A stretch of 64,000 nt of DNA from Clavelina lepadiformis (lineage: Eukaryota; Chordata; Ascidiacea; Aplousobranchia; Clavelinidae). Of this stretch, positions 1 to 64,000 are shown piece after piece. Every line of letters begins with the position of its first letter. The first letter of the stretch is position 1. The position numbers and the translations under genes are program-made. The notes beneath the pieces are model-generated. The model did no database searches and had not been told where the DNA came from. It saw only the letters and a list, made by a program, of their open reading frames with translations. Location: the NCBI RefSeq assembly GCF_947623445.1, contig NC_135240.1, positions 4,216,001 to 4,280,000 of the forward strand, given 5' to 3'.

Positions 1-1759
1 CATTTTAAGTCATCACAGTTTACATAGAGCATGGTAATTTTTAAAATCTCGCATAAGTTCAAGCCATGTTACTCACAGACTAACTGTCGATGCGTTGTAG
101 CATTACTGACGCCACTATTTCTTGGGCAGCCACGACTTCGGACGCTGAGTTGGCGAGGCTCCTAACACAGCAGACATGGAACAACTTACCAATTAATGTA
201 AAAAATATTTAAAAAAATAAAAATGAAACTCAAATTCGGTTTCTATACATAAAAAAAAAAACAATTTGAATGCTAACATTAAGTGGCTTACTTATAATCA
301 AGAGGTAATTCCTGGCCAACCTCGCCCATACTTTCGATTGTGCTTTAGGCGAAATTAGACCTCTGTAGGTCTTTATCTTTAATTGAATAATTGCGGCCCT
401 CTTGAACTGAGCTGCAAAAGAAACATTTTCACCTTTTTCCGCTACTAACTGGCACACACTTTACGAAGAAATCTTTACGAATTTGTGTCAAGAACAGAGT
501 GAAAGAAAAAGTGAAAATTCTTACCCAAAACCTTGTACTAACGATCTCATTTTCTTCTTTCGAGTTTCAGTATAACCAGGCTCTGCATCCTTAAAGTTCT
601 TGGGAATTTTCTTTTTTTTCATTTAATAAGCTACAAATAAAACGACAACAATTTATAACTTGTAAATCAACAGAATTTACAGAACGCATAGCTACGCACC
701 CTTTCTGGCAACTTTGTAGGACTGATGATCGTGTCCACGTCGTCATCAGATTACGACCTGTGTGACAGAATGCTTTCGGTTTGAGGTCGGGGTAAATTTT
801 TCGCCACCTCCGGCCAACTTCAACCCTCGCTGCATCCTTTTTTCCGCAAACTACTTTGCTCATTAATAGGGAAAATTATTTCAAATTTCTTTTCCGTTGA
901 ACCGGACAAGGTTGTCCAGCCCTTCCTTCAACCAGCCAGGCATAATAATTGTTGCATCCCCATATTTTGCGAATATTTTGTGATCTTGCACCTGCATTAA
1001 AAACATCCCTTTTTTAATAGTTTTCTACATGAAAGGAGAATGTGGTGACTTACCCGAATAATCCAACCTTTCCTGGTCCGGCAGCCATAGTTAAGTTCTT
1101 CCACGAGCATGTTGCGGACCACACTTGTCCGCTGCGAGTTTTTGGTTATCTGATAGGCCATGAGGATTTCCCCATGGTCCTTCTCACCTCCGTTCCGGGA
1201 TCGTTTTCCCAGACTGCATGTTTGTAGAATATAGTGAGTTACTGTATCAACGAAAAATGAAACAATCAATATTAGATTTGTTTAATATCTTGCAGCCTAC
1301 AACCGATAATTTAAAACAGGAGCTAGGCCTACAATATGCTAAAACAGAGCAACCAACTGAACAGTACCTCACTCCACGTGCGTTGCTGAGAAGTGAAGGT
1401 CAGTCTGAGAAGTGAACTGGGTTGATTGCATTTCTTGCTTGAGTGATCACATGCGAATTTATAAAATCTCTAAGATTTGGAAAGGGAATTATCTACACAG
1501 CATACCATGCAAAATTTAAAATTTGCTTGCCTGCCATAATTTTCCAAAAGCAACAAATGCAATTTTACGTTTAGCAGCGATAGAAACGCAAGATAGAAAT
1601 GGCCACGCAGATTTTTACAAGATCATCGTTCGTTGTTTCTTCTACGAATCAATTTAAATTTTGTTTTAATTTCATCATTCATTTTTATTTCAAAGGCAAA
1701 TTTTTTAAGATTCGATTTTAATTAAAGCAAATTTATACTGTTAAAGATTTATACTTATC

Positions 1760-1797
1760 GTCCCATCTTGGCTTACCACGGTCATCCAAGATGGGAC
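1760..1797. repeat. Perfect 12-bp hairpin
   Basis: GTCCCATCTTGG and its exact reverse complement CCAAGATGGGAC are separated by 14 nt. It lies at the left edge of the tRNA-Ser-like array and recurs in copy B at 7916-7953. Function unknown; it may be the stub of a mobile element. Confidence 0.8.
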
Positions 1798-1928
1798 AAA
1801 AAGAGCCAAGCAGACTTCTAGTCTCTCGTCACAACCACTCGGCCACGACAACTGTGCTTAATGTTCAATGCAAATAGATAAAATTGCACTTTTTTCGAAT
1901 CACTTATGGAAGCGTGATTTTAATTCCA

Positions 1929-2010
1929 CGTTGTCGGCGGGATTCGAACCTACAACGGCAAGGCCCAACAGATTCAAAGTCTGTCGCCTTAACCACTCGG
2001 CCATGACAAC
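1929..2010 (-). tRNA. tRNA-Ser-like unit 1, apparent anticodon TTG
   Basis: Class II (long variable arm) tRNA-Ser body with the A box GGCCGAGTGGTTAAGGC. The anticodon arm ACAGA/TCTGT encloses loop CTTTGAA, which would place TTG at the anticodon. The T stem has mismatches and the acceptor stem has one. Probably a pseudogene or an odd variant. Confidence 0.55.
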
Positions 2011-2086
2011 TGTGCTTATTGTTCAATGCAATTAGATAAAATCGCACTTTCCGCAAATCACTTATGGAAGCATGATTTTAATTCCC

Positions 2087-2168
2087 CGTTGTCGGCAGTA
2101 TTCGAACATACGCGGGCAGAGCCCAACAGATTTCGAATCTGTCGCCTTAACCACTCGGCCACGACAAC
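2087..2168 (-). tRNA. tRNA-Ser-like unit 2, anticodon CGA
   Basis: The acceptor stem GTTGTCG/CGACAAC pairs perfectly. The anticodon loop TTCGAAA gives CGA, a true serine anticodon. The T stem is imperfect (GTATG against ACTGC), so activity is uncertain. Confidence 0.6.
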
Positions 2169-2244
2169 TGTGCTTAATGTGCAATGCAAATAGATAAAAT
2201 CGCACTTTTCTCGAATCACTTATGAAAACATGATTTCAATTCCG

Positions 2245-2326
2245 CATTGTCGGCAAGATTCAAACATACGCGGGCAGAGACCAACAGATTTGTAGTCTGT
2301 CGTCTTAACCACTCGGCCACGACAAC
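2245..2326 (-). tRNA. tRNA-Ser-like unit 3, apparent anticodon ACA
   Basis: Ser-type body whose anticodon loop CTACAAA places ACA (a Cys anticodon) on a class II frame. The D arm has a change (AAGAC for AAGGC) and the B box is altered to GTTTGAATC. Likely non-functional. Confidence 0.5.
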
Positions 2327-2335
2327 TGTGCTTAA

Positions 2336-2785
2336 GGGCTCAATTCCCAATATAAAGACAATTTTGAGCCGGCACACAGTGATTATTACGTGTTCGTACT
2401 CAATGCGTCATATTAAAAAAAGTAAGAAATTTTCCGGTCCAATGCGCATGTGACGTCGATGTGAGCTAGTTTTGTTGTTGTTTTGGCGACAGCTGGTTCC
2501 AGGTTTAGGCTAAATTGTACATTTTTTGAGGGTTTGATTTTTCGGTTTTTAGGAGTATTTGTGCTAAATTTTTAAGTTCAAAACTTGCTGTAAAGTTTAG
2601 GTAGCTGTTATAGAAAACTGAGTACATGGATTTTGTCCAAATTAAGACTGCAGACAGTCCTGACCTAGATGTCGTTGCAAGCCAAAATTCAGTGTAGGTT
2701 TATGATGTGAATTTGCGACAGTAGCGTCTTGATTTAATGTACTTTGCATTGAAAAGCCTATCTCTTTCAAATGGGAATTGACCCC
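2336..2785. mobile_element. piggyBac-like MITE, copy A
   Basis: A 450-bp insertion flanked on both sides by TTAA (2332-2335 and 2786-2789). Ends are inverted repeats: GGGCTCAATTCCCA at left and TGGGAATTGACCCC at right. The intact spacer elsewhere in the array reads TGTGCTTAATGTTC, so the empty site is visible and the TTAA was duplicated on insertion. TTAA duplication with GGG-type ends is typical of piggyBac-superfamily non-autonomous elements. No transposase is encoded. Confidence 0.85.
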
Positions 2786-2855
2786 TTAATGTTCAATGCA
2801 AATAGATAAAATCGCACTTTCGCAAATCACTTATGGAAGCGTGAATTTAATTCCA

Positions 2856-2938
2856 CATTGTCGTCGAGATTCGAACCTACGCCGGCAAGGCCCAAAAAAA
2901 TTTCAAGTCTGTCGCCTTAACCACTCGGCCACGACAAA
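2856..2938 (-). pseudogene. tRNA-Ser-like unit 4, anticodon TGA, broken stem
   Basis: The loop CTTGAAA gives the serine anticodon TGA and the A and B boxes are good, but the 3' side of the anticodon stem is a T run that cannot pair with ACAGA. It looks like a tRNA pseudogene. Confidence 0.6.
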
Positions 2939-3014
2939 TGTGCTTAATGTTCAATGCAATTAGATAAAATCGAACTTTCTGCGAATCACTTATGGAAGAC
3001 TGATTTCAATTCCG

Positions 3015-3096
3015 CGTTGTCGGCAGGATTCGAACATACGCGGGCAGAGCCCAACAGATTTGTAGTCTGTCGCCTTAACGACTCGGCCAAGACAAC
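3015..3096 (-). tRNA. tRNA-Ser-like unit 5, apparent anticodon ACA
   Basis: Same CTACAAA loop as unit 3, so the odd anticodon is shared by two units. There are changes in the acceptor stem and D arm. Probably non-functional. Confidence 0.5.
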
Positions 3097-3172
3097 TGTG
3101 ATTAATGTGCAATACAAATAGATAAATTCGCACTTTTCTCGAATCACTTATAAAAACATGATTTCAATTACG

Positions 3173-3254
3173 ATTTGTCGGTAGGATTCGAACCTACGCG
3201 GGCAAGGACCGACAGATTTCATGTCTGTCGCCTTAACCACTCGACCACGACAAT
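3173..3254 (-). tRNA. tRNA-Ser-like unit 6, anticodon TGA
   Basis: Best T arm of the array (GTAGG TTCGAAT CCTAC pairs perfectly), and the anticodon stem ACAGA/TCTGT is intact. The loop CATGAAA has A in place of the near-invariant U33 before TGA, and the outermost acceptor pair is A:A. This may be the closest to the ancestral tRNA-Ser(TGA). Confidence 0.55.
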
Positions 3255-3294
3255 TTTGCTTAATGAGCAATGCAAATAGACAAAACCTATTGTC

Positions 3295-3918
3295 TAGTCG
3301 AGCGTAGTCGAGCGTAGTCGAGCGTAGTAGAGCGTAGTAGAGCGTAGTAGAGCGTAGTAGAGCGTAGTAGAGCGTAGTCGAGCGTAGTCGAGCGTAGTCG
3401 AGCGTAGTCGAGCGTAGTCGAGCGTAGTCGAGCGTAGTCGAGCGTAGTGGAGCGTAGTCGAGCGTAGTCGAGCGTAGTCGAGCGTAGTCGAGCGTAGTCG
3501 AGCGTAGTCGAGCGTAGTCGAGCGTAGTCGAGCGTAGTCGAGCGTAGTCGAGCGTAGTCGAGCGTAGTCGAGCGTAGTCGAGCGTAGTCGAGCGTAGTCG
3601 AGCGTAGTCGAGCGTAGTCGAGCGTAGTCGAGCGTAGTCGAGCGTAGTAGAGCGTAGTAGAGCGTAGTAGAGCGTAGTAGAGCGTAGTAGAGCGTAGTAG
3701 AGCGTAGTAGAGCGTAGTAGAGCGTAGTAGAGCGTAGTAGAGCGTAGTAGAGCGTTGTAGAGCGTAGTAGAGCGTAGTAGAGCGTAGTAGAGCGTAGTCG
3801 ATCGTGCTTGAGCGTAGTCTAGCGAAGTGGAGCGTAGTCTAGCGTAGTCTAGCGTAGTAGAGCGTAGTAGAGCGTAGTCGAGCGTAATAGAGCGTTGTTA
3901 AGCGTAGTCTAGCGTGGT
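3295..3918. repeat. 10-bp minisatellite, copy A
   Basis: About 62 head-to-tail units of TAGTCGAGCG or TAGTAGAGCG. The two variants occur in blocks (TCG, TAG, a long TCG block, a long TAG block), with degenerate units at the right edge. Confidence 0.97.
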
Positions 3919-4094
3919 GGAACGTTCAGACGTCAACTTTCAGCTTTCAGCTCCGTCATGCAAATCGACAGCTCTGACGATCAGAAAAATCCGAGCACCA
4001 TTAAAAAGGTTCGCGTACTATTTCGGTCGATATGGCATTGCTAATAACCAAAAATACAGTTTCACGATGGAGAACTTATCCAGACACCATTTCC

Positions 4095-4865
4095 TACGAT
4101 ACTAACCCTCATTTTTAAGGGCGCTTTCACCCCTAACCCTAACCTCTCTATGAAATGGAGTCATTTTGCCAGATGCGACCGGTCATTAAGTCCTAACTCT
4201 GAACATTTGGCAACCGGTATTGTATTTAATTTATTTGGTAGAGAACAGTTCCACCAATGAGAACTTGTCCAGACACCATTTCCTACGATGCTAACCCTCA
4301 ATTTTAAAAGCTATTTCAACCCTAACCCTAACCCCTCAATTAAAAGGAGTCATTTTGCCAGATGCGACCGGTCATTAATTCCTAACCCTGAAAATTTGGA
4401 AACCGGTATTGTATTTAATTTAGTTGGTAGATAACAATTCCGCCATACAGAACTTGTCCAGACACCATTTCCTACGATACTAACCCTCAATATTAAGGGC
4501 GCTTTCACTTCTAACCCTAGCCCCTCAATTAATTGGAATCATTTTGCCAGACGCGACTGGACATTAGGTTCTAACCCTACAAATTTAGAAACCGGTATTG
4601 TATTTATTTTAGATCGTAAAGAACAGCTCCACGATGAACAACTTTTCCATACGCTCCTTACTACGATTCAAAACCTCAACTTTAATGCGCGCTTTCACCC
4701 TAACCCTAACCCCCCAATTAAATGGAGTCATATTTCCAGATGCCGCTGGTCAATAAGTACAAACCCTGAAGATTTAGAAACCGGTATTGTATTTAATTTA
4801 TTTAGTATAGAACAATTCCACCATAGAGAACTTGTCCAGACACCATTTCCTACGATGCTAACCCA
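4095..4865. repeat. 189-bp satellite block, copy A
   Basis: About four units of 189 bp. Landmarks per unit: CTAACCCT, TTTCACCCCTAACCCTAACC, GGAGTCATTTTGCCAGATG, ACCGG-TATTGTATTTA. It includes both monomer types seen in the block at 16822-18130. Confidence 0.9.
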
Positions 4866-7800
4866 AGAGGAAAAAGGCTTTACTGTAAACCTGCTTTACG
4901 GGTTTTGCGTCACACTACTTACGGTGCATGTCTTGAAGGCATCTCATAACATGTCTTGAATGAAGCACTTTGTTAACATCGTCGTTCCGAATTGCGTTCC
5001 TTCTATCGCTCTCCCTGATTTCGTGGCGTCTACAAATATTTTCGGCAACATCAAAGTTTGAACAAAACTTTAAACAAACCAATAACATACCGTTCCTGGA
5101 GACGTCTCCGGTAAAACTCGTTCCACTGCTTGATCAGTATCATGGTTGGTTGATAATCAAAGCTGCACTCTGCCGCATGCCTCATAGTTAAGAATTTTAT
5201 GAATGCAACTATTGCGGCATTGTGCGCAATGAAGGTTGAAGGCTTGCACTTGCCTTCCTCAAGCAACTGCCAACGTAGTCTGTATTAAACGCAACAAATC
5301 ACAAATATAGCAAATTCTACGCTGTTACTTACTTTAACGTGCTTTTCTATGTATGTGTCCAAGCTGAAAGCGTGCAAATCCTCAAAACTACAGTTAGAAA
5401 CTATTCTTTGTAGAATACATTTCTGCTTTTCCGCATCGACCAAGCGTTTTCCCCCTCCATCGACGGATTGCAAATAAAGCGAGAAATTTCTGAAGCAGGC
5501 AGTCCAGGAAAAACGGACTGTTCGGTTCAGGCGACTGAACAGACAATAAGTGTTATAACAATACACATACAACTAAAAGCGCAGCATGTTCGTGAAGCAC
5601 TTCTTCTCTTTAAATATTGCTACATACATATCTAGACAAGCAATTACCTTTGCTGTATTATCACGTCGCCGTTTATCAAACGACATTACTAGCTCCTTCA
5701 CTTGTGTGTCATCCTTATCATGTTTCGCACCTTACAGGTGTTGCACCAGATGCTTTACATATTTATCGCATAAGGGGCACTTTTTCTTCCCTTCACGAGA
5801 CAGCTCATTGTATGATATTTTATGAACGTCTCTGCAATGACGACCAACATTCATCACCATTTTTTCGCATATGCTTAAAAAAATGTCACAAAATAAACTA
5901 GGAAATAATGTTTTCAGGGCAGCTAAATAAAAACCATACCTGCATTATTTTGCCTTTCTTCTGTGGTGACGCTTCTTCCCCGGCACCTCCTCTGCACCAC
6001 TATGCTCCGCTTCACCTTCTAACCCGTCAGATTCCCTTTCATCCACCACCATCTCGTCTTCTTTTTTCTCCGACACTTCTTGCCCTGCTGCCTCTTCCAT
6101 CTCTTCTTCTGATTCCCGTTCGATACTTTTCTTTTCGCTTTCATCATAAAACAAAGCATTTTAAGTCATCACAGTTTACATAGAGCATGGTAATTTTTAA
6201 AATCTCGCATAAGTTCAAGCCATGTTACTCACAGACTAACTGTCGATGCGTTGTAGCATTACTGACGCCACTATTTCTTGGGCAGCCACGACTTCGGACG
6301 CTGAGTTGGCGAGGCTCCTAACACAGCAGACATGGAACAACTTACCAATTAATGTAAAAAATATTTAAAAAAATAAAAATGAAACTCAAATTCGGTTTCT
6401 ATACATAAAAAAAAAAACAATTTGAATGCTAACATTAAGTGGCTTACTTATAATCAAGAGGTAATTCCTGGCCAACCTCGCCCATACTTTCGATTGTGCT
6501 TTAGGCGAAATTAGACCTCTGTAGGTCTTTATCTTTAATTGAATAATTGCGGCCCTCTTGAACTGAGCTGCAAAAGAAACATTTTCACCTTTTTCCGCTA
6601 CTAACTGGCACACACTTTACGAAGAAATCTTTACGAATTTGTGTCAAGAACAGAGTGAAAGAAAAAGTGAAAATTCTTACCCAAAACCTTGTACTAACGA
6701 TCTCATTTTCTTCTTTCGAGTTTCAGTATAACCAGGCTCTGCATCCTTAAAGTTCTTGGGAATTTTCTTTTTTTTCATTTAATAAGCTACAAATAAAACG
6801 ACAACAATTTATAACTTGTAAATCAACAGAATTTACAGAACGCATAGCTACGCACCCTTTCTGGCAACTTTGTAGGACTGATGATCGTGTCCACGTCGTC
6901 ATCAGATTACGACCTGTGTGACAGAATGCTTTCGGTTTGAGGTCGGGGTAAATTTTTCGCCACCTCCGGCCAACTTCAACCCTCGCTGCATCCTTTTTTC
7001 CGCAAACTACTTTGCTCATTAATAGGGAAAATTATTTCAAATTTCTTTTCCGTTGAACCGGACAAGGTTGTCCAGCCCTTCCTTCAACCAGCCAGGCATA
7101 ATAATTGTTGCATCCCCATATTTTGCGAATATTTTGTGATCTTGCACCTGCATTAAAAACATCCCTTTTTTAATAGTTTTCTACATGAAAGGAGAATGTG
7201 GTGACTTACCCGAATAATCCAACCTTTCCTGGTCCGGCAGCCATAGTTAAGTTCTTCCACGAGCATGTTGCGGACCACACTTGTCCGCTGCGAGTTTTTG
7301 GTTATCTGATAGGCCATGAGGATTTCCCCATGGTCCTTCTCACCTCCGTTCCGGGATCGTTTTCCCAGACTGCATGTTTGTAGAATATAGTGAGTTACTG
7401 TATCAACGAAAAATGAAACAATCAATATTAGATTTGTTTAATATCTTGCAGCCTACAACCGATAATTTAAAACAGGAGCTAGGCCTACAATATGCTAAAA
7501 CAGAGCAACCAACTGAACAGTACCTCACTCCACGTGCGTTGCTGAGAAGTGAAGGTCAGTCTGAGAAGTGAACTGGGTTGATTGCATTTCTTGCTTGAGT
7601 GATCACATGCGAATTTATAAAATCTCTAAGATTTGGAAAGGGAATTATCTACACAGCATACCATGCAAAATTTAAAATTTGCTTGCCTGCCATAATTTTC
7701 CAAAAGCAACAAATGCAATTTTACGTTTAGCAGCGATAGAAACGCAAGATAGAAATGGCCACGCAGATTTTTACAAGATCATCGTTCGTTGTTTCTTCTA

Positions 7801-7926
7801 CGAATCAATTTAAATTTTGTTTTAATTTCATCATTCATTTTTATTTCAAAGGCAAATTTTTTAAGATTCGATTTTAATTAAAGCAAATTTATACTGTTAA
7901 AGATTTATACTTATCGTCCCATCTTG

Positions 7927-9410
7927 GCTTACCACGGTCATCCAAGATGGGACAAAAAGAGCCAAGCAGACTTCTAGTCTCTCGTCACAACCACTCGGCC
8001 ACGACAACTGTGCTTAATGTTCAATGCAAATAGATAAAATTGCACTTTTTTCGAATCACTTATGGAAGCGTGATTTTAATTCCACGTTGTCGGCGGGATT
8101 CGAACCTACAACGGCAAGGCCCAACAGATTCAAAGTCTGTCGCCTTAACCACTCGGCCATGACAACTGTGCTTATTGTTCAATGCAATTAGATAAAATCG
8201 CACTTTCCGCAAATCACTTATGGAAGCATGATTTTAATTCCCCGTTGTCGGCAGTATTCGAACATACGCGGGCAGAGCCCAACAGATTTCGAATCTGTCG
8301 CCTTAACCACTCGGCCACGACAACTGTGCTTAATGTGCAATGCAAATAGATAAAATCGCACTTTTCTCGAATCACTTATGAAAACATGATTTCAATTCCG
8401 CATTGTCGGCAAGATTCAAACATACGCGGGCAGAGACCAACAGATTTGTAGTCTGTCGTCTTAACCACTCGGCCACGACAACTGTGCTTAAGGGCTCAAT
8501 TCCCAATATAAAGACAATTTTGAGCCGGCACACAGTGATTATTACGTGTTCGTACTCAATGCGTCATATTAAAAAAAGTAAGAAATTTTCCGGTCCAATG
8601 CGCATGTGACGTCGATGTGAGCTAGTTTTGTTGTTGTTTTGGCGACAGCTGGTTCCAGGTTTAGGCTAAATTGTACATTTTTTGAGGGTTTGATTTTTCG
8701 GTTTTTAGGAGTATTTGTGCTAAATTTTTAAGTTCAAAACTTGCTGTAAAGTTTAGGTAGCTGTTATAGAAAACTGAGTACATGGATTTTGTCCAAATTA
8801 AGACTGCAGACAGTCCTGACCTAGATGTCGTTGCAAGCCAAAATTCAGTGTAGGTTTATGATGTGAATTTGCGACAGTAGCGTCTTGATTTAATGTACTT
8901 TGCATTGAAAAGCCTATCTCTTTCAAATGGGAATTGACCCCTTAATGTTCAATGCAAATAGATAAAATCGCACTTTCGCAAATCACTTATGGAAGCGTGA
9001 ATTTAATTCCACATTGTCGTCGAGATTCGAACCTACGCCGGCAAGGCCCAAAAAAATTTCAAGTCTGTCGCCTTAACCACTCGGCCACGACAAATGTGCT
9101 TAATGTTCAATGCAATTAGATAAAATCGAACTTTCTGCGAATCACTTATGGAAGACTGATTTCAATTCCGCGTTGTCGGCAGGATTCGAACATACGCGGG
9201 CAGAGCCCAACAGATTTGTAGTCTGTCGCCTTAACGACTCGGCCAAGACAACTGTGATTAATGTGCAATACAAATAGATAAATTCGCACTTTTCTCGAAT
9301 CACTTATAAAAACATGATTTCAATTACGATTTGTCGGTAGGATTCGAACCTACGCGGGCAAGGACCGACAGATTTCATGTCTGTCGCCTTAACCACTCGA
9401 CCACGACAAT
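7927..9410 (-). repeat. tRNA-Ser-like tandem array, copy B
   Basis: Base-for-base copy of the array in copy A, shifted by 6156. Units: decayed 7927-8008, then 8085-8166 (TTG), 8243-8324 (CGA), 8401-8482 (ACA), 9012-9094 (TGA, broken stem), 9171-9252 (ACA), 9329-9410 (TGA). Confidence 0.85.
8492..8941. mobile_element. piggyBac-like MITE, copy B
   Basis: Same insertion as at 2336-2785, with the same TTAA flanks. It was carried along by the 6.2-kb duplication and is not an independent insertion. Confidence 0.85.
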
Positions 9411-9450
9411 TTTGCTTAATGAGCAATGCAAATAGACAAAACCTATTGTC

Positions 9451-10124
9451 TAGTCGAGCGTAGTCGAGCGTAGTCGAGCGTAGTCGAGCGTAGTAGAGCG
9501 TAGTAGAGCGTAGTAGAGCGTAGTAGAGCGTAGTAGAGCGTAGTCGAGCGTAGTCGAGCGTAGTCGAGCGTAGTCGAGCGTAGTCGAGCGTAGTCGAGCG
9601 TAGTGGAGCGTAGTCGAGCGTAGTCGAGCGTAGTCGAGCGTAGTCGAGCGTAGTCGAGCGTAGTCGAGCGTAGTCGAGCGTAGTCGAGCGTAGTCGAGCG
9701 TAGTCGAGCGTAGTCGAGCGTAGTCGAGCGTAGTCGAGCGTAGTCGAGCGTAGTCGAGCGTAGTCGAGCGTAGTCGAGCGTAGTCGAGCGTAGTCGAGCG
9801 TAGTCGAGCGTAGTCGAGCGTAGTCGAGCGTAGTCGAGCGTAGTAGAGCGTAGTAGAGCGTAGTAGAGCGTAGTAGAGCGTAGTAGAGCGTAGTAGAGCG
9901 TAGTAGAGCGTAGTAGAGCGTAGTAGAGCGTAGTAGAGCGTTGTAGAGCGTAGTAGAGCGTTGTAGAGCGTAGTAGAGCGTAGTAGAGCGTAGTAGAGCG
10001 TAGTCGATCGTGCTTGAGCGTAGTCTAGCGAAGTGGAGCGTAGTCTAGCGTAGTCTAGCGTAGTAGAGCGTAGTAGAGCGTAGTCGAGCGTAATAGAGCG
10101 TTGTTAAGCGTAGTCTAGCGTGGT
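9451..10124. repeat. 10-bp minisatellite, copy B
   Basis: About 67 units of the same 10-bp repeat, five units longer than copy A. It is the only clear length difference between the two full copies. Confidence 0.97.
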
Positions 10125-10300
10125 GGAACGTTCAGACGTCAACTTTCAGCTTTCAGCTCCGTCATGCAAATCGACAGCTCTGACGATCAGAAAAATCCGA
10201 GCACCATTAAAAAGGTTCGCGTACTATTTCGGTCGATATGGCATTGCTAATAACCAAAAATACAGTTTCACGATGGAGAACTTATCCAGACACCATTTCC

Positions 10301-11071
10301 TACGATACTAACCCTCATTTTTAAGGGCGCTTTCACCCCTAACCCTAACCTCTCTATGAAATGGAGTCATTTTGCCAGATGCGACCGGTCATTAAGTCCT
10401 AACTCTGAACATTTGGCAACCGGTATTGTATTTAATTTATTTGGTAGAGAACAGTTCCACCAATGAGAACTTGTCCAGACACCATTTCCTACGATGCTAA
10501 CCCTCAATTTTAAAAGCTATTTCAACCCTAACCCTAACCCCTCAATTAAAAGGAGTCATTTTGCCAGATGCGACCGGTCATTAATTCCTAACCCTGAAAA
10601 TTTGGAAACCGGTATTGTATTTAATTTAGTTGGTAGATAACAATTCCGCCATACAGAACTTGTCCAGACACCATTTCCTTCGATACTAACCCTCAATATT
10701 AAGGGCGCTTTCACTTCTAACCCTAGCCCCTCAATTAATTGGAATCATTTTGCCAGACGCGACTGGACATTAGGTTCTAACCCTACAAATTTAGAAACCG
10801 GTATTGTATTTATTTTAGATCGTAAAGAACAGCTCCACGATGAACAACTTTTCCATACGCTCCTTACTACGATTCAAAACCTCAACTTTAATGCGCGCTT
10901 TCACCCTAACCCTAACCCCCCAATTAAATGGAGTCATATTTCCAGATGCCGCTGGTCAATAAGTACAAACCCTGAAGATTTAGAAACCGGTATTGTATTT
11001 AATTTATTTAGTATAGAACAATTCCACCATAGAGAACTTGTCCAGACACCATTTCCTACGATGCTAACCCA
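10301..11071. repeat. 189-bp satellite block, copy B
   Basis: Copy of the satellite block of copy A, with one or two base changes. Confidence 0.9.
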
Positions 11072-12362
11072 AGAGGAAAAAGGCTTTACTGTAAACCTGC
11101 TTTACGGGTTTTGCGTCACACTACTTACGGTGCATGTCTTGAAGGCATCTCATAACATGTCTTGAATGAAGCACTTTGTTAACATCGTCGTTCCGAATTG
11201 CGTTCCTTCTATCGCTCTCCCTGATTTCGTGGCGTCTACAAATATTTTCGGCAACATCAAAGTTTGAACAAAACTTTAAACAAACCAATAACATACCGTT
11301 CCTGGAGACGTCTCCGGTAAAACTCGTTCCACTGCTTGATCAGTATCATGGTTGGTTGATAATCAAAGCTGCACTCTGCCGCATGCCTCATAGTTAAGAA
11401 TTTTATGAATGCAACTATTGCGGCATTGTGCGCAATGAAGGTTGAAGGCTTGCACTTGCCTTCCTCAAGCAACTGCCAACGTAGTCTGTATTAAACGCAA
11501 CAAATCACAAATATAGCAAATTCTACGCTGTTACTTACTTTAACGTGCTTTTCTATGTATGTGTCCAAGCTGAAAGCGTGCAAATCCTCAAAACTACAGT
11601 TAGAAACTATTCTTTGTAGAATACATTTCTGCTTTTCCGCATCGACCAAGCGTTTTCCCCCTCCATCGACGGATTGCAAATAAAGCGAGAAATTTCTGAA
11701 GCAGGCAGTCCAGGAAAAACGGACTGTTCGGTTCAGGCGACTGAACAGACAATAAGTGTTATAACAATACACATACAACTAAAAGCGCAGCATGTTCGTG
11801 AAGCACTTCTTCTCTTTAAATATTGCTACATACATATCTAGACAAGCAATTACCTTTGCTGTATTATCACGTCGCCGTTTATCAAACGACATTACTAGCT
11901 CCTTCACTTGTGTGTCATCCTTATCATGTTTCGCACCTTACAGGTGTTGCACCAGATGCTTTACATATTTATCGCATAAGGGGCACTTTTTCTTCCCTTC
12001 ACGAGACAGCTCATTGTATGATATTTTATGAACGTCTCTGCAATGACGACCAACATTCATCACCATTTTTTCGCATATGCTTAAAAAAATGTCACAAAAT
12101 AAACTAGGAAATAATGTTTTCAGGGCAGCTAAATAAAAACCATACCTGCAGTATTTTGCATTTCTTCTGTGGTGACGCTTCTTCCCCGGCACCTCCTCTG
12201 CACCACTATGCCCCGTTTCACCTTCTAACCCGTCAGATTCCCTTTCATCCACCACCATCTCGTCTTCTTTTCTCTCCGACAGTTCTTGCCCTGCTGCCTC
12301 TTCCTTCTCTTCTTCTGATTCCCGTTCGATACTTTTCTTTTCGCTTTCATCATAAAACCAAG

Positions 12363-13851
12363 CATTTTAAGTCATCACAGTTTACATAGAGCATGGTAAT
12401 TTTTAAAATCTCGCATAAGTTCAAGCCATGTTACTCACAGACTAACTGTCGATGCGTTCTAGCATTACTGACGCCACTATTTCTTGGGCAGCCACGACTT
12501 CGGACGCTGAGTTGGCGAGGCTCCTAACACAGCAGACATGGAACAACTTACCAATTAATGTAAAAGATATTAAAAAAAATAAAAATGCAACTCAAATTCG
12601 GTTTCTATACATAAAAAAAAAAAACAATTTGAATGCTAACATTAAGTGGCTTACTTATAATCAAGAGGTAACTCCTGGCCAACCTCGCCCATACTTTCGA
12701 TTGTGCTTTAGGCGAAATTAGACCTCTGTAGGTCTTTATCTTTAATTGAATTATTGCGGCCCTCTTGAACTGAGCTGCAAAAGAAACATTTTCACCTTTT
12801 TCCGCTACTAACTGGCACACACTTTACGAAAAACTCTTTACGAATTTGTGTCAAGAACAGAGTGAAAGAAAAAGTAAAAATTCTTACCCAAAACCTTGTA
12901 CTAACGATCTCATTTTCTTCTTTCGAGTTTCAGTATAACCAGGCTCTGCATCCTTAAAGTTCTTGGGAATTTTCTTTTTTTTTCATTTAATAAGCTACAA
13001 ATAAAACGACAACAATTTATAACTTGTAAATCAACAGAATTTACAGAACGCATAGCTACGCAACCTTTCTGGCAACTTTGTAGGACTGATGATCGTGTCC
13101 ACGTCGTCATCAGATGACGACCTGTGTGACAGAATGCTTTCGGTTTGAGTTCGTGGTAAATTTTTCGCCACCTCCGGCCAACTTCAACCCTCGCTGCATC
13201 CTTTTTTCCGCAAACTACTTTGCTCATTTATGGGGAAAATTATTTCAAATTTCTTTTCCGTTGAACCGGACAAGGTTGTCCAGCCCTTCCTTCAACCAGC
13301 CAGGCATAACAATTGTTGCATCCCCATATTTTGCGAATATTTTGTGATCTTGCACCTGCATTAAAAACATCCCTTTTTTAATAGTTTTCTACATGAAAGG
13401 AGAATGTGGTGACTTACCCGAATAATCCAACCTTTCCTGGTCCGGCAGCCATGGTTAAGTTCTTCCACGAGCATGTTGCGGACCGCACTTGTCCGCTGCG
13501 AGTTTTTGGTTATCTGATAGGCCATGAGGATTTCCCCATGGTCCTTCTCACCTCCGCTCCGGGATCGTTTTCCCAGACTGCACGTTTGTAGAATATAGTA
13601 AGTTACTGTATCAACGAAAAATGAAACAATCAATATTAGATTTGTTTAATATCTTGCAGCCTACAACCGATAATTTAAAACAGGAGCTAGGCCTACAGTA
13701 TGCTAAAACAGAGCAACCAACTGAACAGTACCTCACTCCACGTGCGTTGCTGAGAAGTGAAGGTCAGTCTGAGAAGTGAACTGGGTTGATTGCATTTCAT
13801 GCTTGAGTGATCACATGCGAATTTATAAAATCTTTAAGATTTGGAGAGGGA
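12363..13851. repeat. 6.2-kb tandem duplication, partial copy C
   Basis: Third copy, truncated. It matches copy A positions 1 to about 1490 with roughly 25 scattered differences, so it is clearly older or less homogenised than the A/B pair. Similarity stops near 13851, just after the segment equivalent to 1480, and the sequence beyond is unrelated. It keeps only the 3' exons of the zinc-finger gene. Confidence 0.9.
12554..13640 (-). pseudogene. Zinc-finger / recombinase-like gene, copy C, 3' exons only
   Basis: Partial third copy holding only the equivalents of the Arg-region exon (about 13577-13418), the DHK...YG exon (13355 downward) and the two C-terminal exons (about 13240-13080 and 12820-12720). 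The 5' exons are missing because the repeat unit is truncated at 13851. Some codons differ from copies A and B, including a few amino-acid changes. Confidence 0.4.
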
Positions 13852-14865
13852 TCCGATAAAAAATGAGCCAAAAAATATTGTCGTGTTTTTGATTGAGAAC
13901 AATTTTCAGAAAAGTCTCACATCTTGGGTGACTTTACCCTAACATATAACCGTGTATGATGAACACAGTTGCCATCTCGTCTGGAGCACTATTAACTGAA
14001 TCAGTGTGACAATGTAGTAGCATGGCGTTGTTCGAAGGACTGTCGATTGTTGTAACTTGAAACTCACATAATCATTTGAAATAAAACTTAGAGGCATAGG
14101 CGCCCACAAGGTAATTTATAAGGGAGAACAAGTTTGTGGTTCTCTTCAGTTTCATGTCATTTAATTGCAGGAAAAGCAACGACAAACCTGGTACACGCGA
14201 CCTGTTTGTTTACAGGTAGAGACTCCCAATCTTTTACAACAATATTTCTGGGCAGGATGTGAACAAATTTTACTTTGCTTTCTTAATCATATGGAAATTT
14301 AGAATAGCAAAATAGCAAAAACTTGAATACGAAGCGTCCAAAGCAATAGGTTTTACCGAATTAGACTGCAATTAAACTACAATGCAGTATCTCAAAAATA
14401 CCATAAACCAGAACGTATATAAAATAGAAAATCGTGAACAACAGTAAACAAACAAGAAGTAGCCTTTGTACTCGTATACGAATTCCCAGTATGCTTTTAA
14501 TTGAGAAGTTGTACACACGAGGCAGGACGAGAATGACAGGATGTAAAAATTTCCTCGTTTGGAGAGCGACATGGGCTTAATGTAAACACTGAAGTAAAAT
14601 TCGATCACGTTGTAACGTATGAAAGACATATATGGCAAACACTGCATAGTAAATATATTTCACCTGATAAAGAATAATATTGGCCTACTGTTGACTGTCA
14701 TGCAATCAATTACAGTCGGATAAGATTTAAGCAGAGAGATGCAAAGAAAACAATTACAAGCACGATGCAACATGGTGGAGCAATTAATTTAACATCAAAA
14801 CAAAAAATAATGAGGAGGTAAGAAAATACAGGCTCATATACTTTGGTGGTCAAATCGTAGGTCAA
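13852..14865. other. Intergenic, no gene seen
   Basis: AT-rich sequence after the break of copy C. ORFs are short and without splice or family support. I see nothing else that I can name. Confidence 0.6.
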
Positions 14866-15110
14866 ACAAATATCGTCTTGTCATTGATTATAAATTGGTC
14901 AATAAACAAACAACCGACAGCTGTTACCCTCTCCCGTTCTTACATAAGTTTTCCGATGTTTTGTATGGTAAGACTGTCTTCTCCAAACTCGATCTCCAGG
15001 CCGCCTACCACCAAATTGAGGTGGCTCGTGAGGATGTTCACAAGACGGCATTCGTTTGCCCTCTTGGACAATTTGAATATACAAGACTTCCGTTTGGTTT
15101 GTCCGAGTAT
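14866..15110 (+). mobile_element. Ty3/Gypsy reverse-transcriptase fragment (fossil)
   Basis: About 80 codons match the central part of a Ty3/Gypsy-type reverse transcriptase (the VIDYKLVNKQT, FSKLDLQAAYHQI and LPFGLS landmarks). No LTRs, gag, protease, RNase H or integrase parts are seen around it. It is a short broken relic. Confidence 0.85.
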
Positions 15111-15418
15111 CAAATTGCCAAAAAGTATGGTATCTGGAAAATGGCTACGAATTTTGTACCCATTTCAAGATTAACTTGCAAATCACTACTCCAAATTAGA
15201 AATTTAACTGGGCAACTCGCAAAAGGCTATTGTATTGCACAGCGTTTAACTTTTGCAATTTCAATTTTGTGGATAGTAAAGAAACAAATTGCAATAATTT
15301 TGATTAAAAAAGTGTTTTAGGTAAATAACCGCAAGATGAAGCCAGACAAGTCTATTTTTGAATTGCGATACATTAGTGTCAAGTGGTGAAAGCGTTTTAT
15401 TGCAGTAAAATATTGTTT

Positions 15419-16800
15419 TTGCTGTTTCAAATTTGAGAAAATTAACTTTTTCTCCAACGCGTAAAAACGCTCTGTGTTAGTGATTGTTGGTAGGCCCAAC
15501 GTCAAATCGTGTAATATTGTAGTTAGCGCGCCAACCTAGGTCCGACGAAGAATTTTTGTTGGACTCTACCCGACCTATAAGCCGCTGGCCATTCAGCGAT
15601 TAAATTATCGTTGGTGGGCCGCCAGAAGCAAGCTAACGGCTCAACGTCGGCCCTCGAGCAACGTGCTATCTGGTTTTGCATTGCACTAACTGAGAACGTT
15701 GAAAAACCGCTAACCCATTTTTACCATATACAAAACTCATAAAATGTTTCGCAACAATTTCGTTGTCTTTGCGATTGGTCAATTCCTTGGTGAATTAACA
15801 CAGCGTCGCACAATTCTGAAAAAATGAAAATTATCAAACTTTATGAGCACTAAATTACCTAATATCAAGGTTTAGTTTTTTTTCGATGTATAATTTCTAC
15901 GTATAATCTGCAGAAACAGCAAAGTATAGCCATAGATTTCTTTTATATAATAATAATATTTGTTATATATAATAATATATCTAAGTGTCTTGAGGTACCA
16001 AAGCAAAAAATTCATTTCATTTGCATTGCGTTCGTATTTTTTGTAAGTTATAATTCGCACGGGTACAAATATGCACGAAGTAACTATTACCAAATGTATC
16101 TCGCAACGTATACGGGTATCAAATTGCACGAAGTAAAAATTACCAAATGTATCTCGCAACTTATACGGGTAACAATTTGCACGAAGTAACAATTACCAAA
16201 TGTGTCTCGCAACGTATACGGGTATCAAATTGCACGAAGTAACTATTACCAAATGTATCTCGCAACGTATGCGGGTATCAAATTGCACGAAGTAAAAATT
16301 ACCAAATGTATCTCGCAACTTATACGGGTAACAAATTGCACTAAGTAACAATTACCAAATGTGTCTCGCAACGTATACGTGTATCAAATTGCACGAAGTA
16401 AAAATTACCAAATGTATCTCGCAAAGTATACGGGTATCAAATTGCACGAAGTAAAAATTAACAAATGTATCTCGCAACGTATACGGGTATCAAATTGCAC
16501 GAAGTAACAATTACCAAATGTATCTCGCAACTTATACGGGTAACAAATTGCACTAAGTAACAATTACCAAATGTGTCACGCAACGTATACGGGTATCAAA
16601 TTGCACGAAGTAACTATTACCAAATGTATCTCGCAACGTATACGGGTATCAAATTCCAACAAAAAATCTTCGTCGGACCTAGGTTGGCGCGCTAACTACA
16701 ATATTACACGATTCGACGTTGGGCCTACCAACAATCACTAACACAGAGCGTTTTTACGCGTTTGAGAAAAAGTTAATTTTCTCAAATTTGAAACAGCAAA
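15419..16800. mobile_element. Foldback element with 145-bp terminal inverted repeats
   Basis: The left arm 15419-15563 and the right arm 16655-16799 are inverted copies about 97% identical, with only a handful of differences. The interior has no transposase ORF; it holds unique sequence followed by a 53-bp tandem array. Long inverted arms around internal tandem repeats define foldback-type or MITE-like DNA elements. The 189-bp satellite starts about 20 bp after the right arm. I could not identify a target duplication. Confidence 0.85.
16070..16654. repeat. 53-bp tandem repeat inside the foldback element
   Basis: About 11 units with consensus GCACGAAGTAAC, TTACCAAATGT, CTCGCAACGTATACGGGTAT. 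Variants (CTTATACGGGTAAC; TGTGTCTC) recur every few units, which suggests a higher-order pattern of about three units. Confidence 0.9.
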
Positions 16801-16821
16801 CACAGACTTGAAACAGCAAAC

Positions 16822-18130
16822 ACGTTTCCTACGATGCTAACCCTCAATTTTATAAGCGATTTATCCCCTAAGTCTAACCCCTCAATTAGATGGAGTCATT
16901 TTGCCAGATGCGACCAGTCATTGGGTTCTAACCCTAAAAATTTAGAAACCGGTAATGTATTTATTTTAGATCGTAAAGAACAGCTCCACGATGAACAACT
17001 TTTCCATACGCTCCTTCCTACAATACTCACCCTCAATGTTAAGGGCGCTTTCACCCTAACCCCTTTATGAAATGGAATCAATTTGCCAGATGCCGCTGGT
17101 CAATAAGTCCTAACCCTGAACGTTTAGGAACCGGTATTGTATTTAATTTATTTGGTAGAGAACAATTCCACCATAGAGAACTTGTCCAGACACCATTTCC
17201 TACGATGCTAACCCTCAATTTTAAAAGCGATTGCACCCCTAACTTCAACCCCTCAATTAAATGGAGTCATTTTGCCAGATGCGACCGGACATTAGGTTCT
17301 AACCCTACAAATTTAGAAACCGGTGTTTTATTTATTTTAGATCGTAAAGAACAGCTCCACGATGAACAACTTTTCCATACGCTCCTTCCTACGATGCAAA
17401 ACCTCAACTTTAATGCGCGCTTTCACCCCTAACCCTAACCCCCCAATTAAATGGAGTCATTTTGCCAGATGCGACCGGTCATAAAGTCGTAACCCTGAAA
17501 ATTTGGAAACCGGTATTGTATTTAATTTATTTGGTAGAGAACAAATCCACCATAGAGAACTTGTCCAGACACCATTTTCTACAATGCTAACCCTCAATTT
17601 TAAAAGCTATTTCACCCCTAACCTTAACCCCTCAATTAAATGGAGTCATTTTGCCAGATGTGACCGGACATTAGGTTCTAACCCTACAAATTTAGATACC
17701 GGTATTGTATTTATTTTAGATCGTAAAGAACAGCTCCACGATGAACAACTTTTCCATACGCTCTTTTCTACGATGCAAAACCTCAACTTTGATGCGCGCT
17801 TTCACCCTAACCCTAACCCCTCTATGAAATATGGTCATTTTGCCAGATGCCGCTGATCAATAAGTCCTAACCCTGAACATTTGGTAACCGGTATTGTATT
17901 TAATTTATTTGGTAGAGAACAATTCCAGCGTAGAGAACTTGTCCAGACATCATTTCCTACGATACTAACCCTCAATTTTAAAAGCTATTTCACCCCTAAC
18001 CCTAACCCCTCAATTAAATGGAGTCATTTTGTCAGATGCGACCGGTCATTAAGTACTAACCCTGAAATTTTGGAAACCGGTATTGTATTTAATTTATTTG
18101 GTAGAGAACATTCCACCATAGAGAACTTGT
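16822..18130. repeat. 189-bp satellite block outside the 6.2-kb units
   Basis: About seven units. Two monomer types mostly alternate: one with TTTGGTAGAGAACAATTCCA and one with TAGATCGTAAAGAACAGCTC. This gives a 378-bp dimer. Each unit has a telomere-like CCCTAACCCTAACCCC core. The plus strand stays open in one frame for more than 100 codons at a time because 189 is divisible by three. Confidence 0.9.
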
Positions 18131-18720
18131 CCATAGAAAAGGACAAGTCCATTTGGAGCACTGGATCCACCCATCATTCTCGGATGATTTGGAATACATT
18201 TCGTTGCAGTAAAAGCATTCTGCATCTACGTTGTTATCACTTTCATCGACTGTGTCCTTCTGCTGCATTGATGACCTGGAAACCTTAGCTTTCTTCATAG
18301 AACACTTTTTTGATAAACTTGTTTTACTCCTGTTGCCAGATACCGCGGATCGGCTACGATTCGTTGCAGCCAACTGCTTCTTGTATGGTGAACTGGTTAA
18401 AATAGCAGTTGCACCTCTTAGACTTCCTCTTTTGGCGAGTGTGAGCTGCTTTCGGCATAGGAAGCACTTCAACAGGACTTATAATTGTGAAACTGGAATT
18501 TTCATCTTCAGGAGAGGACGGTTGGGAGACATCTATTGGCTGTGCAGGTAACGATTCAGGTATCTCGGGAAGACCAACCGCATCTAAGCCAATATTTTTG
18601 CCATCACAATCAATGCTAGTTGAACTAATATTAACGGAGTAAGTATCGGTGTTGGTTGGAACAGGATCAGGATCAGGATCAGGATCATAGGTCCACTTTA
18701 CCCCCACCCCTCAGTTACTA
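18131..18720 (-). pseudogene. pogo/Tigger-like transposase C-terminal remnant
   Basis: The minus strand encodes features known from the C-terminal tails of Tigger/pogo-type DDE transposases: a VEVLPMPKA segment followed by basic residues, an ILTSSPYKKQL segment, and a PHD-like CFYCNEMY...WIQC motif. The first lies in one frame (18707-18430) and the others in another (18472-18131), so there is a frameshift near 18440-18470. No DDE catalytic part is present. At the 5' edge (about 18684-18715) sits a GGGGTAAAGTGGACC motif also found at 21388, which may be the element's terminal repeat. It directly abuts the satellite block. Confidence 0.6.
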
Positions 18721-19021
18721 TTATTTTGACTGTTGGCCAAAGTTTGGCTAGTCAGTAAGCGGAATAAACATATGTAATGCATACGTGATAAAGTAAAACT
18801 GCTTTCTATCATTCAACCAACGTTCTACCTTATGCATGTAAAATAAAATCTAAGTTGCAAGACATACCTTTCAATAGATCAGAGAGTACAAAAAACGAAT
18901 TCCGTGCCTTTTCTTGCCTTCTTTTCCACGTAACCTCGAATAATGGCGTGTGCAACCACGTTATGTCATGCTTCACTAAACTTAGTGGTATCCGCGCGGT
19001 TAAAAAACTTTATTAAGAAAA

Positions 19022-19077
19022 TAAGAGGGGTGTGCCACTTTACCCCGTTGGTCCGCTTTACCTCACCTTCTCCTACC
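19022..19077. repeat. Terminal-repeat-like motif (GGTAAAGYGGACC type)
   Basis: Contains CACTTTACCCCGTTGG and GGTCCGCTTTACCTCACC, inverse complements of motifs at 21178-21210 and 21388. It fits a relic end of a pogo-like element. Confidence 0.5.
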
Positions 19078-19141
19078 GTTTCACGGTATAAATTTTCTCT
19101 CAAGATGAAGTGATTGTTGTTGGTAAAACTCAGTTAAAGGA

Positions 19142-19215
19142 CGTCCCTTGGAGGGATCGAACTAGCGACCTTTCTGTTAACAGCCGAACGCGCTAACCTA
19201 TTGCGCCACAGAGAC
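19142..19215 (-). pseudogene. tRNA-Asn(GTT)-like, decayed
   Basis: The anticodon GTT and D arm match tRNA-Asn, but the T stem (GCTAG against CCTCC) cannot form and the anticodon stem has a mismatch. Its flanks are similar to those of the intact tRNA-Asn at 20361-20434, so the two are a local duplication and this copy has decayed. Confidence 0.8.
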
Positions 19216-19398
19216 AATGAAAATGCTTCGTTCGCTTAGATCGAAAATATTCAACATTTTTGTTCTTCATCCTTTCGTGATTCAGGTCGGAAAGATCAGT
19301 ATTCAAGAAACACAATAATTCATTTGTTTAAGTTCATACCACAGTTGCATTCATTCTGGTAAGTAAGGAGTGTCTATTTAAGCAATAACAACAAAAGA

Positions 19399-19471
19399 CG
19401 CCCAACGTGGGGCTCGAACCCACGACCGTTGGATTAAGAGTCCAACGCTCTACCGACTGAGCTAGCCGGAC
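19399..19471 (-). tRNA. tRNA-Lys(CTT)
   Basis: A 73-nt cloverleaf with loop CTCTTAA (anticodon CTT), canonical TAGCTCAGTCGGTAGAGC D arm, and a perfect T arm GTGGG TTCGAGC CCCAC. The acceptor stem uses G:U pairs. It looks functional. Confidence 0.93.
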
Positions 19472-19546
19472 GATGACTAAGCAAGTATAAAGTAGAATCA
19501 AATCGAACATGTAACAGCAATATGGAAGCGCTGCAAAAGTTATACT

Positions 19547-19629
19547 TGACAAAAGCGGGATTCGAACCCGCGCCTCCAAAGGAGACTGCGACCTAAACGC
19601 AGCGCCATAGACCGCTCGGCCATCCGGCC
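19547..19629 (-). tRNA. tRNA-Leu(TAG)-like, acceptor stem mismatched
   Basis: Class II tRNA with loop TTTAGGT (anticodon TAG), intact D arm, anticodon stem CTGCG/CGCAG, variable arm and T arm GCGGG/CCCGC. The 5' segment GGCCGGA does not pair with the 3' segment TTTTGTC, so the acceptor stem is broken. Probably a recent pseudogene or a chimeric tRNA. Confidence 0.75.
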
Positions 19630-19888
19630 TGACACTACCGAGGTTTTCTTCTTACTGAACACTTTTCTCTCTTTTGATTTAGAATTTTAGATGATCTGTT
19701 CGAATAGTGTAAAATTTTATTAACACCTTTTCGAAAATGTACGAACGGTTGTATCCTGCCCGTGCTTGTATCACTCTTCCGACCTCTCCACTAAATCGAT
19801 AAGGCAATGAATGAAATGTATAAATGAACTAACTTCCTTTTCAATTTAATGGTAAAACTACCCAAAACCGCTCAAGTTTCAGACCATC

Positions 19889-19971
19889 ACTGGGTTGGCC
19901 GAGCGGTTAAGGCGTTGGACTTAAGTTCCAATGGACATCTGTCCGCGTGGGTTCGAGTCCCACACCCAGTA
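19889..19971 (+). tRNA. tRNA-Leu(TAA)
   Basis: An 83-nt class II tRNA. The acceptor stem ACTGGGT/ACCCAGT is perfect, the loop CTTAAGT gives anticodon TAA, the variable arm is well formed, and the T arm is GTGGG TTCGAGT CCCAC. Confidence 0.97.
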
Positions 19972-20091
19972 GAGTCACTTCACTCTTTTTTCGAGTTGGC
20001 AAATAAAGGATGGTGTTTTTAATAATTTCATATACTTCACAAAATGAGATTGTAATATGCAAAACGTATGACTACTGAAAGTGAATGTAAA

Positions 20092-20163
20092 GGGGGTAAA
20101 GCTCAGTGGTAGAGCATTCGACTGCAGATCGAGAGGTCTTCGGTTCAAATCCGGGTGCCCCCT
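20092..20163 (+). tRNA. tRNA-Cys(GCA)
   Basis: A 72-nt cloverleaf. The acceptor stem begins GGGGG and ends CCCCC with discriminator T, the anticodon stem encloses CTGCAGA (GCA), and the B box is GGTTCAAATCC. The T stem uses two G:U pairs. A T-rich terminator follows (CCCTTTTTCC). Confidence 0.96.
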
Positions 20164-20360
20164 TTTTCCTTTTGACATGATGAATTTCACCAGTTTTAGA
20201 ACTTTCAGCAGGCGCTTGTTTTATACTCCACTCTTTAGCTTGCTCTTTAGCTTGCGGCTGTGGGGGGCCTTAAACTTGATGTTTAGAACAAAAGCACCGT
20301 TTCTAGGTATAAAATTTCTTTAACATGAAGAGTTTGTTGTTCGTAAAACTCTCCTAAAGA

Positions 20361-20377
20361 CGTCCCTGGGTGGGATC

Positions 20378-20417
<40 letters not shown>

Positions 20418-20434
20418 TATTGCGCCACAGAGAC
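20361..20434 (-). tRNA. tRNA-Asn(GTT)
   Basis: A 74-nt cloverleaf with loop CTGTTAA (anticodon GTT), anticodon stem TTCGG/CCGAA, T arm GGTGG TTCGATC CCACC and acceptor GTCTCTG/CAGGGAC. It is the intact partner of the decayed copy at 19142-19215. Confidence 0.97.
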
Positions 20435-21177
20435 ATGGAAAATGCTTCGTTTGCTTAGATGGAAGTGCATCAAGAATGTTCAAAAGTTTTCCCCTATGTG
20501 GCTTTCCGTGTTGCCTTAAAAAACAAAACAGTAATGAATACGATCGTCACTACCATATGAAACGTGGCTGCTATGTCATTTGATGAAGCTTGAATGTCTG
20601 TAAACTATACACTGAAGGTTAGGATTACTTGTACTGTACCTGGTGGAACTCCGAACGGAAAAAGTTATCTTGCTTTGCAGCTTTGCTGGACTTATGATTT
20701 GTTTCCTTAGTTTTGAAACCGACGGCAATTATTCTTTTTCTGCGACGTCACATATTCAACCAGAAGATTTATCACCTGTGTCGCAAGCTGAGTTGGTTGA
20801 TTAGATTTCATCTGAATCAGATTAGGCTTAGAGTTCTTCTGAAACGGCATAGTAGCAAGCAAAAGCGTACGTTTCAATTTCAACCAATGGATGCTGACGT
20901 GAGGTGTATCTGCTCGTTTTGTAGTGTTACATATCAACAAAATTTCCACTGCAATTTGATTACTCTGATTGATTATCTGCTAGATTTTTATCATATCAGT
21001 AGATGTGTTTTGCACGGGTGCCCTGTTTTTCATTTTAACAGGAACAAATTTACCAGTTTTCCAAATTTCAACATGGCCTGTTTAAAAATCCACTCATGAG
21101 TTTGAAATGATGGGGTCGTGGGGGGCCTTAACCTTGACAATATTGGAATCATGACTTGGCGTTTAGAACAAAAGTAG

Positions 21178-21406
21178 GGGAGGGTGGGGTAAAGCGGACC
21201 ACCTAAGGCTTAAATCATTACAATTCACTGATTTCACTAAAACATTTGACTTGTTTGTTTTGAGAGTTAACTCGAAGGTATTTCGCTAATTTTTGAAGTG
21301 CCCTTTTATTGATTGCTTGCTTTCTTACATAAAATTTATTTTTTATTTAAAAGCCCCTCCAATAGTACACTTTAACCCACATGTGTGGGGTAAAGTGGAC
21401 CACCGT
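21178..21406. repeat. Transposon-end-like motifs GGGGTAAAGYGGACCACC
   Basis: Two direct copies (about 21190 and 21388) of the motif that flanks the pogo-like remnant at 18.7 and 19.05 kb. They may be the left end of a second, internally deleted element. No transposase is seen nearby. Confidence 0.4.
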
Positions 21407-21868
21407 AAGTTTTTGAGTGCGGCTTCACATTGACAACAACATTTGGGAAATCGTGACTAGCAACTGACGGCCTTGGAGAACGACTTCGTGAAGGCTTTCT
21501 TGCAAAACCTCTTCTAGATTTGGAAGAAATTGACTATCAATGCTATTTTATGAATCAGTTCAACTAACATTACCATAACAAACCCTCGAAGTTGCAAAAC
21601 AAGTTTGTTGGAAAATTATTTTTAAATTTATTCGCATCTGGCCAAATTTATAAGCTTTAGCGTAAAATTTTGTGGGGGTTAGGATTTGGCAAGAAATTAG
21701 ACCGATTTTATGAAAAATATGTCCACCCATTCTTGACCACTTCCCATGGCTGTGTTGAAAGGTGGACAAGTTTCGTCCATTTGGAGGCCAAGACGGTGCG
21801 CTCGTTGAAGTCGCCCGCTTCCTCATTCTTCTGTGAACCGACAAAACTTGAACTTGATTATTGTTGAC

Positions 21869-21874
21869 TTTATT
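21869..21874 (-). terminator. Candidate poly(A) signal of the syntrophin gene
   Basis: AATAAA on the minus strand, about 280 nt past the syntrophin stop codon. Confidence 0.4.
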
Positions 21875-22150
21875 GATGACGTAACCGACCAGCTACAACC
21901 GCAAACAAAAGCGCCTCTAGCGATAATTCAGAATACAAAAATCAACCGCAAGATGTCGCAAGCAAGCCGAAAAACACCAATAATGCGAATTTACAACTAT
22001 GACGTCACAATTGTTATGAAGATTTGTTGAAGCATTCGAGGAGAATCGCACGATATACACGATTAGTGATCGACGTAATTACGTCAGCACCATAATGTGA
22101 TTACGTAATAACATGATTATTGTGCACCTATGATAAAACCGTGTTCATGA

Positions 22151-25100
22151 TTATGACGAATCACGTGGTCCGCTCCCATTCACCATAGCGGACGTGACGT
22201 CAGTAGCAGCGTTTTGAGCGTTGATTTTCTCGAGGAAGGTTGGATCGACCAATGAGAGCTTGGCAGCGAGGAAGGCGTGGACACAGAAGAGGAGGGGGTA
22301 GGCCCGCTGACAGTGGAAGCTCTGCAACAAACAGAGATATATGGGATGATGATGCGGGTAGGTGATAAACCGGATGAGCTACCTGCTTGTCTATCAGATC
22401 GCTCTCCCTGTTGTGGAAGGAGAAGGTGATGAGAGAATGTCCGTCGTCCGACGATGCTTTCAACTGAGAGAACTTGTACGCCCACAGGACCACCTGCAAT
22501 ATAACCAGTTACTTCTAACTCAATAACGTCGTCGTGACGTCACTGTGACGTACCTGTGTCGCAACTTCGACCAGTTTGAATCCACTGTTGAAGTGGACGA
22601 CGAAAGTGCACGGTTTGTCTTCGAAACTGCATTCGTAGCTCTGGCTCTATGACATCACAAAACAATTAAATTTTACCGTTGAAAAATAAGTATGGCGCTT
22701 GGTGATAAACCACTCGGTAATGAACGAAAATTATCGCCAATTTCAATGTTACAACACAATACGTGTTTCACGAAAACATCATAATTGCGATTATCGACGT
22801 GTATGCGGTTAAAGCTTCCGACCTCCCTCTATTGCGTCATAATTGCTACCCTCAAGTTCAATGTAATGTTGGCCTATATGCGACGCGGGCACAGAAGCAC
22901 GATTCCTGGCCAAGTTCGGACTCTGTTTAAACTATTGCGCATGCGTGGGTTCCATGACAACTACCACGTGCCACGATGACGCAGATCATGTCTTGAATGC
23001 TGAGTCAATGAAGGTCAGAGTTCATCAACAAGAACCAAGCCATGAACTCTGTGCCAGCTGACGTCAAAACATGAAAGTTGTCTATTGCTGCAAGCTTTTT
23101 AATAAAGCGACGATTATTATGAGTTCGAAATTCCGCCGAATCACTTACATCGAAGCTATAGTACAAATTTACGAGAGCTCATACATACGTCACAAACTTT
23201 GAAGATCGACAAAAAACATCGCAAAATCGCGACAGTGTCAATTTATGCGTTTGACGTCATAATTATAAAAAGGCGCTGGAAGGGAAACAGGTCAGGCAAG
23301 TAGAAGTTAGTAGCCTGGGGCGGGGTGTACAGCACAACGCTTCCTCAAATCGCTCGAATTTATGAAGAAAACACACGAAGCACTCGAGGCCTTGATCGAT
23401 TCAGCTACAAGACAGTTTATTCAGATTAAGACTAAGAACGAGGCTTCACGACAAACCCCAGAAAAACAAAAAGAATAGGTTTTGTCGCAACAGTTCATGT
23501 CAACATGACGTAATGGTGACGCATAAGTGAGCTCAGTAAGAAAATTCAGAAAATTGGATGTCTGTTGTGTGCCTTTTTGCTGCCTTTATTCAGTAAAACT
23601 TCTCATTGTTAGCAAAGTATTGCACCAGTAAATTCATAATTAAAATCCGGGTTGAAAGGTAAACAGGAATGCAGGCACTGGCTCTGGTATTCATCGTCAT
23701 AGCGAGCACGGCGGGTCAAAGCACCACAAAGAATCCTCAAGGTTTCTGCGCAAGCTACCTCAACCGTTACACCAACGACAACCAATGCATATACAGGTAA
23801 ATATGACGTCACAATAACAATCATTGCACCTTCTGGAGAATACTACATCATATTTTTAAAGCTTTATCGTCCCGAAGAAAGACCGGGACCACTGTCCTGG
23901 ATTGGAGGCAAAGCTCAACATCCTGGAAGACACAATCAATGGTCAGTGCAAATGTCCGTCCTATTTGCTCACTCTAAACTCTATGACGTCATAGAAGTTT
24001 TTATTACGTCAGAAATGAAGCTAAGACAGAGCACGGCGGAGGAGCAGATCCGGCTGTTGACCAGAAGTGAGCAAAACAGCCGAGATCTAGGAGCAGCGCA
24101 GGAGCAGGCGCGGATCCTCCGGGATCAAAACAACGCATTGGAGGCAGACAAGCAGCGACTCCTCCAAGAGAAAACTGATCTTCAAAGCAGGTAGGTACGT
24201 CACAGTAGAGTATACGTCACACACTTAGTTACAGGACACGTTTGTATCGGCAGGTTGAACGAGAACCATCTAGTGCTGACAGAGGACAAGAACCAGCTTG
24301 ATGAAGTTCGGGCAAAGTACGCTGCACTTCAGAGCAACTACTCCAGGATGCAGGAGAGCTACACTTCGAACAGGCAGAGCTTGAACTCCCTCCAGGAGAA
24401 GTTTGATCGGACCAAATCGGACCTCATCGAGATGCAGGTATACTCGTCATGGTTGGGTAATTATTGAATGGTTGCTATGGAGACTGTGTTACACAGAAAG
24501 CCAAGAACTGTTCGGACATAAACAAGCATCTGCCTTCATGCGCGGTCATACGTCAGTGGGGTTATACGGAGTCGGGGTACGCGATGATCGACCCAGACGG
24601 TGAGGGGGGCGTGGACCCATTCCTCGTCTATTGCGACATGGAAGATGGCAGCGGGGTGACTGTGATTGAGCACGACATACAGGTGGGAACTTCCATAATA
24701 TGATTTCTATTGCAAGAGAGCAACAAGCAGAAGAAACATGTTAATTGTGCTGTTGAACCCCGATCTCATGGTTGAGCGCGGATCAAACCTGGTTGCATGC
24801 GCTGGTGTCGGATGCACGTTGTCATTTCAGAATATTTAAGAAATTCTTCTTTCAGGAGAAAATGCACGTGACAGGGTGTGAGGGGCCGGGCTGCTTCACC
24901 TTCTCAGTCAATTACGAAGCGAGTCTGGAACAAATCACGAAGCTGATGGACATATCTCTCGCCTGTGAACAGTTCATCAGATACGACTGCTATGATTCAA
25001 AACTATTAAAAGACGGTGAGACTGTGGCGCTCCATGCGGAGTTGGCGGGTTGTTTGTAATATGATGTCTGTGTTACAGATACGGCATGGTGGAATTCAAG

Positions 25101-28100
25101 GAGGGGCGAACCCCAGCGTTACTGGGGAGGGGCTCAGCCAGGGAGTGGAAAATGCGCGTGTGGAATGACCAATGAATGCTTGGTTCCCACGGAAGCGTGC
25201 AACTGCGACGCCGACAGTGAGGAGTGGCTCTTCGATGAAGGTTCGCCCAAATGCGTGACACATGAGCTGAAGCAGATTGTAACAGAAATTTCTTTCAGGC
25301 TTCTTGCGAGATATGAGTTCTCTCCCCGTGACAGGATTGGCGATAGGAGATGTCCGGGACAGTGCTGGAGAAAAAGGCAACATCACATTGGGTTCTCTCA
25401 GATGCAAGTGGAACGTGAACATGTCTGTGCCTTCGTGCGATGCGCTTCGACAGTCCGGGCTCACTGGAACTGGTTTATACCTGATTGATCCTGATGGAAG
25501 TGGACCAGCTGAACCAATGAGAACACATTGCGACCTTCGTCTGACCAATCAAACCACAGTAACGTCACCTGGGAGTTCCCCTAACACAGTTCAGAGGCCG
25601 GCGAATCCGAACGAGTACCATTTTACAGATTGCAATCAAGTCCCTGGTCCTGACGGTCCAACTGAGAGAATGTGCAATGACACCTACCTCAGCTCCAACG
25701 TCAGGGTGAGGGTACGTCAGGGAACGCAGGTATGGCAAGTGCCCCGAAATGGATACTACAGGATCACTGCTAAAGCCCCATCTGGGTACCATAATAACCC
25801 TGACCGTGCAGGAAAAGGGGCAACGGTCTACGCCGAGTTCAAGTTCAGGAGGGGGACTGAATTAAGGGTAAGTGAGTGCAGGTGGAGATTGACAACCAGG
25901 TGTAAGTTGCAATTTGTAATTTTCTTCCCAGGTCCTGGTTGGTCAGCGCGGGGATCGAAATGGAGGATCTGGAGGGACGTTTGTGACTGAGGTTTTCAAC
26001 ACCTACGAGCAGAGGGTGCTGGTAATAGCCGGAGCTGGTGGGAGCAGCCTGGAGTTGCTAGGCAACCCTCCGGTGAGCATAAGACTGCCTCTCAACAAGA
26101 CACAGAGCCCAGTTTGTAAAGTTAATGTTGTCGCAGATTGTTGATGCTTCAATGAACGAGAGAGCAAAGGATTCATCGGACCCAGGGACCAACTACGGGC
26201 ACGGTGGCAACAGCGGGAATGGGGGAGAGAGAGGAGTTGCCGTGCAAGGACCCAATACTTCGGGTAAGCCCCACAAATTGATCAGTTACGGAGCAAATAC
26301 ATACCGGTGTGATATGTGCAGGTGGTGGGGCCGGGTACAACACAAATGGGTTCCCTTCCACCGACCAGAGATTCAGCCCCCGTCCAACGCCAGCTATAAT
26401 GATCCGGGGCCTTGAAGAAGGCAAGGTGCACGGAAGAGGGGGAACTTACACCTACCGCACACCAACAACCCAATCAACATACTCTGGAGGGTTTGGAGGA
26501 GGAGGTTCAGGGTCCAAATCTGCCCCGGGAGGTTCCGGGGGTTACTCTGGTGGAGGGGGAGGTCCTAATGGAGGATCGTCAGGAGGCGGAGGAAGCAAAG
26601 TGGTGGAAAAGGGAAAGAAACGTCACATCCTCATCAACAATATCGGGAAAGGAAGCGTCACCGTCACTTACGTAAGAGAAGCGTCAGACTTCGCTGATTC
26701 ATTATAAATTGCTCATTAAAGCAACCTCACAGCGTCACCTGACGGACAATATCAAAGAAGTGAAGTGGCGCCATCAAGTTGTAAACTTTTGAGCGGTAAC
26801 GAGCATATTTCTGTTTTCATCGTTGCACTGTAATGTGCTTTTTAATAAAAGAAAAAAAGCGCCAATTTTAGTTTAAGCTTTTTCTTGATTTCTCTGTTCA
26901 GAAATAAACAAAGAGCGCAACATTATTGAAATTAAGCTGCAATCAACAATTAGGCTGCATACCAAATCATTATGACGTCACAAGTACACAGGAAGGCTGA
27001 CGTCATAAAGAGAGTATACAAGTTATCGTGCAAAGCGTTATAATTAGGTCACCTGCGCAGCGTAGACGGCGCTGTGCGTAGCTTTTTGGACGCTCTCCTC
27101 CCAACGTAGTAAGTCGGCTAAAATCAGAAAACAAACAATTAATGGAATGCTTGCGGCCAATAGGAAGTAATGAAGTGCAATTGTGACCTCATAGACCAAC
27201 CTTTGCTTTGCAAGCTGCAGTAGACGGGCGGGCTGGTGCTGTATTGCACGCTGAAGCAATGCTCGCGTTGATCGAGCAACTGCCGCGGTGGAACGTGTAC
27301 GCGGCACAAAGACTCGTGCATTTTGTACACCCTCCCACATTCCTGCCATTCAGCATCGCGTTCCTTTGTTACATCATAAAGTAGTATGAAATAAGCGTAA
27401 AACACAGCAAACGAGCATAAAGTTAAAGTTAGTCCACATTTTCGGTCAAATTGCTTGAGCGTTGAGCGACTCGCAATTGTTTGCTGACGTCGATGAGAGT
27501 AATAGGGGAAGTGACGTAGTTACCGGCGGATCAAAGCAAAAGCTTTTATTGCGCTGCGTCGTTCCATTTAATTTAAATTCATGTCGGCGCCTCAACAACC
27601 GCCTTGGCCCGTACCTGAGCAACGAGCGGGTTGGTGGAACTAATTCTGTGGGAAAATCAACTTCAGGTTTTTCACACAAATATGATATATTTGCGCTTAC
27701 ACACATGTCAATGCGATGATTTATAAACGACTTTCACGGCCGATGCGTTCAAACCAGGATGTCGGCTCACCAAGTGCTCAAGTGAAGTGAACAAAACCAC
27801 GTAAGTTATTGAAACGTAATATGACGGAACAACTTGACAGCTTACTGACGTCATAAAGTACACAGATGGAAAATTCTCACCGGTGGTCGTTCAAAGACGT
27901 AGAGTTTACCGCCTCTGAGCGCGATGAACCTGGAGTACCACGTCTGGACGGATGAAGCGGGCATCGCGTATCGCTCCGAGACCCAGCCCATGTAGGTGAT
28001 GTGGGGCTGTTTCTGCTCGTTGATCTGCTCCATCTGGGGATAGCGTAAAGATTCTTATCATCCGAGCATTTGCTCGAATCCACGTCACTAGATAAGAACA

Positions 28101-31100
28101 AAATCAAACAATGGGTTGAAGCGCACCTTCTTCATGGTCGCCTTGTTGATGGCGGCAGAAATGGCTGAAACCCAGTCGTTGGCCTGGTCGCTGTTTTCGC
28201 AAAGAATCACGCCAGTTGACGCTTTGTTTTGCCCGATCACTTCAAAGCAATTTTGTCTACAAACCAACAGCCAAGATTATTGTGGATTGTTCGCTGATTA
28301 AAAAATTTAAATTGCCTCTACCTCCTCTTATCAGTGCCTGGATGGTAGATCTCGATCCTCGCAAATAGAAGGGGAATTTTTGTCTCCTTCTCCATCGAAG
28401 GGATCATTGAATTGTCAAGCTGTGTGCTCTCGTCAAGTTGAGCTGTTGTGACGCTTCCTGCATGGGCATCTTGGCCCTTACTAGATGCTGTGCTTTCAGT
28501 GCTATTTACATTGTTTGTTTGCGGAAGTGGCTGGTCGGGATGCTGGGATGTTTCACTGGGAGCTGAAAAATATGAACACGGCTTCACTTACGTATTAACT
28601 GCCGGGGAAAAATTAAATCATAGAGTTAAAAGAAAATGCAATTCAGGGACGAGTTTTTCCGCAAATTAGCCGATTACAAACTGGCGAGAAATCTGCACTA
28701 CAACACATCAAGAATCAACAAAGAGAACACTAATTTCATCTCAAGAGGATTGCAAGTTTATGATTTAACCTTGAAAATATTTTGCGAATTTAAGCAAAAG
28801 TAGCCCAAAATGAACATTCAGACACCAGTGCAAGAGCTGGTATCTCCACACACAACTGTTAAAGTGCAAAACAATATATTAGAGTGTCCAGAATTCAAAA
28901 GTGATTGAACTGCTCTGCTAGTTTCACGTGAAATGATCTGTTAAAATATGCGAAGTACTCACTCACTTGCTGTAGACGCAGAGGCTGCTGGTCTAAGCAC
29001 GTGACTTGCCCCGTCGAATGTGCAGACAGTGAGGGCAACTTGTGGACCACACGACCGCAGTTCACCAACCACGTCATCGTGCATCATATGTTCCACTTTC
29101 TTGTTATTCACAGCCAGGATTGCATCTCCCGGATGGAGCAAGTGGGTCTGGTCCGCTGCAACCACATCTCATATAAAGCATGTCAGAGCGACATAAGATC
29201 GGTGGCGTGCAATTTTATATTCGTACGAAAGTGTGAGAAAGTGCATTTGGAAGCACTTTCACCCTTACATATGGAAACAACACGTGGCTTTTTGAAATAA
29301 TAGCGATGCAAAATTGAAGTTATTGAAGTTACTGAAACTGACCTTTGGTCCATTCATCGACAGAGAGCTAACAATGGCAGCACCTTTTGTTTGCATAATG
29401 CTGGTTAATATTAACTTTCCTTATCAGGTGACATGGAACGTGGTTACACGGGTAATGTTCTACTTAAGAATGTGCAAAATGAAATAATTTGTTGTTCGGG
29501 AATAATTTTATTTTAAATCCTTATTTTAGAAATAGTGTTGAACCGATGATAATAATTAAACTGGTTTTTCACAAATATCAGGTATAAGAGGTTCTTCCTG
29601 GAAATTTTTGCTATTATTATTTCTCCATTTTCTTGGCCAGAAATGATTAATTTGGGCATTTTTTGTGAATTCCACTGAATTACTCATTAGAGTAAATTAA
29701 AAAAAAACTAAAGATTTAAGGATTTCACACAGATTCTACATTTCTTTAACTTTGCCAGCTCGCTTGCTGCCAGGTGCTGCTTCACTTTGCTTGCAATGTA
29801 TCAATTATTTTCACACTCATTGCAGTAGCGGTTTTGCTAACGTTATATTGCGTGTTTATACTTTCCACGTTTGAGCACGTTAGTTTTAAAGTATAGTTTG
29901 AGGTCCAAGGTCGCAGATTGCTGAGCATAACCCATTAGTCTTTATCTCCAAATTTCATATGCTTATAAAAATATGGAGTCAAATTGTGTATTTCCATCTG
30001 CTATTTTATGTGCATCTCGTATACAACTAATGTGTTTGAAAATCATTTAAGCACAATCAGCAAGAAAGCATTATTGCGAGCATGACAGGTTACGAAAAGT
30101 GGCAGATACTGACCTGTTATAGTGGGTTTTCATATGAAGCAGCACATTAAAAATGACATTTTAATAGACATGGTGAGTCGGCAGTGTGGATATTTGTCAA
30201 AATATTAAAAGTTACCGGCTTGTCCAGGGAAGACTCTTGAAATGAGGACGGGAATGCCGTGTTCAGCTCCACCCTTCACACTTATGCCGAGTCCGCCACC
30301 GGGCTGCCTCTTGATGGTCACCACTCTCTCTCCGCTGCGACTGTCATCAGCGGGCTGCAAACATTTCACCGCGATCACGTCAAAACTGGGATAAATTTGT
30401 GCCATGCAACCGCACTGCTTTGAGCATTATTCCAATGATTGGATCTATTTTACTTCCATATACAATTAACCCTGGCATGAGCTACTTTCCTAACTCAACT
30501 AATTTCATCTGATTCTTAGTAAAATATTAGTTTTGCACACAATGGACTCAGCAACTTGACAATTAGTGGCGATATGGCAGCTGACAGCCAATGCCAACTC
30601 GCGACAAGAAGAAATCGGGTTAGTTCCCATCTCCAACATAGAATGCTACACATTGACCACAAATGATAAATAAAAGACACATACCATGCTGGATAGTGAG
30701 TTTGAGCCCTTGGTGCTTTGTTTCTGGGATCCTGTTTGTGAGCTTTCAGTTGATGAGAGGGATGCAGTTGCCTATTTCAAGACAATAACCAGTTTATTTT
30801 CAGCACACCATAAAGAATTTTTTAGTTCCCTAACCTAATTAAGTACAAAGCAGCAAAAGGTTTCAAAGCCAAGTTCCTCTCGACATAAAACATAAAATCA
30901 ATTAATCTAATTGCTTCCCAGGCAATCCACGATGACAATTTCTGAAAACTTACATACATCGACATCTTATAACTGACATTCAAACTTGGACAACTATTCT
31001 AATTGCTGAATAACATAAACCAGACATTACACATATCCCATGCAATATTACAGGCACAAACTAAGGAATTAAAGTTTTACCGGCAAACAAATAGTCCTAC

Positions 31101-33088
31101 CGTTCAAGACCAATGAGAATTGTTAAATTTGTTTGAATATTCTGATAAAACAAAGACTTGAAGAAAACAGAAGTGAAATAAGGCTCTTTGCATGTTGTTG
31201 AAGGCATTGACCATCGAATAAAAATTCAAACAATCTTTATAAGCCTGAAGCAGTCTATTTATAGCAAAATGTACTGGCTGCTACAAAACAGTCCGAGCGA
31301 AAGATCACAGAAATATACACAATTAAGGGCTTAGAACTTTTAGCAGCAGATAAGTTTGATGGTCAGTACTAACAGTTGTGGAAAACAACCTTTGAATATT
31401 GTCATGAAGTCTCTTCTATGATTAAAAGCAAAAACATGTCGCTGATGCAATAGAAGGAGAAAAATTCCTTTTATTTGCTTTATTGCAGATGGCTAAAGCA
31501 GCTAAATTGGGTCAAAATTGAAGTATTAAAGCAGAAACCTAAAACAAGCAATAGAACAACTTTTCCTGCTCATAACACACATAATCGAAGTATACTGCAT
31601 GGTTTGTGATAACAAGGCATTGTTGCACATGGATATAATCGGTGAAGATCGTTCGTGAGAATCAGCGCGCTCAGCCTTTTGTTGATATGATGTTGTTGGG
31701 CAAAGTGAGAAAGATACGGTTGCGTGTTTTCGGCAATAAAAAAACAAATTCTTTATCGATAAAATTATTATCACCCGTATCTTCCAGATGTCCTTACAAG
31801 CTAGAAAATAGAAACAAACCCTACATATTGTCTATCTTATAATATCATTGTACATATTATAACAAGTATGCTTATTCTAGCATATCCACTAAACAACGTA
31901 CATGTTTAATTGGTTGCAATACAAAAAGGCATTTTGACCTAATAACCTAGGTTGTTGGCTGTTTTAAAGTAACAAAGCAAAATCTATTTCATTCGGTTTT
32001 ATATTGTTGTTTAATTCATTTCAATAACTCAATAATTCATAATGTCTTCATTTTTGCGTCATGAATTGAAAAACAGCGAGTTACCCAGTGACGCTTTTGT
32101 GTGCCGGCCGGGTAATAATGAGAACAATCGTGACCCGTTACGGTAATAATGTGTCTTCATGGACCTGCTTAGTCTGGAAAAGAAAAAATCAGAACAACGC
32201 AAAATTTCTTCAAGAAAAATATGCGATTAAGTGATATAAATCTATAAAACAATCAGGAATTTCTATTCAATTAACCAATTTTTGCGATTAGCCGGTGTTT
32301 TTTCTTCACATTTGAATGGGAATGGTTTGGGATTATGGAATTCTATGTGATAAAGCATTCTATGTGATTAACTGATTTAGACTGTAATGCTAAGTTGAAA
32401 GTGGCCCAACATGGGGAGTAAAACCCCAGAAGAAATTATGAAAGGATAAGAGCCAGACAAATGTATTTTTATTCTGCTTGATATCATGAATTAATTCACG
32501 CCTATGTCTGATGATGAGCATTTGAATGAACACGCCAGTGCAGGGAAACACAACACGACATAAAAATTCCTCCCAAATGGTGTGAAGTCAAATTTTGCAT
32601 TTTTGTAAACCCTAGGATTTTGGTTATTTTTCCAAGCAAATGTTTTTATTTACACAAACAGTCAATTTATCTGTCTTCACAACATGCATTAGTACACCAT
32701 ACTTCCTGCCACATTACACAACCAAACACTTTCGCCCACAAGTTCTGTGGGTTTACCAGTGACGTATCCATAGACATGAAATTTGAACTCATTGTAACAA
32801 ATTAGTGGTACAAGGAAATCTTTTGGCTTCTACAACCTGGGACTCAAAATATTAACTAACATTCTAGAATAATTCTTAAATGTGCAGTTTTATAATTAAG
32901 TGACCTACTTGTCTGGGAATTGATGATCCAGATGTTGTTGAACGCGGAGAATCGATTGATGTAGAGGTTATAGCAAATTGGCGATTAGGTAATTTTTCAA
33001 TAATTATATTTTCATCATCAAGTTTTACTTTTACTTTTTGGTCTGCATTCCCTTCCCCATCTTTTATCGATAAAATCGCTTCTTTCAT
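22151..33088 (-). CDS. SNTG: Gamma-syntrophin (complete, 12 exons, 573 aa)
   Basis: Syntrophins are cytoplasmic adaptors of the dystrophin complex that bind channels and enzymes through one PDZ domain. Exons in order: 33088-32909, 30771-30685, 30354-30216, 29155-28967, 28562-28322, 28256-28127, 28033-27881, 27363-27201, 27117-27053, 22646-22554, 22493-22383, 22321-22151. All joins keep phase with GT/AG sites. The N-terminus (MKEAILSIKDGEG) resembles SNTG1/2. The PDZ domain (about residues 95-195) has GGGLGISVKGGAEHGIPVLI. The PH region holds ITYMGWVSERY and FIALRGGKLYVF. The C-terminal syntrophin-unique part has YKFSQLKASSDDG, almost identical to vertebrate gamma-syntrophins. Length is near the family's 517-539 aa. 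Exon 2 is a Ser-rich linker. The 4.4-kb ninth intron holds a whole gene on the other strand. The gamma class rather than alpha/beta rests on the unsplit PH region and this SSDDG block. Confidence 0.93.
23264..23270 (+). promoter_or_regulatory. TATA box of the nested gene
   Basis: TATAAAA, preceded by a TGACGTCA site at 23253-23260, about 400 nt before the start codon of the nested gene. It points to an independent promoter inside the syntrophin intron. Confidence 0.6.
23669..26707 (+). CDS. Secreted coiled-coil / CNTNAP-like / ALK-type glycine-rich domain protein (11 exons, 766 aa)
   Basis: Exons: 23669-23796, 23862-23941, 24013-24190, 24254-24437, 24497-24682, 24856-25015, 25079-25240, 25299-25867, 25932-26072, 26137-26263, 26322-26707; all phases agree. 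Residues 1-20 form a signal peptide (MQALALVFIVIAS). Residues 70-190 are a charged heptad-like coiled coil. Residues 193-385 match the fibrinogen-type region of contactin-associated proteins (NCSDI, IDPDGEGGVDPF, VTGCEGPGCF, KCACG, CNCDAD). Residues 400-445 look like the start of a second such domain (LYLIDPDGSG). From about 460 to the end the protein matches the glycine-rich domain of ALK/LTK receptors (YHFTDC, VWQVPRNGYYRITA, KGATVYAEF, LVGQRGDRNGGSGGTF, VIAGAGG, long Gly runs). There is no transmembrane segment or kinase, so it is secreted. I know no family with this exact order. ALK-type domains bind small ligands; a decoy or matrix role is inference only. Confidence 0.9.
26844..26849 (+). 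terminator. Poly(A) signal of the nested gene
   Basis: AATAAA about 137 nt after the stop codon, followed by an A-rich stretch. It closes the nested transcription unit before the next syntrophin exon. Confidence 0.7.
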
Positions 33089-33250
33089 TTGCAGCAACAA
33101 CTTCTAAGTTTGTCTTCACTTCCCCCCTAGCTTATATTTATTCCAATAACTTCCTAAAAACAAGCAACAAATTCCTCAAGAACCTGAGTTGTGGCCTAGA
33201 ATTAATACCAGTTGCCATTAATACCATACCAGCCATTTATTTCTCCGGCC

Positions 33251-33340
33251 GTCACAAAAAAGAAGTCAAACATGACCAAGATTCGAACACACGCTTTCAG
33301 CATACAAGCGCCATCATTAACCACTACGCCACCGCAGTGC
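33251..33340 (-). repeat. tRNA-derived SINE-like relic
   Basis: The minus strand has an A-box-like GGTGGCGTAGTGGTTAATG and, about 45 nt later, a B-box-like TGTTCGAATC, then an A/T-rich tail. Spacing and order fit a tRNA-related SINE head. It cannot fold into a full cloverleaf. Confidence 0.5.
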
Positions 33341-34327
33341 TTTCTTCTCCTCACCAAAACCAGAGTCACAAAACAACCAGCGAAAATCTGCCGGTCACCA
33401 TATTATGATTCAGCAACTTTGGTAATCGGACACCGGTGAAATAGTCAAGTGTTTCAAAAACAGACCCCATAGGCTTTGCGTATATCCCATCTAACTGAAA
33501 AATGCGCCTGGTGTGCCATTTTACCATAATGGAAAATATGGCATCTGAACGCACAACATTTATCAACGTGCATGCCAACTATTTCATCTGAATGCCAAAA
33601 CATAATAAAGAAAGAGAAACAAGTTGTTTGAACGTCTTTTACAATAAATAAACAAAGAAGTGGGGCTTCAGTGCATCTAAAATTGTATCTTTGTATGCTG
33701 CGGAACATGATTTCTCATCAAAAACTCGCCGACCTTGCAGTTGCATGGAGACTTTCCAGTCGGGCCATTTTGTACACAAATTTTAGCTGCCCTGCACCCA
33801 ATCCTTACAATTTTGGCCATTCGTTTGATATTTCTAAAAAGTACCGTACTATTTTCTACTAGAATTCATGTGTGCGACGAAGCATTTTCTGTGGTGACGA
33901 CACTTACTAACGAATCAATTCTTGGTTTATTTGTTAAAACGTAGCCTATAAACAGTCCATATTCCAAGGCAATGGTGAATTGCGTAGTACCGGTACGGCA
34001 GGAGCACCCCCGAGATTTTTTGGCTAAACAGTATTGCACACCAGGAGATGTCTCCAAAAAGAATGAAAAGATGACAATAAATTTTATTCTGATTTCCATT
34101 ATAAAAGGCCACGCGCCGTGCCTCCATCAGACAACGGGAAGGCTTTGTCGGCTGGGCCGCGAGTGCACAACAGCTACTTCCTTGCACATACTAGAATGTT
34201 GCTCGTGCACACCAAAGATCACGGCAGAGTATGGCCGTCTTTAACAAGACCTTGGGTGCGCCAAACAAGACAAGTTCGGTTGGCAAAAATGCTTAGATGC
34301 GATAGAAGTGCGCAGTCACGTAGGTGC
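33341..34327. other. Intergenic, no gene seen
   Basis: Upstream flank of the syntrophin gene. Several ORFs of 60-115 codons exist on both strands but lack splice sites, codon bias or recognisable motifs. Confidence 0.5.
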
Positions 34328-34335
34328 GTGATTAC

Positions 34336-34763
34336 TAGGGATGGGCCGATACAAACCCAAATCCGAATAGATTCGTCGAATATCGCTTTTATGGAAGATC
34401 CGGGCGAATACGAATACCGGTACCAACAATGGCGAACTCGAATACAATATTACTCATAAATTTACTGATTTTTGTCAAAAATGATGATCTAGTTTCCCGA
34501 CAATGCTAAACTAAAGTCAGCTGTACTTACAATGAAGGTCGTTTTCTTAACGATTTTTCTTTTTCAATCGTTTTTTAAAATTTTTTTCGAAAGAAAGCGA
34601 TTTCTTTATCGATTACATCATGTTACAAGCAAGACTTGACAACTTTCGGATGAAATTTTATTGTTTGGTTCTAATACGAATATATTCGGGATTCGTTCGT
34701 GTCGACCTTCGTGATATTCGGGTTCGCACGAACCCGAATAATCTTCCTCGCGGCACATCCCTA
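34336..34763. mobile_element. hAT-like MITE with 8-bp target duplication
   Basis: 428 bp bounded by the direct repeat GTGATTAC (34328-34335 and 34764-34771). Ends are inverted: TAGGGATGGGCCGA at left and GGCACATCCCTA at right. The interior carries degenerate ATTCG/CGAAT repeats in inverted halves. An 8-bp duplication and TAGGGATG-type ends are hallmarks of hAT non-autonomous elements. No coding capacity. Confidence 0.92.
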
Positions 34764-35032
34764 GTGATTACACAGTAATGTAGCCTAGCCCTAGGCTACA
34801 TAGTTTGAATTAAGCCTATTTAATCTTTAAATCGAAAATTGAGTGCACAGAAGGTATGTCCAAATCATTAAGTGCAAAATAAACCACCTTAGCCTGAAGT
34901 TGATCCAGAGCAGTATTTCGAGAACCAACGCAAAAATCTGCAATCTGCAATCTGCAATCTGCCACAGTGCCTGAGTGCCACTGGCAGTGAATCAGTCATA
35001 GCAATGAGCTGGCCAAGCCCAAGCATGTTATA

Positions 35033-35396
35033 GGACAACACTAATTTGCGGAATGAGGAAACTGAGGAACGCAACACTAATTTACGGAAAGTGATGAATT
35101 TCGGATTTTTTTTTCAATGTTTATAGTAATTGAAATCGCAAATACACTCCGTATTATCTCGCTTAACCTGTTAACTATGAAAAACATTAATTTTTGTCAC
35201 AATATATTTGGAACTTTCTGAAATCTTTGGAAAAAGTTTTTGTCGGTCCAGTAGTTTGTAGTTTTTGAGGGATGAGGAAACGAAGGAACGTGAAACTAAT
35301 TTAAGGTAAAAATATTCCGTGATTTCGTAATTTCTCACTTTAACTAAATTAGTATCGCGTTCGTCACTTTCCTCATTCCGTAAATTAGTGTTGTCC
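35033..35396. mobile_element. MITE with GGACAACACTAATTT ends
   Basis: Inverted ends: GGACAACACTAATTTGCGGA at left, TCCGTAAATTAGTGTTGTCC at right. A second inner copy of the end motif (GCAACACTAATTTACGGAAA) lies about 38 bp in. A fragment of the same family is at 57051-57104. No clear target duplication was found. Confidence 0.8.
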
Positions 35397-36797
35397 TTTG
35401 TAGCCGTGATGGACGATGAGCAGAATTGGTCTCATAATTAAGATGGACGATGAGCAGATTAAAGCAAATTTATAGCTTATTTGAAAAAGCTCAATATTAT
35501 ATTACCGTTATTACGTAATAGGGTTACATAATATGGTGCAAGGTTACTCATTAAAACTGTACGACGAAGCCCACTGCACAATATTGGAAGTCGGTTACAT
35601 TCGTGATCAGGAGATGCCATGGTGATAATTACGTGATAAGTTTGTATTAACGAACACTTGGCAACAGCACCAAATAAGAACTTTGAACTTTTCAGATTAT
35701 TTTTTAGTTTTTTGGAGGTTCTTAAAGCACAGACGCTGAAGCAGTGCTGCCAACGTGAGAAACGAAGTTATCACAAAGAAAACTTCAACAGTGACGTCAT
35801 AATGAAAGATATTTTCCTTCTTGGAATCTTCTTTTTCGCTTTCAATAGAAATCTTAGCAATTTTGTTCTCTATGACAAACAGTAGACTATAATGTTGTTA
35901 CAAATTCGGAAAAATATCCAAAGCTTTTTCTGTTTGTTTATTTCTCATACACTCACATATAGCTACGCTCATACGCATATACACACATTTATATACAGGA
36001 TGTCCACATTTTCTTTAGACAATCTAAAGAAATTATTAATGTTACAAATGAATTTCGTTATTGTTGAAATCTTAAGTGGTGTGATAAAAACTAACGTTTT
36101 TATTCAAAGCAGTAATAAATTTCTAATTTATATGAGTTCCATTTGTACCACATATAGCATTCGAAGGATATTCACATTAATTAAATGTCTTTCTTAGCAT
36201 ATCTTTGTCAATTGTCGCCACAGCGTCATTTCTATTCTTTGTTTGGTCAATTTGCCTTTCACCATGATGCCGCTTATTAAGTCTATCACGTAGGGTAGAC
36301 CCACAAGTTAAATTTAGCATCAGTTTTACAACCGGAAAACGAAGGCAAACCCGCCTCCAACCAAACAACGATCAGCAAATATTTCGCTCAAGCCTTGACC
36401 AACTTTTATTTCCCAGTGAGTTGACGAAGGAAGTAAATATTGCTGGAATTTTTCCAGTTGTAGCAAAACCTATTCTGTTGAATCAAGATATCTGCCGATG
36501 TTGTGTTTGCCACAAAATTTGGTCCAGTAACGTTGCTACACAAAATCCCGCGCCACAGATTGACCTATGGGCGGCGATGAGCTCCGCCATGTATGCTTTT
36601 CTTGTTAATAATTTGGAGATGTTCGGAGTTTTTCAAAAGATGGGTTAAGAACGTAGGTGAATATGTTGCAGTGCCATTAGCTTTAATAAAATATTGTGTT
36701 GATAAAGTGCAAGATCTGGTGAATTAGTTTGCATACGACAGTTGAATTCTTTTGGAATAGAATCATTTTCTGGATTGTACTTGGGAAATATTGACCG
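35397..36797. other. Intergenic, no gene seen
   Basis: AT-rich. Plus-strand ORFs at 35658-35885, 35892-36197 and 36421-36648 have no family match that I recognise and no splice context. Confidence 0.5.
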
Positions 36798-37145
36798 TTA
36801 TTGTGGATTAACAATCCTTCTGAGTTCCTGTAAATGATGATTTTTATGTTGGTGTGAAACGTTTTCATTGATGTCGTTTTCTTGTTTTGGCTTCTCGTTT
36901 TTGAAATCGTGTCGATTCTTATCAATGTAGTGTTCGGTCTCACTTAAATTTTGTTTGGAGATGCCCGGGTGATTTTCTGTCTCAATTTGCTTTGTTATTT
37001 TCATAATTGGCCTCGGTTCCGTGTCAAGCTCACCCTCTTTGTCCGGGTAATCTGGTGGAAAGGAATAGTGGAAGAAAGTTTTTCCATTCGAATAGTAGCG
37101 CAGGCATATTGGACGTGGCTGATGTAAGTGTTGTTCATTCTGCAT
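36798..37145 (-). CDS. Possible small hypothetical protein, 115 aa
   Basis: An uninterrupted ORF starting with ATG at 37145, about 12 nt after a TATATAT stretch, and ending at 36798, with ATTAAA about 100 nt downstream. The product begins MQNEQHLHQPRPICLRYYSN and continues into a hydrophilic, Asn/His/Lys/Glu-rich C-terminal half without hydrophobic segments. I do not recognise it. It may be a single-exon gene or an exon of a larger one; composition is also compatible with chance in AT-rich DNA. Confidence 0.3.
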   Translation of the reverse strand: MQNEQHLHQPRPICLRYYSNGKTFFHYSFPPDYPDKEGELDTEPRPIMKITKQIETENHPGISKQNLSETEHYIDKNRHDFKNEKPKQENDINENVSHQHKNHHLQELRRIVNPQ

Positions 37146-38787
37146 TATGTTGAAATATATAAGACTGCGTCAGTAATCAGTATCATTTCTTGTCATATTC
37201 TAATTTACTTGAGCATTTGAATTGCATCGTCAAAAGCAACATAAATCACTTAAGTTCAAAAGTTAGGAATTCAATGAGATGAAAGTAAATGCAGTTGCAT
37301 AAATGTTCGTTTTTATTGTTTTTTGGAATAAGTTTTGGAAAAATTTATACTGTAGCATAAATTTTCCATTTACCCAAATAAAGGAGATGCTAGATAAGGG
37401 TATGGTTATACTATAACTATGCTGTTGTATTTTAATTTGTTTACCAATCTACGCTGGAGAGGTATTTGAACCGCAAACGTCTAACTCTTTTTGTACATTA
37501 TGCGTTTTGCACTGATGTAAATTAAATAATTTTATTTTATTTATTAAATTTAAAAATTTGTTTATTATACGTTACACAATTTTGCCCAATGTTATCAGGT
37601 TATTGATCTTGACTTGTGTATTTATGGACTGGACTCAAGGAACTATATTTGTTCCTTGAGGTAAAAAATAACTACAAATCCAAGACAGTCATATTTCATG
37701 TATCTTTAGAGACAGGTTAGTTTGCGATTTTTCCTTTTCACTAACACTTTTACTGTTCAAAACCATACAAAACTAAGCATTTAATACATTTAATACATTT
37801 AGGCCTAATACATTTAATACAATGGTAAATATCTTATCGACTGCTGAGATTTAAGTGTTTATGGCGCCATAATGTCCAATGCGCAATATAATCCAGTCCA
37901 TCCAGTATAACTTTTACTTTATAAATGCTAATGAAAAGTTTGCGAATATAACATATTACACCTGTATTTCTATCTCTGAATGAATGTATGAACCATTAAC
38001 CTGTTAGCATTAGCTGTCTCATTAGCAATTGTAATTGGTACTTGAAGTAAACTTACTCTTTATTTAACGACCAATATTCACAAATTTCTAAAATATAAAT
38101 GTTTGAAGTTAATATTGATATTTTGAGTTCCCTGGAAACGGAATAACTCGCTTTACTTCGTTTCCATGGAAACATCAAAGTCTTAAACCACTTTGAGAAA
38201 CGATCACTTTCGCGTTATGAGGAACGATTGTGGTTACTTTCTAATATCTAAGTAGGCTAATGTTGTCTAGCGCAGAGGAGTAGAAAGAAGACCTAAACTT
38301 ACATTTTCATGCATTAGTTTTACTTCCTGTGTTGAAGATAGATTTTTCCATGCTTTATTTTTTATCGTCGTGCTATTACATTTTGAGTTTGTGTTTGAAA
38401 TATCGCAGCAATTGCTCTTTTTGCTTTGACGGAAGATGAACCGGAAGTAACATTAACTAACTTTGATCTACCTCGGCGTGTTGTATTTGTGATGTACTAC
38501 AACACAAAATATGTTTTATAATGTGGTATTTTTATACAAATTTTAAGCCTAATTGTATTAATTAGTGTGTTATATAGTAAAAATGATGGATGAATATAAA
38601 GTCTAATATTTGGTTTGGCGTCAAACTATTGATGTCGTACAAAATGTAATCTGAAACTAATGTCATACGAAATATATTTTGCGTGTTTCGTTTCGGCAAC
38701 AGAGTTTGAGGTGAATATTTTCCCAAAACACGTTTGTTGATTTTATGATTATCATGTTAATAATTAGGTTAATTAATTTCTGTCTAC
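37146..38787. other. Intergenic or intronic, no clear gene
   Basis: Low-complexity AT-rich sequence. A minus-strand stretch at about 38460-38380 could encode a short basic tail with a KAKR dibasic site after the ZP exon at 38788-39006, but its splice sites are weak. Confidence 0.35.
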
Positions 38788-39344
38788 CTTTTGACATTCT
38801 TCCCGAAAGAGGCAGACGAACACGTTGCAATGAACGTAAATGGAACGATCGCCGGTTGTCCACAAAAAAGACTTAAAGACAAATCTTGCGATGGTGACGT
38901 TGCTGTTTATCGAGACGACGGTGGCGTCGGGCAGGGAAGGGTCTGAAGCAGGGAAACTGTTCGTGAAATGTTGTCTTACGTTTGCTGTTGTAATCTTTTT
39001 GCATATCTTTAGTCAAAGAGCTAATGGCTAATGGAAGAACAGAGCTATAAAGCTCCACTTAAATATTAAGTTATTAGTTTTATTTTTGTCCAATTATTTT
39101 TTTTCAACAGAACTTTGTATTATAACAGAAGCATAAAGATGGTAAGTTCTATGCAATTGTTCAAGAGTTGAACCAATTTTTATCACAAATTCATCACAAA
39201 CCAGACAGGCACCAAATACAAAAAATACTAGAAACAGTTGACAGAAGAAGAAATTCATTAAAAACATTCTTACCAATTTTCAAATAGTTTGTAACGAATT
39301 TCGTCGCTGGATGATGAACTTGGAGTTGCCCAAAATCTTCTTAA
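38788..39344 (-). CDS. ZP-domain protein, two C-terminal exons
   Basis: Zona-pellucida domains polymerise secreted or matrix proteins such as egg-coat proteins. Exon 39344-39274 encodes RRFWATPSSSSSDEIRYKLF, matching the C-x-ATPS...Y-x-L-I signature of the ZP-C subdomain. Exon 39006-38788 (73 codons, open, flanked by AG and GT) encodes ARFVFKSF, then SIYVHCNVFVCLFREEC, matching the F-x-F...VYLHC-x-V-x-VC block. The first exon ends in phase 2 and the second begins in phase 0, so a small exon between them is missing from my model, or the gene is damaged. The usual Cys before ATPS is Phe here. The ZP-N half was not found with confidence. The exons at 40668-40988 may be its 5' end. Confidence 0.55.
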
Positions 39345-40540
39345 CTGAAAACATTGCCATAAAATGCTAAGGTAATTGTTTAACAAAGTAAACGTAATTT
39401 AAAACCTGGGAAAAAACACATAAAGTAGTATTTCAAATTCCAGTAAAATATTTAATAAAATTTAAATTTAAATTCTTTATTAAAACCTGTATCGTGTAGG
39501 ATCGATGTAAAAGTCTAATAATTTCTACTCCTACGTAGATATTTCCAGGAACAAAAAGTGCTAATTTTTTCCTATTGTCGTAAAAGGAGATGCCGACGTC
39601 GTAATTAAAAACTTCTTTATGCTTAAGTGATAAGAAATTTCTAAAAAAAAGATTTTATATAAAAGCAAGAGCGAACAACTACTTATAAAAGCAATAGAAA
39701 TACTAAGCTGACTTAACTGACTTAAAATTTTAATTACAGTATGAATAAAAAATTAAATTAACAAAAGTTAATAGCAGACTCTTAGCAGTCTGGCCATTAA
39801 AAGAGCAGCCACGGAATTTGTGGCTGAACAAGTTCCACTGTTACTTCTTCTGACTTTGATTCGCAACAAATAAAATCTTAATAAACTGTTCTTGGAGATC
39901 TGCTTATGAATGGTTGGCTGGATGGATCACTCAGAACACCAACAACCTTGTATGAGGTAACGGTTTCATCATCAAACGAATAAAAGTTTCATAAAAACTG
40001 TGATGCTGCAAATGCTTATTTTTTTACTCATTTCACTCTACGCATAAAACCGTGAACAGATTCTACGGCGTATTTACGTCATGAAAAGGTGTCCATTATT
40101 CTACGGCGTATAAAATGATAAAACGTACCGTGCTGCTCGCCCGCTCACTTAACTACCGTAATGCTATACTCTAAAGATTGTGATATGATTTTAAGAACCG
40201 GTTGTTACGGCATTCAGCGGAACAACTTGGAATTGGTAGAATCTCACATAGCTTGTTGTATTGCACCGGGTACCTTCTACAGTGAAGATTGTGGTTTAAA
40301 ATCCGATTGCTGGTAAGCAAATTTCATCTACTCGGTTTGCAGAAGAATTGTTGTTTCCGACGTACAAAGTTACAAGACCAAGCATGACCAAGCGACAGGT
40401 ATGAAAGCTTTGAAAGTAAGGTTTTACTTCAAGTCTATGCGATTTATTCTGACACGCAAATTTAAACCTATTCTGAGTTAAAAATTAACACGAAATTCTA
40501 AAACGAATCTGAAAAATTAAAACTTCTCTGAATTTGCTTG

Positions 40541-40546
40541 TTTATT
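40541..40546 (-). terminator. Candidate poly(A) signal
   Basis: AATAAA on the minus strand, 78 nt beyond the TAA at 40624. It supports the short-peptide model of the secreted protein. Confidence 0.35.
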
Positions 40547-40667
40547 CTCGTATTGTTTGAAATAAACAGATTAAAAGTGAAGTGTTAAATACACATGAAG
40601 GTTATATCGACATTTTGCGACAGTTAATAATCCTTCTTATACGTAATTGTGGCCATTTTAGGCTTAC

Positions 40668-40988
40668 AGGTGATAGACGGTTGAAGATATTCGGCGACGT
40701 CTTCCCGACTAAACACTTCGACGTTCTTCGGTAGATCACACTTTTCTGTAAAAATATATTAAAAGTCACCTATGATAGGAACCGACTGAAAACATTTCCC
40801 CAAGAGGTAATTCAAGTTTAGCTTTTATTACATGATCTAGATTTTTAAAACGTATCGGCTGGTTATAAACTATGTCACTTATAGTGGATAAAATATGCAA
40901 CGTGTACCTAACCTGATTTAGTTTGCCAAACAATTAAAATGCATAGAACTTCGGCGAGTGTAAGTGCAAGTAAAACACCGCGGGGCAT
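40668..40988 (-). CDS. Signal-peptide exon plus next exon of a secreted protein
   Basis: Exon 40988-40913 starts with ATG and encodes a strong signal peptide (MPRGVLLALTLAEVLCILIV). It joins in phase to an exon starting at 40745 (acceptor tttttacag) encoding EKCDLPKNVEVFSREDVAEY. Two endings are possible: splicing at 40668 (donor gtaagc), which would let it lead into the ZP exons 1.3 kb downstream, or reading on to a TAA at 40624, giving a 65-aa secreted peptide with AATAAA at 40546-40541. I cannot choose from sequence alone. Same strand as the ZP exons. Confidence 0.5.
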
Positions 40989-43918
40989 TGTTCTATTAAT
41001 TTAACTCTTAGTGAATGTTAAAGTATATTATTAAAAGTCATAAAATTATTTTTGTGTTCGATCCTCATATACACCTGCATTACAACTACGTCGTGTGTAA
41101 TAGTCAAACTGCCTCGCAATTATCAAACGTTCAATGTAAACTCTTGAATACTTTGCCATCTGCCGCACAAAGATAAAATCATCATTCAATATTTTAATGC
41201 CCTATCGACTGCAATGACAAGCAACCTACACCAAAAAACGTTTTAACTCGCTTTCAAACAAAATTTTTCTGGTTAAGCTTCATTCAGTGCCATTGTTTAC
41301 CAGCAGTTTAACAGTAGAATTGTTTTAGCAGCACATTACAAAATAATTCTTGAAAAAAATAATTCTGATTGCTACACGATCTCAAAAAGATTATTACAAC
41401 AATTCCTGAGTTGACAATTTCAAATAGCAAGATATGAATAGACAGAGACAAGTTTTTTGAAAAGACACTCTGCTACTGCGGGTACGATTGCCTGGTGAAC
41501 AAGTCGCTAAAATCGACAAACTTTCGAAAAAAACTAGCCCCACCAAAAAAACTACAAAGGAATAACAGTGAGAGCAAAATGTGAAAATCCTATCATATTT
41601 GTGTGAAATGTTGTGAAGGCGTTTCCATAAACGAATTTAGTTGAGGAAATGAGCCCGAGTCAGCGAAACTTAGGCCTACATTGTACGACTGTGACTGGTA
41701 ACTTATTACGGTCAAAAATGGCGTTTTCAGTGATTTAAAAATCTTTTAGGGTATCTGTTTAAAGCTGTTTATTGTCTACGAGGAAATTTTGTATCCACGC
41801 AGCAGCACGTACAGTCAAACACAAAACAGTGGCCTTGGTCCTGAAATGAAGCATCCCATTGTGAGCGGGCAGGGTCTTTGTTCACATCGAAATAGCTCAG
41901 AAACGTTGAGTTATTAGACGATAATATATAGCAATAACACCACTTCTAATTGTTACACTAAAAAATTTTTGCTTTGTTACACATGTGAAGGGCAAAATAG
42001 GTATGAAAACCTGCAAATAGAGAAACAAATGCTTCGACAATCGTCCTTACAACTGCTTGGCTTACATTAACCAGCTCCGTCCAGGAGGTTGTCACCACCT
42101 TGTCACATTGCCCAAAAAGTTTTTACGTTTCACCCTTTTTCTCTTTTGTTCTGCTAAATTTGTAAAAACTAGTAGGCCTAATTAATCAAAGTTGGTAAAC
42201 TCCAACAGCCGGCTTTCAATTAGCCTTAGTTTAAAAAAAGTAATATTTTTCAGTGCAGTTTGAAACTATTAAAACGATATAAACAAGTAATGCAATTTAA
42301 ATGTCGGGAAAATTAAAAGTTGAATTTAGGCAAAGCTTTAAATTTGGTGAAAATTTTGCATCATTCATTTGTTTACTTTTGCTTTTTTGTGACACAACGT
42401 AGCTGGCCAACATATTGGTGTGGGCCCCAAAGTGGTGAGACCGTGGAGCCCCAGGCCATTGCCCTGTCTCTTGTCTCCCTTGCCCTGTCTCAGACACACC
42501 TGTCTTTGTTAAAGAGTAAACCCAAGATGTAGTAATTGCATTGACCACGTCGAGCGTTTTCTAGCTCGGATGATCGAACCAATTAAACAACTGGAAACTC
42601 ATTCCTAAAACAACCACTAATCAGTAATAATCACGCCTCGAGATCTGTTTGCATCGATGAACAGCCGCGAAGCGTCATCAAACATCACCGCGCCTCTCGC
42701 TCAGCTTCAGGAATGACAGAAGCCGGCCTGCGACAGATGTTACTGTAATACGACCAGTAGTGCAGTATACCACTATTTGTTACACAATCTACAACTTGAT
42801 TTTCACCTAAAAATGCTCTGACGAAGGACAAAAGTAAGCTATGTCTGAAAATAACTTATTTATGTTCATTTCCCCGCAGTTGTATTGCTTAAGCAAAAAT
42901 GTATTTTGTATTGCTAAAAGTTTAGCAAGTTCGTGATAACTTTCACAAACTCTTATTTTAGATCAATAACTATTTCTATTTCAATAACTATTTCTTCCAC
43001 GAGTAAACTTAGTTAAAAAAGTTGAGTAATTTTTTACAGTAATTCCTCCATTTGTACTAGAATACATTTTTTCCGGACCAACAGTAGTTCTACCTAACTT
43101 ATGTGGTTACTTTTATTACAACCACTGCTCAAACGTGACGTCATATGACTACACGTGGATTCTTTTCAAATTCTTCGCCTCACTCCTGATTGTATCCTGA
43201 GATCGATCGCACGACCACATCTGCGTCGATCCATACTTTCTCGCTTCCGTGATGCTCTTCAACTTCGGCGACCTCTAAAATAATTTTATTGGAAACTCGA
43301 TGGCAGCTTCGATCTGATTTCACCAATCAATCACTTTTTCTCGTCATCAGAGCGACGGCGATGGAAAATCAATGCCGGTTGCTATTAGCATGCACGAAAA
43401 AAGCGACACCGCCGAAAAAGCTTAATTAGAAAAAAAAACCACCGTCCCAGGCAGACGCTGAGTCCCAGTAGTCATCATAAAAACTCTGGCAAGTCACCCA
43501 GTGCATCACGTGACCAGTACATTACGTCATCGTTATGATGCCAAAGGCTCGCACATGACCTTGAAACCAAGTTCAAAGCAAAACGACATTCTCCGGCACG
43601 ACGAGGAGTGAGAACGTCATGAGGGGTGGAGACCGCCCAGAGTTCTTACGCCTCGTGGGTTGTTGGCGAGACCGAGTTTCTGCAGCAGAGTTGCTCACCG
43701 ATGACGACATTGCTGCTCGTTACAAGATGAATTTTCTTTGAAAGGCGACTCGTTTACACGCGGAGAGATTATTTTTCTGTTCTCAGTGGTCATTTTTCCA
43801 TGAAATCTGACCTCACCACTACGACTAAGTTATGTATTGTTGGGCGCTGGAGACAATATCGCAAAAAAAAACGGGAAATGTGAGAAATATGTAAGAGCGC
43901 TGGCAATGAAACATTTTT
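40989..43918. other. Intergenic, no gene seen
   Basis: AT-rich, with short ORFs only. The stretch 43500-43800 is more GC-rich, but I find no exon with splice support in it. Confidence 0.5.
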
Positions 43919-43924
43919 TTTATT
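43919..43924 (-). terminator. Poly(A) signal of ATRX
   Basis: AATAAA followed by an A run on the minus strand, about 96 nt past the ATRX stop codon. Confidence 0.7.
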
Positions 43925-44019
43925 ACAGAATGCAGCGAGCTATGTCAATACTTTCAGAACAAATAAGTATGACGTCAATCCCTGAACATTTCATCAAGAT
44001 GAAAATGAAATTGCAGAAT

Positions 44020-47000
44020 TTATCTAAAACTTTGGTGTGAAGGATTCGTCCTTCCAGGAAAATAAGGGAAGTTGTCTTGGCGATAATTTGGCCGAAATTG
44101 GGGTCTGTTCGGGCCGAAGTTGGGATACACGTTTCGCGGTAGGGGATCGGAAAAAGGGGCACGATCAGCCTGAGTCGGAAATGGGTATCGCCGGGTTGAA
44201 TTGAAATACGCCCCGGGGTGTCGCGGTGGCATAGCAGAAGTGCTGGGGATTTGAGCTCCAACCCTGCAAAAAAATCGTTCAATGAATTTCCTGCGAGGCC
44301 AGAGCACATTTTTTACCACTATGACGTCATTATCAGAAAGTCATCAAATCTCACACTGGGGGGGCGGGGGCTCTCCTCTGGCACAGTCGAAGTTGTTTCA
44401 ACTTGTGCTCCAGGTATCTGCCAAAACAACCTCTTATGTCATCAATGATCTCAGTGACGTGCACTGTTCCGTCACCCAAATCACCTTTTCGTTTCCTGCA
44501 ACTGTCGCCGCGCCATCGCCCGCCTCATCTGGACTCGCGACGCCTGCTCCAACATCTCATCCAGTTTCATATCACGCTGGGCCACTTTCAGACGAAGCAT
44601 CACCCGACACAACGGCTCCTCCTACGTCATTAAGAAAACGATGGTGACAAAGAATATTTCATGAGAAGCAACAGCAGTGCCAGGGAGGGAGCAGGCAACT
44701 TAAATTGCTTTGGTTTCCATAAACTTCAGGCCAGTTCGGCGCCTGTGTGTGGGCCCACACGCCGGATAACTCGAAAATTTCTCAAATTGATTGATTACAA
44801 AATAAACAAGAAGTGATTCTGAAATCACAATAGAGCAATTTAAACGAGCTCGCCATGAGACAGGTAACTATTGTCACGCCACAAAGGATATTGTTACGTC
44901 ACTTTGTTTTCAACAAGCCCCTCGGTGGCGCAAAAACATTTTTCTGACGCGGCCTCAGTTAAAATACTCACGTCGCATTTGCTGAGAAATTCTTGATTTT
45001 TCTTCAGTTCAGCTTGGACGAGCGAGATGAGCTCGTTTATTGCCGCCAACCTGGAAATAAAAAAAGAAAAATCAAACAGATTCCGGCAACTTTGGATGCC
45101 GGCATCAATCATCAACTCACGGAAGCTTCAACATCTCATCGCCTTCCTTCACAACTGGGTTGTGCTCACGAGCATATTCATCCCACGCTAGTTTTCGTTC
45201 AGCTTCAGTGAGTTCCTCATCGACTTTGTGATCGAGAAGAGTGTCGTGTTCGTGATATGAAACAATGATATCACGTGTGCGAGGTTGCTAAATATCACGA
45301 AAATATCATCATATTCATAACAAAGACCAGAGGAGCAGACTGATAGCGTCACCTACCATTAAAAGCTTGGCCAAAACTTGATCCCGGGGTGGCGCACTTT
45401 TTAGGTTTTCATCTACTTTCTTATCGGCTGGTTCTGGCTTGAACGTGTAAAGATCTGCGATGTCACTGGCTGTGAAGTGGCGCTCGATCTGTTGCTGGTC
45501 AACGACACGAAACGCCAGTGACTGCTTCACCACCTTCATAGACATCAAACAATTACATAGGACCCATGTTCACGCCTGAATGAATCCGGTACCTGGCGGT
45601 CGTATATCTTCTCTTCCATGGTTCCGTGAGCAATCAAGCGATATACGAAGCAAGGTTTGTCCTGCCCGAAGCGGTAGATTCGGAATATTGACTGAATATC
45701 GTGGGTTGGGTTCCATGATGCGTCGAATATGACAGCCCTAAAGTGGAATATTTTGTCATCGCATCACTCCGCATTGACCAAGGACGAGGAACGAACCTGT
45801 TCGCCCCGACCAGGTTGATCCCGATACCACCAGCCTTTGTTGAAACCAGGTAGAGTCTGGCGCTCGTGTTCCTCGGGTCGTTGAACGAATTTATGTTCTC
45901 TTTCCGTTTGTCTGTCTTGGTTTGGCCATCCAGTCGAAAGTAGTTCACATTCTTCGACCTGAACATCATGAATAAGATCATATGATGTACGACAACAAGA
46001 TAGATCATATGATCTAGTAGGAGAAAATAAAAGATCCTATGACATAGAATCACCAGCGCTGGTGTTTCATGTCACGTGATCCAGTGGAGAGCCTTGATTC
46101 GTCGTAGAGAACTTCTTCGACAAAGTCGAGAGTGAGAAGAGACTGCGAGAAGACGACAACCTTGTCACCGAGCTCGTACGCGTTGGCGAGAATGTCGAGC
46201 AGGAGAGAGACCTTTGCACTGTGGTCGATGGCTTTGGTGAGGTTGTCCTGGGCTGGGAGGACCGCTTCGAACCAACAGCTGTCATCACCCGCATCTAGAT
46301 GGAAGGAGATTCAAACAATGAAGAAACCGAAGCCCCCTCGTGCACATACTTGCTTGGCTCTGGTTGGATAATTTTTGGTATGTTTCGACGAGATCTTGCT
46401 TGTCGGTGCAGCCCCAACAGGACCCTCCCCTCTCAGATATCATCTTCTTCAAATCCTTCATCAGCAAAGATAACTTAAACAAACAGCAACTGATGGACAC
46501 TACGCTCATCCATAAGTCTCACCTGCACTGATTTCTCATGAAGATTAGCCACGCTCCCCTCATCCGATTCCTCATTCTCTTCTTCATTATCATCCACAAT
46601 AAAGCTTCTAAGATCATCTTGAATATTCTAATCGTGACAACATCAAACATGTCATTATGACGTCACTATCACCACACAAAGATATAATTGCGTGGCCTGA
46701 CCTCAGCACTTGTCTTATTGTCGTGACGAAGTTTGGCCAACTGGAGCACACGGGGGTGCGATGTAACATGGAGGAGGTTGATAAAGTCCTGGAAGAGACA
46801 TCCCTTTCGACTCGACAAGTCGTTGCACTTGTGGGCCACCAGGTAGGTCTCGTACAGACGAACCTGGACATAAACGACATGTGGGCTTGAACCGATGATG
46901 TCATCACAATCAAGCAAACCTGCAGAGGGGAGAGTCGAACAAACACGACGTATTCGTGCTTGGGTTGGAGGTGTCTGGCGAGACAGCTGACATCTTTCCG

Positions 47001-50000
47001 CTGCACGCAGCCAGACAACAACTCGTGCAGGACGTGGGATCTCTTCTTCATCACGTCCACGTCGTGCCTGGTCGAGTCAACGTGCTGCCCGTTCAAGATC
47101 GGGTTCACAAATCGATTGCTGAATTCCTGGAAGAAATTAGAATTTTTATCTGAACACACTAAAACGTTACAAGTAATAATTGGATATCTTAGCATTAAAC
47201 TTTTCAACAAGCGACCTATTACTCACTGCCTTGCTTCCAAGCAGTCTCGGCTTGACGAAGCTCACCATGCAGTGATATTCCTTCAAATTGTTTTGAAGGG
47301 GAGTCCCCGTGAGAACGATGCGACGGCGTGTTTTAATCTTACTGGTCAACATGGAAAGATCGGTCTTGTCGTTCTGAGCAAGTTTCAAAAATAAGATCAC
47401 GGAAAAAATTTTGTAGAAAATAAGCAGCAAACCTTTATCATGTGTCCCTCATCGCAGACCACGATGTCCGGGCCTGGATCCTGCAAAGTCTGGAGGAGAA
47501 TCTCCCGATGCTTCTCGTCCATCTTATTCTTCCCCCGGCAGAGGAGCTGGTACTTGCGGTATCCGATGATCATAACTCCGCCTCGATTACGCCATCTCTG
47601 AAAATATCACCTTGTCATGTCGCTTTTTGCAAAGTGGCGCCACGCGACGTCACAATGAATCCGAGACTCACCCTCAGCAAGCTCAACCTGTCATGGTCAT
47701 TCTTCACTTGAAGCAAGTCGTCAAATTTTATCCTCTTGTCGCACTTGCAAGTCCAGTGCTTGAACTCATGTGACCAGTTGGACACCGTTCCAAGTGGACA
47801 GATCACCAGCGCAGTTCGAAGAGTCGGCAAATGGTCACAATTTAAAATTGTGTGCAAGAAAGTCACAACCTGGGCGAGTCAAAGAAATGAGTCCTGCACA
47901 AAACAGACGAGTCAAGTTTCCACTCTACCTGAAGGGTTTTCCCCAGCCCCATGCAGTGCGCCAAGATGCAGCCGTCCCCCTTCTCCTTGTTGGCTCTCGG
48001 GATGCTCTCTATCACATTCCTCCACATGAACTTGACTCCGTCGAATTGATGATCTTTTAAAACTTGCACCAGTTCCGGATCAACCTGAACAACAACAGTT
48101 TGGTGATGATCAAATCCGAACTTCTTAGAATTTGTCAGGATGAGTCCAAACGTCAACAAATAACCTCAACTAGGGGGTGTTTGGAAAGGATGAAGCGAGT
48201 CGTGAAAGGTTTCTTCACTGGGGAAGAGTCATCATCGATGACTATAACCTAAACAAACATTCCAAATTTAACCTCTATTATGCATGACATCATAATGAAA
48301 TCATTACCTCCTCATTGTCAAGACTCTCTTCAATTCTTTTCCTTCTCTCACGCTCTTTCATTTCGGCAAGTTGTGTGTCCTGACTCAACTTACCATCCTC
48401 AAGGATCTTCCGGATGTTGCGCCTCCCAATCTTCCCCATGCTTTGACGATCAGCTTCAAGAGGAGAGAACTTAAGAATTTAGAATTGACAAAGCGGACAA
48501 GGAATTCATGCATACCTGGTGACTGTGAGAGCTTGGGCAATTCATCATCGGATGACACCAACCTCAGCGATTTCGACCTCTTTTGCGACCACAACGACTT
48601 CAGCTTCATAATTTAGAATAAAGACGTCATCAACAAAAGAATTATTTCTTATTCTTGGACTTACAGAGAACTCGGCTTCACTCGACTCATCATCGTGGAG
48701 TTCCTCTTTGATTGCCACGAAATCAGCTGGAGGATGTGAACCACATTCTCCTTCTTCCTCATCCACATCAACAGATTTCTCATCAGGACCATCCTGGACA
48801 CAATAACATTTAATTATGACATCATAACCACTATTAATTAAAAATGTGTAAAAATATCAGATTTGTGTCGCATCACTGGAGGTAAATAGTAACCACACCT
48901 TTGTATCTTCAGCGTCTTTGTCTGAGAGAAGAATATCTTCATCTCCATCAGATATTTTGCTCTCATCCAATCCAGTATCCTCATCCTTTCCATTCAATAA
49001 GAGAGCGTCCTCATCAGAAAGGTTTGGATCTGCGAGTGCTTCATCAAAGTTCAGCTCTTTCTTCACTCTCTGTCAATGCAAGACGTCAGATTATTATCCA
49101 TCACTGATGAGCAGACATCATCAGGCACCTTTGCTGGGAGCTCCTTGCTCTCTTCTTCGGAGGTTTTACGCTTATCGCACTTCTTCATCTTGCTGTCACT
49201 CTCACAATCGGACAAACTCAACCGAATCTAAACAACAGAGAGAATTCAAGCAAAGTCCGACACAAGGTTCATTGGGGGTCATACATTGAGAAGACGATTT
49301 TTGTATTTTGAATTGTTTAGGATTTCTTCGTCGGATTTCGCACTTCCTTTTGTCTTCTTCTCCACCAGGTGGGGTGGGAGACAATCTTCATCTGCAGAAG
49401 ACAAATAATTTCAGCAAAATGAGACATCCGCAACATCCCATGATAACTTACCATCATCCCTGGAGGAATCTTCTGACTCTTCTTCCATTATCATCTGTTG
49501 ATTCTCGAGATTTTTCAGAGCAATCCTGTTTATCTCTTCCTCTCTGGTGACATCTTCAGGTGACGATTCAGAGCCACAAGACATGTGGAAAGAACCTCTC
49601 ATGATCTAAAGGTACAAGAGCTTGAAACGAGAAAACAAGAATCTTCGCCATTGTTCACAGAGCAGTGTAGAAGGTTAATCAAAACAAAACGACTTCGCGC
49701 TGCCTCGTGAATCATCATCATCTACCTCTGAAGGGATCTTCTGGTCTTCAGAAACAGATGAAACATCGGATGCATCTGAGGAACTTTTCCCTGATGCCGT
49801 TCCATCCTGCTTCAACTTACTCGCATCTTCCTCTCCATCACCTACCACAGGCCGGGGGTTCACTGAAGAGTTTTCGCTTTCCGAGATGGTGGCGCTATCA
49901 ACAGGAGGAAGAAATTTTCCGCATTCGTCGTCATCGAAAATGTCACTCTCGCTTGCAGCAGCCTGCAACATCACCAACACATTTGCACCAACTCTTATTT

Positions 50001-53000
50001 GGCACAAAAAAATAAGGAAATTACATTTCTTGTCTCTTTCATGTTTTTGGAGCTGTCCGTATCATTGTTGATAACATTCGAGTTGAGAATCTGCTCAACA
50101 GGTTCAGTTTTTTCATCAGAATCATCTGAAATCTTAACAAATGAGGATTTTCAAGTCAACAATTGTAACCAAATAATAACACCAGCATCTGAATGGCCGC
50201 ACCTGTCTGAAGCTCTTGAAAAGTTTCTGGAACGGATCAGGAGAAGAGACACTTCTCAGCCGCCTAGCAGACAAAACTGGAATGAAACACTGATGACAAC
50301 CTGACTACGACATCATAATACATACTCTCTGTCTCGTCTTTTCCTCAAAAGTTTTCGTTTCGAAGGGCTTGACAGAATTTCTTCATCAGAATCATCATAG
50401 TCCGATTCTTTCCCAGTCGTCGTTTCATTATCAGGCGAATCTGGTTGAATTTTAGATGAGTTCACTTCAAGTTAGCCATAGACACATTACACTCACCTGT
50501 ACATGTGGGGGCAACTTTCACTTCTTTTCGTTCTTCTTCGATTAACCTAAGAAACTGTGATGCGGTTGCCATGACGCCCTTCATGTGAGTTTGAACCTCC
50601 TTGATCGTCCGAAGCTTCATGTAGCGGACGGCGGCCTTCTTCTCTGCAACGTCCTACACCAGAGCTTGTTGCAAGGTTAATTGGAAAACTTTGCTCAGTT
50701 GGACAGAGCTGAGTGGATACCTTGGCAGGATGATGGAAGTCGGCTTCAAACTGGGAAGTGAGAGAGCTCAAGTCAGATTTGATATCCTGCAACTTCCGGA
50801 GACAATCACTCCTCCATACTTGCAAGGGATGGGCGGATGCTTTAAAGATAAAAAAGTAATCAAGCCTGTTACTCAAGAAAGATATTTTGTCGATGCTTAC
50901 ATGAAGCGGGCGACGTGCCACATGACCTCAGCTCATGTTGTGAAATCGAAGTCGATCCTGGTTTGATGACAACCTTGCTACCATCTGAACAACATCAGTG
51001 CAGTGAGTTTCAACTTGAGGGAGATAAAATAATAACTTACCCAAGATGTTGTCGCCGGCCCCGATGCTTGAACCTACTCGTTGCACGGTCGCCTGCTGCA
51101 AGGAACAAATGCAGGTTCGTTGCAAACCCACAGGATGAAAATTTTGAGTGAACTTAAAATAACTTTGCATGAATGTTTTGCAAAATACCATTTTCCAGGC
51201 AATCTTTGCATTTAATAAACAGCACAAAGCTCCTTCCAACTCACCCTTCGTGGTTTATTAGAAGATTTTTTATTCATTTCATACTCAGCGATAGCATCAG
51301 AGAGCAACTTGCACTTGCTCCTTATTTCTTTGATGGGGGTCGGATCACAAACAAAGCACGTCCAATCATCAGCGGCAAGAATCTTGTTGCTCTCAGATCG
51401 AGTAAGATTGCGGCGAACACAAGCTCTGGAAAGAATCAGAAAAGTTGCCCTCAAAGCATTAATATTAAATGCAGCGGAATGAAAGAAGAAACCTGCAGAA
51501 TGCATTGGTGCAATGATCACAGAGTAGCAAGCTGCCGCCATCACCGCACCACCGGCAGTACTCATCGATGTCGTCAGCGTCCTTCGTGAAATCTCCCGAG
51601 TTGTAATAATCGTAGCAAGACTAAAAACATAAAACTGTTGTGTGATGTCACAGAAATAGGGGTCATACTTTCACTATATACATAACAAAATCGCTTTCTA
51701 ATCACCTTTTTGGTAACCAGGTTTTAAAAATAAGCCATCACTATTAATAAAACAGCAAAATGGGCCTTAAACAACCAGAATATATTCAGTAGCTTCGTGC
51801 TGCTGTCAGGGTAGTAACTGTGATTAGAAAACCACAAAAGTAACATCGCTGTGCGATGGGACCCAACTATCGACCAAATCATGTCATATCATATCATCAT
51901 CATGTTATCATATCATCTTCATTCATATCATATCAAGTGAAGTCGTACCGAGTTAAACTTAGACACTTAACATTGATTTGATTAATTGATAGGAACATTG
52001 TCTGAAATGACAAGGCATGGATTGGTAGCAAACAGGCAACTGAAATATCCGACATGATGTGATAATGAAAAAGATAGGGAGACAGATAACTACAGTGAAC
52101 AGTGAGAATATGCCATTGTAGCAGGTTAGCATACTTGTCAAGTAGAGCACGTTCATGCATTTAACGCAGTGAACAACAGGTGTGCACTGACAGAAGTGAA
52201 GCACCAAATTGGAAAAATACCATGTCTGCGAGAAATTTACAATAAACTTCAAGGCAACCATTTCAAAAACAGGTAAAAGTCAGCGCTGATATAAATTGTG
52301 TCATCAGATATGCAAGTATGATATATGATGTCAATTGTGTCATCAGATATGCAAGTATGATATATGATGTTGGTGTATATGCTGCACGATAACTAAGTGA
52401 TGTCAGCAAACCAGAATTTATTCAGATTAACACCAACAAGAGTTAAGAGCTTGTTAAGACCTGCATATATCTTGGAATACACTTGGTCATTAAACACTTC
52501 ATGGTTTCCATGGCAATCGCCAAAACCAACTGCATGGATTCATTTGCATTTGAGTCGTTTTGAAGTGACAAATTATCCTGAAATATTCAATTAAATAATC
52601 TGAAAGGAGAAATGTGAAAACCCTTAACTGCTTTTAATGAATGCCCTTGTGCGTCCCAGCTCTCTAAAAATGAGTGCCCTTGGAAAAAGTTGGACGCCTA
52701 ACCCTGGCGAACCAAACTCAATCTGCCGAAAGACACAATCAACAATGCAATTTTTTAAGGTTTAAAATTTTATAAAAGCTCTACTCTTTTTCACCAATGG
52801 TCGGGTCTCAATTGCCAGAGTCATTTCCTCAAAATATATCTCTTGATACAATCTCTTCAGGCTGTGCGAATAGCATAGTCTGGTGTAGATCAAACCTTAA
52901 GTAATGGCATCATCCAGACATCAATCACATGGGCAACCTCATTGTCCAGAGTAGAGCAATCCATAGAAAAACAATGGGTGCCCATTTGGCATCCATTCGC

Positions 53001-56000
53001 CTCAATGTTGGATGCTCAATTCAAAATTTGGTTGCCATGGCACCGAGACACTAAAATACAATGCTCTGAGAATTTTGTTCTCTGAACTGTATAAATGTGG
53101 ATTGGAGCTTGATGCCTTTATAGCATCAATTTGAATCTGTTGCTGATCTATCTTCAAGTATACTATTGCTCGTTCTATTTTATTTTTCTTACATTAAGTT
53201 TAATAACATTATTGCAGGTCTGTTTTCGTAAAATTCTCCTTTTAGGCACGTTTTTGTGCAAATCTGGCATATTCTAGATCTATCAAACTAAATTTACCAT
53301 TTAAGGTGAGTTTACATTAGACCAACATATGAACAAGCAAAATGTTGAATTATTTCGCTGCCCGTACCTAACTCACCCACCCTAACACAAGTCTAACTGA
53401 AAATGACATACAATCACGTTTGTGCTACAACGGTGGAACTGTAATACCACGGCAGGCACTGGGTGCCACAGTCACTATGATAAGCCATCAAATTTTTTAA
53501 AATATCACAAACAATTGTTTACATACATTTGCTTTTTGAGCTTCCACTTTTGCACGCGGTGAAACCAAGCTGCGTTGTTAGGAGACATTTTCTTCATAAA
53601 CATTCCTACCAGTCACTGTCTTGTGACCATTCATTCTCGTGACCACTGCAAAGCAGCAGTGATGCGCATCAACAACTTCTGAGTACTGTCATTAGTCCAT
53701 TTCACTGAACATTAATATCAAATCACTCGAGCTGTTATTAGCTAGGGGTGTAGGGGTGCACAGGCTTTATGCTCTTTGGGGTTCATTGAAAAACCTAATG
53801 TTGAAAAAACAAGCAGGTCTTTTCAGCTGAATCGATCATTACGGAACAAACGTTGTTGCTGCAAATTTCATCAATTTTTCGGATACAACTTCAAACAAGC
53901 CATTTACACCAAGAAAAAGAGCTAAACACCGATAAAACCTGCATAAATGACATGAATTTTTAAATGAAATTTCAGACATCAATTCAGGGTGCGTCATACA
54001 CAAGTCAAAACCAATTAGTGGAATAAATCCGACCATGATGGAATTTTACTTCCTCTAAGTAAGGCACACATCAAACAAATCACATCATCAGAAACAACAT
54101 CAAAGCTTGGGTTGTCACAGACTATTGATAAAGCGTTTATTGACTTGCCATTGCACAAATAGAAATGTGCGAAAAGTTTAAACATGATTACTTGGTACTT
54201 GGATTCGGCCAAGTCCAAAACATGTTTTGTCGGTCAATGATTGATGCTCACAACTATTTCGCCTTGAATTAATTCAAAGACAAAGTGTGGTATGTTGCAA
54301 AGCGCAGTCTACATGATGCTTGACATTTTGTAATATTGTTTTTGCGTCAGCATTGTCTATAGCTTACATAACTAAATTTGAAGCGATTAGAATTCGAGTT
54401 ACCTACAACGATAAGCTTACCGTTGTTATACTATTGTGCAATGTCGTATTTTAAAAGCAGAATAACGGATTCAAGAAAACTGAAATTGGGCCTATTCAGT
54501 TGATGCTGCTTAATAAATATACACATAATGTTGAATCTTCAGAGGATAACTGAAGCATACTTCAACCATTCCAGTTGATCACAACCTTCTTATTACTAAG
54601 CAAAACCTTTCAAATAAGTGCAATAAGTAAGTAAGTGCTATGGAAATTTCATGGACCAAGATTATCACAAAATAAGGAGATAATAAATAGGCTTTATAGA
54701 TATTAAAGTGGATACAGATAATTCCACAGCATATTAAATCATAACAATCGACATTCACCTTGCACAGGAGAACCTCCAGCACTGGGTGCTCGAATGTTGC
54801 ATTTTTCAGGAACGGGTTGATTTGTTTCGGGCATGCCGTGCACCGAATGCGGCCGTTTAGAATTCGTGGAACTTCGTTGCTAAAATAAAAATATGAAATA
54901 GGGATGTTTAAATTCTTCCGCTCAATTCGATGCCCCTCTAAGAAAAAAACATCACTGCAGCCACCCAATTAGCAAATCTACGTCTGCATTGAATTGTGTC
55001 GAGCGAGACTGACCTGAGTTGGTTTGTATAAAGATGTCTGTTTTGGTATGAAAGCATCTTTTATCGAAACTAAGACAGAATAACCAAAGCTTTCATCTTG
55101 TTCCCCTTAACCAAGAATATTTCTGTAGTTTGTTTGGAATGGTTTTTTCTCAAAACTTTGCATTATAGTTAACACTTAATAAGGCTGTCGTTTCGTAAAT
55201 TAAAACTTGGTAAAAGTTTGCTGCTCATAATGTTTTATTTGGGTCAGTCAGATAAAGTCAAAAACAAAAATAGTGGTAACTAATTCTTTTCCACACTTTC
55301 CTGTGAAGCCGCAACCCTACTTAACAGTTTAGCTTGTTCAAAATAATTTGAAATATGGTCCTTTGTAAACAGCATCAATGCAAATGTGGTGGATATCTTC
55401 AATCGTGTAGTTTCGATTTGACAACAAGAACTTTTTCTACTTTTTGGGGCAACTTTGAAAAATACTTATTAACGTGTGTGCAAGCCGCAAGCACCAAGGT
55501 TATTTTTGGTCGTCTTTCAACATGAATTCCACCTCCACTCGCCAAGGAGTTAAAAAAGAAAATCGAGCTCAAAAAGAGAAAGACAGCAAACCACACTTCA
55601 CAAGAATATTCTACGAGGAATTAAGTTTGAGGCAGTGATCACAGCACATTTGTTGCTGTTTTCATGTAACTGCAACATCTATGTTGAAGCCATAAGCAAC
55701 CCTGTGTTAGGCTGTGTAACGGTTTCAGCTGCTTTCGTGCATCGGTTTCGTTTTAAACTTCGGCAACCATAACTTTTTTATAGCGCCACCTATGGACCTT
55801 TTTATTGCAGCGAGAAAGTTTTGACCCAAAATCAACACCGCCAATGGGTGGCGCTGTCACTAAGTATTTTGGAATAAAATTTGTGTTTACTTTCTTAGAC
55901 ACTGGCTGAGAAATTTTTACAAAACATTAATTTATCATGGAAATATTCTAAAAAAGCAAAACTAAGTCGATATCCCACCAGTTACTCACAGTTAAAAGGA

Positions 56001-56097
56001 GTTTAAACAAACTTTTAAGAAATATTTACGCAATTTATATATTTCAACCATTCATGACTTAGCACATCATGAAAACTTCATACCTGTAGCCGGCCAT
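44020..56097 (-). CDS. ATRX: ATRX chromatin remodeller (complete, 37 coding exons, 1672 aa)
   Basis: SNF2-family ATPase that, with DAXX in vertebrates, deposits histone H3.3 at heterochromatin and telomeres. Exons: 56097-56084, 54879-54759, 51620-51493, 51425-51245, 51095-51041, 50984-50901, 50839-50721, 50653-50497, 50440-50326, 50263-50203, 50132-50025, 49962-49726, 49605-49452, 49391-49285, 49227-49129, 49069-48899, 48793-48665, 48603-48516, 48453-48308, 48248-48165, 48084-47929, 47869-47672, 47597-47433, 47373-47227, 47126-46920, 46863-46702, 46627-46523, 46455-46350, 46294-46054, 45958-45797, 45737-45593, 45533-45357, 45287-45121, 45050-44972, 44621-44485, 44417-44355, 44263-44020. Every phase agrees. 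The ADD domain (6-148) has [25 protein letters not shown] and WTCFVC. An acidic Ser-rich middle (300-740) precedes the helicase: HCMGLGKT (about 829-836), DEGH (about 953), [42 protein letters not shown]. It is shorter than human (2492 aa), mainly in the acidic middle. Exons 11, 18, 28 and 32 have weak acceptors. Confidence 0.95.
51621..54758 (-). other. ATRX intron 2, the largest intron of the gene
   Basis: 3.1 kb between the two halves of the ADD domain. It holds a two-copy 39-bp direct repeat (52295-52371) and an ATCATAT-rich stretch near 51880-51930. I see no gene in it. Confidence 0.6.
52295..52371. repeat. Two-copy 39-bp direct repeat
   Basis: ATTGTGTCATCAGATATGCA and the following bases are repeated once immediately downstream, nearly identically. 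Confidence 0.8.
54880..56083 (-). other. ATRX intron 1
   Basis: A 1.2-kb intron after a coding exon of only 14 nt (ATG GCC GGC TAC AG). I see no gene in it; the minus-strand ORF at 55399-55596 has no support. Confidence 0.6.
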
Positions 56098-59000
56098 CTT
56101 ACTTTTCTTCACTCGAGTTTACTATCTCACAAAAATTTACAACTACGAGGAATTGTCCGACATCAAGTCGATAATCAAGTCAGTTAATTTTAAACCAAAT
56201 GACATTAGGCTGTATTTTTGCAGACTGCTAACACACATTTATTCATTTTGTACAATCTGTAACTTATATGAGGAAAACATGTCATTAACATCCCAAACTT
56301 AATTCAAATACCGCCTGCAAAGACAGGACTTACGACATAATGCGCTTTGACCAGCAAATTATACAGAGCACGTACAGGACATAGGATAGTGCTGGCTTAT
56401 GACACCACAGCCTGACTACTGACTGGTAGTTATTAATCCATGACGTACCACATGAAAGAAATGGCTGTGATTGCGAGGTTTGGGTAACAACACAACTCAG
56501 TGGCTACTCAAATCCTGCCACAACATCCAGCTCCGTGAGCAACCACATCACCGGTAATCTTGTTAAACGTGGGCCCTACTGGGAAATTTGCTGTCACTAT
56601 GTCGGATAAACAGACAAATAACTGTAATACGAAAATCTGTGCCACGCCAACGTAACTGCCAACTGCCTAAGATAGAATATAGGGCAAAGCGGCAATTCTG
56701 CGCCAGACAATTGGGGCAGAAAACAACTTTCCAGTAGGGAACATCAGCTATAGGTTGGGCCTAGTTTTTTATTCTGTGTTTGTTTGTTGTATTGTCGTCA
56801 TTAAAAGATCTTGGCCGATAAATTAAGACTTTGTCTTTGTCACAATTTGAGTAGCTGGGGTCCAGTATACAAAGGCATCCTCTGCTGTACACTTGCTGTG
56901 ACAAAGATATTGACCCCGAGGCCCAAAGTTAAGTTTGCAAAAATTTTACTTGGCATTTATCTGGGGCGTGCAGCCGAGCTGCCACAAGACACAAACCAGT
57001 CACGAAGAAAGTTTCATTGGATCCAGCACAAGTATAATCCATTAACATAAGGGACAACACTAACTTATGGAACGTGGAAATTGAGGAACACAACACAAAT
57101 TTACAAAAACAAAAATAATATAAGAAACAAGACTGAAGAAAACAGAAAATTTATGAGAAGAATGCAGCAGCATTGATTGTAGTCACTCCCAGCCAGAAGG
57201 TTCGACACAAACAGTTATCACTTGTACTTTTGTTACTAAATCTCTGCCCATCTCTACATTTGCATCAACAAAAGCTAAACCATGAGCTCAATGACATTAT
57301 TATGACATAATCATCCGCACATATGTTGCAGTACAAAGGCAGAATACGTGGCAACACAGAGTGTTCACTTGTTTCAGCCACATCTTAGGACACGATACAC
57401 CTGATGAAGTAAGCTGAAGTTGAATAATTAAATATTCACCCTTACAATTCTACAATATATTCTGCTGTTCTATCAGATACTGACGTTGACACAGTTCAAC
57501 CACCATTAACTTTAAACATATCATTTTAAGTGTATTTCAAACATTCAAAATTGCTTTTGTACCCTTGGTCTATATCACATGTTTTGTTTCTATTAGTCGT
57601 TTCCATTTTGGTCAAAGAAAAGGCCGAGGCCATAACGCGTTGGACTCTTTGCTTATTTGGCGAGTGCTACCGGTACCGGTGAGCCGTAAGTGAAGACAAT
57701 ACTGGGACAATTTTCCCAATAACAAAGTCTTAAAAGACAAAATCCTGAATGTACCTATTCTAAACTATACTTCGAAGTTCCAACCAATGGCAATGTATGA
57801 AATCGGTTGATGACGGTCCTTACAGTCATTACTGAGTAATCGTTGGTCATATCATTGAACACACATCGCTAAATCGTCAGATGTAGATAGGGGAATCCCA
57901 ACTACATAGGTTCAACTTGACGCCACAAAACTTACTTAATTAATTTCTAAATCAAGGAGCATAAAAGAATTTTACAGAATTTTTTATACTATTTGTCTAA
58001 ATTAAAGCTACCAATGACAGAAACAATTAATTTATTTATTGGTAATAAACGTGTTTTCAAAGTTCACTCGGTTTTTCAGTCATTTCTAACGGTTCATTTT
58101 CGTGATCGTAAAATTGAATTTAATGTTTTAATCCAGACTTTATGGTCAACAAAAAAACGCTTGTTGTTACGAACATTCACATCGGCACTTCTGGCTCCTT
58201 CTTTCACATTTCTTCCAAGATCATCTCTTAACGTCACGAAGCTGACGCTGACGTTCATTTCTTGCTGCGAATTCGTCACAATCAAAAAGAATTACCCCTT
58301 GAAAGTTTACATTTGCGTTAAACATAGGTCGGGATCAGGGTTAGTTCGGATATCAACTTTACTTAATATGCGGATATTTCTGTTTTAGCTAACCGGTTAA
58401 TAACCGTTAAGCACAAAGCAACCTTTATCCCAATTTTTGCTAAAACATAATGTGTCGATTGTAAAAACGTTTCGGTGACGTAGTTTTTCAGGAAAAAACA
58501 AAAATATGTCCAGAAATTTACAAATTCTTAATGTTTAGTTAGTATTTTTGTTTTCTTATAACCGTTTAACCGATATCCGGATAGTCCAACCATAACTCAT
58601 TTACACCAGCTTGTTTGTTACTCAAGTCAGTTGATATTGTTATAATATAATAATATACAGATCGAATACGGTATAGAATTCTCGTTTTCAAACATCGGCT
58701 TAGCGAAGCATAACATTCCGTATCGATGACTTCCTGTTTATCGTTTTAAGTCGTGATATAAATATCGTGCCTGTGCATTAGTTTTTCATTAGTATCATTA
58801 TTATTCACAGTTGTTCAAGGCATACAGTCTACTGAGAGAATAGCTGCAACATGGACGTTTTTATGCTGTTGCTGTCCCAAAGTTTTGTCTAAATGTAATT
58901 GTTCAAAATACTTCAATAAAATCAGTTTATACAGTTGTCATTCTTGTGAAACTACTGTTGAATTCAATTTGAAGAAGTTCAGTGTCAAGTTAGACAACTT

Positions 59001-59467
59001 TGTTGTCATCTTCACAAGACTATAATTCGTTAAGGTGAACAATTAAGTCTGTGGGTGAGAAAAGCACACAACGACCTTTTGAGACTCATATATCATCACC
59101 CGCAATAAACATTTCAACTCGCAAACATTGTAGTGAAGTGGGTTAACCTGTCAAGTTCAGGTGCCATATACCCACCTTTCCATTGCAATATGTTGGATTT
59201 CCAAATCATGAGCGCTTCAATCATTTCTTCACGAACGTCGCATGATTAAAAAATCACCAAAGAGAAATGACGAAAAAGTTCGAAACGCCGCAACTTGCGA
59301 GGAAACATCGACCTAAAAGTTATGGCGTGGTGCAATGCTCGATGACGTCAGACATTTATTGACAGCGATCCCGCTATTTGCTTATTAGAAAAAAGTAAAT
59401 GAGCAATTTTTGTCGTGGTCACTGATCGCGTCGTTTTATCGTCGTCGAAATTTGTGAGGAAAAATAA
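56098..59467. other. Intergenic between ATRX 5' end and STIM 3' end
   Basis: Probable ATRX promoter at the left edge, but no TATA box is obvious. It holds a MITE fragment (57051-57104). A possible short transcription unit at 58757-58920 has TATAAAT and, 157 nt later, AATAAA, with only a 13-codon ORF between. Confidence 0.45.
57051..57104. mobile_element. Fragment of the GGACAACACTAATTT MITE family
   Basis: GGGACAACACTAACTTATGG, followed by a GAGGAACACAACAC stretch, resembles the left end of the element at 35033-35396, with several differences. The right end is missing. Confidence 0.65.
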
Positions 59468-59473
59468 TTTATT
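59468..59473 (-). terminator. Candidate poly(A) signal of STIM
   Basis: AATAAA on the minus strand, 163 nt past the STIM stop codon. Confidence 0.5.
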
Positions 59474-59635
59474 ATCGCTGAAACAAACACGTCATAGACT
59501 ATGAACACGTAATAGGAATTTGTGCAAAGCGCAATTATGTTCAAGGAACTTGGGCACGACTAAGAGCAGCGCAGGGGGTGAGGAGAAAAGCGTTAAAGAT
59601 ACTGCAAGGCTTTCCCAAATAAGGCAATCACAACT

Positions 59636-62600
59636 TTATATTGCACTCGCATTTTTCTTTTTCCTTTTAAATAAACTTCCAATTGTTCGTTTCTTAGTCT
59701 TTGTGACGTCATTATTAAAAGCGGTGGCCTCCCTTCCTTCGTCATCGTCGAGATCATCATTGGACAGGTCAGGGAGGGAGCGAGCACTTCTCGATTTCTT
59801 CCCCGGTTGAAGGTTCGACGACGATCTGACGTCATCGGATTCCATAGATGAGTTCCTTCTTGGGGAGTTTTCCCTTGACTGAAACTCGTTGCTGGGGTCA
59901 GGGGCTATGATAATGCAGGACTGGACGGAGTCATTCTTGCGTAGAGGGCTGGGCGATGGACTCTTTCTGGGGAAAGTCCGAACTTTGCTGGACCACTCAT
60001 CGACAGGGGATAGCTTCCTCACTGGCGCTCTCACGCTGTTCGATGAAGCAGAACGTGATCTACATAGAAATCTTGCAATAAGTATAAGCTCAGCAAATAA
60101 AAAAGTTTGCGGTCAACTCACATGGTGGCGCTCGTGTGTTTGGCGATGACTTGCTGAACAATTTTTGATTCTTTCAACTTTCCACAATTCAAATCTGAGG
60201 AAAAACATGGCGGTAAATATGACGTCACACACCGTTTATAACGCACCGATCCTCACCTTTCATGACGAGGCCGCCTGCAACCTCGCCTGGCTGATCTTCC
60301 TCGCTCGGATCCACTGCGAAAAGAAAATGTTTAGTTTGGGATCGCAGTGGCGCCAACATGTGGCCGCGCTCACATACCGCGGCAACTTTTGTCTGCCTCC
60401 ATCTTCTTCTCACTAGATGGCGCTGTTATTACACTCCTTCCATTCACAGCAGCAGCTCCAAATAACGTCAGGCTTACGTCACGCGCTGACGTCATACTTA
60501 CACGCTTACTTGGTGATGTAACAAATTTGTGCTTGCAAATGCTCTCCAGCTCCACCCAGCGTTTTTTATACTCGTGTGAATCTCGTTGGATTTCCTTGAG
60601 CAGGTCCCTGGAAGAAGAAAACACAAATTAATCGAGTGAGATTTCTATTGAAAACAAACCAACATACTTTGCATTTTGTATCTCGAGGTCGAAGCTGTCC
60701 ACCTGGCGACTGTGCACGAGGTGGACCGAGCTGAAGATCGACGACTTCTTCTTCATCTTCTGAAACTGGAATCGACAAAAACTTTAGAATTGTGGCCTAG
60801 TCAGCCATGCTTTTAGGTTCAAATTGCACGAACCTGGCTTTTTGCTTGCTCAACTTTCTTCTGAGCTTGTTCTCGTTTTAACTCATGAAGCTTTGTCTCC
60901 ACCTGGTGGGTGCTCTAGAATACAAAATCGGCCAAAACTCTCTTAAGCAATGGAACGAGGGAATTTGAGGAAATTTTCACTGCTTGGGTCATCATCGCCA
61001 AAAATATGTTGCATGTTTGAGATCCATAATAATACAAGAAAATTGCTCTGTGTAGCAAGATGCTTGTATACAGTAGAAAGCTAATGAGACAATGCTCCAC
61101 CAATTTATTCAGTAATAGTGCCCCTGATATTACAAAAACTTACTTCTGTACAACACCCAATATTTATCATAGCAATTAGGGGCCGCCAGAAATAAGCATG
61201 GTTGTTTTGGTCCGCCCTTTTTAACGATGACCCCCTATGGGCCACTTCACTTATCTTGAAACTTATGGGCCACCTTTGTCAAGCATGGTAGATATTGTAT
61301 AGGTCACTGTTGTAATTAATGGCAGTTATGGGCCACTCACCTTTAAGCAGGTTAGGAGACGAGATGGGGGCGCCCACTTTTTATCACTCAACCTATCCTC
61401 GGCTTGCTCCAGCAGCATCTTTGTCTCCGCTAGCTCCTCAAGCACGCTGTGGAGTCGGATTTGAAGAGAGCACTCAGATGCAAGGGAAGAAGTGGATTCC
61501 GTGCTCTAAATAAAGAACCAAAAAAGTCCCAGAGCCTCATTTGATGAACGATGTGCCAGAGCAAGTAGAATAGCTTACACTCAGAGTGGACCATATACTA
61601 TATATATATATATATATATACGGTGCCAATATACACTGTGCTACTCTTTCTGGTAACAGAATGGAGTAACAACCAACAAGCAATCGCAGAAGACTGTGAC
61701 ATACAACAAGCCATTTTACATGGTCTGAATATAAGATCTCCGGTTTGTGACGATATTACTGGCACCATACTGTAACACCTCATCCCAGCTTACCTTTATA
61801 TTCAATGAACCCAAATCAACCCTTGCAGTTATCAGCTTAACTAAGCTTAAAGAAGTCAAAGCGCAAACAATATTCCTCATTTGTTTATATTTTCCGCAGA
61901 TTGTTTCATAGTTTTATTTAGTTATATATTTCCAATCTATCACTGTAGCTTACAGCGTGGTGCTTGATTTTTACTTTACACTGTTTGCGGATAACAAGAA
62001 ATAAGTATTTCGTTTTGCGTAACTTTTTTGTTTGCATCTTTCGTGAGTAAAGCAAACGACACTCTATTTGCAGAGTCAGAGGCAAGAGTTGACATTCAAT
62101 GCAAACTGACCTAAATCTCCCGACCCCTACGCAGCAATCATGCCGCAATCGCAAAGTGCACACATCACTTATGACATCACAATCATACCTCTGTGTTCCT
62201 GCGCAAGGATGAACTTCTGTCCTCTCCTGGACTCAACTCCTTCATCCTTCAAAAAGTTTAAAAATGTCATTATTCTTATCATTCTGTGAACAATGAGTGA
62301 TTGTGCTGAAACAAACCAGTCTTCATCCTCATCAATCTTCCTCATCTCTCGCTGGAGATTGCTCAGCTTATCCTGCATGGTTGCAATGGCAAGGGCAGCG
62401 TTTCGCCTCACGTGGACTCCAAACGCGATCCCCCCCAGTGCGAGAGCGATGGAGATTGTGAGAAGAACGTCCTTCAGGAAGTTCGACTTCGCTGCAAGAC
62501 CAAAAATGAACACATTACATGCAATGAGGCACCAGCAGTGGACCACACAACATTCAACATGGTCGGAGCAACTTTTTAATGACAAATCACGAGTGAGTCG

Positions 62601-63694
62601 TAGATATGGTGTGATTTCTATGGTGATTGGTGCACAAAAATTGCCTAAAAGATTTGACAAATTGGAAAAGCAAACATTCCACTAAGTGCAAACAATCTAA
62701 GAAGACAACACAGTCAATGAATTCGACCTAAAGCTCCAACCACTACAAGACATTCCACTATCAAAATAATTTCAAGCAAATAAAAAAAACTTTGGATTAT
62801 ATGAAGTGCATGGAATATTGCAAATTTAAAAATCTATTAAAACTGGCAAGTGAGAAGAAAATCATATCGTTAATATGACCAAGTGCAACAAAGCAAGCAG
62901 GTCTAGTGTCTACAAAATGGTTAAAGTTAAAGCAAACTACATTGCAATCAAGTGCCTGAGGTCAACGCATTCAATAAAATAACCTCGGTGATGTAATTAT
63001 AAAATCGACACAAAAGCATTACTCTTACGCTTGGGAAGGCCAAACAGGACAATTTCTGTTGCCCTGAGTTGAACTTTACGTCTATGAGACACCAATTGAA
63101 CGCCAAGTCTCTTCAATACAACAAAGTCTGTGTCTAGAAAACTAAAATAGCGGATTAACCAGTCATCATAACAACATAGGGCTAAATATACTCTCTATGT
63201 AATATCAACTGAGTTTATTCAGCTGATAAAATAAAAATAACATTCATGATTTGAAACCCACTCCACATTCCATCCACAAACTCATGGTTAATAATTTGGG
63301 AAAATAAGCGTTTCATGGAAGTTTGTTTGAACTTATTTTATTATTTAAAATAGTGAAATCAATGCATTGATTGCATTGAACTGAGAAAATCAATAATTAT
63401 ATAAGTAACGTCGCTTTCTTTGCTATTTGGCTCGAAGTTACACGAAAGCTTATTGGTTAAGTGGCGACAACGTTTAGCACTGCCTTGAAAAAGTTGCCGG
63501 CTGATTGTAGATTTTGCAAAAGAAATAGAAAAATCTTTGCCATCACTCGTGATTTGATGTCAATGGACATGTTGTTGTACTTACATCGAGAATATCCGCA
63601 GAGCACAACTTCCATTGCCTTCAGCCAAAGTTTGAGTCGATGCTCTTTCACCCCATCGACGAGTGATAAGAGCAGGGAGGAATTACCCGCCAAA
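59636..63694 (-). CDS. STIM: STIM, ER calcium sensor (3' ten exons; 5' end outside window)
   Basis: STIM spans the ER membrane, senses luminal calcium and opens Orai channels. Exons: 63694-63585, 62491-62317, 62246-62189, 61505-61341, 60914-60834, 60765-60668, 60607-60510, 60313-60257, 60194-60122, 60059-59636; all phases agree, about 445 codons. The first exon is the end of the SAM domain (EHRLKLWLKAMEVVL). The second has the transmembrane segment (FLKDVLLTISIALALGGIAF) and the start of CC1. CAD/SOAR is spread over four exons: KKWAPPSRLLTCLK, STHQVETKLHELKRE, KMKKKSSIFSSVHLVHS, and KKRWVELESIC; all align with human 340-442. The tail ends IGSLFKRKKKNASAI, matching the phosphoinositide-binding Lys-rich tail. 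CC1 carries a Ser-rich stretch not seen in human STIM1. The EF-hand and first SAM exons must lie beyond 64000. Confidence 0.93.
61598..61620. repeat. TA microsatellite
   Basis: About 11 TA units inside a STIM intron. Confidence 0.95.
62492..63584 (-). other. STIM intron
   Basis: A 1.1-kb intron between the SAM exon and the transmembrane exon. Nothing else is recognised in it. Confidence 0.7.
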
Positions 63695-64000
63695 CTAAAA
63701 TATCATTTTTAAAATATTTGTGCAGAATACTTTAACATTTCTGAACCAAAAACTGGCCAAAAACTAATTGAAGGCTCACAATGTGCAAACACAATGCAAC
63801 TGTGAGCAAACAAAGCAAGTGCTGAGTCAGAGACAACAAAAGTACGCAAAATGTTCCTGAAGCGAAGCTAAAGTTTTTATTCGGGCGATATGAAGACTCA
63901 CACACTTTCAGAAAAATTGGTAAAAATCAAGCAAACGGTATTTTCAGGTCATACAGCAATATCCAAAACGTTTTCCTTTAGGTGGGCTCATAAATGATTA
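63695..64000 (-). other. STIM intron running off the window
   Basis: I find no further exon. The missing SAM start and EF-hand exons must lie beyond the right edge. Confidence 0.6.

Follow-up and report, generated by a model that had tools for sequence, protein, structure and literature searches.

Results

Within the window analysed, a 64,000-nucleotide stretch of the Clavelina lepadiformis genome, 11 exons on the forward strand (23669-26707) are spliced in phase, across introns that are all GT-AG, into 766 amino acids and a stop codon (Table 1). The product consists, in order, of a signal-like start, a coiled coil, a fibrinogen-type region, a second half fibrinogen module and a complete ALK/LTK-type glycine-rich domain, followed by the stop. 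Six of the ten exon junctions are covered by contiguous homologous sequence: those after residues 252, 305 and 359 in fibrinogen-type paralogues, the one after residue 549 in human ALK, and those after residues 596 and 638 in one glycine-rich exon of a second gene, C5 (E 1.9e-5; weaker support, of low complexity). The other four (after residues 43, 69, 128 and 190, in the N-terminus and the coil) are placed solely by phase and splice signals. The join between the fibrinogen-type and ALK-type parts falls within a single open exon of 569 bases (exon 8), and is therefore independent of splicing. This gene is confirmed as real, and the phase-consistent 11-exon model put forward in an earlier note on this DNA holds, as judged by spliced translation, the GT-AG introns and homology across the junctions. 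Scans for bacterial-type promoters and terminators, models that are not applicable to this animal gene, scored at or below chance.

Table 1. Positions of the gene, its candidate signals and the host syntrophin exons in the window
Feature	Position	Strand	Content and basis
Exon 1	23669..23796	+	ATG, signal-like stretch MQALALVFIVIASTAGQ, Cys-containing N-terminus begins; spliced translation, hydropathy
Exon 2	23862..23941	+	N-terminal cysteine, coiled coil begins; spliced translation
Exon 3	24013..24190	+	Coiled coil; spliced translation, heptad analysis
Exon 4	24254..24437	+	Coiled coil; spliced translation, heptad analysis
Exon 5	24497..24682	+	First fibrinogen-like YCD module (COLFI/Fibrinogen_C start)
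Exon 6	24856..25015	+	Fibrinogen-type region; homologues at ~17 other genome loci
Exon 7	25079..25240	+	Fibrinogen-type region; weak donor GTTCGC, junction covered by contiguous paralogue sequence
Exon 8	25299..25867	+	Fibrinogen-type end, second half YCD module (~25424-25546), ALK-type domain from ~25607
Exon 9	25932..26072	+	ALK-type domain
Exon 10	26137..26263	+	Glycine-rich part of ALK-type domain
Exon 11	26322..26707	+	Polyglycine stretch; GSVTVTYV as the last strand; stop codon
GTAAGA inside exon 11	26672..26677	+	4 bases before the position matching the splice donor of two transmembrane paralogues
TATAAA, possible core promoter	23264..23269	+	Consensus match only
AATAAA, possible polyadenylation signal	26844..26849	+	137 bases 3' of the stop
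Syntrophin intron, 4.4 kb, hosting the gene antisense	22647..27052	-	Splice borders
Syntrophin exon downstream of the intron	22554..22646	-	SQSYECSFEDKPCTFVVHFNSGFKLVEVATQ; splice border read
ORFs with syntrophin C-terminal exons	22154..22508	-	Syntrophin_4th E 1.5e-5, 25.6 bits (cut-off 27); another E 0.16
Upstream syntrophin exons	27053..30426	-	Pfam and by eye
Syntrophin PH part	28091..28276	-	E 3.1e-4, below cut-off
Syntrophin PDZ half	28962..29168	-	E 8.3e-10, above cut-off
Syntrophin PDZ half	30208..30426	-	E 0.0012, below cut-off

The gene is nested in an intron of a syntrophin gene on the opposite strand, as had been proposed, and Pfam matches back the identity of the host. The remaining upstream syntrophin exons, down to 27053, were assigned by eye, and the exon directly downstream of the intron (SQSYECSFEDKPCTFVVHFNSGFKLVEVATQ) is one that we take to be syntrophin.

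Residues 55-192 follow a heptad pattern whose a/d count and 3.5-residue periodicity were matched by none of 2000 shuffles, while the best 28-residue coil window was weaker, being reached by 2.7% of shuffles. Cysteines at 27, 40 and 54 precede the coil, and cysteines at 195 and 205 follow it. Past residue 30 the 19-residue hydropathy does not exceed 1.0, so the product has no transmembrane segment; nor was a kinase found in the 766 residues by spliced translation and Pfam. A search of the forward strand between 26701 and 29000 for a transmembrane exon gave no acceptable candidate; its single stretch, at 28465, was rejected as weak and as lying outside the host intron. We infer from the signal-like start that the product is secreted. 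The coil, the signal-like start and the lack of a transmembrane segment or kinase had all been read from the sequence earlier, and hydropathy, Pfam and the heptad periodicity agree with that reading.

The fibrinogen-type nature of the middle of the protein, also claimed earlier, is borne out by the NCBIfam fibrinogen-like YCD domain NF040941 (E 3.4e-15, in two stretches) and by Pfam COLFI (E 1.1e-6, above cut-off). The complete Fibrinogen_C domain is absent: it is matched below cut-off, at positions 5-48 of 221 only, and its C-terminal part, which fibrinogen-related proteins have, is unmatched here. The more specific label of the earlier note, CNTNAP-like, fared less well. The motifs YWGG, CACG, CNCD, GFL and LPV resemble the fibrinogen-type region of CNTNAP/Caspr, but none of the database matches of the protein names CNTNAP. 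Moreover, unlike contactin-associated proteins, this protein gave no discoidin, laminin-G, EGF or transmembrane segment by Pfam and hydropathy.

The genome contains 45 matches to the fibrinogen-type region, 40 of them outside this gene, which we grouped into about 17 further loci. Of four loci inspected, two have collagen-like Gly-X-Y repeats ahead of the module, and one of the two has a short coil and a signal-like start as well; in the other two no stalk was seen within the stretch examined. The gene has the YCD module in common with this family and with fibrinogen-related proteins, and its periodic coil is a candidate for an oligomerising stalk; it differs in its exon borders, in a coil without collagen repeats and in its ALK-type C-terminus.

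That C-terminus matches human ALK chains in the PDB (E 5.9e-9), and a search with the last 319 residues gave 11 matches at E<=0.1, of which 9 belong to ALK, LTK or scd-2. Likeness to the ALK/LTK glycine-rich domain (PF12810; PDB 7n00, 7nwz, 7nx0) runs from FT-C onwards and includes GGFGGGG and the cysteine pair. Pfam ALK_LTK_GRD scored 18.3 bits on the product, under its cut-off of 24.5, and a genome profile search with PF12810 gave no match and a silent control, while protein searches do find the domain. Structure prediction of exon 8 alone, without alignment, reached a pLDDT of 33.9, a low value that speaks neither for nor against the ALK-type fold. In contrast to ALK/LTK receptors, the protein is without EGF, transmembrane segment and kinase, and MAM and LDLa were not found by Pfam. 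The stop codon comes soon after the last strand, and Pfam found no EGF-like domain; an EGF-like module is a feature of ALK and LTK (PMC10605310).

In genome searches the domain turned up three times, with no kinase found beside it in any case: in this gene, in C5 (layout FN3-domain-TM) and in C2 (signal-domain-TM). Over its full length the domain aligns with C5 at 38.0% identity (279 columns) and with C2 at 40.1% (282 columns), and all three share the last strand. Together with the ALK, LTK and scd-2 homology, these alignments uphold the claim of a full ALK-type domain. They do not support its companion reading, that the domain is otherwise limited to ALK/LTK receptors: it is not confined to them, since two more genes carry it with no kinase found. 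The C5 and C2 domains are spliced to a transmembrane exon at the very place where this protein ends, and the GTAAGA inside exon 11 may be vestigial, alternative or a chance occurrence. No ALK kinase was recognised in this genome, only some of the matches having been identified. No ALKAL gene was found by a genome search with PF15129, whose control was silent, so this result carries little weight.

Two broken fragments of the gene, at C1:1324623 and C1:1425528, span about 500 bases, introns included, at 87% identity, and both contain stops and shared indels. The gene differs from them at 12 of 120 intron sites and 19 of 376 coding sites, which points to constraint on the gene but is not significant (P 0.08). 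The changes separating it from both fragments had no third-position bias (5 at first, 6 at second and 8 at third codon positions).

Discussion

We think it reasonably probable that the locus holds a genuine gene whose product is secreted, oligomeric and kinase-less and serves outside the cell in binding or in the matrix. Its ALK-type domain would then be a module for binding or packing rather than a piece of a kinase receptor. The coil and its flanking cysteines would join chains into an oligomer; the fibrinogen-type region would derive from the gene family that has expanded here; and a complete glycine-rich domain would terminate every chain. Such a protein would likely act by multivalent extracellular binding, as a matrix, coat or recognition protein.

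The coexistence in one genome of one secreted-type and two transmembrane-type versions of the domain, with this protein ending exactly at the transmembrane splice of the others, would also suit a soluble trap, in which coil-made multivalent domains withhold the ligand from C2 and C5, or from a diverged ALK, by binding it. We consider this rather unlikely. No ALKAL gene was found (again with a silent control), no ALK kinase was recognised among the matches identified, and the EGF-like module is missing after the domain; the acidic ligand-contact residues of human ALK seem unconserved here, and the 34-46% identity among the three domains is compatible with ligand sharing or with its absence. The same findings weaken the decoy idea of the earlier note as far as ALK itself is concerned; a decoy for that receptor is unlikely. 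As a tentative possibility, the ALK kinase receptor may have been lost while its ligand-binding domain may survive in one gene for a secreted oligomer and two for membrane-bound proteins, all three kinase-less. Together they would form a ligand-binding and trapping system, and any signalling by it would proceed with no kinase attached.

An egg-coat protein of self/nonself recognition, of the v-Themis kind, is suggested by the position of the gene: the Ciona v-Themis genes too are described (PMC7018956, PMC9265791) as fibrinogen-type and antisense within a host intron. By that description, however, their host is a polycystin-like gene, whereas here it is syntrophin. In addition, Fibrinogen_C is only partial here, and the gene neither lies antisense within a polycystin/REJ gene nor adjoins one, the nearest REJ match being 3.4 Mb distant. 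Themis-like pairs exist elsewhere in the genome, where 28 of 37 REJ clusters have a Fibrinogen_C match 2.4-5.6 kb off on the opposite strand. The linkage contradicts the parallel drawn earlier, and we regard such a role as very unlikely. That two adjacent genes, or a mis-splice, were wrongly joined is slightly less likely still: the model is read from the genomic sequence, the donor of exon 7 is weak and four junctions are without homology support, but the critical join lies inside one open exon and contiguous homologues cross the other six. That the gene is a family member in decay is barely conceivable; the two broken fragments and the unproven selection on the window copy (P 0.08) would allow it, yet that copy is open across all 11 exons where the fragments are broken.

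Cancer research and nervous-system biology study the ligand-binding domain of ALK and LTK as a component of kinase receptors. Titles and abstract openings of the literature matches listed contain no description of the present architecture. What is new is that, in a relative of the vertebrates, a coiled-coil protein of secreted type carries an ALK-type domain, as do two transmembrane proteins in which no kinase was found. These three genes indicate that the domain is portable. The gene described here would be a natural soluble version of the ALK/LTK ligand-binding domain, and what such a domain binds besides ALKAL becomes a testable question.

Structure of the gene and its product

The coordinates of the features discussed are collected in the table. 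The phase-consistent 11-exon model of the earlier note was confirmed: its introns are GT-AG and the exons join in phase into 766 codons plus a stop. As judged by hydropathy, the protein begins with a hydrophobic, signal-like stretch and, beyond residue 30, contains no 19-residue window with a value above 1.0, in agreement with the earlier claim that it has no transmembrane (TM) segment. The product runs from a signal-like start through a coil and a fibrinogen-type part to an ALK-type domain, with neither a TM segment nor a kinase. The heptad pattern of the coil spans residues 55-192; its a/d hydrophobic count and 3.5-residue periodicity were reached in none of 2,000 shuffles, and its best 28-residue heptad window was reached by 2.7% of shuffles. 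Among the 20 cysteines of the protein, C27, C40 and C54 precede the coil and C195 and C205 lie shortly beyond it, a placement that would fit chain-linking disulfides. A short ORF, MKKTHEALEALIDSATRQFIQIKTKNEASRQTPEKQKE, situated between a TATA box and the gene, is a possible upstream ORF.

The gene lies in a 4,406-base intron of a syntrophin gene, whose exons on the minus strand run from the PDZ part at window position 30426 down to 27053, and again from 22646. Eight pieces were scanned. PDZ was matched by two, one of them over its cut-off; PH by one and Syntrophin_4th by two, all under their cut-offs (best 1.5e-5); of the others, two had no match and one had only a weak match to an unrelated family. 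Elsewhere in the window, minus-strand ORFs resemble an SNF2/ATRX-type chromatin gene, and a long tandem repeat, RSTTLDYARL in several frames, forms two similar blocks ~6.2 kb apart, next to sequence that we take to be tRNA-like.

Coordinates of features in the window and on contigs C1-C9 of the same genome (C1 carries the window, at positions 4216001-4280000)
Feature	Location	Description
11-exon gene	window 23669-26707	plus strand
ORF MKKTHEALEALIDSATRQFIQIKTKNEASRQTPEKQKE	window 23362-23478	plus strand
RSTTLDYARL repeat	window 3148-3897, 9304-10103	minus strand
SNF2/ATRX-like ORFs (presumed)	window 45000-51700	minus strand
First broken fragment	C1:1324623-1325124	~100 kb from the second
Second broken fragment	C1:1425528-1426031
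C5 gene	C5:14763800-14769800	FN3 domains, ALK-type domain, TM stretch, possible acidic tail
C2 gene	C2:21429780-21431700	signal-like start, ALK/LTK-type domain, TM stretch, short tail
Fibrinogen_C/REJ pairs	C2:21.85-24.73 Mb	six pairs
Fibrinogen_C/REJ pairs	C3:23.08-23.53 Mb	five pairs
Fibrinogen_C/REJ pairs	C4:21.86 Mb	one pair
Fibrinogen_C/REJ pairs	C5:22.46-23.84 Mb	nine pairs
Fibrinogen_C/REJ pairs	C9:12.92-13.27 Mb	seven pairs

The ALK-type domain and its paralogues

At E<=0.1 the last 319 residues matched 11 PDB sequences: ALK, LTK or scd-2 in nine cases (best E 3.1e-9) and, probably via their glycine-rich linkers, two scFv chains. Pfam ALK_LTK_GRD spans residues 510-730 at 18.3 bits, short of its 24.5 cut-off. 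The junction with the fibrinogen-type part falls within exon 8.

We searched the genome (209.06 Mb in 95 contigs) for further copies of the domain. A human ALK piece found the window gene and C5:14766992; the C5 domain found its own gene, the window gene and, weakly, C2:21430062 (E 0.004); a glycine-rich C2 exon found all three. The exons of the window gene found only that gene and two broken fragments of it. Since the searches were run exon by exon, these counts are lower bounds. Our domain is 38.0% identical to the C5 domain and 40.1% to the C2 domain. Against PDB, all nine matches of the C5 domain at E<=0.01 are ALK, LTK or scd-2 (ALK, E 2.4e-10) and all eight of the C2 domain are ALK or LTK (LTK, E 2.9e-12); Pfam gave only 0.12 for the C5 domain, in one of its four pieces. 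In the gene models, drawn by eye, the domain of the C5 gene is followed by a phase-1 intron and the hydrophobic stretch LAFYLAIAFVIGVVLTFLCAGCLYG, and that of the C2 gene by another phase-1 intron, then IVVYIAMCFVAGIICAVLFVCLAYYIW and the short tail. All four ORFs tried upstream of the C5 domain matched fn3, one over the cut-off; the signal-like start of the C2 gene shares one open frame with the beginning of its domain. In the window gene, a GTAAGA at 26672, 4 bases ahead of the position equivalent to the donor of the TM paralogues, could be left over from a TM exon since lost, could serve as an alternative donor, or could have arisen by chance.

No kinase was seen at the C5 gene or, by eye, in plus-strand ORFs over the 8.3 kb following the C2 gene. 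An approximate sequence of the human ALK kinase, searched as two halves, gave 50 and 13 genome matches, none near either gene. The longest best matches (43% and 38% identical) both fall in one gene, C2:1076493-1077341, which is TAM-like: Mer was its best match in one search, and in a second Mer, Axl and Tyro3 ranked behind one chain, 9p9u, labelled EGFR. Short matches reached 55% identity. The match at C3:19712649 is Eph-like, with ALK chains scoring far lower; those at C7:8693725 and C6:15257767 we take to be ROS1-like and PTK7-like, respectively. The matches were identified only in part, and an ALK with short exons could therefore be missed. ALKAL gave no genome match in a search whose control was also silent.

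The two broken fragments (~500 bases each, 87% identical, introns included) have in common an 8-base insertion and several deletions, and so most probably derive from a single copy that was already broken. Sites setting the window gene apart from both number 12 of 120 in intron sequence and 19 of 376 in coding sequence (P 0.08). A repeat that occurs at window 18150-18512 is also present, inverted, 5 bases away from the second fragment, a hint of transport by a mobile element.

The fibrinogen-type part and the comparison with Themis

The NCBIfam fibrinogen-like YCD domain matched two stretches of the protein (E 3.4e-15 for the whole protein); COLFI scored over its cut-off (E 1.1e-6) and Fibrinogen_C under its own (E 0.002). 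PDB matches to this part were weak, the best being Fibrinogen-like protein 1 (E 0.01). We assume a resemblance to contactin-associated proteins. The region has 45 match places across the genome, five within the gene itself; the other 40 form, by our grouping, ~17 loci on C4, C5, C7 and C8, from which the exon borders of the window gene differ. Four of these loci were inspected. In one (L020) the fibrinogen-type module is preceded by a signal-like start and a short coil as well as by collagen-like repeats, in another (L030) by collagen-like repeats, and two (L014 and L016) had neither such repeats nor a coil within the stretch inspected.

As to linkage, the comparison with v-Themis made in the earlier note did not hold for this gene, which lies 3.4 Mb from the nearest REJ match. 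Genome-wide, the REJ profile (whose control gave signal, under cut-off, in 2 of 14 prokaryotes) had 71 matches, which we grouped into 37 clusters, and Fibrinogen_C had at least 170. Of these, 32 were taken for pairing: the top 30 by E-value plus two others, of which one was picked for adjoining a REJ cluster. A REJ cluster lay 2.4-5.6 kb away on the opposite strand for 28 of the 32 (27 of the 30 best), with the Fibrinogen_C match on its 5' side; 28 of the 37 clusters thus have a partner. In 27 of the 28 pairs the bulk of the Fibrinogen_C domain is in a single stop-free frame. These pairs of Fibrinogen_C and polycystin-like REJ matches suggest that the Themis self-sterility system, for which three s/v-Themis pairs are reported in Ciona (PMC7018956), may have expanded greatly in this genome.

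Possible action of the product

The coil would join chains, so that several ALK-type domains would be displayed together, and such a multi-chain product could bind multivalently, whether in matrix, in a coat or in fluid. The reading of greatest interest is that the product may trap the ligand that the two TM proteins bind.
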